The translations under genes were made by a program, and so were the position numbers. This document shows positions 1 through 64,000 of a stretch of 64,000 nucleotides of DNA, one piece after another. This stretch comes from Paenirhodobacter populi (GTDB taxonomy: Bacteria; Pseudomonadota; Alphaproteobacteria; Rhodobacterales; Rhodobacteraceae). The notes under the pieces are model-generated. The model was given only the letters and a program-made list of their open reading frames with translations, did not search any database and had not been told where the DNA came from. How positions within the stretch are numbered: position 1 is the stretch's first letter; every line of letters begins with the position of its first letter. The stretch covers positions 124,001 through 188,000 of the forward strand of contig NZ_SAUZ01000003.1 of the NCBI RefSeq assembly GCF_004022215.1, in the 5' to 3' direction.

Positions 1-113
1 ACCCGGTCCAGCACCCGGCGCCCGATGACCCGCCGCCCGATCAGCACGCGCAACCGCCCCATCGCATCCGAGATGCGGGCGATCTCCTGTTCCCTGTCCG
101 GCGGCATGGCCAT
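1..113 (-). CDS. MarR-like transcriptional regulator, N-terminal fragment
   Basis: Only the first 37 codons lie in the window; the gene runs off the left edge. Translation begins MAMPPDREQEIARISDAMGR and is rich in charged helix, as in the dimerisation helix at the start of MarR-family regulators. ATG at 113 is preceded by GGTGA; a second in-frame ATG lies at 107. It is divergent from an MFS drug-type exporter at 209, the classic arrangement of a MarR repressor and the pump it controls. The family call rests mainly on this context and is therefore tentative. Confidence 0.5.
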   Translation of the reverse strand, partial: MAMPPDREQEIARISDAMGRLRVLIGRRVIGRRVLDR

Positions 114-128
114 ATTCACCCAGATTGG

Positions 129-155
129 TTGACATTGACATATATGTGCTAATAT
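129..155 (+). promoter_or_regulatory. Putative promoter/operator of the MFS exporter
   Basis: Two overlapping TTGACA hexamers (129-134 and 135-140) precede TAATAT (150-155); the first gives a 15-nt spacer. The perfect palindrome ACATATATGT (138-147) lies inside the spacer, where a bound repressor would block RNA polymerase. The divergent MarR-like gene is the obvious candidate binder. The assignment is inference from position and symmetry. Confidence 0.4.
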
Positions 156-208
156 CACACTTTTAGACGCAAGCCGCAATCCGAAAGCCGCCCACCGAAA
201 GTCGCTCC

Positions 209-1768
209 ATGCCCACGACCGCCGCGCTGCCCGCCGATAGTCCCGCCGAACGCCCGGCGGTCACCCCCCGGCTGCGGCTGGTGATCTTCTGCTTCCTGAT
301 GCTGGGCATGTTCATGGCGACGCTGGACAACCAGATCGTGTCGACGGCGCTGCCGACGATCATCGGCGAATTCGGCGCGCTGGAACGGTTCGGCTGGATC
401 AGTTCGTCCTACCTGCTGGCGCAAAGCGCGATCATGCCGGTCTATGGCAAGCTCGGCGATCTGTTCGGGCGGAAATACGTGATGATCACCGCGGTGGCGC
501 TGTTCACCTTCGGCTCCCTCGCCTGCGGGATGGCCTGGTCGATGGACAGCCTGATCGCCGCGCGGGTGTTGCAGGGGCTGGGCGCCGGGGGGATCATGGT
601 GTCGATCTTCGCCATCAACGCCGACCTGTTTCCGCCGCGCGAAAGAGCCAGATACCAGAGCTTTTCGAGCCTCGTGCTGATGGCGTCGGGCTCGATCGGG
701 CCGGCGCTCGGCGGCGGGCTGAGCCAGACCTTCGGCTGGCGCTCGATCTTCCTCATCAACCTGCCGATCGGGGCGGTGGTGGTGACGGCGCTGCTGATCC
801 TGCTGCCGCGCTGGCGCCCCGACCGGACGCCGAAGATCGACTATGCCGGGGCGCTGGCGCTGGCCGTCGCGGTTGCGGGCGTCGTGCTCTGGGCGGACAG
901 CGAATCCATGTTCGGCTCCCTGCTCGCGCCCGCGGCGCTGGTGCTGCCGGTGATCTCCGTCCTCGCGGTGGCGCTGTGGATCAGGATCGAGCGGCGCGCC
1001 CCGGAACCGATCATCCCGCTCGCCCTGTTCCGCGACCGGAACTTCGGCCTCCTGCTGGTCGTCGCGGTGACAAGCGGCGCCATCGCCATCGGCATGGTGA
1101 ACTACCACGCGCTGTTCCTGCAGATGACGACGGGGCTGTCGCCCGCCTCGGCGGGGCTGTTCTTCATCGCGGTGACGGGCGGGATCGCCATCGGCTCGCT
1201 CAGCGCCGGGCGGCTGATCGACCGCACCGGGGTCTACAAGCCATGGCTGGTGCTGGGCTTCGGCTTTTCGGTGCTGTGCCTCGGGGGGCTGGCCTTCGTG
1301 CCGCTCGGCACGCCGTTCTGGGCGCTGGCCGCGCTGCTTCTGGGTCAGGGCATCGCGATCGGGCTGGGCCAGCAGGGGCCGGTGATCGGGGCGCAGGTCT
1401 CGGCGCCCGCGCGCGATGTCGGCGCGGCGACGGGCGCGGTCACGCTGTCGCGGATGGCAGGGGCGTCGCTGGCGATTTCCATCTACGGCGCGATCCTGTC
1501 CGAAAGGCTCGCGCATCGCGTGATCCAGGGCGCGGGCGACGTGGCCAGCCTGACCCCCGCCAAGATCGCCGCCCTGCCCCCGGCGGTAGCGCAATCCGTG
1601 GCCGCCGCCTATCGCGCCGCCTTCCTCGATGTCTATCTGGTGGCGGCGGGCACCGCGGGGCTGGCGCTGATCGCCTCGCTGCTGCTGCGGCCGGTGGTGC
1701 TTGCTCCGGCGAAACAACCGGCGGTGAAGCCGCAAGCCGCCGCGCAGCCGCCCGTGACGGAACCCTGA
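209..1768 (+). CDS. MFS transporter, DHA2 (EmrB/QacA) family
   Basis: A 519-residue inner-membrane proton-coupled exporter of the 14-helix drug:H+ antiporter type. After a hydrophilic N-terminus the first helix carries the family motif around residues 32-50 (FMATLDNQIVSTALPTI). The loop motif GRKYVM between helices 2 and 3, and the antiporter motif SGSIGPALGGG near residue 170, are both present. The length fits 14 helices. The divergent MarR-like gene suggests induction by a toxic compound; the substrate cannot be read from the sequence. Its stop is followed after about 50 bp by a dispersed two-hairpin repeat. Confidence 0.88.
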   Translation: MPTTAALPADSPAERPAVTPRLRLVIFCFLMLGMFMATLDNQIVSTALPTIIGEFGALERFGWISSSYLLAQSAIMPVYGKLGDLFGRKYVMITAVALFTFGSLACGMAWSMDSLIAARVLQGLGAGGIMVSIFAINADLFPPRERARYQSFSSLVLMASGSIGPALGGGLSQTFGWRSIFLINLPIGAVVVTALLILLPRWRPDRTPKIDYAGALALAVAVAGVVLWADSESMFGSLLAPAALVLPVISVLAVALWIRIERRAPEPIIPLALFRDRNFGLLLVVAVTSGAIAIGMVNYHALFLQMTTGLSPASAGLFFIAVTGGIAIGSLSAGRLIDRTGVYKPWLVLGFGFSVLCLGGLAFVPLGTPFWALAALLLGQGIAIGLGQQGPVIGAQVSAPARDVGAATGAVTLSRMAGASLAISIYGAILSERLAHRVIQGAGDVASLTPAKIAALPPAVAQSVAAAYRAAFLDVYLVAAGTAGLALIASLLLRPVVLAPAKQPAVKPQAAAQPPVTEP

Positions 1769-1814
1769 CCCGGTCCTCGCCACAGCCCGCGCCTCACCCC
1801 CCTTTTCCCATCAT

Positions 1815-1870
1815 CTTTCCATAAATATCCCGGGGGTGAGCGCGAATGCGCGAGGGGGCTGGCCCCCTGC
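1815..1870 (+). repeat. Dispersed two-hairpin repeat, copy 1
   Basis: Begins with CCATAAATATCCCGGGGG and continues into hairpin 1 (GCGC 1840-1843 with GCGC 1848-1851) and hairpin 2 (AGGGGG, tetraloop CTGG, CCCCCT). It lies between the convergent MFS and efeM genes, in MFS orientation. Six other copies in the window share the head and the two-hairpin plan with different hairpin 1 sequences. Confidence 0.85.
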
Positions 1871-1915
1871 GACCCATCCGCTCGCACCCCCGGTTACAGA
1901 CCCCGATTCCAGACC

Positions 1916-2743
1916 TCAGTTCAGCCCGAGCATCCCGCGCAGCGTCGACAGATCCTCGGCCAGCGTGTTCACCCGCGTCGACAGAACGGTGCGGTCGGCA
2001 TCCGTCAGCTCGACATAGGACACATAGCCGCCGTCCTTGCGGTATTTCGCCAGCACGTCATCGACCGCCTTGAAATTCGCATCGGTCTTGGTGACGAAGG
2101 CCGGGTCCTTTTCCGCGATCAGCGGCTTCAGCAGGTCATAGATCTTTTCCGATCCGGCGAAATTCGCGTCGAAATCCCACAGGTCGGTGCGGGAATAGCG
2201 ATCCTCCTCGCCCGAGATCTTGGTGGCGGCGACTTCTTCCATCAGCGCGGCGGCCCCGCCCACGACGACTTCGGGCGGGAAGGTCAGTTCGTTGATCCGC
2301 GCATCGAGCGCCTTCACATCCGTCAGCAACTGATCGGCATAGCCCTGCACCGGATCGGTCGAGCTTTCGACCCAGAGCGCATATTCGATCCGGTGGAAGC
2401 CGGTGAAGGCCTCGTCCGCCTCGGCCTTTTCGTAATCGTCGGCGCGCGCGTCGATCGCCCCGTCGAGGTCCGAGAACAGCTCGGCGATCGGCTCGATGCG
2501 TTCATAGCTCATCCGCGTGGGCGCAAAGAGCGACTTGGCCTTTTCCACGTCGCCCGCCTTGATCGCGGCGACGAAGGCCTCGGTGTCGGTGACAAGCTGG
2601 GCGGTGTTCTCGGCCACGTAGAGCTTGTATTCCGACAGCGGCCCGACCAGATCGAGCGTGGGCTCCGCGGCCATGCCCTGCGTCGCCATGCCGGCCGCGA
2701 AGGCCAGTGCGAGCGCCGTCGTCTTCAGATGAAATGCGACCAT
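1916..2743 (-). CDS. efeM: EfeM/EfeO-like imelysin-family periplasmic iron protein (M75 domain only)
   Basis: A 275-residue protein with a cleavable signal peptide (cleavage after GMAA near residue 25) followed by a single imelysin/M75 domain. The HxxE metal-site motif appears as FHRIEYALW near residue 117. It lacks the cupredoxin domain carried by EfeO, so it matches the short EfeM form. It is the last gene of efeU-efeO-efeB-efeM, 40 bp behind efeB. Inferred role: binding iron in the periplasm for delivery to the EfeU permease. The exact start is well supported by the signal peptide. Confidence 0.87.
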   Translation of the reverse strand: MVAFHLKTTALALAFAAGMATQGMAAEPTLDLVGPLSEYKLYVAENTAQLVTDTEAFVAAIKAGDVEKAKSLFAPTRMSYERIEPIAELFSDLDGAIDARADDYEKAEADEAFTGFHRIEYALWVESSTDPVQGYADQLLTDVKALDARINELTFPPEVVVGGAAALMEEVAATKISGEEDRYSRTDLWDFDANFAGSEKIYDLLKPLIAEKDPAFVTKTDANFKAVDDVLAKYRKDGGYVSYVELTDADRTVLSTRVNTLAEDLSTLRGMLGLN

Positions 2744-2783
2744 ATCGGTCTCTCCTGTGTGATGAATCCGGATTGGCGTGAAG

Positions 2784-4067
2784 TCAGAGGCTTCTGGCTG
2801 CGGCGATCAGTCCGGAGCCGAGGTAATCCCCCGGCCCCGCGACCCCCGGCAGGGCAAAGAAATAGCCGCCGCCGAAGGGTTTGAGATATTCCTCCATCTT
2901 TTCGCCGTTCAGGCGGTTCTGCACGGCGATGAAGCCGGCATCCAGATCGGCCTGATAGCAGATGAACAGCAGGCCCTGATCGAGCTGGCCGTTCTTCGTC
3001 ACGCCGTTCGAATAGTTGAAGGCGCGGCGCAGGATAAGGTTCTTTTCCGTCTCGGGCCGGCGCGGATTGGCCAGCCGGATATGGGCGTCGAGGGGCGTGA
3101 TCTTCCCCTCGGGGTCCCGGGCGTAATCGGGCACGTCGCGTTCTGTCGCATGCGGGCCGCCGTCGAGCGGCGCCCCCGACATCTTGCGCCGGCCGAAATC
3201 GCGTTCCTGTTCGCCAAGCGGCGTGCGGTCCCAGCGTTCGACGAAATTGCGGATCAGCCGCACGGCCTGATAGCTGCCGCCCCGCGCCCATGCGGGTTCC
3301 TCCGCGCCCACCCAGACGATGCGGTCCATCAGCGCGGCATCGTTCGAGTCCGGATTGGCCGAACCGTCGCGGAAGCCAAAGAAATTCCGCGCCGAAGGGG
3401 TCGAGCCATCGGGCGCGGGCGGCACCGGCGGCACGTCGCCCTGCTGCATCCAGCGGATGACGAGGAATTCCGACAGGTTCTTCATGATGTCGCGGAGCGC
3501 GTGGATATTGGTGTCCTGCAGATTGGCGCAGAACTGGATGGTCATGTCGCCGTGGCACTGCCCCGCCACCAGCGCGTCGTTCGGAAACTGCACCATCCGC
3601 TGCAGATGCGCGGGCTTCAACGGGCGAAGCCAGTCGAACCGCTCGAACAGGGCATCGCCAAGCGCCACGGTGATCGTCTGGTTGTCGGGCGCGACCACGG
3701 GGCCGAGCAGGCCGGAATCGGCGGGCGGCAGGCGCGGATCGCGTTCCGGCACCGGGCCGCCCTGGGTCAGGAACTCGGCGCGTTCGGTCAGCAGGCGCAG
3801 CATCCGGTCCAGATCCTCAGGCCCGGTGATCGCCAGATCGAAGGCCACCATGATCCCCGCCGCCGGACGCGGGGTGGTGATGCCCGCCTGATGCGGCCCG
3901 TGGAACGGCACCGACTGCGCCGCGGTCTGCGCATCGCCATGCGGGGCGTCGTTGACCATCGGCGCATCGGCCGCGGCCTCCTGCGCGAAGGCCCCGGCCA
4001 CACCGGCGCCCAGTCCGATCAGCACGCGGCGGCGGCTGGGTCCCGTATCCCTGTCCGATTGTCCCAT
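2784..4067 (-). CDS. efeB: EfeB, Tat-exported haem-containing DyP-type peroxidase
   Basis: 427 residues. The N-terminus carries a twin-arginine signal (SRRRVLIGLG) with an Ala-rich cleavage region near residue 35, so it should be exported folded with haem. The DyP hallmark GFRDG lies near residue 230 and the likely proximal haem histidine in HIRLANPR near residue 329. EfeB proteins act with EfeUO in iron uptake, proposed either to oxidise ferrous iron or to release iron from haem. The gene follows efeO with a 1-bp gap. A stand-alone tatA lies about 7 kb away. Confidence 0.93.
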   Translation of the reverse strand: MGQSDRDTGPSRRRVLIGLGAGVAGAFAQEAAADAPMVNDAPHGDAQTAAQSVPFHGPHQAGITTPRPAAGIMVAFDLAITGPEDLDRMLRLLTERAEFLTQGGPVPERDPRLPPADSGLLGPVVAPDNQTITVALGDALFERFDWLRPLKPAHLQRMVQFPNDALVAGQCHGDMTIQFCANLQDTNIHALRDIMKNLSEFLVIRWMQQGDVPPVPPAPDGSTPSARNFFGFRDGSANPDSNDAALMDRIVWVGAEEPAWARGGSYQAVRLIRNFVERWDRTPLGEQERDFGRRKMSGAPLDGGPHATERDVPDYARDPEGKITPLDAHIRLANPRRPETEKNLILRRAFNYSNGVTKNGQLDQGLLFICYQADLDAGFIAVQNRLNGEKMEEYLKPFGGGYFFALPGVAGPGDYLGSGLIAAARSL

Positions 4068-4068
4068 C

Positions 4069-5241
4069 TCAGTTCATCCCGATCACGTCCTGCAACGCGC
4101 CAAGCGCGGCCCCGAGCCCGGTCATGTCCGTGGCCAGCGCCGCGCGCCGGTCGGCGGGGACCGTGGCATAGGGGGGAAATCCCCCGCCCTGCTTCAGCGC
4201 GTCGATATCCGCCTGAACCTGCGCCAGCCGGGCGCCGATCCGTTCGTCAAGCCGCGGATCGACCGGGGCGACGACGGCACGCAGCAATCCGACAAGTTTC
4301 GCCACCCCCTCGACGCTCGCCTGAAGATCGGCGAGGTCGTTGCCCGCATAGATGTTCTCGCCCTCGGTGATCTGCCCCTGCGCGATGCGGTCCACCGTAT
4401 CGACGGGGAGCGAGATCAGCAGTTGCGGGTCCAGCGGCGCCTCGCGCAGGCGGGTCTTCAATATCTCCAGATCGGTGACAAGCTGATCGGCGACGGGCAG
4501 CAGGCCCTCGGTCGAATTGCGGGCGAACAGGCCGTATTCGAGGCGGTGATAGCCGGTGAAGGCCGGATCCTCCTCCCGCCCCGCAAGATAGGTCGCGCGC
4601 GCGTCGATGCGGCCTTCCAGATCGGAAAAGCGATAGGCGAGCGGCTGGATATGCCGCCACGGCAGCCGCGCCGCCGCCCATGCGGTTTGCGCCGCCGCCA
4701 CGTCCCCCGAAGCGATCGCCGCGCGCAGATCCTGCGCCGATTTCAGCGCGGCATTGCCCTGCATCACCAGATAGACCCGGTATTCCGACAGGGGCCCGAG
4801 GAACTTGCGCAAGGTCACCTCGGAGGCCGCCTGCGCCGCCTCGTCCGAGGGGGTCACGATCAGCGTGCCGCGCGGGTTCGACAGCAGCCCGCAGGCCATC
4901 TGGTAGCTGCCCGGCTGCAACTGCACCGTCAGCCCGGCGCGGAAGCCGGGGGCGATGTTCTCGCGCTCCGCCAGCACCATCACCCCGTCGAGGATTTCCC
5001 ATTCGATTGGCCGGTCCGAGGCGTTGATGATCTCGAAGCTGCGCCTGCCGCCGGGGACCGAAAGCTCCATCGGCTCGCAGGCGGTGGCGGTGATGGTGAC
5101 GGTGCGGTCCGCCGTCTGGCCGCGCGCCGCCTCGGCGTTCTTCAGCGTGGCGTAGTAAAAGGCCGCGCCGCCCGCGACGGCAAGGCAGGCCGCCGCCGCG
5201 ACGGCCCAATACAGATGCCGGTTCGAGGCGGGATCAGACAT
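4069..5241 (-). CDS. efeO: EfeO, periplasmic cupredoxin/imelysin iron-uptake protein
   Basis: About 390 residues: an N-terminal membrane anchor or uncleaved signal (residues 8-28), an EfeO-type cupredoxin-like domain (about 40-130), then an imelysin M75 domain with HRLEYGLF as its HxxE motif. I chose ATG 5241 because it overlaps the end of efeU by 8 bp and has GGAAGGG upstream; an in-frame ATG at 5256 is possible. It is thought to bind iron (with copper in the cupredoxin domain) and pass it to EfeU. Confidence 0.9.
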   Translation of the reverse strand: MSDPASNRHLYWAVAAAACLAVAGGAAFYYATLKNAEAARGQTADRTVTITATACEPMELSVPGGRRSFEIINASDRPIEWEILDGVMVLAERENIAPGFRAGLTVQLQPGSYQMACGLLSNPRGTLIVTPSDEAAQAASEVTLRKFLGPLSEYRVYLVMQGNAALKSAQDLRAAIASGDVAAAQTAWAAARLPWRHIQPLAYRFSDLEGRIDARATYLAGREEDPAFTGYHRLEYGLFARNSTEGLLPVADQLVTDLEILKTRLREAPLDPQLLISLPVDTVDRIAQGQITEGENIYAGNDLADLQASVEGVAKLVGLLRAVVAPVDPRLDERIGARLAQVQADIDALKQGGGFPPYATVPADRRAALATDMTGLGAALGALQDVIGMN

Positions 5242-6067
5242 CGGACACCCTTCCAAGGCGTGCGGCCGGTTGCGGGCGCAGGAACAGCGGCACCGTCACG
5301 GCGAGGAAGACCAGATAGATGATCACCTCGCCCAGTGTCGGCGCCTCGCGGTAGCCCAGAAGGCCCGAGAGGACGGTGCCGAAGGGGCTGCTTTCGGGCA
5401 GCACCCGGCCGAGGTCGAAGACCACCTGTTGCATGGAATTCCACAGCCCGGCCTCGTGCAGCGCGCGGAGCGAGCCCGCCAGAAGCCCCGCCGCGACGAA
5501 GAGGATGAACACTCCCGTCCAGCGGAAGAAGCGCCGCAGGTCGAGCCGCAGCGCCCCCGCATAGATCGCCCAACCCGCCGCGACGGCGACCAGCAGGCCG
5601 AGCAGCGCCCCCACCGGAGCGGCGGCACTTGGGCTTTGCTGGAAAATGGCGAGCAGGAAGAAGACGGATTCCAGCCCCTCGCGCGCGGTGGCCAGAAACA
5701 CCATGAAGATCAGCGCCCAGGCCCCGCCCTCGCGCGTGTTCAGTGCCGCGTCGACCGAGGCGTGCAGTTCCGTCCGGATCGAGCGCGCGACCCGCCGCAT
5801 CCAGAACACCATGCCGACCAGCACGGCGACCGCCAAAAGGCCGATCAGCGCCTCGAACAGTTCCTGCGCCTTTTGCGGGAAGCCCGTCGAAAGAAGCTGG
5901 ATCGCCGCCCCGGTGAACAGCGACAGTGCCACGGCAAGGAAGATCCCGATCCAGACCGCGGGCAGCCAGTGCCCCCGCCCCGTCTGGCGCAGATAGCCCG
6001 CGATGATGCCGACGATCAGGGCCGCTTCCAGCCCCTCGCGCAGCATGATGAGGAAAGGAGCCAGCAT
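5234..6067 (-). CDS. efeU: EfeU, FTR1-family iron permease
   Basis: A 277-residue, seven-helix inner-membrane permease. Both REXXE iron-binding motifs of the FTR1/OfeT family are present: LREGLEA at the start (residues 9-15) and AREGLES near residue 127. Length and topology match EfeU. It is the first gene of a tightly packed minus-strand operon, overlapping efeO by 8 bp. Upstream there is a possible promoter (6179-6151) and an inverted repeat at 6180-6200. Confidence 0.93.
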   Translation of the reverse strand: MLAPFLIMLREGLEAALIVGIIAGYLRQTGRGHWLPAVWIGIFLAVALSLFTGAAIQLLSTGFPQKAQELFEALIGLLAVAVLVGMVFWMRRVARSIRTELHASVDAALNTREGGAWALIFMVFLATAREGLESVFFLLAIFQQSPSAAAPVGALLGLLVAVAAGWAIYAGALRLDLRRFFRWTGVFILFVAAGLLAGSLRALHEAGLWNSMQQVVFDLGRVLPESSPFGTVLSGLLGYREAPTLGEVIIYLVFLAVTVPLFLRPQPAARLGRVSDV

Positions 6068-6150
6068 TCCTGCCTCCGTAGTGGTTCCGACCAGTGTCCG
6101 TGTCGGTCCGGCGCGGCACTCGGGATCAGGCGTCTGCCTGTCCGTGCCAC

Positions 6151-6200
6151 ACCATGATGCCGGAACAGAGGGAAGTCAATTCCGATAGAAAAGATCGGAA
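6151..6200 (-). promoter_or_regulatory. Putative efeU promoter with an adjoining 7-bp inverted repeat
   Basis: On the minus strand TTGACT (6179-6174) and CATGGT (6156-6151) are separated by 17 nt, giving a start about 80 nt before efeU. Immediately upstream is TTCCGAT, 7 nt, ATCGGAA (6180-6200), a perfect inverted repeat abutting the -35 box. A metal-responsive regulator is plausible given the operon, but I cannot match the site to a known consensus. Confidence 0.4.
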
Positions 6201-6276
6201 AAACCGGGTGGAAAGCGGTGCGGATTGGTCCGGGACCTTGGGCGCACCCAGCCGGAGGGATCCTGTCCGGCGGAGA

Positions 6277-6333
6277 AGAGGGGCGCTGCCCCGTCGGGGC
6301 AAAGCCCCGACTCCCCGGGATATTTATGGAAAA
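6277..6333 (-). repeat. Dispersed two-hairpin repeat, copy 2
   Basis: Reads on the minus strand as CCATAAATATCCCGGGG, then hairpin 1 (GTCGGGGC/GCCCCGAC, an 8-bp perfect stem over 6293-6311) and hairpin 2 (GGGGC/GCCCC, 6280-6292). It lies in the interval between the end of tonB and the start of efeU, in the same direction as both. Confidence 0.85.
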
Positions 6334-6419
6334 ACGACGGCAGGGCGCGCGGGCGGGCCGGAGGAAGGATGCGGGAAGGATGGCGCGTGCCGGGTCCGAG
6401 GAGGGATGCGGGAATCTGG

Positions 6420-6446
6420 AAGCGAAAGGGGCCCGAAGGCCCCCGT
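6420..6446 (-). terminator. Probable intrinsic terminator of exbB-exbD-tonB
   Basis: GGGGCC (6428-6433), loop CGAA, GGCCCC (6438-6443). Read on the minus strand, about 20 nt after the tonB stop, the stem is followed by a T-rich stretch (TTTCGCTT). The position fits the end of the operon. Confidence 0.5.
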
Positions 6447-6463
6447 TCTCAGCGAAGCCCGTC

Positions 6464-7384
6464 TCAGCGAAGATCGAAGCGCACGGGCGCGGTGATCGTC
6501 AGGTTGACGCCCGGCGGCGGCGCGGGCACCGGCGAGGCGCGCTGCACCATTTCCACCACGGCCCGGTCGAGCGCCGGATAGCCCGAGCTTTTCGCGAGCC
6601 GCGAGGACAGGACATTGCCCGCCGCGTCGATGACGAAGGTGACATGCGCCACGCCCTGTTCGCGCTTCGCCCGCGATTCCGCCGGATAGCGCTTGCGCCG
6701 TTCCAGATGCGCCATCAGCCGCGAACGCCATTTCGCCGGGGCGACCTTCGCCCCCGCGCCGGCGGCCGTCTGGGCGGCGGCGTTGCGGTTCGACTGCTGC
6801 ACCTGCGCGGCGGCGGCGGTCGAGGCCTGCGACGGGGCCTCCTTGCGTTCCCGGCGATGTTCCCGTTCGCGGCGCGGCTTTTCGACGACACGCTTTTCGG
6901 GTTCGGGTTCGCGGATCTCGGGGCGCTGCATCGGGCGGCGGTGCGGGATCACCACGGCGGCCTCTTCGACCGGAGTCTCGATCTCGTCGGGGATTTCCTC
7001 GGCGATCTCGGGTTCCGGATCGGGCAATGGCGGGGGTTCGTCCTCGACCACCTCGGGTTCGGGCGGCGGGGGCGTATCCTCGACGACCTCGGGTTCCGGT
7101 TCCGGCGGTTCGGGCGGGACCTCGTCCGACAGGACCTCTTCGGAATTCTGCATCTGGTCGGTGATGTTCGAGCTGTCGGTGTTCACCGCCTCGGACATCG
7201 GGGCCAATTCCAGCATCAGCGCGGGCGCGGGGGAATCCGCGGCCGGCAGTTCCGGCGAATGGCGCAGCAGAAGCGCGACGCCCCCCGCATGGGCACCGAC
7301 CACGAACATCGCCGCCGACGCCCAGAGAGCCGCGCCCCCAAGGCGCCGCCCCCGTCCGTGAAATTCGTTCGCCCAGCCCTTCAT
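6464..7384 (-). CDS. tonB: TonB, energy transducer for outer-membrane receptors
   Basis: 306 residues. One membrane-anchoring helix near residues 18-40 is followed by a long periplasmic spacer rich in Pro and Glu (about 75-165), a basic stretch, and a C-terminal TonB domain (about 215-306) containing RKRYPAESR and FVIDAAGNV. TonB couples the proton motive force, through ExbBD, to siderophore and haem receptors. Its ATG overlaps the end of exbD by 4 bp. No TonB-dependent receptor lies in this window. Confidence 0.92.
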   Translation of the reverse strand: MKGWANEFHGRGRRLGGAALWASAAMFVVGAHAGGVALLLRHSPELPAADSPAPALMLELAPMSEAVNTDSSNITDQMQNSEEVLSDEVPPEPPEPEPEVVEDTPPPPEPEVVEDEPPPLPDPEPEIAEEIPDEIETPVEEAAVVIPHRRPMQRPEIREPEPEKRVVEKPRREREHRRERKEAPSQASTAAAAQVQQSNRNAAAQTAAGAGAKVAPAKWRSRLMAHLERRKRYPAESRAKREQGVAHVTFVIDAAGNVLSSRLAKSSGYPALDRAVVEMVQRASPVPAPPPGVNLTITAPVRFDLR

Positions 7385-7863
7385 GGCGCGGTGACACCTC
7401 CTGCTGCCGGGGCGGCCTGCCCGTTCGCGGCCTGCGCCGCCTGCGGGGTCAGCTCAAGGCCGACCAGCGCGACCTTCAGATACCCGGCCGCGCGCAGCGC
7501 GTTCAGCGTGTCGGTCAGGCTGCCGTAATCCACCGTCTTGTCGGCGCGCAGGAAGACGCGGGTTTCCTTGTCGCCGTCCGTCGCCCGTTCCAGCGCCGTC
7601 GCCAGTTCCTCGCGCGGGATCTTTTCCTCGCCGACCGCGAGCGTGTGATCGGCCTGGATCGTGAGGTAGAGCGGCTTGTCCGGCCGGTCCGCCGGCTGCG
7701 CGGTCGAGGCCGGCAGATCGACGTTCATGTCCACCGTCGCCAGGGGCGCCGCCACCATGAAGATGATCAGCAGCACCAGCATCACGTCGATGAAGGGCGT
7801 GACGTTGATTTCATGGCTTTCGTCGAGGTCGAAGCCGCTGTCCTGTCTGATACCGCCTGCCAT
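7381..7863 (-). CDS. exbD: ExbD, TonB-system proton channel subunit
   Basis: 160 residues with one N-terminal transmembrane helix and a periplasmic domain. The helix carries the conserved proton-path aspartate in TPFIDVMLVLLIIF near residue 26. It lies between exbB (6-bp gap) and tonB (4-bp overlap), which separates it from TolR. Confidence 0.93.
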   Translation of the reverse strand: MAGGIRQDSGFDLDESHEINVTPFIDVMLVLLIIFMVAAPLATVDMNVDLPASTAQPADRPDKPLYLTIQADHTLAVGEEKIPREELATALERATDGDKETRVFLRADKTVDYGSLTDTLNALRAAGYLKVALVGLELTPQAAQAANGQAAPAAGGVTAP

Positions 7864-7869
7864 CTGCGT

Positions 7870-9135
7870 TTACTCCGCCGCCTGCCGCGGGTGGACGACC
7901 CCGGCCTGCGGCATCTTGCGGAAATCGAGATCGCGGCTGACGAGGATCTCCACCCCGACCCCGGCGTCCGACAGGATCTGGCGATAGCGGGCGATCGTGC
8001 GCGCGAAATGGTTGTAGATGATGACCGCCGGGATGGCCGCGACAAGGCCGAGGGCGGTGGCCAGAAGGGCCTCGGCGATGCCGGGGGCGACGACGGCGAG
8101 GTTGGTGGTCTGCGCCTTCGAGATGCCGATGAAGGCGTTCATGATCCCCCAGACGGTGCCGAACAGCCCGACGAAGGGCGCGGTGGAGCCGATCGTCGCA
8201 AGGAGGCCGGTGCCGACCGAGACCTTGCGGCCCGCCCCCGCCTCGATCCGGCGCAGAGAGGCTTCGACGCGTTCCTTGACGCCATCGCCGCCGGCGAAGT
8301 CCAGAACGGGTTCCGAGGTCGCGATCTCTTCGCGTGCGGCGCGCAGCATCAGCGCGGCCGGGCCACCGCGTTCGCCGATGCGGCGGGTCGCTTCGTCAAG
8401 GGTGCGGGCCTCGTGCACGGCCAGCAGCGCCGTCCGCGCCCGGCGCTTGGCGACCGACAGCTCGATCGTCTTGGCGATGAGCACGGTCCAGGTGACCAGC
8501 GAGGCGACGGCAAGGCCGATCATCACCAGCTTCACCACGATGTCGGCCTGACGGAACATGCCCCAGGGCGAGAGGTCGTGCGGCAGGTTCGGATCGGCCT
8601 CGACCCGGGTGAAGACATGGGTGATGGCGCCGGCCGGATCCTCGAAGACATTCGGCATCGGCGCGGGAGGTTCCACCACGGGCGCCTCGACAACGGGGGC
8701 TTCGGTGGCGGGGACGGCCTCGGCCGCCGGGGCATCGGTCGCGGGGGCGGTCGGCGCGTCGGCCGCCGGTGCGGTGTCGGTCTGATCGACAGGGGCTGCC
8801 GGGGTTTCCGCCGTTTCCGGAACCTGAGCCGGCGTGGTTTCCGCCGCGCCTTCCGGGGCGGCGGTCTCGGGCGCGGCCGGGGTGGCTTCCGGAGCCGGGG
8901 TCGCGGGGGTGGCTTCCGGAGCCGGGGTCGCGGCTTCGGGCGCGGGGGTGATTTCCGGGGCCGGGGTCGCGGCTTCGGGCGCGGGGGTGATTTCCGGGGC
9001 CGGGGTCACGGTATCCGGGCTCGGAACGTCCTGAGCCCAGAGAGGCGCTGCCGCCAGCATCTGCCCCGCCACGATCATCGCGGTGATCGAAACATAGCGT
9101 TGCAGCCGATGCGGTGTCTGGTCTGGGTGGGTCAT
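7870..9135 (-). CDS. exbB: ExbB, TonB-system proton channel subunit with extended N-terminus
   Basis: About 421 residues from ATG 9135, which follows AGGAAGA. A signal peptide (to about residue 28) precedes a low-complexity Pro/Ala/Glu/Thr region of about 145 residues containing 13-residue repeats (PAPEITPAPEAAT), and then a three-helix ExbB/TolQ core. The core carries GTVWGIMNAF and ATALGLVAAIPAVIIYNHFA. This is much longer than E. coli ExbB (244 residues) but of the long type with a periplasmic N-terminus. An in-frame start at 9288 is possible but lacks a good ribosome site. Confidence 0.9.
   Translation of the reverse strand: MTHPDQTPHRLQRYVSITAMIVAGQMLAAAPLWAQDVPSPDTVTPAPEITPAPEAATPAPEITPAPEAATPAPEATPATPAPEATPAAPETAAPEGAAETTPAQVPETAETPAAPVDQTDTAPAADAPTAPATDAPAAEAVPATEAPVVEAPVVEPPAPMPNVFEDPAGAITHVFTRVEADPNLPHDLSPWGMFRQADIVVKLVMIGLAVASLVTWTVLIAKTIELSVAKRRARTALLAVHEARTLDEATRRIGERGGPAALMLRAAREEIATSEPVLDFAGGDGVKERVEASLRRIEAGAGRKVSVGTGLLATIGSTAPFVGLFGTVWGIMNAFIGISKAQTTNLAVVAPGIAEALLATALGLVAAIPAVIIYNHFARTIARYRQILSDAGVGVEILVSRDLDFRKMPQAGVVHPRQAAE
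8879..9019 (-). repeat. Tandem repeats inside exbB (13-codon unit)
   Basis: Two adjacent 39-bp units (8942-8980 and 8981-9019) are near identical, with more degenerate copies on the 5' plus-strand side. They encode the Pro/Ala-rich extension of ExbB. A whole number of codons per unit allows the copy number to vary without a frameshift. Confidence 0.7.
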
Positions 9136-9346
9136 TCTCGAGCGTCTTCCTGTCTCATCTGCGCCCGCGCCGGAATGCCCGGGCCGTTCGGCCGGAACCG
9201 ATACCCCCGAAGAAGCGGACGCAATCTGCGAATTTGATCTGGCTACGCGCACCGGGCCGGAATGGGCCCGGAAACATGGCTCTTGCATCGCTTATTGCGA
9301 AGTGGAGGTGACGGCGCAAGTCCGCAAGCGTGGCTGCGGGCAATTT

Positions 9347-9365
9347 TCTGACAATATATGTCAGA
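9347..9365 (-). promoter_or_regulatory. Inverted repeat operator candidate upstream of exbB
   Basis: TCTGACA, 5-nt AT centre, TGTCAGA: a perfect 7-bp inverted repeat. On the minus strand its centre contains TATATT (9358-9353), a good -10 hexamer, so an occupied site would cover the promoter. It lies about 210 nt before the exbB start. The downstream genes are typically iron-repressed; the identity of the regulator is inference. Confidence 0.5.
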
Positions 9366-9426
9366 TTTTATCTCGCAGGCCCCGATCGGCGGCTTCCGCG
9401 GCGCGGCGCGAACCGGATGCGGGGGG

Positions 9427-10611
9427 TCAGCGATTGTCCTCGGGCGATGATTCGCTTGCGCCGGGGGTGGCGATCTCGCGTTGCCATTCGCGCCAGATGG
9501 TCACCAGAAGCGCCATCAGCACCGGGCCGACGAACAGCCCGACGATGCCCATGGTCTTCACCCCGCCGATCAGGCCGAACAGCGTCGGCAGGAAGGGCAG
9601 CTTGACCGGGCCGCCGACCAGAACCGGGCGGATCGTCTTGTCGACGATGAACAATTCGACCGAGCCCCAGACGAACAGCCCAAGCCCGGCGACCCCGTGG
9701 CCCGTCGCCGCGAGGTAGATGGAGACCAGCGTGAACGACAGCGGCGCGCCGCCCGGGATCAGCGCCATGAAGCCGGTGATGACGCCAAGCGTCACCGGCG
9801 ACGGCGCCCCCGCGACCCAGTAGGCGACGCCCAGCACGACACCCTCGCCAATGGCGATCAGGGTCATGCCCGTCACCGTGGCCGAGATGGTCGCCGGCAC
9901 GACGCGCGACAGCCGGTCCCAGCGGGTCGGCAGGATGCGCAGGCCAACGCGGTCGATCTGCGCCTCGATCCTCTCGCCGTCGCGGTAGAAGACGAAGAGC
10001 GTGACCAGCACGAACAGCAGCGTCAGCGCCAGATGGAAGGCCAGCGCCCCCGCCGTCAGCACGCCGCGATAGATCGCCCCGATGTTCGAGCCGGAAACCA
10101 GTTGCACCAGCTCGCCGACCGCGCCGGGGCGGCCGACGTGCTGGCTCCACATCTCGTCGAGCCAGGGGCCGATGCGCGGCAGGTCGACCATCCACGGCGG
10201 CGTCGGCGCGCCGGCCGAGTTCAGCTCGAACAGCCAGCCGATCCAGCTTTGCAATTCGCCGAAGGCATAAAGCAGCGCCATGGTGATCGGCACGACGAGG
10301 AAGCACACGATCAGCAGCACGAGGATGGCGGCGGCGGCGGTCCGGCCGAAGCGCGCCACCGCCCATTGCCGGATCGGCCAGCTTGCCAGCGCGATCACCC
10401 CCGCCGCCAGCACCGGCACGAGGAAGCCGTAGAAGAAATAGACCGAGGCCGCGATGATCCCCAAGAGCAGCCAGCGCGCCGCCGAGATGTCGGAAATCAG
10501 CGGGCGGCGAAAGACGTGTCGGGCCTGCGGATGGGGCGGTGTGTCGGATGGGGACCGGGGGGCCGCGCCGAAGATCTTGCTGTCCGCATCCGGGTGGGAA
10601 TCCGTCGCCAT
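9427..10611 (-). CDS. AI-2E family (PerM/TqsA-like) membrane transporter
   Basis: About 394 residues with roughly eight transmembrane helices in the AI-2E/UPF0118 pattern: an N-terminal helix pair, a large soluble loop after helix 3, and the conserved C-terminal block GFMALIPGGAPLSF followed by LFVGPVLMALL. I prefer ATG 10611 (AGGA 6 nt upstream) over 10617 and 10674, but the start is uncertain. Despite the family name, members move varied substrates, including sodium/proton exchange; the substrate here is unknown. Confidence 0.8.
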   Translation of the reverse strand: MATDSHPDADSKIFGAAPRSPSDTPPHPQARHVFRRPLISDISAARWLLLGIIAASVYFFYGFLVPVLAAGVIALASWPIRQWAVARFGRTAAAAILVLLIVCFLVVPITMALLYAFGELQSWIGWLFELNSAGAPTPPWMVDLPRIGPWLDEMWSQHVGRPGAVGELVQLVSGSNIGAIYRGVLTAGALAFHLALTLLFVLVTLFVFYRDGERIEAQIDRVGLRILPTRWDRLSRVVPATISATVTGMTLIAIGEGVVLGVAYWVAGAPSPVTLGVITGFMALIPGGAPLSFTLVSIYLAATGHGVAGLGLFVWGSVELFIVDKTIRPVLVGGPVKLPFLPTLFGLIGGVKTMGIVGLFVGPVLMALLVTIWREWQREIATPGASESSPEDNR

Positions 10612-10746
10612 ATCCATCCTGTCATCGCCCGCGCCGGGGGCGCAATCGTCACGCCCCGTCGGGGCTTTGGCCAACCCTGTGGCAGCGGACCGGCGGTGTC
10701 AACCGCACCCGGCGCGCGGACCGCCCGAAGGCGGCCCGCAGTCCGG

Positions 10747-10992
10747 TCAGGTCAGCGTCTTGTCGGCGGCCTGCGGCTGCGGCACCGGCGCATCCTGCGC
10801 GGTGCGGTCTTCCACCGCCGGGGCCGGCTGCGCCGCCGCGGCGGCATTTTCATCCTCGACGCCGCGCTTGAAGGCGGTCACGCCGCGGCCCACCTCGCCC
10901 ATCAGCGCGGAAACCTTGCCCTTGCCGAAAAGGACAAGGACGACGACGGCGATGAGCAGCAGGTGCGGCAGGGTCAAAGCATTGTTCAACAT
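10747..10992 (-). CDS. tatA: TatA/E-like twin-arginine translocase subunit, stand-alone copy
   Basis: 81 residues: one short N-terminal helix (about 8-22), the FG hinge, and the amphipathic helix KVSALMGEVGRGVTAFKRGV, as in TatA. A variable acidic tail follows. AGGAGA lies 6 nt before ATG 10992. No tatB or tatC is adjacent, so this is an isolated tatA; a second copy next to tatBC elsewhere would make this the paralogue. A Tat substrate (EfeB) is encoded about 7 kb away. Confidence 0.85.
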   Translation of the reverse strand: MLNNALTLPHLLLIAVVVLVLFGKGKVSALMGEVGRGVTAFKRGVEDENAAAAAQPAPAVEDRTAQDAPVPQPQAADKTLT

Positions 10993-11039
10993 GGGGTATC
11001 TCCTGATTGAAAGCGGCCGGGTCAGGCCGGGACAGCGGA

Positions 11040-11384
11040 TCAGGATCGTTCGGGAGAGGCGCGGCTTGCAGGCCGCAACCAGTCGGCCTGCTGCGGCAGG
11101 GGGCCGGTGGCCGTCCAGCCGGCGCGCGTGATTCGGTCACATGGCGCGGGCGGCACGGAGGCCGCCGGGGGGATCGTCGCAAGGCCATCCGGCGCATCGC
11201 CCATAGGCCCGGCGGGCAGGGCGGCACTTGCGATCCCGGCCGCGGGCGCGAGGGCAAAGGCGACCTTGGCCGCCACCGCCTCCCGCGGGAGCAGCATGGC
11301 GAGAAAGAGGGCCAGAACCCCCATGAGTCCCAAGGCGGACTGCAGGCTGCGAACCAATGCGTTCATCATGCGCAATGCTCGCAT
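11040..11384 (-). CDS. Hypothetical secreted protein
   Basis: 114 residues or slightly fewer; ATG codons at 11384, 11369 and 11366 are all in frame. The N-terminus looks like a signal peptide: arginines, then a hydrophobic run (GVLALFLAMLL) and an Ala-rich cleavage region. The rest is Pro/Ala-rich with a single cysteine and no recognised domain. It sits 47 bp upstream of tatA on the same strand. The frame could be spurious in GC-rich DNA. Confidence 0.4.
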   Translation of the reverse strand: MRALRMMNALVRSLQSALGLMGVLALFLAMLLPREAVAAKVAFALAPAAGIASAALPAGPMGDAPDGLATIPPAASVPPAPCDRITRAGWTATGPLPQQADWLRPASRASPERS

Positions 11385-11430
11385 GATCCGTCCGGCGGGG
11401 GCAATGAACTTGCCGTGATCGGCGAACGGA

Positions 11431-11460
11431 ACAGGCCCCGCGATCGCCCGCGGGGCCTGT
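11431..11460 (-). terminator. Strong hairpin terminator downstream of the butanediol-type dehydrogenase
   Basis: ACAGGCCCCGCG (11431-11442), 6-nt loop, CGCGGGGCCTGT (11449-11460): a perfect 12-bp stem 17 nt after the stop codon of the gene at 11478. The T tract on the minus strand is short (TTCCGTT). Confidence 0.7.
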
Positions 11461-11477
11461 GTCTTCCGGTCCGCCGA

Positions 11478-12533
11478 TCAGGCGTCGGGCTGGACGAGAA
11501 TCTTGATATGCGTCTTTTCCCGCACCAGCGCGTCGAAGCCTTCCTCCACGATGTCGTCGAGCTTGATGCGTTTCGTCACCAGCTTGTCGGCCGGGAAGAA
11601 GCCGCGCTGCATCAGCTCCATCACCGCCGGGAAGACGTCGCGATAGGCAATCGTGCCCTTCAGCGTGCGTTCCTTCAGCACCACGGTATTGGGCTGGAAG
11701 GGCGCCTCCTTTTCCCAGATCGAGACGATCATGGTTTCGCCCTCGAACTTCGTGGCGTCGATGCATTGTTGTAGGACCATCGGCACGCCGGTCACCTCGA
11801 AGGCCACGTCGACGCCGCCATCGGTCAGCTCGCGCAGGCGCGCGGCGGCATCCGTCTCCTTCGGGTTGATGACCACGTTGGCGCCCAGTTCCTTTGCCTT
11901 CACGCCGCGCTGTTCCGACAGCTCGACGACGAAGATCTGCGCCGCGCCCGCCGCCTTCAAAGCCTCGACCAGCAAAAGCCCGATGGGACCGGCGCCGAAG
12001 ACCGCCGCCGTGCCGCCCGCGCGCAGCGAGCTGATCCGCACCGCATGCAGCGCCACCGCCGCCGGTTCGACCAGCGCGCCCTGTTCGAAGGACAGGCCCT
12101 CGGGCATCTTGTGGACCCAGCGTTCGCCGACCACCGTATAGGGGGCAAAGCCGCCGCCCTCGCCGGACAGGCCGTGGAAGCCCAGCTTTTCGCAGATGTT
12201 GTATTTGCCGTGGCGGCAGGCCTCGCATTCGCCGCAGGCGAGGATCGGTTCGACCACCACGTGATCGCCCACCTTGACCTTGGTGACGCCCTCGCCGACC
12301 TCGGCGACCTCGCCCGAGAATTCGTGCCCCATCACGATCGGCGCGACATCGCCGCTGACCGGATGCGGGGTCTTCACCGGGACGAAGATCGGCCCGGCCA
12401 GATATTCGTGCAGGTCCGACCCGCAGATGCCGGTCCATTTCACCCGCACTTTGACCTTGCCCGCCGTCACCTCCGGTTCGGGGATGTCATCGACGCGGAT
12501 ATCCTTGGCGTTATGCCAGCGTGCCGCTTTCAT
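11478..12533 (-). CDS. Zinc-dependent (R,R)-butanediol dehydrogenase-type alcohol dehydrogenase
   Basis: A 351-residue medium-chain dehydrogenase. Catalytic zinc ligands lie in GICGSDLHEY (near residue 35) and MGHEFSGEV (near residue 68). The four-cysteine structural zinc loop is CGECEACRHGKYNIC. A Rossmann motif GAGPIG binds NAD(H). The pattern best matches 2,3-butanediol (acetoin) dehydrogenases of the BdhA type, interconverting acetoin and butanediol. ATG 12533 has an ideal AGAGGAG ribosome site. An FnrL-like box upstream suggests expression at low oxygen. Exact substrate is inferred from resemblance only. Confidence 0.82.
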   Translation of the reverse strand: MKAARWHNAKDIRVDDIPEPEVTAGKVKVRVKWTGICGSDLHEYLAGPIFVPVKTPHPVSGDVAPIVMGHEFSGEVAEVGEGVTKVKVGDHVVVEPILACGECEACRHGKYNICEKLGFHGLSGEGGGFAPYTVVGERWVHKMPEGLSFEQGALVEPAAVALHAVRISSLRAGGTAAVFGAGPIGLLLVEALKAAGAAQIFVVELSEQRGVKAKELGANVVINPKETDAAARLRELTDGGVDVAFEVTGVPMVLQQCIDATKFEGETMIVSIWEKEAPFQPNTVVLKERTLKGTIAYRDVFPAVMELMQRGFFPADKLVTKRIKLDDIVEEGFDALVREKTHIKILVQPDA

Positions 12534-12577
12534 GGTGTCAACTCCTCTCTGCGCCGTCTGTTCGACTGTATGGTGCG

Positions 12578-12619
12578 AGATTAGCGGGAATGTGTCGAAT
12601 CCACTTTGATCCGGATCAG
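12578..12619 (-). promoter_or_regulatory. FnrL-like site and -10 box upstream of the butanediol-type dehydrogenase
   Basis: TTGATCCGGATCAG (12606-12619) matches 9 of 10 specified positions of the FNR consensus TTGAT-N4-ATCAA. On the minus strand TAATCT (12583-12578) forms a -10 box. The predicted start near 12571 places the site centre at about -41.5, the position for class II activation by FNR. Confidence 0.55.
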
Positions 12620-12670
12620 ACACCCATGGATTTTGACGCCAATCCCCCAAACAGCCTTCTGCTTTTCGTG

Positions 12671-12727
12671 TTTCCATAAATATCCCGGGGGTGAGGCGCA
12701 TGGCGCCGAGGGGGCAGCGCCCCCTGC
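12671..12727 (+). repeat. Dispersed two-hairpin repeat, copy 3
   Basis: Head CCATAAATATCCCGGGGG, hairpin 1 GGCGC/GCGCC (12695-12707) and hairpin 2 AGGGGGC/GCCCCCT (12709-12725). It lies in the divergent interval between the dehydrogenase and the DUF2793 gene, so it is not a terminator of either. The rest of this 301-bp interval holds the FnrL-like promoter described separately. Confidence 0.85.
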
Positions 12728-12834
12728 CGCCCCCTCCACCCGCGCGACGCCGGGCAGCAGCGCACGGCGCGGCCACAGCGGATTAACCCCGCTCCCCCTA
12801 CCCTGCGCGCCACCTTCCGGCGAATGAGGTCCCC

Positions 12835-14073
12835 ATGTCCGACAGTTCCACGCTTTTATCCCTGCCCTACATCATGCCGTCGCAGGCGCAGAAGCATGTC
12901 ACGCATAACGAGGCGATCGAGATCCTCGATGTGCTGGTGCAGCTTGCGGTGCTGGATCAGGGGCTGACAACGCCGTCCGCGACCCTGAACACGGGGGATC
13001 GCTACATCGTCGGCACGGGGGCGGGCGGCGCCTGGGCCGGGCGGGACGATTGCGTGGCCGTTTACGACGGCGAATCGCAGGGCTGGCGGTTCTTCACCCC
13101 GCGCGCGGGCTGGCGCGCCCATGTCATCGCCAGCGGCACCGAGGTCGTCTGGACCGGCACCCTCTGGGCGGCCACCGGCGGCTCCGGCGCGGTGACGACG
13201 CTGCCGCTGCTGGGCATTTCGACCACCGCCGATGCGACGAACCGGCTTGCCGTCGCGGCCGAGGCGACGCTGCTGACCCATGCGGGCGGCGGGCACCGGC
13301 TGAAGGTCAACAAGGCCGCCGCCGCCGAAACCGCGAGCCTGCTGTTCCAGAGCGACTGGTCCGGCCGGGCCGAGATGGGGCTGACCGGCTCGGACGATTT
13401 CGCGATCAGGGTGAGCGACGACGGCACCACCTTCGTCACCGCGCTGAGCTTTGAAGCCGCGACGGGCCTTGCCTCCGGCGCGGCGGTGCAGGCGGCGGCG
13501 GGTGATGCGACGGCGGGGCGGCTGATGCGGGTGGGCGCCTTCGGCCTTGGTGGCACGGCCCCGGTCGCGGGCAACATCGCCTCCGACCTCGCCCCCGGGT
13601 TCCACGGCTACGACACGGCGAGCGGCAGCTCCGGCGGACCGGCGGGTATCACGGCGGGCATCCTGCTGCATCAGCGCCGCGCGGCGGGGGCCGAGGTGCA
13701 GATCCTGATCGACGCGGGCGGCATCGTCCACAGCCGCGCACGGGCGGGTACGGGCTGGAACGACTGGCGCGCAAGCGGCGCGACGGGCGGCACCACCGCG
13801 CAGGGCCGCTACCGGCGCGAGGCGGATGGCACGCTGACCTGCTGGCAATCGGTGACGACGGCCACCTCGGGCGATGTCGCGGCGACCTTTCCCGCGGTCT
13901 TCGCCTCGGACTCCGGGCTGGTGACGACGACGGGCGTGGTGGGCGGAAATGGCGCCATCTCGGTCCGCATCACCGCGCGCAGCGCCACGGGGCTGTCGGT
14001 CGCGGCTTTCGATGCCAGCGGCGCGCGAATCGCGGTGACGGTGGATCTGGTCACCACCGGACCGGCGGCCTGA
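12835..14073 (+). CDS. DUF2793 domain protein, tail-fibre/GTA-spike-like
   Basis: 412 residues. The N-terminal 90 residues have the DUF2793 signature: LPYIMPSQAQKHVTHNEAI, then GDRYIVG and GWRFFTPRAGW. The C-terminal half is Gly/Ala/Thr-rich and beta-type, like the distal parts of phage tail fibres, and it has no signal peptide. In Rhodobacter capsulatus, DUF2793-type proteins are reported among the gene transfer agent head spikes that bind capsule (from memory). No phage or GTA structural genes are nearby. It ends at the same TGATCA hexamer as the convergent gene. Confidence 0.75.
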   Translation: MSDSSTLLSLPYIMPSQAQKHVTHNEAIEILDVLVQLAVLDQGLTTPSATLNTGDRYIVGTGAGGAWAGRDDCVAVYDGESQGWRFFTPRAGWRAHVIASGTEVVWTGTLWAATGGSGAVTTLPLLGISTTADATNRLAVAAEATLLTHAGGGHRLKVNKAAAAETASLLFQSDWSGRAEMGLTGSDDFAIRVSDDGTTFVTALSFEAATGLASGAAVQAAAGDATAGRLMRVGAFGLGGTAPVAGNIASDLAPGFHGYDTASGSSGGPAGITAGILLHQRRAAGAEVQILIDAGGIVHSRARAGTGWNDWRASGATGGTTAQGRYRREADGTLTCWQSVTTATSGDVAATFPAVFASDSGLVTTTGVVGGNGAISVRITARSATGLSVAAFDASGARIAVTVDLVTTGPAA

Positions 14074-14844
14074 TCACAGGTGATGCAGGATCAGGGGCCG
14101 GCCCTGATAGCTGCCGACCGTGATCGGCGTATCATATAGCTCCGACAGCCGGGGTTCGGTCAGAACCTCGGCCGGGACACCCTCGGCGAGGATGCGGCCA
14201 TCCTTCATCGCCACCACGTGATCGGCCCAGCCCGAGGCGAAGTTCAGATCGTGCAGCACGATCAGCACCGATCGCCCCTCGTCCCGCAGCCGGGCAAGGT
14301 GGGCCATCAGCGCCCGGGCATGGGCAAGGTCCAGATTGTTCAGCGGTTCGTCCAGCAGCAGCCAGGGCGTTTCCTGCACCACGGTCATCGCCAGATGCGC
14401 CCGCTGCGCCTGCCCCCCCGACAATTCATCCATGAAGCGGTCCGCCAGCGGCAGCAGGTCGAAATCGGCCAGCGCCTTTTCGACGGCGGCGCGGTCCTTT
14501 GGCCCCGGACGGCCATGGCAATGCGGCCAGCGGCCGAAGGCCACCAGTTCCCGCACCCTCAACCGCGACACCAGCCCGCTGTGCTGGCCCATGAACGCCA
14601 TCTCCAGCGCCAGCCGCGCCGAGGGCGTCTGCCGCACGTCGAGCCCGTTCACCGTGACCTCGCCCGTCTGCAACGGGTCGATCCGCGCGATCAGCCGGAT
14701 CAGCGTCGATTTCCCCGCCCCGTTCGGCCCGATCAGCGCCGTCACCTTGCCCGACGGCAGCGACAGGTCGATCGGTTGCAGGATCGTCGTGCCGTGGATG
14801 CGATGGGTCACGCCCCGGACATCAATGCCCCCGGTTCCGCTCAT
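14074..14844 (-). CDS. Siderophore/iron ABC transporter ATP-binding protein
   Basis: 256 residues of the FepC/FhuC type. Walker A GPNGAGKST (near residue 40), signature ELSGGQAQRA, Walker B WLLLDEPLNNLD and the switch histidine in VLHDLN are all intact. ATG 14844 overlaps the stop of the upstream permease gene by 4 bp. It powers import through the two adjacent FecCD permeases. It is the last gene of the four-gene operon. Confidence 0.92.
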   Translation of the reverse strand: MSGTGGIDVRGVTHRIHGTTILQPIDLSLPSGKVTALIGPNGAGKSTLIRLIARIDPLQTGEVTVNGLDVRQTPSARLALEMAFMGQHSGLVSRLRVRELVAFGRWPHCHGRPGPKDRAAVEKALADFDLLPLADRFMDELSGGQAQRAHLAMTVVQETPWLLLDEPLNNLDLAHARALMAHLARLRDEGRSVLIVLHDLNFASGWADHVVAMKDGRILAEGVPAEVLTEPRLSELYDTPITVGSYQGRPLILHHL

Positions 14845-15809
14845 CGTATCCGTCCTTTCAGAAGCAGCGCGAGGAACAGGATCCCCCCCGCGAATTCGAT
14901 CACCACGCTCAGCACCGCCTGCCGGCCAAGGAACCGCTCGAACAGCCATTGGCCAAGGACCAGCAGCAGGCAGGCGATCAGCGCCGCCGTGACCAGCCGC
15001 AGCCGGTGCCGCGCCGCCGGGAACAGGCCATGCGTCAGCCCGGCGACGATCAGGCCAAGGAAGGCCACCGGCCCGACCAGCGCGGTCGAGACCGCGACCA
15101 GCACCGCCGTCAGCGCCAGCGCCCCGGTCATCACCACGCGGTAGCGCAGCCCGAGCGACACCGCCCTTTCGCGCCCCAGCCCCAGCACGTCGAGCCGCGG
15201 CCCCATCCACAGCGCCAGCCCCATCGCCGGCAGCGCCAGCGCCGCGCCCCAGCCGACCAGCGCCGCATTCGGCCGGCCGAAATTGGCGAAACTGACCGCC
15301 TGCACCGTCGCATAGGCGTTCGGGTCCAGCAGCCGCCCGATCAGCGAGGCCCCGGCGCGGAACAATATCCCCAGCACCACCCCGGTCAGGATCGTGCGGG
15401 CGATATCCTCGGCCGAACCGGCGCCGCGGCCCAGAAGCGTCCCGAACAGCGCCAGTGCAAGGGCGGTCATCAGCGCCGTCTCGATCAGGAATTTAGGCCC
15501 TCCGGGCAGCATGGCGAAGCCCGTCACACCGAGCATCGCCACCGCCAGCGTCTGGATCAGCAGGTAAAGCGCATCGAACCCCATGATCGAGGGCGTCAGG
15601 ATCCGGTTGCGCGACACCGTCTGGAACAGCACCGTCGCCACCGCGACCGAAGCGCCGATCAGCACCAGCGCGATCAGCTTTTCCCATCTGAGCGCCAGCA
15701 CGAAATCGCGCCGCCCGGCGCCAAGCCCCTGAAACATCCACAGGGCCGCCGCCACGCCCACCGCAAGCACCAGCAGGCCAAGCCGGATCAGGGTCTTCCT
15801 ATCGCGCAC
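14841..15809 (-). CDS. Iron-siderophore ABC transporter permease (FecCD family), second subunit
   Basis: 322 residues with about nine helices and the FecCD coupling region (GLGRERAVSLGLRYR, then VGPVAFLGLIVAGLTHGLF). It closely resembles the second permease of anguibactin/petrobactin-type systems. Its start overlaps the end of the other permease gene by 11 bp, and its end overlaps the ATPase gene by 4 bp, implying translational coupling. Confidence 0.9.
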   Translation of the reverse strand: MRDRKTLIRLGLLVLAVGVAAALWMFQGLGAGRRDFVLALRWEKLIALVLIGASVAVATVLFQTVSRNRILTPSIMGFDALYLLIQTLAVAMLGVTGFAMLPGGPKFLIETALMTALALALFGTLLGRGAGSAEDIARTILTGVVLGILFRAGASLIGRLLDPNAYATVQAVSFANFGRPNAALVGWGAALALPAMGLALWMGPRLDVLGLGRERAVSLGLRYRVVMTGALALTAVLVAVSTALVGPVAFLGLIVAGLTHGLFPAARHRLRLVTAALIACLLLVLGQWLFERFLGRQAVLSVVIEFAGGILFLALLLKGRIR

Positions 15810-16767
15810 GGCGGGGCCTCCGCCACAGCAGGATCAGGAACAGCGCCGCACCGACGACGCCCAGAACGGTGCCCGCCGGGATCTCATAGGGATGGATGAC
15901 CAGCCGCCCGACAAGGTCCGATCCCAGCACCAGCATCGCGCCCCCCATCGCCGTGGGCGCCAGCGTCCGGCGCAGGTTGTCGCCCATCATCCGCGACACG
16001 ATATTCGGCACCACCAGCCCGACGAAGGGGATCATGCCGACCGAGGACACGACCATCGCCGTCACCACCGCCACGACGACAAGGCCAAGCCGCATCACCG
16101 CCTGCGGTCTGAGCCCAAGCGCCGTCGCCGATTCCACCCCCAGCCCGAGGATCGAGAAACGATCCGCCGCGAACCAGGCGATGACCGCCGCGATCCCGGC
16201 GATCCACAGCAATTCGTAGCGCCCCGCGATCACGCCGGAAAATTCCCCGGTCAGCAGCCAGATCGACAGATATTGCAGCAGGTCGGTCTCCCAGCCGATC
16301 CACGTCACCGCCGCGCCCAGAATCCCCGCAAGGATCAGCCCAGCAAGGGGCACCAGAAACACCTCTTTCGGGGGCAGTCGGCGGATCACCTGCAGAAACA
16401 GCGTCACCCCCATCAGCGCGGTGACCGAGGCCACCAGCATCTTGACCCAGATCGGCGCTTCGGGCGCGATCAGCGTCACGGCGATCAGGCCAAGCGCCGC
16501 CGATTCCGGCGCGCCGGTGGTCGAGGGCTCGACGAAACGGTTGCGTGCGATCTGCTGCATCACCACCCCCGCCACCGCCAGCGCCGCCCCCGCCAGCATT
16601 GCGGCCAGCGTGCGCGGAATCCGCGAGACGGTCAGGAACAGCCAGGCCTGCGGATCGCTGAGCGACACATTCGCCGCCCCCACCGCAAGACTTGCCAGCG
16701 CCAGCGCCGCAAGCCCGGCCAGCGCCAGGACCCTGATCCAGCGATCCCTGTTCTGGCGGTCGTGCAT
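15799..16767 (-). CDS. Iron-siderophore ABC transporter permease (FecCD family), first subunit
   Basis: 322 residues with FecCD landmarks: RIPRTLAAMLAGAALAVAGVVMQQIARN near the start (shown in part by RIPRTLAAMLAG), GLGVESATALGLR, and GMIPFVGLVVPNIVSRMM. It pairs with the downstream permease to form the membrane channel. The start lies 3 bp after the substrate-binding gene. Confidence 0.9.
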   Translation of the reverse strand: MHDRQNRDRWIRVLALAGLAALALASLAVGAANVSLSDPQAWLFLTVSRIPRTLAAMLAGAALAVAGVVMQQIARNRFVEPSTTGAPESAALGLIAVTLIAPEAPIWVKMLVASVTALMGVTLFLQVIRRLPPKEVFLVPLAGLILAGILGAAVTWIGWETDLLQYLSIWLLTGEFSGVIAGRYELLWIAGIAAVIAWFAADRFSILGLGVESATALGLRPQAVMRLGLVVVAVVTAMVVSSVGMIPFVGLVVPNIVSRMMGDNLRRTLAPTAMGGAMLVLGSDLVGRLVIHPYEIPAGTVLGVVGAALFLILLWRRPRRAR

Positions 16768-16770
16768 GCC

Positions 16771-17670
16771 CTACCCGTTCAGGCTGGCAAGGATCTGGTC
16801 GAGCGTCTGCATCAGCGCCGTATAGCCGCCGCCCGCCACATACATCCCCGCGCCGCTGAGATAGAGGATATGGCCGTTCTTCGCGGCATTGGTCGTCGCC
16901 ACCAGCGGATTGTCCAGCGTGATGCGGGCGGATTGCCCCTCCTCGCCGATCGCGGCGCTGCGGTCGATGACAAAGATCCAGTCGGGATTGGCCTCCGCGA
17001 TGAACTCAAGCGACACCGCATCGCCGTGGTTTTCCGCCGACAGGCCCGCCCGCGCCTCGGGCATGCCGGTCGCGGTATGCAGCCAGCCAAAGCGCGAGCT
17101 GGCCCCATAGGCCGCGACCTTCGGCCCGTTGGTCAGCAGGATCAGCGCGCTGCCCCGCCCCTCGGCCGCCGCGTGCAACTCATCAAGCTTCGCCTGAAGC
17201 GAGGCGATCAGTTCGTCCGCCTTGTCCTGCTTGCCGAACAGCGCGCCGTAATCCTTCAGCCGCCGTTCCGCATCGCCCAGCACATCCGGGGAAACCGACA
17301 TGTCGATCACCGGCGCGATCCGCCCGAGCGAGTCATATTGCGCCGCCGAGCGCCCGCCGACGATGATGAGGTCCGGGCCAAGGCCCGCGACCGCCTCCAG
17401 ATCCGGCTCGAACAGCGTGCCGACCTTCGCCGCATCCCTCGACACGTCATCGAGGTAATCGACATAAAGCTTTTGCGGCACCCCGGCCACGGGCACGCCA
17501 AGCGCATGCAGGGAATCGATCGCCGCGACATCGTAGACGACGGGCCTCTCCGGCGTCTCGTCGATGGTCACGGGGCCGCGCGCCGTGGTCACCGTCACCG
17601 GATCGGCAACAGCCATGACGGCGGGGAAAAGTGCCAGAAGGCTGATCGCGGCAAGGCGGGGAAATGTCAT
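16771..17670 (-). CDS. Siderophore-binding periplasmic protein of an iron ABC importer
   Basis: About 299 residues from ATG 17670, preceded by GGAGAG. A signal peptide runs to about residue 22 without a lipobox cysteine, so the protein should be soluble in the periplasm. The fold is the class III binding type (FatB/CeuE/YclQ-like), with GLGPDLIIVGGRSA and RFGWLHTATGMPEA. These relatives bind catecholate siderophores such as petrobactin; the ligand here is not known. First gene of the operon. Confidence 0.87.
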   Translation of the reverse strand: MTFPRLAAISLLALFPAVMAVADPVTVTTARGPVTIDETPERPVVYDVAAIDSLHALGVPVAGVPQKLYVDYLDDVSRDAAKVGTLFEPDLEAVAGLGPDLIIVGGRSAAQYDSLGRIAPVIDMSVSPDVLGDAERRLKDYGALFGKQDKADELIASLQAKLDELHAAAEGRGSALILLTNGPKVAAYGASSRFGWLHTATGMPEARAGLSAENHGDAVSLEFIAEANPDWIFVIDRSAAIGEEGQSARITLDNPLVATTNAAKNGHILYLSGAGMYVAGGGYTALMQTLDQILASLNG

Positions 17671-17881
17671 CCTGCTCTCCTGATACATGGTCGGGTCCCG
17701 GACCGGCTGACGCCGGGTCTCGCGCCCCTGACTAACGGCTTGTCCGCGCCGGGTCCAGCAGGTAGCCTAGTGAAAAACTCGGATATCCGCATCCTGATCG
17801 CCGCTGCCCGCGCATCGGGCGTTTCCCGACGGCCCGCACCACCTAAGCCCCCCCGAAATCCCGCACCCTTCTCCCTTTCGT

Positions 17882-17943
17882 GTTTCCATAAATATCCCGG
17901 GGGTGAATTTGCGCGCATGCGCAAAGAGGGGGCTGGCCCCCTG
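17882..17943 (+). repeat. Dispersed two-hairpin repeat, copy 4
   Basis: Head CCATAAATATCCCGGGGG, hairpin 1 TTTGCGC/GCGCAAA (17908-17925), hairpin 2 AGGGGG-CTGG-CCCCCT. It occupies part of the 444-bp divergent interval between the siderophore-binding gene and the HAD gene (17671-18114). I see no convincing promoter or other element in the rest of that interval. Confidence 0.85.
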
Positions 17944-18114
17944 CCCCCCATCCACCCGCGGCCCGATCCCGGCTCCGACCCGACCTCCACACCACAAATC
18001 CGCGTCATCCGCGCAAAAGCCTCCCAATCGCGCCGCCTGCGGCACGGCGACGGGTTGCATCCCCGCGCCGGGCCGCTTTAATGCCATCCGACACCCGTTC
18101 AGACAGGAAAACCG

Positions 18115-18771
18115 ATGACAAGCCAGACGCCCGACACTCAGCCCCTCCGGTTCAAGGGCATCGCCTGGGATGTCGACGGCACCCTTGTCGACAGCGAGCC
18201 TTTGCACCACGAAGTCCTGATCTCGGTCTGCCTCGATCTGGGCGTCGACCTGCGGAACGAGGCGGAGGACCGTTTCCTCGGCCTCTCGCAAGATGAGATC
18301 TGGGGCATGCTCGCCCCCGCCATGCCGCCGGGCCTGACCCGCGAGGCATGGAAGAACCGCCTGATCGACAGCTATATCGCCGGGTCCGGCACGCTGAAGC
18401 CCCTGCCCGGAGCGGTCGAGGTGATCCGCCGTTTCGCCGAAGCCGGGCTGCGGCAGGTGGCCGTGTCGAACGCCGGGCGGCGGGTGCTGAACGCGAATAT
18501 CGCGGCGCTCGGCATCCGCGACCTGCTGGTGGGCACGATCTCCGTCGATGACGTGACCGAGGGCAAGCCCGCCCCCGAGCCCTACCGCAAGGGCGCGGCG
18601 CTGCTGGACCTGACGGTGCGCGACGTGCTGGCGGTCGAGGATTCGGGCACCGGCGCACGGGCGGCGAAGGCGGCGGGGATGCAGGTCGCCACGCTCGGAG
18701 TCGCGCAATCGGTGGGCGGCCTGCCGATCGCCAAGCTGGACGATCTGCCGGCGCTGGTGCTGGGCCGCTGA
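18115..18771 (+). CDS. HAD-superfamily phosphatase (phosphoglycolate phosphatase-like, subfamily IA)
   Basis: 218 residues. Motif I is WDVDGTLVDSE (residues 17-27), motif II is VSNAGRR, the lysine of motif III lies in EGKPAPEPY and motif IV in AVEDSGTGARAA. A helical cap follows motif I. The protein should hydrolyse a small phosphorylated metabolite; the substrate cannot be deduced. It ends on TGATCA, shared with the opposite-strand pbpC stop. Confidence 0.85.
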   Translation: MTSQTPDTQPLRFKGIAWDVDGTLVDSEPLHHEVLISVCLDLGVDLRNEAEDRFLGLSQDEIWGMLAPAMPPGLTREAWKNRLIDSYIAGSGTLKPLPGAVEVIRRFAEAGLRQVAVSNAGRRVLNANIAALGIRDLLVGTISVDDVTEGKPAPEPYRKGAALLDLTVRDVLAVEDSGTGARAAKAAGMQVATLGVAQSVGGLPIAKLDDLPALVLGR

Positions 18772-20805
18772 TCAGCGCACCAACCCGACCCGGGACGAGG
18801 CCGACCGCCCCCGCGCATCCAGCACCGTCAGCGTGACGAAGCCCTGCGCCGGCAGGTCGATCCAGACCGCGCGGCCCCTTTCGCCCCTCGCCACCGGCAT
18901 GCCGTTCGCCAGCCAGGTGAAGGGTGCCTGCCCGCCGCGCAGCTTGGCCATCACCCCGCCGCCCGAGGGCTGCAACAGCGCCCCGTCGGGCGGAAAGGTC
19001 AGCTCGGGCGCATCCGCATCGGCGACCAGCGCGCCGCGCGGACGGAACTGCCGCAGGGGCTGCGGCAGGCGGGCGTTCGGCAACAGCAACGTATCGGGCG
19101 GCGGCGGCGGCAAGGGCTCGCGCGCGGCCCCCAGACGGTCGAACAGCTCGAACAGCACCGGCGCCGCAACATCGCCGCCGAAGGCCCCCGGCACCGGCGT
19201 CCCATCGGCGCGGCCGAGCCAGACCCCGGCCACGAAGCGCCCGTCATAGCCCACCGCCAGCGCGTCGCGGTGCCCGTAGGAGGTGCCGGTCTTGTAGGCC
19301 ACCCGCCCCGGCGCGGCGCCGGGCGGCGGCGTGATATGGGACAGGATATCCCCCACCTGCCACGCCGCGACGGGACCAAAGATCCGCCCCGGCAGCTCCC
19401 CGGCCCGACCCGGCTCCGCCGACAGCCGCAGGGGCCGCCCCTGCCGCGCCAGCGCCGCATAAGCCGTCACCAGATCCTGCAGGCTGATCCCCACCCCGCC
19501 AAGCGCGATCGCCAGCCCCGGCGCCGCCTGCCCCGGCAGCGCGACCTTCGCCCCCGTCCGTCGCAGCACCGCCAAGAGCCGCGCGGGGCCAAGGCTTTCG
19601 GTCAGGCTGACGACCGGCAGGTTCAGCGATTGCGCCAGCGCCTGCCGCAGGCTGACCGTGCCGTGGAACTGCCGGTCGAAATTCTGCGGCTGCCAGCGGC
19701 CGAAGGCGCGGGGGCGATCCTCGATCAACGTCTCGGGATGGGCGAGGCCGTCGTCGAACGCCAGCCCGTAGACGAAAGGCTTCAGCGTCGATCCGGGCGA
19801 ACGCGCCGCCAGCGTCAGATCGACAAACCCCGCCCGCGCGGTATCCGTCCACTCGGCGCCGCCGACCTGCGCCAGAATCTCGCCGTTCCGGTGATCGGCC
19901 AGCACCATCGCCGCCGAGACCTGCCCGCCCTGCCCCGCCACCGCCCGAAGGGCGAGCCGTTCGGCCGCGCGTTGCAGCCCGGCGTCGATCGTCGTCGGAA
20001 TGCGGCTGCCGGGCGGATGCGCCGCCGCCAGCCTTTGCGCCAGATGTGGGGCGAGCGCAGGAAAATCCCGCCGCGCCTGCGGCACGGCTTCGCGCATCGC
20101 GGCGGTAGCGGCCTCGCCGGTCAGCAGTCCTTCGCCGGCCAACCGCGACAGCACGCGGTCCCGCGCGGCGCGCGCGGCCTCGGGGTGGCGGTCGGGGCGG
20201 CGGGCCTCGGGCGATTGCGGCAGGGCGATCAGCAGCGCGGTTTCGGCGGGGGTCAGGCGGCGCGGCTCCTTGCCGAACCAGCTCAGCGAGGCGGCGCGCA
20301 CCCCCTCGATATTCCCGCCGAACGGCGCGAGCCGCAGGTAAAGGCTCAGGATCTGCGCCTTCGTCAGCCGCCGTTCCAGCGCCAGCGCCACCCGCGCCTG
20401 CCGCAGCTTGCCGGAAATCCGCCCCGTCGTGCCCTGCTCCAGCAGCCGCGCCACCTGCATCGTCAGGGTCGAGGCGCCCGACACTACCCGCCCGGACACT
20501 GCCGCCTGCGCCGCCGCACGCAGCACCGCCAGCGGATCGACGCCGTGATGGCTGTAGAAACGGCGGTCCTCATAGGCGACCAGCCGGGCGGGATAGGCCG
20601 GATCGACCTCCCCCGGGTCCAGCCGCCAGCGCCCGTCCGCGACCGGGAAGGCGCGCAGGATCGTGCCGTCGCGGGCCAGCACCTCGCTCCCCACCGGCAC
20701 GTCCAGCGGCGGCAGAGCGGTCCGCGCCACCCAGTCGTCCACGCCGTCCCGCGCGCCGGCCGCCAGCGCAAGGCCAAGCGCCAGCGCGGCGAGCCGCCCG
20801 CTCAC
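18772..20805 (-). CDS. pbpC: PbpC, penicillin-binding protein 1C
   Basis: 677 residues. A short N-terminal helix is followed by a GT51 transglycosylase domain (catalytic Glu in YEDRRFYSHHG near residue 79). Next comes a transpeptidase domain with SPGSTLKPF (near 335), SLN and KTGTS (near 501), and a C-terminal BiPBP_C beta domain from about 595. It polymerises and may cross-link peptidoglycan in the periplasm. The ATG overlaps the end of the alpha-2-macroglobulin gene by 4 bp, the usual yfhM-pbpC pairing. Confidence 0.93.
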   Translation of the reverse strand: MSGRLAALALGLALAAGARDGVDDWVARTALPPLDVPVGSEVLARDGTILRAFPVADGRWRLDPGEVDPAYPARLVAYEDRRFYSHHGVDPLAVLRAAAQAAVSGRVVSGASTLTMQVARLLEQGTTGRISGKLRQARVALALERRLTKAQILSLYLRLAPFGGNIEGVRAASLSWFGKEPRRLTPAETALLIALPQSPEARRPDRHPEAARAARDRVLSRLAGEGLLTGEAATAAMREAVPQARRDFPALAPHLAQRLAAAHPPGSRIPTTIDAGLQRAAERLALRAVAGQGGQVSAAMVLADHRNGEILAQVGGAEWTDTARAGFVDLTLAARSPGSTLKPFVYGLAFDDGLAHPETLIEDRPRAFGRWQPQNFDRQFHGTVSLRQALAQSLNLPVVSLTESLGPARLLAVLRRTGAKVALPGQAAPGLAIALGGVGISLQDLVTAYAALARQGRPLRLSAEPGRAGELPGRIFGPVAAWQVGDILSHITPPPGAAPGRVAYKTGTSYGHRDALAVGYDGRFVAGVWLGRADGTPVPGAFGGDVAAPVLFELFDRLGAAREPLPPPPPDTLLLPNARLPQPLRQFRPRGALVADADAPELTFPPDGALLQPSGGGVMAKLRGGQAPFTWLANGMPVARGERGRAVWIDLPAQGFVTLTVLDARGRSASSRVGLVR

Positions 20806-23800
20806 TCGATCACCACCCCGGAGGCGTCGCCATGCGCCCGCATTTCCGGGCGATACATGTCTTCGACCGAGGCGGCGGGATGGCGGAAGGTTCCGGGGCT
20901 GACGGCGCGCACGATATAGGCCAGCCGGAAGGGCTGATCGCTCTGCCAGTCCACGGCGGCGAGGAAGCGGTCCTGCAGGAACTCCGTCATCCGGGTGTTC
21001 GTCAGCACGTCGAGCCAGTCGAGGCCGGCCAGATCGCCGCCGCGGATCAGGTTCGGGTTATCAATTTCAAACCCCGCGGGCAGCGGGTCCGAGATCATCA
21101 GCCGCGCGGCCTGCGGGCCAAGGGGCGTGACCTCGACCACCGTCACGAGCCGCGTCCCCTGCGCCACATGGGCGATGTCCACGGGCTCGCCCTCGGTCGT
21201 GTAGTAGCTGCGCGCGATCTGCCAGCCGTTGCCGCCAGCCGGTTCCGCCACCTCGGGCACGCCAAGCGTGGTCAGCGTCAGGGTCTGCGGCTGCGCCCCG
21301 CCATTGGCGATGGCGACGGAACGCCCGGCGGTCTCCGCGTCGATCATGCTGACCACCGGCCCGGCCGGGGTCTGGCCGTCGATCGTCAGCCCGCCCGCGC
21401 CGGGACGGTCGATCATCGCGCTAGCCGCCATCAGCACCCAGACGGATTCCTGCGTCGACAGCGGCACCTGACCCAGCCTTTGGGTGACCGAGGCGCCGAT
21501 CGCCTCGCTGTCGATCGCATTTGATCCGGCCTCCTGCGCCAGCGCCAGCACCGCCGCGCGGTCGCGGAGCGCCGAGCCGTAATCGACCCGCCAGACCGCC
21601 CGCTCCGCGGCCTGCGCGGAAATCATCCGCCCCGCCCGCGCGAACATCGCATCCGCCCGCGCCGGATCGCCGTAGGAGGCCAGCGCCGCGCCCAGCTGCG
21701 CCGCCGCCATCGGCGTGGCGAAATCGTCGCCCTTCACATCGGCGTAATAGCGCAGATCGCCCACCGCCGCCGCGCCCTCGCGCGCCAGAACCATGAGTTG
21801 ATAGGCCAGCAGCGCCCCGCCGCCGTTGGACTCGCGGTCGAAATCGGGGGCGTAGTTCACCTGATTGCGCAGGTTGTCGAGCGCGCTGCGGAACGCCTGA
21901 TCCGGCACCGCATGCCCTGCCCGGCGCGCCCGGCTGAGGAAGTCGGTGACATAGGCATCCAGCCAGCCGTCCCCGGATTCCGGCCGCCACAGGCCAAAGG
22001 CGCCCGAGCCGTCCTGATTGGTCAGCACGCGCGCGATGGCGCCGTCGATCCGCGCGGGCAGGTCGGCGGGCGTCGCCAGCCCCATCGCCGTGGCGATCGA
22101 GGACAGATACAGCAGCGGCATCGCCTTCGACGTCACCTGTTCCGTGCAGCCATAGGGATAGCTGTCGAGCGCGGCCAGCACTGCAGGCGCGTCGAACCGC
22201 GCGATCGGCCCCGCCGCGAGGATCGACCGGGCGGAACCGGCCCGGAACCCGGCGAAGACATCGGCGTCAAAGGTGAAGGTCTGCCCCGGCGCAAGGTCGA
22301 ACCGCGACTGCCGCGACAGGGTGGGATCGTTCGCCTCGACCGGGACGGTCAGGGTCTTGTCCAGCCGCTTTCCGTCGGGCGTGGTCAGGGCCACGCGGAT
22401 TTCCAGCACGCCCTCGGCCGCCGGGGCGGTCAGCGGCACCTCGATCACCGCGCGTCCCTGATCCTCCAGCGTCACCTCGGCAGGCGCTTCGCCAAGGGTG
22501 AGGCCGGGCGAGGTGACCTCGATCCCCATCCGGCCCGCAGGCCCGCTGGTGTGATGCAGGTCCAAGAGCAGCCGCGAGCTGTCCCCCGGCGCAAGGAAGC
22601 GCGGAACCGAGGCGCTGACCACCACCGGATCGCGCACCAGCACGTCCTGCGCCGCCTGACCGATGCCGGTCTGCGACCAGACCACCGCCATCAGCCGCAC
22701 CGTGCCGTTGAAGGAGGGCATGTCGAACTGCGTCGTCACCGTGCCATCCGCGCCGACCGTCAGCGGGCCGGAGAAATAGGCGACCAGTTCCTCGGTCGGC
22801 GGGGGGGCCTCGATGGTGCCCGCCGCCGCATCGCCGCCCGAGCGCAGGGTGCCCTCGGCCCCCGCCTGCCCGTCGATCAGCCGCCCGTAAAGATCACGCA
22901 GCCCGACGCCCAGACGCCGCTGGCCGAAGTAATGGGCGGCGGGATCGGGGGATTTGAAGGCCGTCAGGTTCAGGATGCCGACATCGACCGCCGCGATGGT
23001 CGCATAGGCGGTCTCGCCCGGCGCCACGCCCTCGACCTTCAGCGTCACGGGCAGGGGCGCGCGGGGATCGGATGCCTCGGGCGCCTGCAAGGTGGCCGTC
23101 AGCCGTCGTGCCCCCGAATCGACGGCGGCATAGCCGAGGCCAAGCGCCCGGTCCGGCGCGCGGTCCGGGGCCTGCGCCGCCAGAGGCCGGATGACCGAGG
23201 CGGTGACATAGGCGCCCGCCCCCCATTCCTCCGTCACCGGGAGATCGACGCCATTCTCCCCCGCCGTCACCGCCACCGATTGCAGCGAGATCACCCGGTT
23301 CGACAGGACGGACACCAGCGCCACCCCGTCCGCCGGCGCGACGATGCGCAGATGCGCCGTCTCCCCGGCCCGATAGGCGGGCTTGTCGAGCGACATCTGC
23401 AACCGGTCCGGGCTTGCCGCCACATCGGCGGGCGCGAACCAGCCCGCGTCGAAGCTGACAGAGCTTGCGGCATAGGCCTGCGGATCGTCCGCCTCGACCA
23501 CCAGTTCGTATTCGCCCCAGCCGGTGGTGGCGGCGACCTCCTGCGGGGCGGTGCCGTCAAGGTCGAGCGCGCCCTCCGCCACGCGGGTGCGGCGGATCAC
23601 GGGTTCCCAGTTCCAGCGGCCGTCGAGCGCATACCACTGATACTGCCGCTCGATCCGGTTCAGCCGCCAATGCGCCTTGAGCGCGACCGGCGTGACGTCC
23701 GGGCCAAGGGCCACGACCTGAAACCGCGCCTCCGCCCCCTGCGGCAGGATGTCGTCGAACATCGGGCGGATGCCGATCACCGGCTCGGCGGGCATCAGCG

Positions 23801-26252
23801 GCCGGGCCACGTCGCGTTCGACCGGGCGGCCCGAGGCCTCGCTCAGGCGCAGGATCACCCGCGCTGTCAGCGGGCGGTCCGCCATGCGGGCGGCCTCGGG
23901 CAGCGGAATGTCCAGCAACGCCTTGCCCTCCTCGTCCGTCGCGTCGGGCGGCAGGCTGTCGTAGACCGGGCTGAAGGGTTCGTCGTAGCGGCCGAAGCGG
24001 AAGCCCTCATACCCCGGCAGGGCCGAGGCCGCGGTCAGGCGCACATCGCCCTCGATCGTCAGATCCGCCCCCGGCGCGCCGAACAGGTAGCGCGCATCGA
24101 CGGCCAGTTGCGGAATGTCCTCCGCCGTCAGGACGCCCTCGGGCAGGGTCAGGTCGAAGTCGATCTTCTCGGGCAGGAAATCCTCGACCAGCAGTTTCGA
24201 CGAGGCGAGCGGGTAAGCCTTCGGATCCGCATAGACATCCAGCCGCCATGTGCCGCGCGGCGCGGAGCCGAGCAGCGGGAAGCTGACGACATGGCCGCCC
24301 GCCCCCGCCTCGGCCGCAAGCTGGCGGCGGTATTCGACGCCATCCGGGCGGACCAGAACGGCGGTCATCGGCACCTGCGGCAGGGCCTGCACCTCGGCGT
24401 CGCGGGCAAGGATCGTGGCGTTGACGGTTTCGCCCGCGCGATAGGCGCCGCGATCCGTGGTCAGGAAAACGTCGATCGGCGGCGCGGGCGGCAGCCCCGC
24501 CACGCCGCGGTCGGACAGGTCGAACTCGGCATCCGTGAGCGAGAGGAAGGACATGTCGTCGCCCCGCGTCACCGAAACCAGCGCGGGCGCCGCATTGCCG
24601 TTCCCCGCCGTCAGCGCCGCGTCGAAATGCGCGACGCCTTCGGGGTCGGTCACCGCCTCGGCGATCACCGCATTGGCGCGGGACACGAGCGTCACCTGCA
24701 CCCCCGCGGCGGGGGCCGCGTCGGAAAGCTGGCGCACCGCGACCGTCAGCCCGTCGGTGCCGGAAAAGCTGGTCATCCCCAGATCCGAAACGACGAACCA
24801 TTGCATCGCGGGGGGATTGTCGTAGCTGTCCTCACCGGGGATGCGGGCGATCAGCGCGTAGACCCCGGCGCCGAGCGGCCCCGTGACCTCCTGCACCGGC
24901 AGGCGGGTGGTGACCTCGCGGTTCATCTCCATCCCCACGTCGGCGGAGCCTTTCCAGACCTCCTCGGCCATGCGTTCGCTGAGGTCGTCCTGATCCCAGC
25001 GGTCGAGCGCGGTGGCGAAGTAATCCGCCCGCATCGCCGCGACGAGGTTCCGATCCGACACCCGCAAAAGCCGCAGTTCGACCGAGGTGGCATTGACCGT
25101 GTTCACCGGCACGCCCGCATCCGCGCCGCGCGGCAGGATATAGGCGCGGCCCGGGAAGGTGACCATCGGCGCGCGGTCGCGGATATAGCCGGTGATCGGG
25201 ACATCCTTCGCCAGCGCATCCCCCGCCGCATCGGGCAGGCCCTTGCGGAAGGTCAGCGTATGGCGCTCGCCGCGGGAAAGCCCCTCGACGCAGATGCGGT
25301 TGGCCTCCGCCTCGACCGAAAGGCCGGTCGCCGGAAGTTGCACGAAGCTCGCGTAATCGGTGCCGGAACGGGCCAGATCCTCGGAAAATACCGCGCAGAT
25401 GCGGGGGCTGGCACCGTCCGATTCGATCTGGTGTTCGGTGATGCGAAAGCCGTATTTGCCCTGCGCATCGGCCAAAGCCTCGGCCAGATCGGCGCGGGGC
25501 GACAGCGCCACGGCCTTTGTAAGCGCCGCGATCATCGCCCGCGTGTCGCCGCCGCGTTCCAGCGCCCGCGACAGGACGTTCAGCGCCTCGGCCTGCGCGG
25601 CGGGGCTGGCGGCGCGCAGATAGCCGTTGACCGCGGCGAGCCGCGCCCGCCAGCTATCGCCGTCGCGCGCAAGCTCCAGCGCCGCGAAATCCGTCCAGCG
25701 TTCCGAGGCATCGGTCAGCACGATCAGCGCGCCCTGCAATTCCTGCGCGCGGTCGAGGTCCTGACGGGCGCGGGCGTTGCGCAGCTCTGCCTCGATCTGC
25801 TCGGGCGTGGCGAAACCGGTCAGGTAGGTCAGCCCCATGTCGCGCGCCATGCCGTAGGCGTCTTGGGCATTTTCCCCCGGCAGGAAGTCCAGATCGCCAA
25901 GCCGCGCCCGCGCACGGTCCAGCACCCCCGCATCCGTCGTCAGCACCTGACCCGACACCGCGCCGGCATAGGGCGCGGTGCCCGTCACGTCCGCCTTGGG
26001 AAAGCAGGAATTGTTGCGCGCGTTGAAGGTCACCGCCTGGCATTGCGCATCCGCCAGACAGGCCGCCGCGCAGCCGCGCAGGCTGGTGTCGAAGATCTGC
26101 GACAGATCGCGCCCGACCAGATCCACCCCGTCGGCATAGGACAGCCGCCGCTCCGGCACGGGCGGGCGTTCCTGCGCCGAAACCGGCGGCGCCATCACGC
26201 CCGACAGCAGGATCAGTGAAAGGATGAACCGCATTCCCCCGAAGCCACGCAT
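20802..26252 (-). CDS. Bacterial alpha-2-macroglobulin (YfhM-like) with N-terminal PAN/apple-type domain
   Basis: About 1816 residues from ATG 26252, preceded by GGGGGGA. The signal peptide ends near residue 27 in PVSAQE with no lipobox, so the protein is probably periplasmic rather than a lipoprotein. A PAN-type cysteine module follows (CAAACLADAQCQ, NNSCFPKAD; about 35-95). Macroglobulin domains follow, then a thioester domain with the intact YGCTEQ motif near residue 1368. Such proteins trap attacking proteases that breach the outer membrane, while the partner PbpC repairs peptidoglycan. It forms an operon with pbpC. Confidence 0.92.
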   Translation of the reverse strand: MRGFGGMRFILSLILLSGVMAPPVSAQERPPVPERRLSYADGVDLVGRDLSQIFDTSLRGCAAACLADAQCQAVTFNARNNSCFPKADVTGTAPYAGAVSGQVLTTDAGVLDRARARLGDLDFLPGENAQDAYGMARDMGLTYLTGFATPEQIEAELRNARARQDLDRAQELQGALIVLTDASERWTDFAALELARDGDSWRARLAAVNGYLRAASPAAQAEALNVLSRALERGGDTRAMIAALTKAVALSPRADLAEALADAQGKYGFRITEHQIESDGASPRICAVFSEDLARSGTDYASFVQLPATGLSVEAEANRICVEGLSRGERHTLTFRKGLPDAAGDALAKDVPITGYIRDRAPMVTFPGRAYILPRGADAGVPVNTVNATSVELRLLRVSDRNLVAAMRADYFATALDRWDQDDLSERMAEEVWKGSADVGMEMNREVTTRLPVQEVTGPLGAGVYALIARIPGEDSYDNPPAMQWFVVSDLGMTSFSGTDGLTVAVRQLSDAAPAAGVQVTLVSRANAVIAEAVTDPEGVAHFDAALTAGNGNAAPALVSVTRGDDMSFLSLTDAEFDLSDRGVAGLPPAPPIDVFLTTDRGAYRAGETVNATILARDAEVQALPQVPMTAVLVRPDGVEYRRQLAAEAGAGGHVVSFPLLGSAPRGTWRLDVYADPKAYPLASSKLLVEDFLPEKIDFDLTLPEGVLTAEDIPQLAVDARYLFGAPGADLTIEGDVRLTAASALPGYEGFRFGRYDEPFSPVYDSLPPDATDEEGKALLDIPLPEAARMADRPLTARVILRLSEASGRPVERDVARPLMPAEPVIGIRPMFDDILPQGAEARFQVVALGPDVTPVALKAHWRLNRIERQYQWYALDGRWNWEPVIRRTRVAEGALDLDGTAPQEVAATTGWGEYELVVEADDPQAYAASSVSFDAGWFAPADVAASPDRLQMSLDKPAYRAGETAHLRIVAPADGVALVSVLSNRVISLQSVAVTAGENGVDLPVTEEWGAGAYVTASVIRPLAAQAPDRAPDRALGLGYAAVDSGARRLTATLQAPEASDPRAPLPVTLKVEGVAPGETAYATIAAVDVGILNLTAFKSPDPAAHYFGQRRLGVGLRDLYGRLIDGQAGAEGTLRSGGDAAAGTIEAPPPTEELVAYFSGPLTVGADGTVTTQFDMPSFNGTVRLMAVVWSQTGIGQAAQDVLVRDPVVVSASVPRFLAPGDSSRLLLDLHHTSGPAGRMGIEVTSPGLTLGEAPAEVTLEDQGRAVIEVPLTAPAAEGVLEIRVALTTPDGKRLDKTLTVPVEANDPTLSRQSRFDLAPGQTFTFDADVFAGFRAGSARSILAAGPIARFDAPAVLAALDSYPYGCTEQVTSKAMPLLYLSSIATAMGLATPADLPARIDGAIARVLTNQDGSGAFGLWRPESGDGWLDAYVTDFLSRARRAGHAVPDQAFRSALDNLRNQVNYAPDFDRESNGGGALLAYQLMVLAREGAAAVGDLRYYADVKGDDFATPMAAAQLGAALASYGDPARADAMFARAGRMISAQAAERAVWRVDYGSALRDRAAVLALAQEAGSNAIDSEAIGASVTQRLGQVPLSTQESVWVLMAASAMIDRPGAGGLTIDGQTPAGPVVSMIDAETAGRSVAIANGGAQPQTLTLTTLGVPEVAEPAGGNGWQIARSYYTTEGEPVDIAHVAQGTRLVTVVEVTPLGPQAARLMISDPLPAGFEIDNPNLIRGGDLAGLDWLDVLTNTRMTEFLQDRFLAAVDWQSDQPFRLAYIVRAVSPGTFRHPAASVEDMYRPEMRAHGDASGVVIE

Positions 26253-26415
26253 GAATCCCCCCAACGCGCCGGAAATTTGACCGGATGGTGTCATGCCGCG
26301 ACCGTCAGATCAACCGGAACGCCCGGCCAGATGCCGGATTGCGGTTAAGCGTTAATTCATCCCCCGCATGCAAAGTCACCCTCGTCGGTGCAACGGGGGC
26401 AGAGATCAGGACGGC

Positions 26416-28608
26416 ATGGCAAAATCCGGTTTTTCCCTGTCCGACAAGGTGTTGCAGGAACGCCGCGCGCGCCTTGCGGCGGAACGGCAATTGCTGGAAA
26501 AGCAGCGCGACCTTGCGGATCTGTCACACAGGCTGACACAATATCCGCCCGCGCCGGCGGAACGGGCGGCGCAGGGCGAACCGCCCCCGCCCGCCATCCC
26601 CGACGCGCAGGATGTGCGCCGCAAGCTGCTCGACGCGCTGGAGGCCATGCGCGACGGCTTTGCGCTCTACGATCCGCAACTGCGGCTGGTGGTGGCGAAC
26701 CGCGCCTATCTGGCCCTGTTCGGCACGCCGGATGCGCCCCCCGGAACATCCTGGGCCGCGATGGCCGAACGCCTTGTCACCGGCGGGCGGATCGACACCG
26801 AAGGCCGCTCCGCGGCCGACTGGCAGGCGGCGCTGACGGGGGCCGAACCCGTGCTGCTGCGCACCGTTTCGGGGCGGCATCTGAAGCTGGTGCAGAGCCG
26901 GGGCCCGGATGGCGATCTGGTCTGCCAGATCCAGGACATCACCGAGATCGTCCTGCGCGAAGAGGAACTGCAACACGCCAGCCACCGCGCCGAGGAAGCC
27001 GCCCGCGCCAAGACGGCCTTCTTCGCCAACATGAGCCATGAGCTGCGCACCCCGATGAACGGCATCGTCGGCATGGCGGACCTCCTGGCCGAAACCGGAC
27101 TGACCGAGGAACAGCGGCTTTACACCGACACGATCCGCACCTCGGGCGAGGCGCTGCTGACGATCATCAACGAGGTGCTGGACTATTCCAAGCTGGCGGC
27201 GGACCGCACCGTTCTTTATCCGGAACCCTTCGACATCGAACGCTGCCTGCATGAGGTGATGGCGCTGCTGCTGCCCGCCGCGCGGGAAAAGAACCTGCGG
27301 CTGATCGTCGATTACGACATGTTCCTGCCGACGCGGTTCATGGTGGATCCGGGGCGGCTCAGGCAGGTGATGACCAACCTGATCGGCAATGCGGTCAAGT
27401 TCACCCTGTCAGGCCATGTGCTGGCGCGCACCGTCGGCTTTCGCCGCGAAGAGGGCAAGTACGAGGTGCATTTTTCCGTCGAGGACAGCGGCATCGGCGT
27501 TTCGGTTGAGGAACAGGAACGGATCTTCGGCGAATTCGCCCAGGTCGAAAGCGCCGGCGACCGGCGGTTCGAGGGCACCGGGCTCGGCCTTGCGATCACC
27601 CACCGGCTGGTGGCGCTGATGGGCGGCGCGATCTGGATCAAGAGCGAGCTGGGCCGGGGGTCGTGCTTCGGTTTCACCCTGATGCTGCCGGTGGCCGAGG
27701 ATGACAAACCGGCCGAGACGCCGGGCGTGCCGATGCGGCTGCGCGCGGCGCTGGTGATCGACGATGTGCTGATCAACCTGATGGTGCTGGAACGGCAGCT
27801 GGAAACCTTCGGCATGAAGGTGACGAGCTGCCGCACCGCCGCCGATGCCTACAAACTGATCGACGGCGGCGCGCGGTTCGACGTGGTGATCGCCGATCAG
27901 GCGGTGTCCGATGTCGACGGGCGCGCCATCGCCGCCCGGCTGCGCGCGGCGGCGGGGCCGGGCCGGCCGGATACGCGCGTGGTGATGATGACCGCCGACG
28001 CCCCCGGCTGCGCGCAGGCGCGCGCGCTGGACCCGTCGATCCACTGTCTGGCCAAGCCGGTGCTGCGCTCGGATCTGTTCCGCTGCCTGCAACGCATCTC
28101 GGCCGAGACGCATCCCGCCGCCGCGCCCACGGAACCGCCCGCCCTGCCCCCGCCGCCTGCCGCGGAGGACCCGCACAGCGCCCCGTCCGCGGATCTGCGC
28201 CGGATGCGGATCCTGACCGCAGACGACAACCGCACCAACCAGCTCGTCTTCGCCAAGATGGTCAAGAATCTGGACGCCGATTTCCGCTATGCCGCCAATG
28301 GCGAGGAGGCCGTGCGCCTGTGGCGCAGCTTCGAGCCGGACCTGATCTTCATGGATGTCTCGATGCCGAAGATGGACGGCCGCGACGCGACCCGCATGAT
28401 CCGCGAGGCCGAGGCCGAAAGCGGCGCGCATGTCGCCATCTGCGCGCTGACGGCCCATGCGATGCCGGGGGACAACCTTCAGATCCTCGATTCGGGGATG
28501 GACCAGTATATGACCAAACCCTTCAAGCGCGCCAAGATCCTGCGCCAGATCGAGGCCTCGCGCCCCCCCGACTGCCGCCCCGTCAGCCCCGCCGATCCCC
28601 GGCAATGA
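26416..28608 (+). CDS. Hybrid sensor histidine kinase with PAS-like sensor and two receiver domains
   Basis: About 730 residues from ATG 26416 (AGGA upstream). There are no membrane helices, so it is cytoplasmic. An N-terminal coiled region (10-45) and a PAS-like domain (about 75-195) precede HisKA ([15 protein letters not shown], His near 207) and HATPase_c ([15 protein letters not shown]). Receiver 1 (about 445-565) has DD, Asp in VIADQAV and Lys in LAKPV. Receiver 2 (about 596-718) has [14 protein letters not shown] and TKPF. No cognate regulator or phosphotransfer protein lies nearby. The last seven codons overlap a tandem-repeat array. Confidence 0.9.
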
Positions 28609-28862
28609 GGAATGCCACGGCGAGCCGGCCCCCGCGCCATCAGCCCTGCCGGTCCCGGCACGAGGACAAGGAGGGTTGTGGCGAAAGGGCAAGAATGGCA
28701 TCGCGCTGACCGCCGCCCGTCAGCCCTGCCGGTCCCCGGCACGAGGATAAAGAGAGCCGTAGCGAAAGGGGCAAGATTGGCATCGCGCCAACCGCCGCCG
28801 GTCAGCCTTGCCGATCTTCGGCGATGAGGGCGAGGAAGACGTCGGCGAAACGGTCGAGCTTG
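28583..28862. repeat. Degenerate tandem array derived from the 3' end of recQ
   Basis: Four unit starts resembling TCAGCCCTGCCGGTCCCCGG occur at 28583, 28640, 28720 and 28802, spaced 57, 80 and 82 bp. The last is the genuine end of recQ (its TCA is the stop codon on the minus strand). Units 2 and 3 still resemble the RecQ C-terminal coding sequence but have lost its frame; unit 1 covers the end of the kinase gene. Apart from this array the 193-bp gap between kinase and recQ holds nothing I recognise. Confidence 0.7.
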
Positions 28863-30871
28863 GCCTCGCCCATCCCCTGAATGCGGGCGAGGCCGTCGCG
28901 GTCGCGGGGCTTCGTCTCGGCGATGCGGGCGAGCGTGGTGGTGTTGCAGCTCAGGAACTTGTCGTGCCCGTCCTCGCCCCGCGCGAGATCGCGGCTCGCC
29001 TCCAGCAGCCGGTCGAACAGATCGCCCTCCTGCCGCCCGGCCAGCTTCATCCGCGCCGGATGCACCGCCGGGGCCGCCGCGCCGAGGATCACCTCAAGAA
29101 ACGCCGTCCCGTAGCTTTCGAGCTTCTTCGCCCCCACCCCGTTCACCCGCGCCATCTGGTCGAGCGTCTCGGGCCGGGTCTCGGCCATCTCGATCAGGGT
29201 GCGGTCGGGGAAGATCATATAGGCCGGCAGGCCCGCCGCCTCGGACAGCGCGCGACGCTTGGCCTTGAGCGCGGAGAGGAGCGGCGCATCCTCGTCCGAC
29301 ACCAGCGCGCGGGCGACGGGCTTGGCCTTCGCGCGCTGGATCAGGTCGCGGCGCAGGGTGATCGCTTCTTCGCCGCGCAGGATCGGGCGGGCGCGTTCGG
29401 TCATCACCAGCGCGCCGTGGCGTTCGCCGTCGGGGCGGATCAGGTCGTGGCCCAGCATCTGCCGGAATACGGCCTGCCATTGCGGGCGGCTCAGTTCGCG
29501 CCCGACGCCGAAGGTGGGCAGCCTGTCGTGACCGCGCGCGCGGATGCGGTCGTTTTCATTGCCCAGAAGGATCTCGATCAGATGCCCGGCGCCGAAACTC
29601 TCGCCGGTGCGCAGCGCGGCGGAAAGCGCCTTGCGCACCGCCTCGGTCCCGTCGAACAGATCGGGCGGATGGTCGCACAGATCGCAGTTGCCGCAGGGAT
29701 CCGAGCTTTCGCCGAAATAGGCGAGCAGGCGCTGGCGACGGCAGGAGGTCGCCTCGGCCAGACCCAGCAGCGCGTTCAGCCGGGCGTGATCGGCGGCCTT
29801 GCGGTCGGGCGGGGCCAGCCCCTCGTCGATCTGCTGGCGGCGAAAGCGGATGTCGTCGGGACCATAGAGCGTCAGCGTTTCCGCGGGCGCGCCGTCGCGT
29901 CCGGCGCGGCCGATTTCCTGATAATAGCCTTCGATCGACTTGGGCAGGTCGGCATGGGCGACCCAGCGGATGTCGGGCTTGTCGATCCCCATGCCAAAGG
30001 CCACCGTCGCCACGACGATCAGCCCGTCCTCGCGCTGAAAGCGGGCCTCGACCTCGCGGCGGTCGTCCGGATCCATGCCGCCGTGGTAGTGGCAGGCGGG
30101 ATGGCCCGCCTCGCGCAGCGCGGCGGCCAGCGCTTCGGTCCGCGCGCGCGAGGCGCAGTAGACGATGCCCGACTGCCCCCGCCGCGCCGCCGCGAAATCG
30201 AGGATCTGCCGCCGCGGCTGATCCTTGGGCGCGAAGGCCAGATGGATGTTCGGCCGGTCGAAGCCGCGCAGGAAGGTCGCGGGCTGCGTGCCGCCGAACA
30301 GGCGGGTGACGATCTCGGCCCGGGTTTCCTCATCCGCCGTGGCGGTGAAGGCGGCGAGGGGCACGCCCAGCACCCGTTTCAACTCGCCGATGCGCAGGTA
30401 ATCGGGGCGGAAGTCATGGCCCCACTGGCTGACGCAATGCGCCTCGTCCACCGCGATCAGACGGGTATGCGCGCGCTTCAGCAGAGATTGCGTCGCCGTC
30501 GAGGCCAGCCGCTCCGGCGCGATATACAGAAGCTTCAGCCGCCCGTCGTCGATCGCCTGAAAGACATCCTCGGTTTCCTCCTCGGTATTGCCCGAGGTCA
30601 GGGCACCGGCCTCCACCCCCGCCTCGCGCAGCGCCCGCACCTGATCGCGCATCAGCGCGATCAGCGGCGAGATGACCACCGTCATCCCGTCAAGACACAG
30701 CGCCGGCAGCTGAAAGCACAGCGACTTGCCGCCACCCGTCGGCATGATCGCCAGCGTGTCGCGCCCGGCGATGACCGCGCGGACGATTTCCTCCTGCCCC
30801 GGGCGGAAGGAATGGAATCCGAAGACCGAGGCCAGCAGATCCGCGGGATTTAAAGCCGTATCAGGCGCCAT
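28802..30871 (-). CDS. recQ: RecQ, ATP-dependent DNA helicase
   Basis: 689 residues from ATG 30871. The helicase core has Walker A MPTGGGKSLCFQ (near residue 44), DEAH as VDEAHCVSQWGHDFRPDY, and motif VI QEIGRAGRDG. The zinc-binding region has CRRQRLLAYFGESSDPCGNC with a further CDLC, followed by a winged helix. Two HRDC-type domains follow (about 525-600 and 620-689), where E. coli has one. It unwinds 3'-5' in recombination and fork repair. It follows a yggT gene with an 11-bp gap. Confidence 0.93.
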   Translation of the reverse strand: MAPDTALNPADLLASVFGFHSFRPGQEEIVRAVIAGRDTLAIMPTGGGKSLCFQLPALCLDGMTVVISPLIALMRDQVRALREAGVEAGALTSGNTEEETEDVFQAIDDGRLKLLYIAPERLASTATQSLLKRAHTRLIAVDEAHCVSQWGHDFRPDYLRIGELKRVLGVPLAAFTATADEETRAEIVTRLFGGTQPATFLRGFDRPNIHLAFAPKDQPRRQILDFAAARRGQSGIVYCASRARTEALAAALREAGHPACHYHGGMDPDDRREVEARFQREDGLIVVATVAFGMGIDKPDIRWVAHADLPKSIEGYYQEIGRAGRDGAPAETLTLYGPDDIRFRRQQIDEGLAPPDRKAADHARLNALLGLAEATSCRRQRLLAYFGESSDPCGNCDLCDHPPDLFDGTEAVRKALSAALRTGESFGAGHLIEILLGNENDRIRARGHDRLPTFGVGRELSRPQWQAVFRQMLGHDLIRPDGERHGALVMTERARPILRGEEAITLRRDLIQRAKAKPVARALVSDEDAPLLSALKAKRRALSEAAGLPAYMIFPDRTLIEMAETRPETLDQMARVNGVGAKKLESYGTAFLEVILGAAAPAVHPARMKLAGRQEGDLFDRLLEASRDLARGEDGHDKFLSCNTTTLARIAETKPRDRDGLARIQGMGEAKLDRFADVFLALIAEDRQG

Positions 30872-30882
30872 GTCAGGCAAGG

Positions 30883-31176
30883 TCAGAACCCGTAGAAGAA
30901 GCCCGCATTGTTGCGCAACGCCTGCTGCGCGATGATGATGATGATGAACACCACCAGGGGCGCAAGATCGATCCCCGACAGGTTCGGCAGGAACCGGCGC
31001 ACCGGCCCGTAGACGGGTTCGAGCAGGTTGTTCAGCCCATACCAGACCTGCGCCACCAGCGGCTGGCGGAGGTTGAGAACCTGAAAGTTGATCAGCCAGC
31101 TCATGATGATATGGACGATCATGACGAACCAGACGACGTTCAGGATCAGCGTGAGCGCCTGATAGAGCGTGACCAT
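30883..31176 (-). CDS. YggT-family inner-membrane protein
   Basis: 97 residues with two hydrophobic blocks around a central loop (QVWYGLNNLLEPVYGPVRRFLPNLSGIDLAP, read in part as LLEPVYGPVRRFLP), the signature of the YggT repeat family. GGAGG lies 7 nt before ATG 31176. YggT proteins are linked to osmotic tolerance and cell division in other bacteria; the molecular role is not settled. It is cotranscribed with recQ by spacing. Confidence 0.9.
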   Translation of the reverse strand: MVTLYQALTLILNVVWFVMIVHIIMSWLINFQVLNLRQPLVAQVWYGLNNLLEPVYGPVRRFLPNLSGIDLAPLVVFIIIIIAQQALRNNAGFFYGF

Positions 31177-31313
31177 CAATTAACCTCCGGCTGTTGTCCG
31201 CCCAGAGGTAAGCCGTCGCGTTCCGCTGCGCAACCATGCACGTGCGTTCGGGGGTTGCGCCCGGGTCCGGTTTCGGCGTTGATCCCCCCCGATCGCATCG
31301 GGCAGGAGAGATC

Positions 31314-32696
31314 ATGATCACGCCTCGCAAACGGATTCTCGGCTGGTGGTTCTTCGACTGGGCGAGCCAGCCGTTCAACACCCTGCTGCTGACCTTCATC
31401 TTTGCGCCCTTCATGAAGGACCTGCTGGGGTCCGGCACGGCGGCGCAGACCGTCTGGGGCTATGGCGTCGGCGCCACGGGGATCCTGATCGCGCTGGCCT
31501 CGCCCTTCCTTGGCGCGATCGCCGACCGTTCGGGGCGGAGGATGCCGTTCATCTGGCTGTTCTCGCTGATGTATGTGCTGGGATCGTGGAGCCTGTGGCA
31601 GGCGCAGCCGGGCGACGTGAACCTGTTCCTCATCATGACGGGCTTCGCCATCGGCATGATCGGCATGGAATTCGCCACCACCTTCACCAATGCGATGCTG
31701 CCCGACGTGGCGCCCAAGGGGCAGATCGGGCGGGTTTCGGGCTCGGGCTGGGCCTTCGGCTATCTGGGCGGGATGGTGGCGCTGCTGATCATGCTGTGCC
31801 TGTTGCAGATCAACCCGGCGACGGGGCGGACGCTGATCGGGCTGCCGCCCATCTTCGGGCTCGACCCGGCGACGCGCGAGGATACGCGGATCGTCGGCCC
31901 CTTCACCGCCGTCTGGTATGCGGTGTTCATGGTGCCCTTCTTCCTGTGGCTGCGCGACCATCGCCGCCCCGATGCGCTGTCGGTCTGGCAGGCGACGCGC
32001 GGCGCCTGGCCCGACCTGCGCGAGCGGCTGAAACGCCTGCCGAAGCAGCGCGGCCTGTTCCTGTTCCTGATCGCCGCGATGTTCTACCGCGACGGGCTGA
32101 ACGGGCTGTATACCTTTGGCGGCATCTACGCGATCGGCGTGCTGGGCTGGTCGATCACGCAGATCGGCCTGTTCGGTATCCTCACGACGCTGACCGGGGC
32201 GCTGTTCGCCTGGCTCGGCGGCAAGGCGGACGACCGCTTCGGCCCGAAGACGGTGATCGTGCCCGCGCTGCTGGTGCTGATCGCGACCGTCTGGGGGGTG
32301 ATCTTCGTCTCGCGCGACAGCGTCTTCGGCCATGCCGTGGGGCCGGACAGCATCCTGCCCGACATCGCCTTTTATCTGCTCGGCGGGCTGATCGGCGCCG
32401 CGGGCGGAACCCTGCAATCGGCCAGCCGGACGCTGCTGGTCGCGCAGGCGGAGCCCGCCCGCATTACCGAGGCCTTCGGCCTTTACGCCCTGTCCGGCAA
32501 GGCCACCGCCTTCATCGCGCCGGTGACGATCGCGGTGATGACCCAGATCAGCGGCAGCCAGTCGGTCGGGATCACGCCGCTGATCGTGCTTTTCGTTCTG
32601 GGTCTGGTGCTGCTACTGTGGGTGCGACAGGACGGCGCCCGCCGCGGCGCGCCCTCCGGCGAAACCCCGCCCCACGAAGGAGCAGAACATCCATGA
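31314..32696 (+). CDS. MFS transporter, UMF1 (Atg22-like) family
   Basis: 460 residues, about 12 helices. The N-terminus GWWFFDWASQPFNTLLLTF matches the family signature for Atg22-like transporters (GWxxYDWANSAF type). AGGAGA lies before ATG 31314. The proton-linked substrate is unknown; the yeast relative effluxes amino acids from the vacuole. Its TGA overlaps the ATG of mepA (ATGA, 4 bp), so the two are coupled. Confidence 0.85.
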   Translation: MITPRKRILGWWFFDWASQPFNTLLLTFIFAPFMKDLLGSGTAAQTVWGYGVGATGILIALASPFLGAIADRSGRRMPFIWLFSLMYVLGSWSLWQAQPGDVNLFLIMTGFAIGMIGMEFATTFTNAMLPDVAPKGQIGRVSGSGWAFGYLGGMVALLIMLCLLQINPATGRTLIGLPPIFGLDPATREDTRIVGPFTAVWYAVFMVPFFLWLRDHRRPDALSVWQATRGAWPDLRERLKRLPKQRGLFLFLIAAMFYRDGLNGLYTFGGIYAIGVLGWSITQIGLFGILTTLTGALFAWLGGKADDRFGPKTVIVPALLVLIATVWGVIFVSRDSVFGHAVGPDSILPDIAFYLLGGLIGAAGGTLQSASRTLLVAQAEPARITEAFGLYALSGKATAFIAPVTIAVMTQISGSQSVGITPLIVLFVLGLVLLLWVRQDGARRGAPSGETPPHEGAEHP

Positions 32697-33589
32697 TCCG
32701 CCTGACCACCGCACTGGTCCTTGGCCTGCTCGGCGCCGTGCCGGCGCAGGCCGATACGCTCGCCCGGCTGGCCTTCGGCGCGATTCCCGTGCCGTCGCAG
32801 CAGCAGCCCACGCCGATCGGCTCCTATTCCCGGGGCTGCGCGGCGGGGCTGGTCGCGCTGCCGGAAAGCGGGCCGACCTGGCAGGCGATGCGGCTGAACC
32901 GCAACCGCTATTACGGCCAGCCGGTGATGATCTCTTTCCTTGAGGACCTGTCGCGCTATGCCGCCACCCTGCCCGGCTGGCAGGGGCTTTACATCGGCGA
33001 CATCAGCCAGCCGCGCGGCGGCCCGATGACCGGCGGCCACGCCAGCCACCAGATCGGGCTCGACGCCGACATCTGGATGCTGCCGCCGCAGCGGCTGAAC
33101 CTGACGCGGGCGGAACGGGAAAAGATCAGCTCGATCTCCATCCGCACCGCCGACCAGACGCGGGTGACCCGCAACTGGACGCCTGCGCATATGGCGCTGA
33201 TGAAGACGGCGGCCAGCGATCCGCGCGTCGACCGGATCTTCGTCGCCGCGGCGGCAAAGATCGCCATGTGCAACGCCGCCCCGCGCGGCGACCGCGCCTG
33301 GCTGCAGAAGATCCGCCCGATCTACGGCCATGACACGCATTTCCACGTCCGGCTGAAATGCCCGCCGGGCAGCACGATGTGCGAGGTGCAAAGACCCACC
33401 GTGGCCGATCTGTCCAAGGGCGGCGATGGCTGCGATGACACGCTGAACTGGTGGGTGACGACCTATCTGGACGAACTCCGCAACCCGCCGAAGAAACCCG
33501 CAAGCCCCGCTCCCGCGCCCAAAACCGCCAGAACCTACACGCTTTCCGATCTGCCCGCCGCATGCCGCAACGTTCTCGCCTCGCGCTGA
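32693..33589 (+). CDS. mepA: MepA, penicillin-insensitive murein endopeptidase (M74)
   Basis: 298 residues with a signal peptide ending near residue 20 (VPAQA). Zinc and active-site motifs are [15 protein letters not shown] and [12 protein letters not shown], which are the conserved LAS metallopeptidase motifs of MepA. The enzyme cleaves D-Ala-meso-DAP cross-links in periplasmic peptidoglycan. It overlaps the transporter upstream by 4 bp and the downstream lipoprotein gene by 28 bp. Confidence 0.93.
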
Positions 33590-34497
33590 TCGGCGCCCTT
33601 GCGGGGCTGGCGCTCGGACTGGTCACGACCGGATGCGCCGCCACACAAAGCGATGCCGCACCCCCCGCCGAATTCCTGCAAAGCCTGGTCTGGAAGCTGC
33701 CCGACCCGGCCTTCGGCGGCTTTTCGGCGATCAAGTTCACCGACGAGGGGCGCGATTTCGTGACGGTTTCCGACCGCGGCACGATCTGGCGCGGGCATCT
33801 GGACCGGGATGCGACGGACCGCATGCTGGGCGTGGTGCTGAGCTCGGGGCCGGTGGTTTTGCGCGACAGCGCAGGCGTAGTGCTGGACCGCCGCCGCGGC
33901 GATTCCGAGGGGCTGGCGCTGGCTCCGGACGGATCGGCCTATATCTCCTTCGAGGGGAAGGAACTGGCCCGCGTCGCCTATTACCCGACGGATGACGGCA
34001 AGGCGATCCGCCTGCCCCGGCCGCTGGCCTTCAACACCTTCGCGCCGAATGAATCGCTCGAAACGCTGGCGCGGGATGCCGAAGGCACGCTCTACACCAT
34101 GCCCGAAAGCCCGATCGGCCCGGTGCAGGCCTATCCGGTCTGGCGCTATCGCGGCGAAAGCTGGGACCAGCCCTTTTCGATCCGCCGCGACGGCACGTGG
34201 AAGGCGGTCGACGCCGATTTCGGCCCGGACGGGCGGTTCTACCTGCTGGAGCGCGATTTCTGGGGGCTGCTGGGCTTTCGCAGCCGGGTGCGGGTCTTCG
34301 ACATCGCCGGCGACACGATCTCAAAAGGCGAGGTGCTGATCGAGACCTCGGCCGGCACGCATGACAACCTCGAGGGCATCGCGGTCTGGCGCGACCGCAC
34401 CGGGGCGATCCGGCTGACGATGATCTCGGACGACAACCAGCGCTTCTTCCAGCGCACCGAATTCGTCGAATACCGGCTGCGCCCCGCCCCGAACTGA
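33562..34497 (+). CDS. Esterase-like activity of phytase family lipoprotein
   Basis: About 311 residues from ATG 33562. An N-terminal signal ends in a lipobox-like VTTGC (cysteine near residue 25). The body has the beta-propeller pattern of the phytase-like esterase family: [36 protein letters not shown] and LTMISDDN. The catalytic substrate is undefined in this family. It overlaps mepA by 28 bp; 20 bp after its stop comes repeat copy 5. Confidence 0.82.
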
Positions 34498-34509
34498 CGC
34501 CATTCCTGC

Positions 34510-34573
34510 CTTCATTCTTCCATAAATATCCCGGGGGTGAATTGGCCGCAGGCCAAGAGGGGGCTGGCCCCCT
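34510..34573 (+). repeat. Dispersed two-hairpin repeat, copy 5
   Basis: CTTCATTCTTCCATAAATAT head, hairpin 1 TTGGCC/GGCCAA (34542-34556), hairpin 2 AGGGGG-CTGG-CCCCCT. It is almost identical to copy 6 (59080-59145), with one visible difference over about 65 nt, so the two were copied recently or are kept alike by conversion. Confidence 0.88.
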
Positions 34574-34631
34574 CCCTTCCCCACCGCCCGCGCGAACCCA
34601 ACCCGGTGCAGGCAACGGACGGACAAAATCC

Positions 34632-34660
34632 TTGACCGCAAGGGGCTGCGGGCGTAAGTC
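34632..34660 (+). promoter_or_regulatory. Weak promoter candidate for the queuosine-precursor transporter
   Basis: TTGACC (34632-34637), 17-nt spacer, TAAGTC (34655-34660). The -35 box is good and the -10 box is poor. I looked for a preQ1 riboswitch in this leader and did not see one. Confidence 0.25.
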
Positions 34661-34714
34661 GCGCCCGTCCGGCAACGGACCATGTCCCCGCTACCATGTA
34701 AAAACGGTGAACCC

Positions 34715-35335
34715 ATGCAACGCCTGATGCCCGGCATCATCGCCATGACCATTGTCGTCGTGGTTTCCAACATCCTCGTGCAGCACCTGCTGGGTCAGTG
34801 GCTGACCTGGGGGGCCTTCACCTATCCGCTGGCCTTTCTGGTCACCGACCTGACCAACCGGCTCGCCGGTGCCGTCGCGGCGCGCAAGGTCGTCGTCATC
34901 GGCTTCATCGTCGGCATCGCCTGCTCGGTCATCGGATCGCAGATCGAGGGCGAGTTCGGCGCGCTGGTCAGCTTCCGCGTCGCCGTGGCCTCGGGGCTCG
35001 CGTTCCTCTGCGCGCAGCTCACCGACGTGTCGGTGTTCAACCTGCTGCGCCGCTACAGCTGGTGGAAGGCGCCGCTCTTCGCCTCGTTCATCGGCTCCTG
35101 CCTCGACACGGCGATCTTCTTCACCATCGCCTTTTCCGCGGCGCTGAGCTTCATCGAACCGTCGAACGATGTCGCCTGGGCGAACGAGGTGCTGCCGCTT
35201 CTGGGCGTCGGGCCTGCGGTTCCGCTCTGGGTTTCGCTGGCGGTGGCCGATTGGTGTGTAAAAGTTGCTATAGCAGTAATCGCACTGACGCCTTATCGGG
35301 CAATCGTCTGGAGAAAAGCGCCAAGACTTGCGTAA
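34715..35335 (+). CDS. YhhQ-family (DUF165) queuosine precursor transporter
   Basis: 206 residues from ATG 34715 (GGTGA upstream), six helices. Family signatures: FTYPLAFLVTDLTNRLAG near residue 35, and the central SQIEGEFGAL and AQLTDVSVFNLLR. YhhQ imports preQ0/preQ1 for queuosine tRNA modification. Its end is followed by the structured-RNA region. Confidence 0.88.
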   Translation: MQRLMPGIIAMTIVVVVSNILVQHLLGQWLTWGAFTYPLAFLVTDLTNRLAGAVAARKVVVIGFIVGIACSVIGSQIEGEFGALVSFRVAVASGLAFLCAQLTDVSVFNLLRRYSWWKAPLFASFIGSCLDTAIFFTIAFSAALSFIEPSNDVAWANEVLPLLGVGPAVPLWVSLAVADWCVKVAIAVIALTPYRAIVWRKAPRLA

Positions 35336-35404
35336 TTTAACTTGCGCGATACCAAATCTGTGCCAACCTCCCCTTATCGGCAACGCATGAAAGGAGGTGG
35401 TCCA

Positions 35405-35461
35405 GTGTCTAGAGTGATATTGGAGAGAAGTGTCGGGACAGCCAGGGGGGCCGAGGCCTGA
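35405..35461 (+). CDS. 18-codon open reading frame behind an exceptionally long Shine-Dalgarno match
   Basis: GTG start at 35405, 7 nt after AGGAGG; the peptide reads MSRVILERSVGTARGAEA and ends at TGA 35459-35461. The 16 nt from 35390 to 35405 would pair with the 3' tail of alphaproteobacterial 16S rRNA over their whole length with one G-U pair. An ATG at 35388 in the same frame would add six codons. The same nucleotides also form stem P1 of the candidate RNA, so the frame may be a leader peptide or a coincidence of RNA structure. Confidence 0.35.
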   Translation: MSRVILERSVGTARGAEA

Positions 35462-35543
35462 GGGCAACCCCAAGGGTCGAGAACCCTGGCTGGGACGGTG
35501 GATCTGACCAAGACCCTAACCGGACCATCTCCGTAGATCTCGG

Positions 35544-35578
35544 GGGCCGCTGGCAAGAGCCGCGGCCCTTTCTATTTG
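35544..35578 (+). terminator. Intrinsic terminator upstream of xseB
   Basis: GGGCCGC plus GGC (35544-35554, one bulged T), loop AAGA, GCC plus GCGGCCC (35559-35568), then TTTCTATTT. This is the clearest T-tailed plus-strand terminator in the window. It separates the upstream RNA from the xseB operon, or acts as an attenuator of it. Confidence 0.85.
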
Positions 35579-35685
35579 CCCCGTTTGCCTTGGCCCCGCG
35601 CTGCCCTATTTCTGCTGCACGGGCTGGAAACAGGGCGCCATCCGTGGCATCCCGGAACCGCGAAACAAGGACGGGGAATCTGACG

Positions 35686-35934
35686 ATGGCGGAATCCGAC
35701 GCGGACGTTGCGGCGATGAGCTTCGAACAGGCGATGAAGGAACTGGAAGGCGTCGTCGGGCGTCTGGAACGCGGCGAGGTCCCGCTGGACGAATCGATCC
35801 GCCTTTACGAACGCGGCGCCGCGCTGAAGGACCGCTGCGCGAAGCTGCTCAAAGAGGCCGAGGAGCGTGTCGAAAAGATCACGCTCGGCGCCGATGGCGC
35901 GCCCGCCGGCACGGTCCCGGTCGAAGGTCTGTAA
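35686..35934 (+). CDS. xseB: XseB, exodeoxyribonuclease VII small subunit
   Basis: 82 residues. The core SFEQAMKELEGVVGRLERGEVPLDESIRLYERG is diagnostic in parts such as FEQAMKELEGVV and LERGEVPLDESI. With XseA it degrades single-stranded DNA in the cytoplasm. ATG 35686 is followed by a short acidic lead. Its TAA overlaps the ispA ATG by 1 bp. The xseB-ispA-dxs order is common in alphaproteobacteria. Confidence 0.93.
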   Translation: MAESDADVAAMSFEQAMKELEGVVGRLERGEVPLDESIRLYERGAALKDRCAKLLKEAEERVEKITLGADGAPAGTVPVEGL

Positions 35935-36794
35935 TGTTCCCCATCCGACTGGAAGAGGTTCAGCGCGAGGTTTCCGCGGCCCTGGCCGAGGCGATCGCGG
36001 CCCAGCCCCCCGGTGCCCTGCGCGATGCGATGGGATATGCGGCGCAGGGCGGCAAACGCCTGCGGGCGTTCCTCGTGCTCGAATCGGCGGCGCTGTTCGG
36101 CATCCCTTCGGCGCAGGCGATGCCCGCCGCCGCCGGGGTCGAGGCGCTGCATGCCTATTCGCTGGTCCATGACGATCTGCCCTGCATGGATGACGACGAT
36201 CTGCGCCGCGGTCAGCCCACGGTCCATGTGAAATGGGACGAGGCGACGGCGGTTCTGGCGGGCGACGCCTTGCAGACGCTGGCCTTTGAGCTGTGCGCCG
36301 ATCCGGCGCTCGGAGAGCATCGCATCGATCTGGTGCTGGCGCTGGCACGGGCCTCGGGTGCGGCGGGGATGGTGCATGGGCAGATGCTGGACATCGCCGC
36401 GGAAACCGCCGCCGCGCCGCTGACGCTGGCGGAGATCACCCGGTTGCAGGACGGCAAGACCGGGGCGCTGATTTCCTTTGCCGCGCAGGCGGGGGCGATT
36501 CTGGCCGGGGCGGACCGGGCGCCGCTGGCCGCCTATGCGCAGGCGCTCGGCCTCGCCTTCCAGATCGCCGACGATATTCTGGATGTCGTGGGGTCCGAGG
36601 AAACGGCGGGCAAGCGGCTCCACAAGGATGCCGGGGCGGGCAAGGCCACCTTCGTTTCCCTGCTGGGGCTGGAAGGGGCGCGGCAACGCGCCGCCGATCT
36701 GGTGGCCGAGGCCGAGGCCGCCCTTGCCCCCTACGGCGAAAAGGCCGAAACCCTGCGCGCGGCGGCGCGTTACGTGATCGCGCGCGACAGATAG
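35934..36794 (+). CDS. ispA: IspA, farnesyl (geranyl) diphosphate synthase
   Basis: 286 residues. The first Asp-rich motif is [10 protein letters not shown] (near residue 81) and the second is DDILD (near 215), with GGKRLR near residue 40 binding the diphosphate. It condenses IPP with DMAPP and GPP in the cytoplasm, feeding ubiquinone, carotenoid and undecaprenol synthesis. Translationally coupled to xseB, 14 bp ahead of dxs. Confidence 0.94.
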
Positions 36795-36808
36795 GCGGGA
36801 GAGAAGCC

Positions 36809-38731
36809 ATGAGCCAGACCCCCAAGACCCCGGCCAAGACCTCGGTGCTGGACCGCGTCCATCTGCCTTCGGACATGAAGGCGCTGTCGGATGCGGAGCT
36901 GAAGAAGCTTGCCGCCGAATTGCGGGCCGAGACGATCTCGGCCGTGTCGGAAACCGGCGGGCATCTGGGCGCGGGTCTGGGCGTGGTGGAACTGACCGTG
37001 GCGCTGCATGCCGTCTTTGACGCGCCGCGCGACAAGATCGTCTGGGACGTGGGCCATCAATGCTATCCGCACAAGATCCTGACCGGGCGGCGCGACCGGA
37101 TCCGCACCCTGCGGACCGAAGGCGGGCTCTCGGGCTTCACCAAGCGGTCCGAAAGCCCCTATGACCCGTTCGGGGCGGGGCACAGCTCCACCTCCATCTC
37201 CGCCGCGCTCGGCTTTTCGATGGGGCGGGAACTCGGCGCGGAAACCGGCGATGCGGTGGCTGTGATCGGCGATGGCGCGATGTCGGGCGGCATGGCGTTC
37301 GAGGCGATGAACCACGCCGGCCATCTGGGCAAGCGGCTCTTCGTCGTGCTGAACGACAACGAGATGTCCATCGCCCCGCCGGTGGGGGCGCTGTCGGCCT
37401 ATCTGACCCGGCTTTATGCCGAAGGGCCGATGCAGGATCTGAAGGCCGTCGCCAAGGGGGCGGTGAAGCTCCTGCCCGAACCGTTTCAGGAAGGCGCGCG
37501 GCGGGCCAAGGACATGCTCAAGGGCATGGCGGTCGGCGGCACCTTGTTCGAGGCTCTGGGCTTCACCTATATCGGCCCGGTCGACGGGCATGACCTCGAC
37601 ACGCTGCTGCCGCTGCTGCGCACGCTGAAGGCGCGGGCGACGGGGCCGGTGCTGATCCACGCGCTGACGAAGAAGGGCAAGGGCTATGCCCCGGCCGAGG
37701 CCAGCCCCGACCGCGGCCACGCCACCGCACGGTTCGACGTGGCGACGGGGGCGCAGGTCAAGGCGCCCTCGAACGCGCCGAACTACACCAAGGTCTTTGC
37801 CGAAAGCCTGATCGCGCAGGCGAAACGCGACGAGCGCATCGTCGCCGTCACCGCCGCGATGCCGGACGGCACCGGGCTGAACCTGTTCGCCAAGCAATTC
37901 CCGCGCCGCTGTTTCGACGTGGGCATCGCCGAACAGCATGCCGTGACCTTTTCGGCGGGGCTCGCTGCCTCAGGCATGCGGCCCTTCTGCGCGATCTATT
38001 CGACCTTCCTGCAACGCGGCTACGACCAGATCGTGCATGACGTGGCGATCCAGCGGCTGCCGGTGCGCTTCGCCATCGACCGCGCCGGGCTGGTGGGGGC
38101 GGATGGCGCGACCCATGCGGGGGCGTTCGATGTGGGCTTCATGTCCTCGCTCCCCGGGATGGTGGTGATGGCCGCGGCGGATGAGGCGGAACTGGTCCAC
38201 ATGGTCGCCACCGCCGCCGCCCATGACGAAGGCCCTATCGCCCTGCGCTATCCGCGCGGCGAGGGAATGGGCGTCGACATGCCCGAGGCGGGCCAACCGC
38301 TGGAGATCGGCAAGGGCCGCGTGGTGGCCGAGGGGGCGCGCGTCGCGATCCTGTCCTTCGGCACCCGCCTCGCCGAGGTGCTGAAGGCGCGCGAGGCGCT
38401 GGCCGCCCGCGGCCTTGCGCCCACCGTGGCGGATGCGCGGTTCGCCAAGCCCCTCGACACCGACCTGATCCTGCGGCTGGTGCGCGACCACGAAGCGCTG
38501 ATTACCATCGAGGAAGGCGCGATCGGCGGCTTCGGCAGCCATGTGCAGCAATTCCTGATGGAACAGGGCGTGTTCGACCGGGGCTACAAGTTCCGCGCGA
38601 TGGTCCTGCCCGATACGTTCATCGACCACGCCTCCCCCGCCGCGATGTATCGCACCGCCGGGATGAACGCCGCCGACATCGAGGCGAAGGTGCTGGACCT
38701 GCTGAACGTCGCGGTCGCCCGCCGGGCGTGA
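36809..38731 (+). CDS. dxs: Dxs, 1-deoxy-D-xylulose-5-phosphate synthase
   Basis: 640 residues, full length. The thiamine diphosphate/Mg motif is [18 protein letters not shown] (near residue 150) with the NDN of [16 protein letters not shown]. The transketolase-type glutamate lies in [17 protein letters not shown] (near 370). It condenses pyruvate and glyceraldehyde 3-phosphate in the first, rate-limiting step of the MEP pathway. ATG 36809 has GGGAGAGAAG upstream. A terminator-like hairpin follows 8 bp after the stop. Confidence 0.96.
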
Positions 38732-38739
38732 CCCCTGCC

Positions 38740-38771
38740 CGCGGAAAAACCGGCCGGGGCCGCTTTTCCGC
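38740..38771 (+). terminator. Probable terminator after dxs
   Basis: GCGGAAAA (38740-38747) pairs with TTTTCCGC (38764-38771), with a further GGCC/GGCC pairing inside. The A and T tracts at the base make it usable in either direction. It directly precedes an FnrL-type site. Confidence 0.6.
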
Positions 38772-38774
38772 CGT

Positions 38775-38816
38775 TTGACCAAAATCAAGGCCGGAACCCT
38801 TTGTTTGCGCTAACGC
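38775..38816 (+). promoter_or_regulatory. FnrL-type binding site and promoter of the YagU-family gene
   Basis: TTGACCAAAATCAA (38775-38788) fits TTGAY-N4-RTCAA with both half-sites intact. A -10-like TAACGC (38811-38816) would give a start near 38823, placing the site centre near -41.5, the class II activating position. The controlled gene starts at 38879. Confidence 0.65.
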
Positions 38817-38878
38817 TGCGAATACCGCAGGTCGTTTGCCCGCATCACCGCGGGCGGTGAAGCAAAGGGAATCCGCAC

Positions 38879-39430
38879 ATGTTACAGAACAAGGTCAACG
38901 TTCAGGTCATTGTCTGGACCACGCTCATCGGCGGGTTCTTCAGCTCGTTGGTCAAATGGGGATCGGAGGTGAACATGCCGCCCCGTGTGCCGGGCGAAAT
39001 CTCGCCTCCCGGTGCGCATATCGACGCCTGGCTCGGCTGGCTCGGGATCAATTCGCATTCGCTCGATTACGTCTATCAGGGCGTGACCGTTCCCGGCGCG
39101 GTGACGCTGTATCACTGGCTCTTCAGCTTCGCCTTCGCCTTCCTCTATGTGGTCGGGTCGATCTGGTGGCCCAGGATCCGGCTGTGGTTCGGCGCGCTTT
39201 ACGGCATCATCATCACGATCGTCATGCATGGGTTCTTCATCCCGCTGCTCGGCTTTCGCAATCCGGTCTATGCGAACGGCGCGACGGGCTGGCTGTGGAA
39301 TCTCAATCAGGCCGAATTGTGGAGCGAGATCCTCGGCCATATCTACTGGTCGGTGTCGATCGAGGTCTGCATGATCGCGGTTCTGGCCTATTTCGGCCGT
39401 CCGATCAAAGGCAACTGGGTCGCCGCCTGA
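38879..39430 (+). CDS. YagU family (DUF1440) inner-membrane protein
   Basis: 183 residues with about four helices and the family landmarks VVWTTLIGG-like start (VIVWTTLIGGFFSSLVKWG), PPRVPG, and FGALYGIIITIVMHGFFIPLLG. E. coli YagU contributes to acid resistance; the mechanism is not known. The FnrL-type site predicts induction at low oxygen. Convergent with the HAD gene, 5-bp gap. Confidence 0.85.
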   Translation: MLQNKVNVQVIVWTTLIGGFFSSLVKWGSEVNMPPRVPGEISPPGAHIDAWLGWLGINSHSLDYVYQGVTVPGAVTLYHWLFSFAFAFLYVVGSIWWPRIRLWFGALYGIIITIVMHGFFIPLLGFRNPVYANGATGWLWNLNQAELWSEILGHIYWSVSIEVCMIAVLAYFGRPIKGNWVAA

Positions 39431-39435
39431 TCGGT

Positions 39436-40068
39436 TCAGCGCGCCTCATCCGCGTCCAGCAATCCTTCGGCCACGAGCCTCGCCGCCCATTCCTGCGCGC
39501 CTTTGGCGGGATCGAGGTCGAAGGTATGGACCTTCCAGCCCCGTGCGGCGGCGGCGGCGATGTTGTCGGCGCGGTCGTCGGCGAACAGGAGCCGGGCGCC
39601 TGTCAGGCCGCAATCTGCCTCGACCAGATCGTAGATGCGGGGATCGGGCTTGGTGACGCCCATATGGCCCGAGACATAGGCCCGGTCGAATTCGGTCAGG
39701 AACGGATAGGCCTCCTGCGCGAGACGGAACGTCTCGATCCCGAAATTCGTCAGGGCGAAGACCGGCACGCCCTTGGCCCGCAAGGCGCGCAGGAGCCGCA
39801 CAGACTGCGGGATCTCGGGCGAGGCCATGTGGATCCAGTCGTCATGCCAGCGCAGGATCGGGTCGTGCCAGCGGGGATAGCGGTCGGCCCAGTCCTTCAC
39901 CGTATCCAGAAACGGCCCGCCACGGTCGATCACCTCGTTCATGCCGTGGAGGTCGATTTCCGCGAACATCGCGGCACGCTCGGCGGGGGGCATCAGCCTG
40001 TCGTAATGCCGTTCGGGCCGCCATTCGATCAGCACGTTGCCGATGTCGAAGATCACCGCCTCAACCAT
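39436..40068 (-). CDS. HAD-superfamily phosphatase (YihX-like)
   Basis: 210 residues from ATG 40068 (GGGAGAAG upstream). Motif [11 protein letters not shown], motif II ALTNFG, motif III lysine in [10 protein letters not shown] and motif [11 protein letters not shown]. The pattern resembles YihX, the alpha-D-glucose-1-phosphate phosphatase, more than beta-phosphoglucomutases, but the substrate is not certain. It overlaps the YaiI-family gene by 8 bp and is the last gene of its operon. Confidence 0.83.
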
Positions 40069-40516
40069 TCTTCTCCCTTTCCGCCGCACGGGTGGTGCGG
40101 TCCAGCGCATCGAGGAAGCGCGACCTGTCGGCCTTGGAAAACGCCCGGCCGCCGCCCTGCCGGAACGGATCGGCGGAGCGCAGATCCGCCATCAGGTCGC
40201 GCGTCGCCAGCACGTTGCCGATGTTGGCGGGGGTCAGCGCCTCGCCGTCCGGGCGCAGGACGCGGGCGCCGGCCTCGACACATTTCGCGGCCAGGGGGAT
40301 GTCGTTCGTCACCACGACATCCCCCCGCCCCGCGCGTTCGGCGATGTATTTGTCGGCGACATCCGGCCCCTCGGGCACATAGACCATCGTCACCAGCGGG
40401 TTGCGCGAGGGCCTGAGCCCGCCGTTCGACACGAAGGCCAGCGCGACGCCAAGCCGCGTCGCCACGCGCTCGGCCTCGTCCTTCACCGGGCAGGCATCGG
40501 CGTCGATCCAGATCAC
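40061..40516 (-). CDS. YaiI/YqxD family (DUF188, UPF0178) protein
   Basis: 151 residues. Signature blocks: [14 protein letters not shown] at the start, [16 protein letters not shown], and [19 protein letters not shown] near the end. The fold is PIN-like; the role is unknown. Overlaps fghA by 4 bp. Confidence 0.92.
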
Positions 40517-41343
40517 CGGTAGAGCGCCTCGGCATGGAAGGCGATGTGGTCGGGAATGAAGGTCGAGACGAAGTAATAGCTGTGATCGTAGCCCTGTTGC
40601 AGGCGGAACGCGCCGGGCTGGCGGCGGGCGGCCATGGCATGGGCCAGCGTCTCGGGCTTCAGCAGGTCGAGGAACTGGTCCGAGGCGCCCTGATCCACCA
40701 GCACCTCGCCGTCGAAGCCGCGCTCGGCCATCAGGATCGAGGCGTCATGCGCGCGCCAGAGCGTTTCATCCGGGCCGAGATAGGCCGCGAACTGCTTGCG
40801 GCCCCAGTCGCTCGCCACCGGATTGGCGATCGGCGCGAAGGCGGAGACCGAGCGGAACCGCCCCGGCAGGGACAGCGCCAGCGTCAGCGCCCCGTGCCCG
40901 CCCATCGAATGGCCGGTGATGGCCTGACGGTCCTCGTCGATCTCGAAGCTGGCCGTCAGGATGCGGGGCAGTTCCTCGGCCACATAATCCCACATGCGGA
41001 AATGCGGCGCCCAAGGGGCCTCGGTCGCGTTGAGGTAAAAGCCCGCGCCCTGCCCGAGGTCATAGGCCGCATCGTCGGCCACCCCCTCGCCGCGCGGCGA
41101 GGTATCGGGAAAGACCAGCGCGATACCGTGTTCGGCGGCATAGCGTTGCGCGCCGGCCTTGGTCATGGCGTTTTCATGGGTGCAGGTCAGGCCCGACAGA
41201 TACCACAGCAGCGGGACGGGATGGTCCGCCGCCTCGGCCGGCAGGAACAGGCCGAAGGTCATGTCCGTGCCCGTCGCCTCGGAGGCATGGGTATAGACCC
41301 CCTGCACCCCGCCGAAACACCTGTTTTCCGAAACCGTGCGCAT
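40513..41343 (-). CDS. fghA: FghA, S-formylglutathione hydrolase
   Basis: 276 residues of the esterase D alpha/beta-hydrolase family. The oxyanion/early block is [20 protein letters not shown], the nucleophile lies in [10 protein letters not shown] (near residue 145), and the histidine in [14 protein letters not shown]. It hydrolyses S-formylglutathione to formate and glutathione in formaldehyde detoxification. No glutathione-dependent formaldehyde dehydrogenase gene lies in the window. Confidence 0.94.
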
Positions 41344-41352
41344 CGCGCCCCC

Positions 41353-42270
41353 CTATTGCAGAACCCAGGCGATGATGCCCGGAATGGTCACGATGCTGAC
41401 CCCGGTCGAGATCAGGATCGCGGTTGAAACCCGGTGCGCGGCGACACCGAAATACGTGGCCAGAATGTAGACGTTTCCGGCGACGGGCAAGGCCGCGGCG
41501 GCGATCATCACCCCGGCGGCATGGCGTTCGACCGGAAACAGCCACAGCGCGGTGATGGCCACCGCCAGCGGATGCAGCACCAGCTTGGCGAAGGACAGCC
41601 AGAGCGCCGGGCCGAAATGGCTGCCTTCGAGATTGGCGAGCGAGGCGCCGATCGCGAACAGCGCCACCGGCGTCGCCGCGCCGCCCAGCAGGGACAGGAA
41701 ATCCCGCGCGGGCTGCGGCACCGGCAGGCCAAGCTCGGACCACAAGAGCCCCAGCACCATCGCCATGATGAGCGGATTGCGCAGCACGCCCAGCACGAGC
41801 GGCCCGACCGCCACCCGGCCCGAGCGCAACGCCGTGATGATGACGGTGATCAGCACCGAGAACACCACCATATCCGTCGTCAGCACCATCAGCACCGGCC
41901 CCGCCGCCTGCGGGCCGAGCAGCGCGACCAGCATCGGCACCCCCAGAAAGCCGGTGTTGCCGGTCATCGCGGTATGGGCCTCCATCGCCGCCTCCGGCCC
42001 GGGCAGCGCGCGCAGCCGCGCGACGGCCAGCACCAGCCCCCAGACCGCCAGCGAGCCGAGGATATAGGCCGCAAGGAAGGCCGGATCGAAGAGATCCGCC
42101 ACCGGCAGCGTCGCGGCAAAGCCGAACAGCATCGCCGGCAGCGGGAAATAGAAGACGAAGCGGGTCAGCGCCGCGGTTGCCTGCGCATCCATGAACCGTC
42201 GCCGCCCGGCGATCCAGCCAAGGCCGATCAGCGCGAAGAACGGTATGGTTTTCAGAAAGATCGCCAGCAT
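41353..42270 (-). CDS. AEC (auxin efflux carrier) family transporter
   Basis: 305 residues in two groups of five helices, typical of the AEC/BART superfamily. Landmarks: FFALIGLGWIAGRR at the start, MTGNTGFLGVPM near residue 105, and NPLIMAMVLGLLW. Bacterial relatives carry malate or malonate; the substrate here is unknown. First gene of a minus-strand set with fghA (9-bp gap). Confidence 0.88.
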   Translation of the reverse strand: MLAIFLKTIPFFALIGLGWIAGRRRFMDAQATAALTRFVFYFPLPAMLFGFAATLPVADLFDPAFLAAYILGSLAVWGLVLAVARLRALPGPEAAMEAHTAMTGNTGFLGVPMLVALLGPQAAGPVLMVLTTDMVVFSVLITVIITALRSGRVAVGPLVLGVLRNPLIMAMVLGLLWSELGLPVPQPARDFLSLLGGAATPVALFAIGASLANLEGSHFGPALWLSFAKLVLHPLAVAITALWLFPVERHAAGVMIAAAALPVAGNVYILATYFGVAAHRVSTAILISTGVSIVTIPGIIAWVLQ

Positions 42271-42325
42271 GGGTCCGGGCTATCACGCTCCGCTTGGCGC
42301 GCCTAGCCTCAACCCGCGCCGCGCC

Positions 42326-42886
42326 CTACTGAAGCTGCGCGATACGGGCGGCAAGCTGCGTCACCGCCTGCCCCTGCGCGGCGGCGATCGCGCCCGGCCC
42401 CTCGCCCGCCACGGGCACGCGGATGTCGAAGCGGCGCGTCACGTCACCGCCCGAGGCCGCCAGCGGCGTGACGTAGTAGCTGCCGCTCAGGCGCACGGTA
42501 TTCTGCGGCGTGGCGATGAACTGTTCCACCCGCACCTCGATCCGCCGCTGCGGCAGGTCGGTCAGCGGCCATGGCTCGGCGATCACCCGCGCCCCGGACA
42601 GGCCCGAGATCTGCTGCGCCAGAACCAGCGTCACCGCCCGTCGCGGATCGTCGGCCCAGATGTTGTCGGGGCTCGAACGCACCGCGCCGTCGGCGGTCTG
42701 ATACGGCACCTCCTGATCCGAGGCATATTGCGGCAGCGACACCTCGCGCAGTTCGGCGGAGCCGAGCCGGTTCGGATATTGCTGCGCCACCGGCGCGGGA
42801 TCCAGCGCGAACCGCGCCGTCTTCGTCGGATCGGAACAGGCCGCCAGCGCGGCCAGAAGGATCAGGGCTGAAATCCGAAGGGTCAT
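42326..42886 (-). CDS. pqiC: PqiC-like ABC-type transport auxiliary lipoprotein
   Basis: 186 residues from ATG 42886 (GGGAG upstream). A lipoprotein signal ends in LAAC at residue 17. The body has the auxiliary-component fold (RFALDPAP, SAELREVSLPQYAS, RRIEVRVEQF). In E. coli, PqiC forms a ring at the outer membrane that meets the PqiB needle. It is 12 bp behind pqiB. Confidence 0.87.
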   Translation of the reverse strand: MTLRISALILLAALAACSDPTKTARFALDPAPVAQQYPNRLGSAELREVSLPQYASDQEVPYQTADGAVRSSPDNIWADDPRRAVTLVLAQQISGLSGARVIAEPWPLTDLPQRRIEVRVEQFIATPQNTVRLSGSYYVTPLAASGGDVTRRFDIRVPVAGEGPGAIAAAQGQAVTQLAARIAQLQ

Positions 42887-42898
42887 CACTGTCTCCCG

Positions 42899-44920
42899 TC
42901 AGCGGCCAAGGATGAAGGCGCGTGGATTGCGTTCGATCATGCGGGCGACCGAACTGATGGATTGGGTGGCGCGCTGCAATTCGCGCATCGTGCCGACAAG
43001 CTGGGCGTTGAAATCGGACCGGGCGCCGTAGGCGTTCACCATGCCCCGCGCCTCGGCCAGAAGCAGGTCGAGCCGCTCGGTGATCTCGGGCAGCCGGTTC
43101 GAGGCGCTGGCGATGCCCTGCGCCGCGCCTTGCGCCGCGTCGAGCGTGTCGTTCAGCTTCTGCGCCGCGCCGCCGCGCTGCAATTCGCCAAGGATCACCG
43201 CCACCTGTTCGAGCGTCGCCGACAGCGCCGCGGGCAGCCGTTCCGCGCCCTGCGTGCCCAGCATGCCGCGGATATCGGTGATCGTCGCGTCGATGTTGCG
43301 GCCGATATCTTCCAAGGGCATCGCCGCCAGCGCATCCGCCGCCTTGCCCGCCGAACTCAGCGTCTGGTCCAGCCCCTGAATTTCCGAGATGAAATTCGTC
43401 GCCGCGGTGGACAGCCCGTCGATCGCCGTCATCGCCTTTTGCGCCGCATCCTCGCTGTTCAGCGAAGCGACAAGCGCCTGCACCTGTTCCAGAACGGCGG
43501 AGAGGTTGCGCGGCACCTCGCGGGTTTCCTGACTGTCGGCGATGGCCGAGATGCTGTCCATCGTGCGGATCGCCGCATGCATCAGATCCTCGATCGGCAG
43601 CGCGTTGATCCGCCCGAACACATCGCGGGCCGAGGCAGCGACGTCGTTCTGCGTCGCGGGCGCGGTCGGGATGCTGGGATAGGGCGTGTCCTGCAGGTTC
43701 ATCCCCGTGTCCGAGGGGGCAGCAACATCGGTCAGCTCGACGATCAGCGTGGTGCCGAAAAGGCCCGTCCCCGCGATCCGCGCCCGCAGCCCCTGTTCGA
43801 CCTGCGTTTCGAGGAAATCGGTGACCTCGGTCGCCTCGGCGTTGCGGTCGAGCCCGAGCCGTTCCGGCGACAGCGCGATGATGACCTGTTGCTGGGCGTG
43901 CTTTTCGCCGTTGCCGGTGTCGGTCACGCGGATCGACAGATCCGAGACCTCGCCCGCCTCGACCCCGCGGAACTGCACCTTGGCACCCTTTTCGAGACCG
44001 TTCACCGCCTCGTCGAACAGCAGCACGTAATGCGGCGGATTGACCAGATCCGAGCCGAAGATCGAGGCGCGGGCCGAGCCCTCGTCCGCGAACAGCCGGA
44101 AGACCTGACCGTTCTCGACCGCGCCGCCGCCGCTGGAGAAGGTGTCGAATTCCACCCCGCCCTGCACGATCGTGGCAAGCGAGCGCATCGACAGGTTCAC
44201 CCCGTTCGGACCGACCGAGAAAGAGATCCCCGAGGTGTTCCAGAACCGCGTGACGCCGGACATCCGCGCGTCATAGGGCTTGTTGATGAAAGCGTCGATG
44301 ACGACGCCGGTGCCGGTGCTGTTCAGCCGCAGGTTCTGCAACCGCCCGACCGTCAGCCCGCGATACAGGATCGGCGCCCCCTCGGCGAGGCCGCCGGCAT
44401 CGTCGGCGGCAAGCTCGACCACCGTTCCGCGGCTGGGATCCGGGGCGACGGGCGGGCGTTCGAGCCCGGTGAACTCGGTTTGCCGTTCGCCGGGATCGGC
44501 GTCCCACCAGCCCTCGATGAAGGTCCCCGACAGCACCGTGTCCAGCCGCGAGATCCCCTGCGCCGAGACCTCGGGCCGCACCAGCCAGAAGCGCGCGTCC
44601 TTGTCGATATAGGGCACGACCTTCTTGTCCACCCGCACTTCGACGCGGACGGAATTGAGGTCGGGGGTGAAGCCCACGGTTTCCACCGTGCCGACCGTCA
44701 CCTCGCGGAATTTCAGCACCGTCTCGCCGGGATTGATGCCGGTCGCGTCGGCGAAGTCGATCTGGATCAGCTCGCCCCGGCCGGAATAGGTCTTCCACGC
44801 GACGCCAAGCGTGATCGCCAGCGCGATCAGCGGCACGATCCAGATCACCGAGACCCGGGTCCAGATCGGATCGGGGGCGGGAGCCTTGCGCATCTCGGCG
44901 ATGTCGGGGGAATCGTTCAT
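42899..44920 (-). CDS. pqiB: PqiB, intermembrane lipid transport protein with three MCE domains
   Basis: 673 residues. One N-terminal membrane anchor (about 25-44) is followed by three MlaD/MCE domains (about 50-140, 165-240 and 290-390), then a long alpha-helical C-terminal region (about 430-670) that would form the needle crossing the periplasm. MCE signatures include GRGELIQIDFADATGI and GAKVQFRGVEAGEV. The ATG overlaps the end of the second pqiA gene by 4 bp. It moves phospholipids between inner and outer membranes. Confidence 0.93.
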   Translation of the reverse strand: MNDSPDIAEMRKAPAPDPIWTRVSVIWIVPLIALAITLGVAWKTYSGRGELIQIDFADATGINPGETVLKFREVTVGTVETVGFTPDLNSVRVEVRVDKKVVPYIDKDARFWLVRPEVSAQGISRLDTVLSGTFIEGWWDADPGERQTEFTGLERPPVAPDPSRGTVVELAADDAGGLAEGAPILYRGLTVGRLQNLRLNSTGTGVVIDAFINKPYDARMSGVTRFWNTSGISFSVGPNGVNLSMRSLATIVQGGVEFDTFSSGGGAVENGQVFRLFADEGSARASIFGSDLVNPPHYVLLFDEAVNGLEKGAKVQFRGVEAGEVSDLSIRVTDTGNGEKHAQQQVIIALSPERLGLDRNAEATEVTDFLETQVEQGLRARIAGTGLFGTTLIVELTDVAAPSDTGMNLQDTPYPSIPTAPATQNDVAASARDVFGRINALPIEDLMHAAIRTMDSISAIADSQETREVPRNLSAVLEQVQALVASLNSEDAAQKAMTAIDGLSTAATNFISEIQGLDQTLSSAGKAADALAAMPLEDIGRNIDATITDIRGMLGTQGAERLPAALSATLEQVAVILGELQRGGAAQKLNDTLDAAQGAAQGIASASNRLPEITERLDLLLAEARGMVNAYGARSDFNAQLVGTMRELQRATQSISSVARMIERNPRAFILGR

Positions 44921-45570
44921 GTCTCTCTCGTCACTTGGGGAGCGGGCTGTTCGGGATCGGGCGTCGGCGGAACACGCCAGATCAGCCGCGGGTCGAAACT
45001 CTGGGCGGACAGCATCGTGAAGGCGACCGACAGCGCAAAGGCCACCGCCGCCGGGCCGGGATGGATCGTGGCGACGAAGCCAAGCTGCACCAGCGACGAC
45101 AGGATCGCCACGACGAAAACGTCGATCATCGACCAGCGGCCGATGAATTCCACGACATCGTAAAGCATCAGATGGCGTCCGCCGCGCTGCCCCGGCACGC
45201 GGACGGTGAAGGCCAGATAGGCGATGGCGATGAATTTGGCGATCGGAATCAGCACCGAGGCCATCAGGATGATCAGCGCAACCGCCCAGTCACCATGCTG
45301 CGCCAGCTCGACCGCGCCGCCCGCGATGGTGTTTTCCTGCGTGCCGAACATCGTCGAGGTCCGCAGCATCGGGAACAGGTTGGCGGGGATGTAGAAGATC
45401 AGCCCGGCCCACCACCAGGCCCAGACCCGTTGCAGCGACCGGATGTCGACCGGATGCAGGTGGCTGCCGCAGCGGCCGCAGCGGGCGGTCCCCGCGGGCC
45501 AGACCTTGCCGCATTGCGTGCATCCGGTCAGCCCGGCGTCGGTGGCGCTGATGATCTCCGGCCCGCTCAT
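44917..45570 (-). CDS. pqiA: PqiA, second half (separate gene)
   Basis: 217 residues from ATG 45570. A zinc ribbon CTQCGKVWPAGTARCGRCG (near residues 17-35) precedes four helices. It corresponds to the C-terminal repeat of E. coli PqiA, which is a single two-repeat protein. The ATG overlaps the TGA of the first-half gene by 4 bp. It probably partners PqiB in the inner membrane. Confidence 0.88.
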   Translation of the reverse strand: MSGPEIISATDAGLTGCTQCGKVWPAGTARCGRCGSHLHPVDIRSLQRVWAWWWAGLIFYIPANLFPMLRTSTMFGTQENTIAGGAVELAQHGDWAVALIILMASVLIPIAKFIAIAYLAFTVRVPGQRGGRHLMLYDVVEFIGRWSMIDVFVVAILSSLVQLGFVATIHPGPAAVAFALSVAFTMLSAQSFDPRLIWRVPPTPDPEQPAPQVTRET

Positions 45571-46190
45571 CCCTTTCCGATCGCCTCCCAGATTGCCGAT
45601 TTGCTCATATAGGCGTTTTTCAGGACGTTGACGATGATAAGGCAGCAGAAAGCCCAGAAGGCCGGCCCGAAGGATATCGATGCGAGGCCGCCGATCTTGA
45701 CCAGCGCGACGGCGGTGCCGATGACGAAGATCTCGGCCATCGACCAGGGCTGCGATTCCTCGACCATGCGGAAGACGAAAGCGGCATGCCGCCACGGCGG
45801 GCGGCCGTTCGCCAGCGGCCACAGGGTGTAGATCAGCCCGGCGAAGCGCAGCGCCGGCAGCGCGACGATCACCATCAGCACGGCCAGCGACAGCGGCGCA
45901 TACCAGCTGTCGGAAAAGGCCATGGCCACCTCGAAAACGGAACTGGCATGGCCGAACCCGTGCGAGGAAATGCTGAGGAACGGAAAGAACACCGCCGCCG
46001 CCATCAGGATCATCGCCGAGAAGGCCAGCGACAGCACCTGAAGGAAGGAGCGCGCCCTTGGCGCCACCATCAGGCTGCCGCAGCGCGCGCAGAAGGCGCG
46101 CTCATTCTCGCCCAGTGACGGGAGATGGTGTAGCGCGTCGCAATGCGGACAGGCGACAAGGTCTTCGATCGGAGGAAGCGGCGCGTTCAT
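45567..46190 (-). CDS. pqiA: PqiA, first half (separate gene)
   Basis: 207 residues. A zinc ribbon at the start (CPHC near residues 14-17, CARCG near 33-37) precedes four helices with FFPFLSISSHG and YAPLSLAVLMVIVALPALR. It matches the N-terminal repeat of PqiA. It leads the operon pqiA-pqiA-pqiB-pqiC. The divergent neighbour is motB, 117 bp away. Confidence 0.88.
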   Translation of the reverse strand: MNAPLPPIEDLVACPHCDALHHLPSLGENERAFCARCGSLMVAPRARSFLQVLSLAFSAMILMAAAVFFPFLSISSHGFGHASSVFEVAMAFSDSWYAPLSLAVLMVIVALPALRFAGLIYTLWPLANGRPPWRHAAFVFRMVEESQPWSMAEIFVIGTAVALVKIGGLASISFGPAFWAFCCLIIVNVLKNAYMSKSAIWEAIGKG

Positions 46191-46245
46191 GCGCCTAGGA
46201 TAATCGCCTTGGCGGCCCCGGCAAGCCGCATCCGCAGCGCGGCGC

Positions 46246-46260
46246 TTAAACCGGCGTTAA
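46246..46260 (+). promoter_or_regulatory. CtrA-like box upstream of motB
   Basis: TTAA-N7-TTAA (46246-46249 and 46257-46260) is an exact match to the core CtrA spacing, about 48 nt before the motB start. CtrA controls motility genes in Rhodobacteraceae. The site also lies upstream of the divergent pqiA operon. Confidence 0.55.
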
Positions 46261-46307
46261 TGCCGCGCGCGTATAGCGGAGATCATCGTGACGGAATCGG
46301 GGACGGG

Positions 46308-47153
46308 ATGGGCAAGGGCGACACCAACGCGCCGATCATCATCAGGCGCAAGACGGTCGTGCAGGGCGGCGGCCATCACGGCGGCGCCTGGAAGGTGGCC
46401 TATGCCGATTTCGTGACGGCGATGATGGCCTTCTTCCTGCTCATGTGGCTGCTGAACGCGACGACCGAGAAACAGCGCAAGGGCATCGCCGATTATTTCA
46501 GCCCGACGCTGCCGGTCAACCGGATCTCGGGCGGCGGCGACGGCGCCTTTGGCGGCGATTCGGTGCTGTCGCAGAATCAGGCGGCGGAATCGGGCACCGG
46601 GGCGATCTTTCCGATCCCGCTGAAGCAACCGGGCGACCATGCGATGGACAGCGATACCGCCCGCGAGGGGGAGGATGAGCTTCGACAGGTGGCGGAGGAA
46701 ATCGAACGCACCCTTGCCGGGCGCAGCGGCGAGTTGATGGCAAGCGACCGGATCGCCCGCCGCGTCGTGACCCGCGTCACCGACGAGGGGCTGATCGTCG
46801 AATTCTTCGATCTGGAGGACGAGCCGCTGTTCGCCCCCGACACCGCCGAGCCGGAGCCGATCCTTGACGAGATCGCGGGGATGCTGACGCGGGTGTTTTC
46901 GCTGGTCGGCAATCAGGTGGCGGTAAACGGCTATGTCCGCGCCTACCCCGAGGTGTTGCGCGTCAATCCCACCTGGGATCTTTCGGCGGCGCGCGCACAG
47001 GTTCTGCGCGAAAGGCTGGAAGCCGCCGGGTTCGACCGCAAGCGGATCCAGCGGGTCACGGGCTATGCCGACCGCAAGCCCGCCGTCCCCGCCGTGCCGA
47101 TGTCGGTGCGCAACAACCGGATCGAGGCGATCCTGCTCCGCAAGGGCCGCTGA
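46308..47153 (+). CDS. motB: MotB-like flagellar motor stator protein
   Basis: 281 residues from ATG 46308. A basic cytoplasmic N-terminus leads into one helix, AYADFVTAMMAFFLLMWLL, carrying the essential proton-binding aspartate. A periplasmic linker and an OmpA-like peptidoglycan-binding domain (about 165-281) follow, with NGYVRAYP and LSAARAQVLRERLEAAG. No motA is adjacent. It leads the flagellar genes flgE-flgK-flgL-flgI. Confidence 0.92.
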   Translation: MGKGDTNAPIIIRRKTVVQGGGHHGGAWKVAYADFVTAMMAFFLLMWLLNATTEKQRKGIADYFSPTLPVNRISGGGDGAFGGDSVLSQNQAAESGTGAIFPIPLKQPGDHAMDSDTAREGEDELRQVAEEIERTLAGRSGELMASDRIARRVVTRVTDEGLIVEFFDLEDEPLFAPDTAEPEPILDEIAGMLTRVFSLVGNQVAVNGYVRAYPEVLRVNPTWDLSAARAQVLRERLEAAGFDRKRIQRVTGYADRKPAVPAVPMSVRNNRIEAILLRKGR

Positions 47154-47181
47154 TCCGGTCCGGTTGCGGCAATTTCAGGTG

Positions 47182-47196
47182 TTAGGCCGATTTTAA
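47182..47196 (+). promoter_or_regulatory. CtrA-like box upstream of flgE
   Basis: TTAG-N7-TTAA (47182-47185 and 47193-47196), 7 of 8 core positions, about 58 nt before flgE. GCCGATTT within it resembles a sigma-28 -10 element but has no matching -35. With the motB box it suggests control by CtrA. Confidence 0.5.
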
Positions 47197-47253
47197 CGCC
47201 CCTCACGGCACAATTCCCGTGCCCCCGGGGCAACGCAGCAGAAAGGCGCAAAC

Positions 47254-48585
47254 ATGTCCATTTCCTCCTCGCTCAATTCCGGTGTCGCGGGCCTTTCGGC
47301 GAATGCGACGCGGCTGGCGGCGATCTCAGACAATATCGCGAATTCGGCGACCTATGGCTACAAACGGTCCGAGGCCGATTTCGAAAGCCTTGTTCTCAAC
47401 GACAATCGCGCCGTGAACGGCAGCTATACGGCGGGCGGGGTACGGGCCTTCACCAACCGGCTGGTGTCGGAACAGGGAACGCTGGTCTCGACCTCGAACT
47501 CGATGGACATCGCGATCGCCGGGCGCGGCTTCCTGCCCGTGACGACAACCACCTCGCTCGATTCGCTGACCGATTCGAAGCTGCTCATGACCACGACGGG
47601 CTCGTTCTCGACGGATGCGAACGGCGTGCTGCGCACCGCGACCGGGCTGGTCCTGCTTGGCTGGGCGGCGAATGCCGACGGGTCGATCCCGGTGACCTCG
47701 CGCGATACGGTGTCCGGCCTGACCCCGGTGGTCATCAATGCGAACCAGACGGCGGGCGACCCGACGACCAAGATCACGCTGGGGGTCAACCTGCCCTCGA
47801 CCCAGACCGAGGAAGGCGCGACCATCACCCCGCTGCCGATGTCGGTCGAATATTTCGACAATCTCGGCTCGTCCAAGACGCTGAACTTCACCTTCACCGC
47901 CGTCCCACCGGTGGCGCCGGCGACCTCCTCGAACGCTTGGGAAATGAGGATCACCGATTCCGCCAGGAATGACGAGGTCGTCGCCAGCTATACCCTGACC
48001 TTCTACGATACATTCGAGAACCGCGGAACGATCCAGTCGGTCACGCCCGCTGCCGACAATCCGGCCGAAACAGTCTGGGATCCGCAGACCGGCGGGCTGA
48101 AGCTGAAAGTCGGCTCCGTCGGCGACGACATGGTCATCTCGATCGGCAAACCGGGCGATACCAACGGGCTGACGCAATTCGCGGGGGATTTCTCGCCGAC
48201 CTCCATTTCCAAGGACGGCTCGCCCGTCGGCAACCTCGCCGGCATCGAGATCGACGAGAACGGCTTCATCAAGGCGACCTACGATACCGGCTTCATCCGC
48301 ACCCTGTATCAGATCCCGCTGGTCGACGTGCCGAATCCGAACGGGCTGACCGCGCTGGACAGTCAGGCTTACCGCATCTCCTCGAGCTCCGGGTCCTTCT
48401 ATCTGTGGGATGCGGGCAGCGGGCCGACCGGCACCGTCGCGGGCTATGCGCGCGAGGGATCCGCCGTCGATGTGGCGCATGAACTGACCAGCCTGATCCA
48501 GACCCAGCGGGCCTATTCCTCGAACGCCAAGGTCATTCAGACGGTCGATGAGATGCTGCAGGAAACCACCAACATCAAGCGCTGA
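47254..48585 (+). CDS. flgE: FlgE, flagellar hook protein
   Basis: 443 residues. The N-terminal rod/hook motif is SSLNSGVAGLSANATRLA with ISDNIANSATYGYKR, and the C-terminal motif is SNAKVIQTVDEMLQETTNIKR (coiled-coil), both diagnostic of the axial family. The variable middle forms the hook surface. Secreted by the flagellar type III apparatus. First of four closely spaced genes. Confidence 0.94.
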   Translation: MSISSSLNSGVAGLSANATRLAAISDNIANSATYGYKRSEADFESLVLNDNRAVNGSYTAGGVRAFTNRLVSEQGTLVSTSNSMDIAIAGRGFLPVTTTTSLDSLTDSKLLMTTTGSFSTDANGVLRTATGLVLLGWAANADGSIPVTSRDTVSGLTPVVINANQTAGDPTTKITLGVNLPSTQTEEGATITPLPMSVEYFDNLGSSKTLNFTFTAVPPVAPATSSNAWEMRITDSARNDEVVASYTLTFYDTFENRGTIQSVTPAADNPAETVWDPQTGGLKLKVGSVGDDMVISIGKPGDTNGLTQFAGDFSPTSISKDGSPVGNLAGIEIDENGFIKATYDTGFIRTLYQIPLVDVPNPNGLTALDSQAYRISSSSGSFYLWDAGSGPTGTVAGYAREGSAVDVAHELTSLIQTQRAYSSNAKVIQTVDEMLQETTNIKR

Positions 48586-48619
48586 CGCCTGACCGAAACC
48601 GCGGCACGGAGGCTGCCAA

Positions 48620-50053
48620 ATGAGTATCACGAATGCACTGAACAACGCGGTCTCCGGCCTGTCGGCCATGTCGCGCATGACCGAGGTGATCGCCTCCAAC
48701 ACCGCCAATGCGCTGACCGAAGGCTATGCCCGCCGCGAGGTCCAGTTGTCGTCGGCCAATCTGACCGGCGGGGTCCGGATCGATGGCATCGCCCGCCAGA
48801 TCAGCGAATCATTGTTGCAGGAAAAGCGTCAGGCAGATGCCGCGGCGTCCAATGCGACCACGCTCAGCACGGCGCTGTCCGCGATCGAGGGTATGCTCGG
48901 CACACCCGGCGATGGCGGGTCGCTGAGCGATGCGCTGTCGGCCTTCGACAGCGCCCTGATCTCGGCCGCAGCTACCCCGGAAAATGCGACGGCCCTGTCG
49001 GCCGCGGTCGATGCCGCCAAGGGAGTGACTGAAAAACTGAACGCGGTCTCGGAGGGCGTTCAGTCCCTGCGCCTGAACGCCGACACGTCGATCGGCCAGC
49101 AGGTCCAGAGCCTCAATGACACCCTCGCCCAGATCGCCGATCTGAACAAGGCGATCACCCGCGCCAGCGCCGTCGGCAATGACGCCTCCTCCCTGATGGA
49201 TCAGCGTCAGGTGCTGGTCAATCAGATCGAGGAGATCGTGCCGATCCGCAGCATCGAGCGCGGCGGAAACCAGATCGCCCTTTATACCACCGGGGGGCTG
49301 GCGCTTCTGGATGGCACGGCGGCGACAATCGAATTCTCGCCGGCTCACGTGATGGGCGTGGATATATCGCTCGCCGGCGGGCAACTGTCCGGCCTGTCGG
49401 TGAATGGCCGCAGCGTGACCACGACGGCGGGGGGTCTCATGGCGGGCGGTTCCCTCGCCGCGGCCTTCGAGATCCGCGATGAACTCGCGCCGCAGATACA
49501 GACCGATCTCGACGCCTTCGCCCGCAATCTGATCGAGCGGTTTTCCGACAGTTCCCTGACCCCGACTGCTCCGGGCCTGTTCACCGATGCCGGAAACGCG
49601 CTGGATCTTACGAAAGAAGCCGGGCTTGCACAGCGTATCAGCATCAACGCCGCCGTCGATCCCGCCGCTTCCGGAGAAGTCTGGCGACTGCGCGACGGCC
49701 TTGCGGCAACCAGCGAGGGCGCGGCCAGCAATGCCACGCTTCTGGGCGCCCTGTCGGATGCCTTTTCGCGGGCGACGGTGCCTGCATCCGGTAGCTTCTC
49801 CCCGGCGGCGCGCAGCGTGACGGAACTCGCAGCCGATCTGCTCAGCAGGATTTCGACCTCCCGCCAATCGGCCGAAAGCCGGCAAAGCTACCTCACCGCC
49901 CGGCAGGAAACCGTCACACAACAGGTTCTGTCGCAGGGCGTCGACACCGACCGTGAACTGCAAACCCTTCTGCAGGTCGAGCAGGCCTATGCCGCCAATG
50001 CAAGGGTCATCCAGGCCGTCGACGAAATGATGCAAGCCATATTGGAGCTGTAA
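48620..50053 (+). CDS. flgK: FlgK, hook-filament junction protein
   Basis: 477 residues. Axial N-terminal motif ALNNAVSGLSAMSRMTEVIASNTANALTEGYARR (in part SNTANALTEGYARR) and C-terminal EQAYAANARVIQAVDEMMQAILEL. GGAGG precedes ATG 48620. It joins hook to filament. It ends 1 bp before flgL. Confidence 0.94.
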   Translation: MSITNALNNAVSGLSAMSRMTEVIASNTANALTEGYARREVQLSSANLTGGVRIDGIARQISESLLQEKRQADAAASNATTLSTALSAIEGMLGTPGDGGSLSDALSAFDSALISAAATPENATALSAAVDAAKGVTEKLNAVSEGVQSLRLNADTSIGQQVQSLNDTLAQIADLNKAITRASAVGNDASSLMDQRQVLVNQIEEIVPIRSIERGGNQIALYTTGGLALLDGTAATIEFSPAHVMGVDISLAGGQLSGLSVNGRSVTTTAGGLMAGGSLAAAFEIRDELAPQIQTDLDAFARNLIERFSDSSLTPTAPGLFTDAGNALDLTKEAGLAQRISINAAVDPAASGEVWRLRDGLAATSEGAASNATLLGALSDAFSRATVPASGSFSPAARSVTELAADLLSRISTSRQSAESRQSYLTARQETVTQQVLSQGVDTDRELQTLLQVEQAYAANARVIQAVDEMMQAILEL

Positions 50054-50054
50054 T

Positions 50055-51077
50055 ATGAACTACCTTTCCACCGGCGATATGGCACTCACCTATCAGCTGC
50101 GCACGCATAACACGCAGATCAAACAGACGCTGAGCCGGCTGTCCGACGAATTGACGACGGGCGTAAAATCCGACATCGGCAAAGCCGTGCAGGGCAATTT
50201 CACCACCCTTTCGGCGCTGGAGGCCTCGCGCGCCAGGCTGAGCAGCTACAAACTGGCAGCCGACCAGACCGAGATTTTCGTGACTTCGGCGCAATCGGCG
50301 CTTGAGAACATTCAAAATCAGGCCAGCCAGATCGGCAAAAGCCTGATTTCCGCCGCCAGCTCTCCCGCGGCAGCATCTGCGGATGTTGCCCTCTCGGCAG
50401 CGGCGGAGGCTTTCACCTCGGTCCTTTCGGCACTGAACACACGAACCAACGGGCGATATGTTTTCGCGGGAGAGGATTCACAGACCAAACCCTTCGCTTC
50501 ATCGCAGGAAATCCTGACGGCACTGGCCGGGACAGTCGAAGGCATGACCGATCCCGATCAGATCATCGCGGCGATCGATGCCTGGTTCGACGTGCCGGCC
50601 TCAACCGGGGAAACTGATGAATTCGCCGCCACTGCCTACAAGGGCAGCAGCGTGCCCGCCGCCGGTATCCGCATTTCCGATACGGATACGCTGACCTTTC
50701 CGGTGACAGGCAATGACACCGCAATTCGCGATACGCTCAAAGGCCTCGCACTGGCGGCGCTGGTGTCAGCCGACGTGATCGGCGGGGACAATGACCTGCG
50801 CAGTTCCCTGACGCAGTCGGCAGGTCTTTATCTGACCGCGGCGGATACAGGGCTTGCAACCCTGCGCGGAAAGGTCGGCCTCATCGAAGAAAAGATCGCC
50901 GATGCACAGGCCGCTCAGACCGCGGAAATCAGCTCGATCGATCTGGCGAAGGCAAAACTGCTCGAGGCGGATCCCTACGAAACCGCCACCGCATTGGAGG
51001 CCGTCGAGACACAGTTGGAAACCCTCTACACCCTGACCGCACGCCTCTCGCAATTGTCCCTGACCAATTACCTGTGA
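50055..51077 (+). CDS. flgL: FlgL, hook-filament junction protein
   Basis: 340 residues. The flagellin-like N-terminus (YQLRTHNTQIKQTLSRLSDELTTG) and helical C-terminus (TALEAVETQLETLYTLTARLSQLSLTNYL, in part) frame a variable centre with NGRYVFAGEDSQTKPF. Together with FlgK it links filament to hook. The stop overlaps the flgI ATG by 1 bp. The DNA here is visibly less GC-biased than the rest of the window. Confidence 0.92.
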   Translation: MNYLSTGDMALTYQLRTHNTQIKQTLSRLSDELTTGVKSDIGKAVQGNFTTLSALEASRARLSSYKLAADQTEIFVTSAQSALENIQNQASQIGKSLISAASSPAAASADVALSAAAEAFTSVLSALNTRTNGRYVFAGEDSQTKPFASSQEILTALAGTVEGMTDPDQIIAAIDAWFDVPASTGETDEFAATAYKGSSVPAAGIRISDTDTLTFPVTGNDTAIRDTLKGLALAALVSADVIGGDNDLRSSLTQSAGLYLTAADTGLATLRGKVGLIEEKIADAQAAQTAEISSIDLAKAKLLEADPYETATALEAVETQLETLYTLTARLSQLSLTNYL

Positions 51078-52174
51078 TGCGCCTCATCTTCCTTCTCCTG
51101 CTGGTGTTGATGCCCTCGCTCGCTTCGGCGGCCTCGGTCCGGATCAAGGATCTGGTCGATTTCGACGGTGTGCGCGGAAATGATCTCGTCGGATACGGCC
51201 TTGTCGTCGGGCTGAACGGCACGGGAGACGGTCTCCGAAACGCGCCCTTCACGGAAGAGATCATGCAGAATGTTCTGGAGCGGCTCGGCGTCAACGTCAC
51301 CGGGGAGCAGTTGCGCCCCAAGAACGTCGCCGCCGTTCTGGTCACCGCGAGCCTCGCGCCCTTCGCCCGCGCCGGCAGCCAGATCGACGTAACCGTATCC
51401 GCCATCGGCGATGCCAAGAGCCTGCTTGGCGGCACGCTGATCATGACCCCGCTGAATGCGGCGGATGGTGAAATCTATGCGGTCGCGCAGGGCACGATCC
51501 TGTCCGGCGGCGTTTCCGTTCAGGGGCAGGCGGCATCTGTCGTTCAGGGCGTTCCGACTTCCGGCTCCATTCCCAACGGCGCGCGCGTGGAACGCGAAGT
51601 CGCCTTTGATCTGGGATCGCTGCGGACATTGCGTCTGGCGCTGAAAAGCCCCGATTTCACGACGGCGGGGCGGATCGAGCGGGTCATCAACCGGGAATTC
51701 GGCTCCCGCGTGGCGACGATGATGGATTCGGGCACGGTGACGCTGGATCTTGGCCGCGCCAACATGCAATCCGCCGCCCATGCCATCGGCCGGATCGAGG
51801 GACTGAACGTCGAGCCCGAACAGCGCGCCCGCGTGGTCGTGGACCAACGCTCCGGCACCATCGTCATGGGCGAGGATGTCCGCATTTCACGTGTCGCCGT
51901 CAGCCAAGGGAACCTGACCCTGCGTGTGCAGGAACAACCGATTGCCGTGCAGCCGGATCCGTTTTCCCGCGGCCAGACCGTGGTCGTGCCGCGAACGGGC
52001 GTTTCCCTTGAGGACGAGCCGGGCATTCAGATCGCGGAGATCCCGACAAGCAGTTCGCTGTCCGATGTGGTGGCGGGGCTGAATGCCCTTGGCGTCTCGC
52101 CCCGCGACATGATCGACATTCTCAGGAGCATCCATACCGCCGGAGCATTGCATGCGGAATTCATCGTGAACTAA
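51077..52174 (+). CDS. flgI: FlgI, flagellar P-ring protein
   Basis: 365 residues from ATG 51077 (a GTG at 51074 is in frame). The Sec signal peptide ends in SLASA near residue 19. P-ring blocks: GVRGNDLVGYGLVVGLNGTGD, LRPKNVAAVLVTASLAPFARAGSQIDVTVSA (in part) and LNALGVSPRDMIDILRSIHTAGALHAEF. It assembles the bushing in the peptidoglycan layer. Last flagellar gene here. Confidence 0.96.
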   Translation: MRLIFLLLLVLMPSLASAASVRIKDLVDFDGVRGNDLVGYGLVVGLNGTGDGLRNAPFTEEIMQNVLERLGVNVTGEQLRPKNVAAVLVTASLAPFARAGSQIDVTVSAIGDAKSLLGGTLIMTPLNAADGEIYAVAQGTILSGGVSVQGQAASVVQGVPTSGSIPNGARVEREVAFDLGSLRTLRLALKSPDFTTAGRIERVINREFGSRVATMMDSGTVTLDLGRANMQSAAHAIGRIEGLNVEPEQRARVVVDQRSGTIVMGEDVRISRVAVSQGNLTLRVQEQPIAVQPDPFSRGQTVVVPRTGVSLEDEPGIQIAEIPTSSSLSDVVAGLNALGVSPRDMIDILRSIHTAGALHAEFIVN

Positions 52175-52462
52175 CGGGGTGGGTCGGCGTGATCTCGCTG
52201 GAGGCTCTTCTTGGCGTCCGACAAATCCACATTGCCCACTCCAGATCACATGTGTCGCCGGAAGTATCAAAAGGATGCCCCGCACAGCGGCGTTCCTGCC
52301 GCCTTATGACAGTCATCGCGTGACAATCCTCGCATATATTTCAAAGATCCCGATTATCTTCAGGCTCCGACGGAAGCACCCGCTCTTTCCCCCGGACCTC
52401 GTCTGGGCCCGCATTGCACCTAGCGGCGGCGGATTCCGACGGCGCCCCCGGACAGAAAAACA
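52175..52462. other. Intergenic region after flgI with no recognisable gene
   Basis: An interval of about 290 bp with lower GC than its surroundings and an AT-rich patch near 52330-52360. A GTG frame of about 43 codons starts at 52189 but shows no ribosome site or recognisable protein pattern. I see no clear hairpin terminator for the flagellar operon. The rplY terminator follows. Confidence 0.4.
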
Positions 52463-52498
52463 ACAAAAGAAAGACCCGAAAGCTTCCGCTTCCGGGTC
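52463..52498 (-). terminator. Intrinsic terminator of rplY
   Basis: On the minus strand GACCCG plus AAGC pairs with GCTT plus CGGGTC (52498-52473, loop GGAA, one bulge or mismatch per side), followed by TTTCTTTTG. It begins about 50 nt after the rplY stop. Confidence 0.8.
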
Positions 52499-52546
52499 CG
52501 GCATTCATCAGACAGATGCGGCCTGAGCCGCCACTGCCATCGAGGA

Positions 52547-53161
52547 TCAGGCTTCCTCGGTCGTTTCTTCCGGTTCGTCGCCCGCGACAAGACCGCTCGG
52601 CGCCGCGACGTTCGCGATGACGAAGTTGCGGTCGATGGTCGGCTTCGCGCCGGCCGGCAGCACCACGTCACCGATGTGGATGACATCGCCGATCTGCTTG
52701 CCGGTCAGGTCCACGGTGATGTGGTCCGGGATATCGGCCGCCAGAACTTCCAGTTCGACTTCCGGACGCACGATGGTCAGCGTGCCACCCTTCTTCAGAC
52801 CGGGCGCGGCTTCGTGGTTCTCGAAGTTCACGTGGATGAACAGATTGATGCGCGACCCACGGTGCGTGCGCATGAAATCGACATGCGTCGGCAGATCCTT
52901 GACCACATCCTTCTGCACGCCGCGGCAGATCACCCGCACGTCTTCCTGACCTTCGACCTTCAGGTTGAACAGGGTCGACAGGAACCGGCCCTTACGCAGA
53001 CGGGTCAGCAGCTTGTTGTAGTCCAGGTTCAGAGCCACCGGCTCCTTGCCGTCGCCATAGACGATGCCGGGCACGAGACCCTGACGACGTGCTGCGCGAG
53101 CGGCCCCCTTGCCCGTCCCCGTGCGCACGACGGCTTCGAGAGTTTCAATCTCTTTTGCCAT
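52547..53161 (-). CDS. rplY: Ribosomal protein bL25 (Ctc form)
   Basis: 204 residues from ATG 53161. The N-terminal 5S rRNA-binding domain has [22 protein letters not shown], and the C-terminal TL5/Ctc extension ends in an acidic tail. This is the long Ctc-type form; E. coli L25 has only the N-terminal domain. It has its own promoter and terminator. Confidence 0.96.
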
Positions 53162-53223
53162 TTGCGTATTCCTTAAATTGGCGTTTCGGGCCTCCTCCAA
53201 GGGTGCAGGCCCATGAAGGGGTG

Positions 53224-53252
53224 CCCTTAGTGGCAAAACACCCGTTTGACAA
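53224..53252 (-). promoter_or_regulatory. Putative rplY promoter
   Basis: On the minus strand TTGTCA (53252-53247), a 17-nt spacer and TAAGGG (53229-53224) lie about 63 nt before the rplY start. The -35 is good and the -10 is fair. Confidence 0.45.
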
Positions 53253-53343
53253 GGGCGAATCGCCCCTGCCCCGGGCGGAATCCTCTGGCAGCCCTGCCCG
53301 CTTTTCGACATGATCCGGGCAAGACCGGAAAGGAAGCAGGACC

Positions 53344-55038
53344 ATGACCAAACTCGCCCAACGCATCGATCAGGGCCGCGGCCTCGAACCCGCCGATCTG
53401 GTGCTGAAGAACGCGCGGGTCTACGACCTGATCACCGGCGAACTGGTCGGGACAGACGTGGCGATCTGCGGCGATACGATCGTCGGCACCTTCGGCCGCT
53501 ACGAGGGGCGGCGCGAGATCGACCTGACCGGCAGGATCCTCGTCCCGGGCTTCATCGACACCCATCTGCATATCGAAAGCTCGCTGGTCACGCCATTTGA
53601 ATTCGACCGCTGCGTCACGCCGCACGGCGTCACCACGGCGATCTGCGACCCGCATGAGATCGCCAATGTCTGCGGCCTCACGGGCATCCGCTATTTCCTC
53701 GACGCCTCGGTGCGGACGCTGATGGACATCCGGGTGCAGCTCTCGTCCTGCGTGCCCTCGACCCATATGGAAACCACGGGTGCGGTGCTTGAGGCGGCGG
53801 ACCTGATCCCGCTGATCGACCATCCGCGCAGCCTCGGGCTCGCCGAATTCATGAACTATCCCGGCGTGCTGATGAAGGATCCGGGCTGCATGGCCAAGCT
53901 CGACGCCTGGGCCGGGCGGCATATCGACGGCCACGCCCCCCTGCTCCGCGGCAAGGATCTGAACGGCTACATTTCCGCCGGGATCCGCACGGAACATGAG
54001 GCGACCTCGGCCGAAGAAGGGCTGGAAAAGCTGCGCAAGGGGATGCGCGTGCTGATCCGCGAGGGGTCGGTGTCCAAGGATCTGCACGCGCTGGCGCCCC
54101 TGCTGACGGAACGCCATTCGCCCTATCTGTGCTTCTGCACCGATGACCGGAACCCGCTCGACATCGCGGAACACGGCCATCTGGACTACATCATCCGCAC
54201 CGCGATCGCGCTTGGCGCGCCGCCGCTAGCCGCCTACCGCGCCGCAAGCCTGTCGGCCGCCGAGGCCTTCGGGCTCAAGGACCGCGGCCTGATCGCGCCG
54301 GGCAAGCGCGCCGACATCGTGGCGATCGACGGGCTGGAAAGCTGCCGCGTCGCGCAGGTCTTCGCCGGCGGGGTCGAGGTGACGGATGCCGCCTTCGCCG
54401 CCCGCGAGACGATCCCCCCCGTCGCGCGCCACTCGGTCAAGGCGCCGAAGGTGACCGCCGAGAGCTTCCGCACCGGCGCGAACCGGCGCGAAACGCCGGT
54501 GATCGGCATCCTGCCCGGTAAGATCATCACCGAGCATCTGACCTTCGACATCGCGCCCGAGGGCGGCGACAAGAAGCCCGACCTGACCCGCGACCTGATC
54601 AAGATCGCCGTGGTCGAACGCCACGGCAAGAACGGCAATATCGCCACCGGCTTCGTCAAGGGCTTCGGGTTGCAGCGCGGAGCGATCGCCTCGACCGTCT
54701 GCCACGACCACCACAATATCGTCGTGGTGGGCGCGGATGCCGCCGACATGACGCTGGCCGCGAACCGGCTGACGGATCTGGAAGGCGGTTTCGTCGTGGC
54801 GGCAGGGGGCGAGATCCTCGCCGAGCTTGCCCTGCCCGTCGCCGGGCTGATGAGCCTCGATCCGTTCGAGACGGTGCGCGACCGGCTGGTCGACCTGCGC
54901 GCCGCGGCAAAGTCACTTGGCGTGACGTTGGAAGAGCCCTTCCTGCAACTCGCCTTCCTCGCGCTGCCGGTGATCCCGCATCTGAAGATCACCGATCACG
55001 GCATGGTCGATGTCGACCGGTTCGAGGTCATTCCGTGA
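53344..55038 (+). CDS. ade: Adenine deaminase
   Basis: 564 residues, full length for the Ade family. An amidohydrolase barrel with metal ligands in DTHLHIESS (near residue 77) and [12 protein letters not shown] (near 101), plus the C-terminal family block [16 protein letters not shown]. It converts adenine to hypoxanthine and ammonia in purine salvage. It is monocistronic; its end overlaps the convergent DUF6455 gene by 11 bp. Confidence 0.95.
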
Positions 55039-55306
55039 CCGCCGGGGCCAGCGCGCGCAATTCGGCCAGGATCAGTGCATTCTGGCAGGGCTTGCCCGCC
55101 CGCGACGGGTCCGCCCCGCGCGGATAGGCCAGATAGGTCAGGCAATCCTCGGCCCGCGGGCAGGCTTGGCACCGTTCGACCATCCGCAAAAAGGTCGCGC
55201 GCGGCAGGCGCCCGTCATGCATCGCGGCGTCGATGCTGACCCCGGCGCGGCGGGCGATGCCCCGCGTCACCCAGAAATACAGATCGCCGTGAACCGCTAT
55301 GCCCAT
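55028..55306 (-). CDS. DUF6455 family small cysteine-motif protein (second of pair)
   Basis: 92 residues from ATG 55306. The family core is [32 protein letters not shown], shown by [10 protein letters not shown], with a fourth cysteine in [10 protein letters not shown]. The four cysteines (CxxC, C, C) suggest a metal or cluster site; this is inference. It overlaps the upstream paralogue by 10 bp. The family is seen mainly in Rhodobacteraceae and has no assigned function that I know. Confidence 0.75.
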
Positions 55307-55593
55307 GCCCGTTCCTCCTGCCGCGCGGGCATCAGCGCCTCGATCAACGCACGGTTGGCGCAAAAGGCGGGCAGCTCCGCCAAGGCCGGGTCCGCCCCCG
55401 GCCGCAATGCCGCCGCAAGCCGGTGCCGGCATTTGTGCGGCGCGGGGCAGCGCAGGCAGGCCATCACCGCGTCGCGCCACGCGGCGCCGGACAGCCCGCC
55501 CGATCGCAGCGCCCCGGCCATATCGACCCCCTGCATCGCCGCCACGCGGTTCATCAGCGCCGCATGGGAATGAACTGTCCTGACCTCGAACAT
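55297..55593 (-). CDS. DUF6455 family small cysteine-motif protein (first of pair)
   Basis: 98 residues from ATG 55593. It shares the family layout with its neighbour: HAALMNRVAAMQGVDMAGAL, then CLRCPAPHKC and LPAFCANRALIEAL. The same four cysteines are conserved. The pair probably arose by duplication and may form a heterodimer. No signal peptide. Confidence 0.77.
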   Translation of the reverse strand: MFEVRTVHSHAALMNRVAAMQGVDMAGALRSGGLSGAAWRDAVMACLRCPAPHKCRHRLAAALRPGADPALAELPAFCANRALIEALMPARQEERAWA

Positions 55594-55677
55594 GGCTTCC
55601 CCCTTTGTGTGCATGGGAAAACCCTGCGCCGCCGGCGGCGCGCGCGCCATGACCCAGATCAATCCGGGGTGCGGAAA

Positions 55678-56436
55678 TCAGATCTGGCCGGCCTGCAACT
55701 GCGCGATGGTGCGGCGCACGACCATCACCCGCTGCGCGTTCGGCGGGTGCGAGCCCAGGAACTGGTCCCCCGGATCGGACAGCCGGTTGAAGAACAGCAC
55801 CCCCCGCGCCGGATCGAACCCCGCATCCCAGGAAATGATCGTGCCCAGCCGGTCGGCCTGCAATTCGTAGTCCTTGGAATAGGCCCGGCTGCCGACCGAG
55901 GCGCCGATATCCTGCGCCTGCGAAATCCCCGTCGCATCCGCCCCCGTCGCCGCCGCCAGCACGCCAAGGATCATCGCCCCCGCCGCCGCATCCTGCGATT
56001 TGGATTGCAGATGGCCAAGGATGTGATGCGCCGCCTCATGCCCCATGACAAAGGCCAGCTCGTCAGGATTGCGCGCCTCGGCGATCAGGGCAAGGTTGAA
56101 GGCGACGATCGGGTTGCCCTGCGAATCCACGGTCTGGAACGCATTGGGCGAGGCGCTCTGCCGTTCGTCCACCAGAATCCGGTAGTTGCAGTTCTGCCGC
56201 CCCTGCGTGCGTTCAAGGCATTCCTCGCGGATCTTCGGCTGCATGGTGCGGGCGACGGCGATGAAATTGTCGGCCGCCTGCTGCGTCGACAGCCGCGCGG
56301 GCACTGCCTCGGCGCTGACCTGCGGGGCCGCGGCGGGATGCGGAACCACGACCTGCTGGCGCGGCGCGACGGAGCACGCGCCAAGCATCGCCGCCAGAAG
56401 CAGCCCCAGACAGGCACGGATCACGGTTGCTTGCAT
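55678..56436 (-). CDS. M48-family zinc metalloprotease, lipoprotein
   Basis: 252 residues with a lipoprotein signal ending in LGAC (Cys 21). The zinc motif is VMGHEAAHHILGH (near residue 135) with the third ligand in YELQADRLG. It resembles LoiP/YggG-type periplasmic proteases that handle damaged envelope proteins. Monocistronic by spacing. Confidence 0.9.
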   Translation of the reverse strand: MQATVIRACLGLLLAAMLGACSVAPRQQVVVPHPAAAPQVSAEAVPARLSTQQAADNFIAVARTMQPKIREECLERTQGRQNCNYRILVDERQSASPNAFQTVDSQGNPIVAFNLALIAEARNPDELAFVMGHEAAHHILGHLQSKSQDAAAGAMILGVLAAATGADATGISQAQDIGASVGSRAYSKDYELQADRLGTIISWDAGFDPARGVLFFNRLSDPGDQFLGSHPPNAQRVMVVRRTIAQLQAGQI

Positions 56437-56620
56437 CGTCAGGCCCTTTGGCAGGCAGGAGGGGGGAATCCCGGACCGAAATCTAGCGACCCGCGCGGCG
56501 AAGGCAAAGATCCCGGCGCATCACTTCACGCAAGTTTTCGCCGGGCCTGCGATTTCCGCCGCCCGCGCCCCACCGCAGATTACGCTTTCCCGCCGCCCGG
56601 GGGCAGGCTAGCATGGCATC

Positions 56621-56869
56621 ATGTTTACCATCGAACACGAATTCGACGCCACCGTGATCACCCTCGTCGACGAGGGGGACGATCCGCGCGACTATCTGCA
56701 GGAAGACATAACGATCCAGTCCTTCGAGGATTGCGTCGTGCTCGAACAGATGGACGACCAGACCGAGGCCGTCAGCCGCATCGTCTTTTCCCACGCGCAA
56801 TTGCGCGAGCTGGCAGCCGCGCTGAACCTGCCCGAGGGCGTCTACCGGCTGCGGCAGAACAACGGCTAA
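56621..56869 (+). CDS. Conserved-looking hypothetical protein, 82 residues
   Basis: Acidic and without membrane segments: MFTIEHEFDATVITLVDEGD at the start and VYRLRQNNG at the end. I do not recognise a domain. Codon use fits its neighbours and the frame ends at a stop that overlaps the convergent YggU gene, so it is probably real. Confidence 0.65.
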   Translation: MFTIEHEFDATVITLVDEGDDPRDYLQEDITIQSFEDCVVLEQMDDQTEAVSRIVFSHAQLRELAAALNLPEGVYRLRQNNG

Positions 56870-57114
56870 TCGACGCGAAACACCTTGTCCCGCGCGGTCT
56901 GGCCCCGCACCAGAACCAGCCGCGATTTCGCGATGCCAAGCGCCTTTGCCAGCAGCTTCACCACCTCGGCATTGGCCTTGCCGTCCTCGGGCACCACGGT
57001 GACATAGGCGCGCAGCCCGTCCCCGGTCAGGACAAGCGCATTGCGCGAGGCCCGCGGCGTCACCCGCAGCGCGATTTCCGTGCCAGGCACGGCAAGATGG
57101 CTCAGATCGGTCAT
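56866..57114 (-). CDS. YggU family (DUF167, UPF0235) protein
   Basis: 82 residues from ATG 57114. Family landmarks: RVTPRASRNAL, YVTVVPEDGKANAEVVKLLAKALGI (in part GKANAEVVKLLA) and LVRGQTARDKVFRV. Role unknown. Confidence 0.92.
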   Translation of the reverse strand: MTDLSHLAVPGTEIALRVTPRASRNALVLTGDGLRAYVTVVPEDGKANAEVVKLLAKALGIAKSRLVLVRGQTARDKVFRVD

Positions 57115-57225
57115 GCCGCCTTGTAGGCCGCAATGCGCCGCCCGGAAAGGCCCGCCCCGAACCCCGCCATTGCATTCGGACGCACGGAGGCCAATATCTG
57201 CACCGCAGCAGAGACGGAGAGCAGA

Positions 57226-57831
57226 ATGAACATCCCCCCCGGCACCGTGAACCCGCCGATCCGCAACGAAGAGGCTCTGCGTTTCCTTCTGACCCGGCGC
57301 TCCCGTCCGCCCAAGACCCTGACGGCGCCCGCGCCCGACCGCGCCGCGCTGACCGAGCTCCTGACCGCCGCCGCCCGCGTGCCGGATCACGGCAAGCTGG
57401 AGCCTTGGCGTTTCGTCGTGCTGGAACGGCCGGCGCTGGAACGGCTGTCGCAGGCCGCGGGCGATTATGCCCGGGCGCAGGGCCTGCCCGAGACCGTCGC
57501 GGCCAAGGGCGTCTCGCAGCTTGGCGACAGCCCGCTCTGCGTGGTGGTGATCGCCGTGCCCCGCCCGACCGAGAAGGTGCCCCAGATCGAACAGACGCTG
57601 TCCGTTGGCGCCGCCTGCCTCAGCCTTCTGAATGCCGCGCTGGCGGCGGGCTGGGGCGCGGGCTGGCTGACCGGCTGGATCGCGCATGACGAAGGTTTCG
57701 CGAAAACGGCCTTCGGGCTGAACGACGGCGAATGGGTCGCCGGGCTCGTCCATATCGGCACCGAACGGATGCTGCCGCCCGAACGCCCGCGCCCGGACCT
57801 CGACCAGATCGTCACCTGGGTGGAGGCGTGA
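57226..57831 (+). CDS. Nitroreductase-family flavoprotein (YdjA-like)
   Basis: 201 residues from ATG 57226. FMN-binding arginines lie in LTRRSRPPK (near residue 27), with PDHGKLEPWRFVV and the late block GAGWLTGWIAHDEGF. It resembles the minimal YdjA oxidoreductases, which use NAD(P)H; the substrate is not known. Its stop overlaps the next ATG by 1 bp. Confidence 0.88.
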   Translation: MNIPPGTVNPPIRNEEALRFLLTRRSRPPKTLTAPAPDRAALTELLTAAARVPDHGKLEPWRFVVLERPALERLSQAAGDYARAQGLPETVAAKGVSQLGDSPLCVVVIAVPRPTEKVPQIEQTLSVGAACLSLLNAALAAGWGAGWLTGWIAHDEGFAKTAFGLNDGEWVAGLVHIGTERMLPPERPRPDLDQIVTWVEA

Positions 57832-58529
57832 TGTTCCCCGCCATCCTGCGCGGCTGGCAGGACCTGATCCGCCCCGAGGCGCTGAAGATCCTGCTGCTTG
57901 GCATCGCGCTGGCGCTTGGCCTGCTGATCGCGCTTGGCGTGGCGACGATCTGGCTGCTTGGCCTGCTTTTGCCGGATACGGTCAACCTGCCCTTCTGGGG
58001 CCCGGTGACATGGGTCGATGCGGCGGCGGGCTGGGTGGCGGTGGCGGTGTTCCTGTTCGCCTCGATCTTCCTGATGGCGCCGGTCGCCTCGATCTTCACC
58101 GGCTTCTTTCTCGATGACGTGGCCGGGATGGTCGAGCGTGAACACTACCCCGACCTGCCCCCGGTCAAGCCGCTCGGCCTGCTGGAAACGCTTGGCGATA
58201 CGCTGAAATTCTTCGGCGTGGTGATCGCGGCCAATCTGGTGGCGCTGATGATCTATCCCTTCGTCATCCCCTTCGCGCCGTTCCTGTTCCTCGCGCTGAA
58301 CGGCTACCTGCTGGGGCGGGAATATTTCCAGATGGCCGCCATCCGCCGGATGAGCCGGGCCGAGGCCCGCGCGCTCTACGAACGCAACAAGATGACGGTC
58401 TGGGCCACCGGGGCGATCATGGCGGTGCCGCTGTCGGTGCCGGTGCTCAACCTCGTGGTGCCGGTGGTGGGAGCCGCGGCCTTCACCCACCTGTTCCACG
58501 ATCTCGCCCGGCGGCAACTGGCGGCGTGA
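57831..58529 (+). CDS. EI24-domain (CysZ-like) membrane protein
   Basis: 232 residues with about five helices. EI24-type landmarks: FLDDVAGMVEREHYPDLPP, YPFVIPFAPFLFLALNGYLLGREYF (in part). The family includes the sulfate transporter CysZ; no sulfur genes are near. It is coupled to the nitroreductase gene and ends at TGATCA, shared with trxC. Confidence 0.83.
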   Translation: MFPAILRGWQDLIRPEALKILLLGIALALGLLIALGVATIWLLGLLLPDTVNLPFWGPVTWVDAAAGWVAVAVFLFASIFLMAPVASIFTGFFLDDVAGMVEREHYPDLPPVKPLGLLETLGDTLKFFGVVIAANLVALMIYPFVIPFAPFLFLALNGYLLGREYFQMAAIRRMSRAEARALYERNKMTVWATGAIMAVPLSVPVLNLVVPVVGAAAFTHLFHDLARRQLAA

Positions 58530-58973
58530 TCAGGCCGCCAGCCCCAGCTTGCCCTGCACGAAGGCCACCAGATCCCGCGCCGGCCGCGCCCCCGCGGCGC
58601 GCGCGACCTCCCGCCCGCGTCCGAACAGGATGAAGGCCGGAATGCCCTGAATCCCGTGGCGCTGCGAGACGGCCGGATCTTCCTCGGTATTCAGTTTCGC
58701 GAACCGCACCCGGGGCGTCAGCATCCCCGCCGCCGCCTCGAACTGCGGCGCCATCTGCCGGCACGGCCCGCACCACGGCGCCCAGAAATCGACCAGCAAA
58801 GGCAGGTCGTCCTTCGCCGCCTTCGCCAGCACCGCCCCGTCGATCGCCACCGGCTTCGCCGAAATCAGCGGCGCCCCGCAGACCCCGCATTTCGGCCCCG
58901 CCGCAAGTCGCTCCGCAGGAACCCGGTTCGCCTGCCCGCAGGACAGACACGTCACACGCATCGTTTCGGCCAT
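58530..58973 (-). CDS. trxC: Thioredoxin 2
   Basis: 147 residues from ATG 58973 (GGAGG 5 nt upstream; ATG 58976 is also in frame). An N-terminal zinc ribbon (CLSCGQ, CGVCG) precedes a thioredoxin fold with active site WCGPC. This is the TrxC type, reducing cytoplasmic disulfides, often during oxidative stress. Confidence 0.93.
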   Translation of the reverse strand: MAETMRVTCLSCGQANRVPAERLAAGPKCGVCGAPLISAKPVAIDGAVLAKAAKDDLPLLVDFWAPWCGPCRQMAPQFEAAAGMLTPRVRFAKLNTEEDPAVSQRHGIQGIPAFILFGRGREVARAAGARPARDLVAFVQGKLGLAA

Positions 58974-59079
58974 CATAGCCTCCCGAAATATTCAATCCGT
59001 AGACAATATCGGCAGCCACTCCCGATGGAACAAGGATCACCCGTCAAACAATGCGCCGCAACCGGCAGGACAACCTTCT

Positions 59080-59145
59080 GCCTTCATTCTTCCATAGATA
59101 TCCCGGGGGTGAATTGGCCGCAGGCCAAGAGGGGGCTGGCCCCCT
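59080..59145 (+). repeat. Dispersed two-hairpin repeat, copy 6
   Basis: CTTCATTCTTCCATAGATAT head, hairpin 1 TTGGCC/GGCCAA (59114-59128), hairpin 2 AGGGGG-CTGG-CCCCCT. Nearly identical to copy 5. It lies between trxC and gcvP, both on the opposite strand, so it is antisense to any read-through transcript. Confidence 0.88.
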
Positions 59146-59184
59146 CTCGCCCTGACCACTCGCACCCCCGGAATACGCTCCGCC

Positions 59185-62013
59185 TTATTCCGCCGCGTAG
59201 GCCTCGACCGGCGGGCAGGTGCAGATCAGGTTGCGGTCGCCATAGACGTTGTCCACGCGCCCGACCGGCGGCCAGTATTTGTCCACCCGGAACGAGCCCG
59301 GCGGGAAGCAGCCCTGCTCACGCGGATAGGCGCGGGTCCAGTCGGCGACCAGATCCTCGACGGTATGCGGCGCGAAATGCAGCGGGCTTTCCTCGGCGGC
59401 GATGCGCCCCTCGGCCACGTCGCGGATTTCTTGCCGGATCGAATGCAGCGCCGCGATGAAACGGTCGAGTTCCGCCTTCGTTTCCGATTCCGTCGGCTCG
59501 ACCATCAGCGTGCCCGCGACCGGAAAGCTCATCGTCGGCGCGTGGAAGCCGCTGTCGACCAGCCGCTTGGCGATGTCGTCGACGGAAACCCCCACCTCGG
59601 CGAAGTCGCGGGTGTCGAGGATGCATTCATGCGCCACACGGCCCCGGTTGCCCATGAACAGGATCGGATACTCCGCCCGCAGCGACGAGGCAATATAGTT
59701 GGCGTTCAGGATCGCCACCCGCGTCGCCTGCGTCAGCCCCGCGCCACCCATCATCAGGCAATAGGCCCACGAAATCAGCAGGATCGAGGCCGAGCCGAAC
59801 GGCGCCGCCGACACCGGCCCCTCGCCGGTTTCCGGATCGCCCGGCAGGAAGGGCGCCAGATGCGCCTTGACCCCGATCGGCCCCATGCCCGGACCACCGC
59901 CGCCATGCGGAATGGCAAAGGTCTTGTGCAGGTTCAGGTGGCTGACGTCGCCGCCCACCTCGCCCGGCCGCACAAGGCCGACCATCGCGTTCATGTTGGC
60001 GCCGTCGATATAGACCTGCCCGCCATATTGGTGGGTGATCTCGCAAACCGCCTTGACCGTTTCCTCGAACACGCCGTGGGTCGAGGGATAGGTGATCATG
60101 CAGGCGGCCAGCCGGTCGCCCGCGGCCTCGGCCTTCTCGGCGAAATCCTCAAGGTCGATGTCGCCGTTCGGCGCGGATTTCACCACGACGACCTGCATCC
60201 CCGCCATATGCGCCGAAGCCGGATTGGTGCCATGCGCCGAAATCGGGATCAGGCAGATGTTCCGCTCGCCCTCGCCCCGCGCGCGGTGCCAGGCGCGGAT
60301 CGTCATCAGCCCGGCATATTCGCCCTGCGCACCGGAATTCGGCTGCATGGAAAAGGCGTCATAGCCGGTGATCTCGCACAGCTTGTCGGTCAGATCCTCG
60401 ACCACCTCGGCATAGCCCTCGGCCTGATTGCGGGGCGCAAAGGGGTGCAGCGCGTTGAACGCGGGCCAGGTGATCGGCATCATCTCGGCCGCGGCGTTCA
60501 GCTTCATCGTGCACGATCCGAGCGGGATCATCGCCCGGTCGAGCGCAAGGTCCCGATCCGACAGCCGCCGCATGTAGCGCATCATCTCGGATTCCGCGCG
60601 GTTCATGTGAAACACCGGATGGGTCAGATAATCGCTGGTGCGCAGCATGGTTTCGGGGAAGCCAAGCTCGGTCGTCTCAGGCGCGGGCTCGGTGATGCCG
60701 AAGGCATCCAGAACGCGGGCGATCACATCGTCATTCGTCAGTTCGTCGACGGAAATGCCCACCCGGTCGCGCCCGACCTTGCGCAGGTTCAGGCCCCGGT
60801 GCCGCGCGGCGGCCATGATGCCCTGCTGCCCCACGCCGACCTTCACCGTGATCGTGTCGAAGAAGGCGGCGGGCGAGACATCGGCCCCCGCGTTCAGCAG
60901 CGCATCGCGCAGACGGACGGCGTTGAAATGCACCCGCTCGGCGATGGCGCGCAGCCCCACAGGCCCGTGGAACACCGCGTAGAACGAGGCCATGACCGCC
61001 AGCAAAGCCTGCGCCGTGCAGACGTTGGAGGTGGCCTTTTCGCGGCGGATATGCTGTTCGCGCGTCTGCAGCGACAGCCGGTAGGCCTTGTTGCCGCGCG
61101 CATCGACCGAAACACCGACGATCCGCCCGGGCATCGAACGTTTCAGTTCATCCCGCGTTGCCATGAAGGCCGCATGCGGGCCGCCATAGCCCATCGGCAC
61201 GCCGAACCGCTGCGAGGAACCGACGGCGATATCCGCCCCCATCGCGCCCGGCTCTTTCAGCAGGCACAGCGCCAGCAGATCGGTGGCGACAACGGCGATG
61301 GCCTTGGCCGCGTGCAGCTTTTCGATCAGCGCGGTGAAGTCGCGCACATGGCCATAGGTGCCGGGATACTGGAAGATCGCGCCAAAGACCTGCTCGGGCA
61401 CCAGCGTATCCGGCGCGCCGACGATCACCTCGATGCCCAGCGGCAACGCGCGGGTGCGGATCACCCCGATCGTCTGCGGATGCAGGTTTTCATCGACGAA
61501 GAAGGCCTTGGCCTTCGACTTCGCCGACCGTTCGGCCATCGTCATCGCCTCGGCCGCCGCCGTCGCCTCATCCAGCAGAGAGGCGTTGGCAACCGGCAGC
61601 CCCGTCAGATCCGCCACCATGGTCTGGAAGTTCAGCAAAGCCTCAAGCCGGCCCTGCGCGATTTCCGGCTGATAGGGCGTGTAGGCGGTATACCAGGCCG
61701 GGTTTTCCAGAATGTTGCGCTGGATCGCCGGCGGCGTGACGGTGCCGTAATAGCCCTGCCCGATCAGCGAGGTCATCACCCGGTTCTTCGCGGCCACCCC
61801 GCGCAGCTTCGCCAGCAGTTCGTGTTCCGCCAGCGGCGCCCAGCTCAGCGGGCCGCTCTGGCGGATGCTTTTCGGGACGGTTTCATCGATCAGCGCCTCA
61901 AGCGTCGGCGCACCGACGACCTTGAGCATCTCGGCCATTTCTGCGGGCGAAGGGCCGATGTGGCGGCGGTTGGCGAAATCATAGGGATCGTAAGTGGAAG
62001 GCGTATAAGCCAT
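59185..62013 (-). CDS. gcvP: Glycine dehydrogenase (decarboxylating), P protein
   Basis: 942 residues, the long single-chain form. The PLP lysine lies in [18 protein letters not shown] (near residue 700). The N-terminal block [16 protein letters not shown] and the repeat-like halves are intact. It decarboxylates glycine and passes the aminomethyl group to GcvH. Last gene of gcvT-gcvH-gcvP, 60 bp after gcvH. Confidence 0.97.
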
Positions 62014-62073
62014 CAGAAAACCTCAGTAGGGTCGGTCCGGAAACGGCGACGGCGGGTTTCCCCGCCGTTCCGA

Positions 62074-62436
62074 TCAGCCGATGAAGTCCTTGTATTCGTC
62101 CTCGGACATGTAGTCGTCGATCTGGCTCATCTCCGTCGGCCGGATCTTGAAGAACCACGCGCCCACCGCATCCTCGTTCACCAGCGCCGGGTTGTCGGCC
62201 AGCGATTCATTCACCTCGACGATTTCACCATCCAGCGGCGAAAGGATGTCGGACGCGGCCTTGACCGATTCGATCACGCAGATCTCGTCCCCCTTGGCCA
62301 CCTGCGTCTCGATTTCCGGCAGTTCGACAAAGACCACATCGCCCAGCTGTTCCGAGGCATGTTCGGTGATGCCGACCACCACGAGGTCGCCCTCGACCCG
62401 CAGCCATTCGTGCTCTTCGGTGTATTTGACGGTCAT
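62074..62436 (-). CDS. gcvH: Glycine cleavage system H protein
   Basis: 120 residues. The lipoyl lysine lies in VIESVKAASDILSP (near residue 60). It carries the aminomethyl group from GcvP to GcvT and electrons to the L protein. It follows gcvT with an 11-bp gap. Confidence 0.97.
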   Translation of the reverse strand: MTVKYTEEHEWLRVEGDLVVVGITEHASEQLGDVVFVELPEIETQVAKGDEICVIESVKAASDILSPLDGEIVEVNESLADNPALVNEDAVGAWFFKIRPTEMSQIDDYMSEDEYKDFIG

Positions 62437-62447
62437 GGGAAGGCTCC

Positions 62448-63542
62448 TCAGCGCTTGTAGGAATGGGGATGGAAAGGCATGGGCACGATCCGCGCGGGCA
62501 GACGCTTGCCGCGGACCTCGCCGTAGACGGTGGCGCCCTGCGGCAGGTCGGCGGGCAGATAGGCCATCGCCATCGGCGCCTCGATCGACGGGCCGAACCC
62601 GCCCGAGGTCACACGCCCGATCGGCGCGCCGCCTTCGGGCCCGGCAAAGATCTCAACGCCCTCGCGCATCGGCGCGCGGCCTTCGGGGCGCAGGCCCATG
62701 CGCTTGCGGTCGGCGCCGCGCTCGATCTGGCCGAGGATCACGTCGGCCCCGGCGAAACCGCCCTCGATCCGTCGCCGCTTCTGGATCGCCCAGAGCAGGT
62801 CGGCCTCGACCGGGGTGGTGGTGATGTCGATGTCATGGCCGTAAAGGCACAGCCCCGCCTCCAGCCGCAGGCTGTCGCGCGCGCCAAGGCCAATCGGCGC
62901 CACCTCGGGCTCCGCCAGCAGCGCGCGGGCGAAATCGGTGACGACCGTTTCGGGAACGGAAATCTCATAGCCGTCCTCGCCGGTATAACCGGACCGCGAG
63001 ACCCAGAGCGTTGCCCCTTGCCAGCCGAATTCCGCCACGTCCATGAAGCGCATCGCCGCGACGCCGGGCAACAGCCGTTCCAGCACGGCGGCGGCCTGCG
63101 GCCCCTGCAAGGCCAGAAGCCCGCGATCGGTGACGACCTTCAGCCCCGGGATATGCGCGGACATATGGGCGATATCGGCCTCGGCGCAGGCGGCATTGAC
63201 GACAAGGAACAGGTGGTCGCCCTTGTTGGCGATCATCAGGTCGTCCAGAATCCCGCCCGCCGCATTGGTGAACATGCCGTAGCGCTGCCGGTTCAGGCCC
63301 AGCCCCGCCACATCCACCGGCACCAGCGTTTCCAGCGCCGCGACGGCCTCCATCGGCAGGATCACCTGCCCCATGTGGCTGACGTCGAACAGCCCCGCCG
63401 CCGCGCGGGTGTGCAGATGCTCCTTCAGCACGCCCATGGGATATTGCACGGGCATGTCCCAGCCCGCAAAGGGCACCATCTTCGCGCCCAGCTCGATATG
63501 CAGATCGTAAAGCCCCGTCCGCTTCAGGCTTTCTCCGGCCAT
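62448..63542 (-). CDS. gcvT: Aminomethyltransferase, T protein
   Basis: 364 residues. Folate-binding aminomethyltransferase landmarks: YDLHIELGAKMVPFAGWDMPVQY (in part), FDVSHMGQV and SGYTGEDGYEI. It transfers the C1 unit to tetrahydrofolate, releasing ammonia. It leads the operon behind a tandem glycine riboswitch. Confidence 0.97.
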   Translation of the reverse strand: MAGESLKRTGLYDLHIELGAKMVPFAGWDMPVQYPMGVLKEHLHTRAAAGLFDVSHMGQVILPMEAVAALETLVPVDVAGLGLNRQRYGMFTNAAGGILDDLMIANKGDHLFLVVNAACAEADIAHMSAHIPGLKVVTDRGLLALQGPQAAAVLERLLPGVAAMRFMDVAEFGWQGATLWVSRSGYTGEDGYEISVPETVVTDFARALLAEPEVAPIGLGARDSLRLEAGLCLYGHDIDITTTPVEADLLWAIQKRRRIEGGFAGADVILGQIERGADRKRMGLRPEGRAPMREGVEIFAGPEGGAPIGRVTSGGFGPSIEAPMAMAYLPADLPQGATVYGEVRGKRLPARIVPMPFHPHSYKR

Positions 63543-63605
63543 GCCGCCCTCATGTCTTGCCGGAATACCGGCACCGATATTCTGGGCCTTGCGACCCGCT
63601 CGATG

Positions 63606-63758
63606 CCCCCTCTGTCCCTGCCCTTGCGGGCGCCTGAGATCGTTATCCCTTCGGCGGGCAAATGCCCTCTCCAGAGTTCTGGCCGGAACGGTCCTTTTGC
63701 CTGAGAGTTTACCGGGGCGGTTGCTCCTTCGGCACTGGCGCGGGGCCAGCTTCTCCCG
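63606..63758 (-). promoter_or_regulatory. Tandem glycine riboswitch upstream of gcvT
   Basis: On the minus strand aptamer 1 (63758-63667) reads GGGAGAAG, then GCCGAAGGAGCAA, AAACTCTCAGGCAAAAGGAC and TCTGGAGAG. Aptamer 2 (about 63666-63606) has GCCGAAGGGATAACGATCTC, AGGC and GGGACAGAGGGG. These are the conserved cores of both glycine aptamers. In this gene arrangement glycine binding normally turns expression on. The leader ends about 64 nt before gcvT. Confidence 0.93.
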
Positions 63759-63773
63759 ATTCCGTCGCGCATC

Positions 63774-63802
63774 GGATAGCCGAGCATCCCCCGCACTGGC
63801 AA
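63774..63802 (-). promoter_or_regulatory. Putative gcvTHP promoter
   Basis: On the minus strand TTGCCA (63802-63797), 17-nt spacer, CTATCC (63779-63774). A start near 63767 would place the riboswitch at the very 5' end of the transcript, as expected. Confidence 0.5.
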
Positions 63803-63880
63803 CAGGAAAAACCGAAAACGACGGTTTGATCCCGATAGGCGACCGAACGCACCGGAAACGCCCAAAAAACGGGCGATCCC

Positions 63881-63932
63881 CTTCATTCTTCCATAAATAT
63901 CCTCGGGGGTGCGGGGGCAGACGGCCCCCGCC
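63881..63932 (+). repeat. Dispersed repeat, copy 7 (reduced to one hairpin)
   Basis: CTTCATTCTTCCATAAATAT head with an extra T in the CCC run, then only one hairpin (GCGGGGGC/GCCCCCGC, 63911-63931). Hairpin 1 is missing. It lies between the gcv leader and the 3' end of the partial gene at the window edge. Confidence 0.75.
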
Positions 63933-63938
63933 GCGACC

Positions 63939-64000
63939 TCAGCCGCGGGCGCGGACCTTGTGCAGAAGCGGCAGCAGATCGGCCATCTCCGGCCCGTGCG
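63939..64000 (-). CDS. 3' end of an unidentified gene, cut by the window edge
   Basis: The last 19 or so codons of a minus-strand frame, reading HGPEMADLLPLLHKVRARG and ending in TGA at 63941-63939. The fragment is too short to identify. Its direction matches the gcv operon. Confidence 0.5.
   Translation of the reverse strand, partial: HGPEMADLLPLLHKVRARG

Follow-up and report, generated by a model that had tools for sequence, protein, structure and literature searches.

A conserved small RNA of alphaproteobacteria that appears to be translated and may be gated by ribosomes

Introduction

In Paenirhodobacter populi the interval between yhhQ, the gene for a queuosine-precursor transporter, and the isoprenoid operon xseB-ispA-dxs is predicted to encode a structured RNA. 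The original prediction saw in it two mutually exclusive pairings followed by a terminator, the layout of a riboswitch or attenuator of the operon, and named a free small RNA as the alternative. Leader-peptide transcription attenuators are likewise assembled from a short ORF, RNA structure and a terminator, all of which occur in this RNA. Hence, the locus raises the question of whether such an assembly controls the adjacent genes or does something else. Here we address it by comparing the RNA with its relatives; all positions refer to the window, i.e. the whole 64,000-nucleotide stretch of DNA that was analysed.

Results and discussion

A self-contained RNA unit distantly related to RF01867

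Judging from the promoter position, the terminator and folding, the whole RNA would span 35376-35573 on the plus strand, about 198 nt. The upstream sequences of 48 Rhodobacteraceae loci (a set that omits L050 and L056, which belong to a different subtype) point to a probable promoter at 35342-35369 (+), with a -35-like TTGCGC, which is TTGACA in many relatives, a conserved spacer ACCAAATCTGTG and a -10-like CAACCT; transcription would accordingly start near 35376. The strong T-tailed terminator of the original prediction is present at 35542-35573 (+), its stem occupying 35542-35570 ahead of a T-rich tail, and terminator-like hairpins are found in 48/48 Rhodobacteraceae, 44/47 sphingomonad and 76/79 CC2171-type loci. 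The segment 35385-35578 folds at -92.1 kcal/mol, against -74.5 ± 4.7 kcal/mol for dinucleotide shuffles (z = -3.73; 0/200 as good). Overall, the RNA looks like a self-contained small transcription unit. By eye, we also noticed that many Rhodobacteraceae loci have a conserved stretch like CACNAAATCTGTG lying between the two promoter-like elements (35350-35363 in the window), which may be a regulator site.

The RNA had been called undescribed. This holds at the level of Rfam gathering thresholds, which it does not reach, but below them it is a relative of RF01867 (CC2171): in a permissive scan 35381-35569 aligns end to end with that model at 31.1 bits (E = 7e-5), short of the curated cut-off of 75 bits. 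A glycine riboswitch at 63679-63768 (-), with 60.8 bits, is the only gathering-level Rfam match in the window. Shared with RF01867 are a 5' box, a start codon, a UCN second codon and a closing helix before an intrinsic terminator. The RF01867 5' consensus GAAAGGAGGUGAUCCAGUGUCU recurs with one difference, an A to G change at 35400, and the 3' terminator, which adjoins the helix in RF01867, begins about 9 nt after the 3' arm in the window. In contrast, the RF01867 helix CAUUGUC/GACAAUG is absent: the window has TCTAGAGTG instead, and a Shine-Dalgarno helix (35393-35403) takes its place. The ORFs differ too, with 18 codons in the window versus 14-33 in the CC2171-type loci, 71/79 of which fall within 20-26. 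Taken together, these comparisons suggest that the window RNA is distantly related to RF01867.

Rfam treats RF01867 as a (Caulobacter) sRNA gene. In the literature searched we found no functional study of it, its mentions being a table of Rfam and a list of Mesorhizobium sRNAs. The former, for Rfam 15, records an improvement of its structure by one covarying pair (PMC11701678). The latter tabulates a 215-nt RNA-seq product for the Mesorhizobium huakuii locus, and gives only one of 35 non-riboswitch candidates as lacking a product (PMC5596092).

Phyletic distribution

The family extends further than the Rfam cut-off indicates. While 9/289 class genomes pass that cut-off with RF01867, 61/289 have a match at E<=0.001. 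A 20-base pattern of box and start codon, with no mismatches, was found in 50/86 alphaproteobacterial versus 0/213 other genomes of a phylum sample, the class split being counted by hand. Allowing one mismatch, the pattern occurs in 95/385 class genomes (reversed control 1) and, allowing two, in 158/198 family genomes (reversed control 3); all of these are counts of pattern matches taken without inspecting each one. Among the matches listed are Sphingomonas, Novosphingobium, Bosea, Methylobacterium, Microvirga, Azospirillum, Roseomonas, Brevundimonas and Phenylobacterium. One genome, G048, carries two subtypes of the RNA, one CC2171-like and one sphingomonad-like (L080, L256). A record titled Candidatus Kuenenia (L158) has the same alphaproteobacterial locus as L075 (G476:C40), on a contig of equal length, and is probably a mislabelled bin.

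A 16S-complementary box and an ORF of conserved length

At its 5' end the RNA bears the box GAAAGGAGGTGGTCCAG (35389-35405, +), which complements the 3' tail of 16S rRNA with one G-U pair and is predicted to be an extended Shine-Dalgarno sequence. In many relatives it reads GAAAGGAGGTGATCCAG, the exact complement of the 16S rRNA 3' end in G050 and G064, the two genomes used for this check, RF00177 having located 16S rRNA in 2/7 relatives searched; G050 carries the RNA, with the box GAAAGGAGGTGATCCA, and G064 is without it. In the window's genome the 14-nt core of the box occurs once, in the RNA itself, and no 16S match to the pattern was found there. The base G35389, which lies outside the search patterns, matches 16S rRNA in 59/63 loci, and the base preceding it in 10/63. 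Many divergent members retain only GAAAGGAGGTG, without ATCC, and therefore the full complement to 16S rRNA is not essential.

At Shine-Dalgarno spacing after the box stands a GTG, which opens an 18-codon ORF, MSRVILERSVGTARGAEA (35405-35461, +), closed by TGA. Neither the box nor this ORF figured in the original prediction. Among the loci gathered by DNA similarity or with the Rfam model, i.e. without a start-codon pattern, 57 were found to have the box, and 57/57 of these have a start codon at an identical spacing. Of the 28 similarity loci, 27 have the box and start with GTG (25), ATG (1) or TTG (1); the exception, L022, is without the box in its stretch, L026 was missed later by a narrower search expression, and L045 never entered. 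The best 30 loci of the RF01867 model start with GTG (14) or ATG (16), all at the same place. The ORF has exactly 18 codons in 45/48 Rhodobacteraceae and 43/47 sphingomonad loci, and TGA, TAA and TAG are all used as its stop in both sets. In shuffled sequence the first stop falls at 18 codons in about 2.5% of cases per locus, a figure that is not a probability for the set, as shuffling, here and for the helices below, takes no account of the common ancestry of the loci. Entry to the Rhodobacteraceae, sphingomonad and CC2171-type length sets required a start codon at the fixed spacing.

An independent view of ORF length comes from a covariance model, R1, built from 46 Rhodobacteraceae rows and run on 40 family genomes negative for the pattern. 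It matched in 25/40 of these, with 28 matches in all, comprising 24 full-length loci (L262-L285) and four short, boxless ones that were left uncounted (L286-L289, one being the only match of G226). The spacer from GAAAGGAGGTG to the start codon is 1-2 bases shorter in 17/24 loci, while in 19/24 the ORF, opened by ATG, GTG or TTG, has 18 codons, a count to be read with the proviso that R1 was built from rows with the 18-codon frame and that its matches lean somewhat towards that frame. The remaining loci have ORFs of 20, 23, 24 and 26 codons, or, in L280, a stop directly after the start; for L269, L276 and L285 the reading was made by eye. Because the spacer shortens and yet 19/24 loci keep 18 codons, the start, the stop and the distance between them are conserved. 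For the translated ORF expected of a dual-function small RNA, comparison of sequences thus gives strong support (start/stop interchange, fixed length), and strongly indicates that this ORF is translated.

These observations bear directly on the proposal of a non-coding base-pairing sRNA, in which the box would serve only to pair with 16S or another RNA and the ORF would be incidental. The classification in Rfam, the Mesorhizobium huakuii product of 215 nt (PMC5596092) and the terminator-like ends would all suit such an RNA. However, the proposal does not account for starts and stops that interchange at a fixed distance, nor for indels between box and start that are tolerated while the 18-codon frame is kept, and we regard it as improbable. 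Thus, the RF01867-type family, which is filed as sRNA, looks translated. In Caulobacter two previously predicted ncRNAs are reported to be translated, their identities being given in a dataset of the paper (PMC4117421). Pos19 of R. sphaeroides is a small RNA of 219 nt with a translated ORF; it differs in the 150-nt length of that ORF and in being RpoE-dependent, and mutations of its Shine-Dalgarno sequence left reporter activity fairly high (PMC5036791).

The encoded peptide

If the ORF is translated, is the peptide the product? In Rhodobacteraceae the codon changes show a weak similarity-preserving signal (BLOSUM 0.61 observed versus 0.16 expected), and frame 2 also lies above expectation (0.29 versus -0.06). 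Similarity preservation is absent in sphingomonads (-0.66 observed versus -0.14 expected) and in the largest length class of the CC2171-type loci (-0.51 versus -0.17 expected), and the signs are mixed in the smaller CC2171-type classes. Selection at the peptide level, tried as an explanation in two tests, was hence not adopted: it was none in sphingomonads, inconsistent in CC2171-type loci and weak in Rhodobacteraceae. From these alignments, selection on the peptide appears weak or absent, and the length of the ORF seems to be kept more than the peptide.

A plain microprotein messenger, with the peptide as the product and a structure that merely tunes translation, would account for the strong initiation signals. 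It would further fit the weak peptide signal in Rhodobacteraceae, the Trp found in the ORF of 52/79 CC2171-type loci, which, judged by eye, is often part of a TW(I) context, and the Azospirillum ORFs of 57-59 codons with a signal-peptide-like start. Against it stand the missing similarity-preserving signal in sphingomonads and the largest CC2171-type class, the mixed one in the smaller classes, and peptides that look unrelated between subgroups by eye although their length is fixed within two of them. We therefore consider such a messenger unlikely; in Rhodobacteraceae, where codon change is weakly similarity-preserving, the peptide may have a role. What two lineages keep appears to be the length of the ORF rather than its peptide.

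As a separate observation, the ORFs of L136, L168, L180 and L223 (three Azospirillum records and one further genome) run to 56-59 codons with a signal-peptide-like start by eye, and in these the short frame may have turned into a genuine gene.

A closing helix that ties the initiation region to the terminator-proximal strand

The 11-bp closing stem of the original prediction is borne out: GGAGGTGGTCC (35393-35403, +), which contains the Shine-Dalgarno sequence, pairs with the anti-Shine-Dalgarno-like GGACCATCTCC (35522-35532, +), with one G-U. Its conservation was followed in an alignment (A1) of 46/48 Rhodobacteraceae loci, from which L017 and L042 were left out, their terminators lying more than 190 nt away. 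As first written, the stem is paired in 88.9% of cells; the first 8 bp are paired in 95.4%, and the last 3 bp compete with two other helices. One of the further helices in the alignment is a hairpin at the start codon (35401-35424, +; 35401-35409 with 35416-35424), with 9 pairs in 96.4% of cells. Another joins ORF codons 10-11 (35433-35436, +) to 35520-35523 (+), in 96.7% of cells; it shares 35522-35523 with the closing helix, and all 4 of its pairs have changed on both sides. The three helices together (21 pairs) are paired in 96.1% of cells, with two-sided changes in 7 pairs, a number that 0/500 shuffles reach, and slid controls attain at most 49%. Two-sided changes in the Shine-Dalgarno helix are few (one pair, 4 cells).

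The two elements on which the notion of mutually exclusive pairings was based (35439-35492, +) fared differently. The internal 9-bp stem, CAGCCAGGG (35439-35447) with CCCTGGCTG (35484-35492), and the overlapping 5-bp hairpin AGGGTCGAGAACCCT (35473-35487) are both present in the window but poorly conserved, being paired in 70.0% (289/413) and 61.9% (133/215) of cells in the Rhodobacteraceae relatives.

Other subgroups close the RNA with other pairs. In CC2171-type loci codons 3-5 pair with the strand before the terminator in 96.9% of cells, with 11 two-sided cells (0/500 shuffles); this alignment (A2) holds 60 of the 71 eligible loci (of 79), eleven divergent ones having been excluded by eye, and across all 71 the closing pairs 1-6 form in 64-66/71 and pair 7 in 56/71. 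In sphingomonads (A3, 44/47 loci) the strands CATGGTTCA (codons 3-5) and CGCTGACCATG are invariant in 44/44 and the distance between them varies widely; since both strands are invariant, this helix yields no covariation. It thus appears from the alignments that in three subgroups different base pairs tie the initiation region to the strand just before the terminator. On the same comparative grounds, a conserved unit with a closing helix and an ORF of conserved boundaries and length is strongly indicated.

Gene neighborhoods and the question of cis-regulation

Upstream of the RNA, yhhQ is present in 52/57 Rhodobacteraceae loci, some of them redundant. The downstream genes vary: xseB lies within 1.5 kb in 17/18 loci of the window's genus versus 2/39 other family loci, and arfB (RF-1 domain) follows in 28/51 non-redundant family loci. 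For loci outside the family, a crude guess of the coding strand from base composition assigns the next gene to the same strand in 51 cases and to the opposite strand in 48, the rest being undecided or too short. The RNA thus persists when its neighbor changes.

Folding of the window RNA likewise offers little by way of a switch. The mean pairing of the terminator is 0.79-0.80 in every simulated state, be it with the initiation region, the stop region or the entire ORF kept open, and, in a transcript cut before the 3' arm of the terminator, the pairing of its 5' arm is limited to a 4-bp helix and single scattered pairs. No antiterminator was seen in this folding, and in this, as well as in having no conserved downstream gene that we could find, the RNA differs from leader-peptide attenuators. 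Neither an alternative pairing that would break the terminator, on folding in the window, nor the same downstream gene in relatives was found. A riboswitch or attenuator of the xseB-ispA-dxs operon, the original proposal, is in keeping with the position and the terminator; with that terminator unaffected by upstream states, the downstream gene unconserved and the competing stems poorly conserved, we regard it as very improbable. Since the RNA persists beside other genes and no strong alternative to the terminator appears on folding, it is probably not a leader of xseB-ispA-dxs. A conserved structured RNA is present, and the other suggestion, a free small RNA, came close.

A related possibility is a terminated leader with occasional read-through into a downstream gene, arfB in many Rhodobacteraceae, in the manner of UpsM upstream of mraZ. 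UpsM, an sRNA from the mraZ 5' leader of R. sphaeroides, is likewise a terminated Rhodobacteraceae small RNA with a possible short ORF, and its read-through has been estimated at about 1 in 100; it differs in its locus and in an ORF that runs through the terminator and is reported only from R. sphaeroides (PMC5089854). The occurrence of arfB downstream in 28/51 loci, several of which have it within about 20-60 nt of the terminator, would be expected of such a leader. However, xseB rather than arfB is present at most loci of the window's genus, no match to arfB was found in the retrieved flanks of loci outside Rhodobacteraceae, the strand of the next gene is about evenly divided there, and the window RNA has no antiterminator on folding. 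Accordingly, we think a read-through leader highly doubtful.

Independently of this, arfB encodes an alternative ribosome rescue factor and lies about 195-330 nt after the box (28 Rhodobacteraceae loci within L021-L065), which places, at several loci, a ribosome-rescue gene right behind a ribosome-binding RNA.

Gating by the ribosome

The account that we prefer, with confidence about evenly balanced by doubt, is a translated, ribosome-gated small RNA whose output is set by the binding or passage of ribosomes rather than by the peptide. Here, an RNA of about 200 nt would be a tiny messenger and a structured RNA at once. Its 5' box would pair with the 3' tail of 16S rRNA and start translation of the 18-codon ORF; with no ribosome, the Shine-Dalgarno/start region would pair with the strand just ahead of the terminator, leaving the RNA closed. 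The 30S subunit would thus compete with the closing helix, and repeated translation of an ORF of fixed length would hold the RNA open with its 3' strand available, such that the output would depend on ribosome binding and passage and not on the peptide. We infer that ribosomes open the RNA and that open and closed states interconvert in cells. Gating by the ribosome is plausible, and best supported in Rhodobacteraceae.

The energetics of opening bear on this point, all values being nearest-neighbour ones with the ribosome absent. Freeing 35389-35407 in the window RNA costs 16.1 kcal/mol, and the duplex of the 16S tail with the first 15 nt of the box would yield -27.4 kcal/mol, versus -10.1 for a plain 7-nt Shine-Dalgarno sequence, AAGGAGG. 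The median opening cost is 11.2 kcal/mol in Rhodobacteraceae, where 29/48 loci exceed what the plain sequence pays, 5.7 in sphingomonads (6/44) and 3.5 in CC2171-type loci (2/76). The cost is high only in Rhodobacteraceae, so that the energy argument for gating does not carry over to the other subgroups, and on these calculations a strong closed state would be supported only in the window's family. By way of background, 75.4% of Caulobacter genes are reported to be without Shine-Dalgarno sites (PMC4117421).

As to what a ribosome-gated RNA would do, its probable role is to report on ribosomes or to respond to them, and not to control the adjacent isoprenoid genes. Having found no gene that is conserved downstream of it throughout the class, we lean towards action in trans, or towards buffering or sensing free 30S subunits. 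A more specific and only tentative extension is that it acts as an alphaproteobacterial ribosome sensor, in which the act and the length of translation are what is conserved: free 30S subunits with an intact tail would open the RNA, the ORF would time their occupancy, and the 3' strand would be shown or hidden in proportion to translation capacity. If the RNA does sense ribosomes, it would be a convenient entry point for learning how alphaproteobacteria adjust gene expression to their capacity for translation.

Finally, the wider surroundings of the RNA show one further recurrent neighbor. A DUF188 (YaiI/YqxD) gene lies near it in L031, L033, L070, L134, L137 and L171 (by Pfam in the case of L031), and in the window such a gene is found 4.5 kb downstream of the RNA, at 40061-40516 (-).
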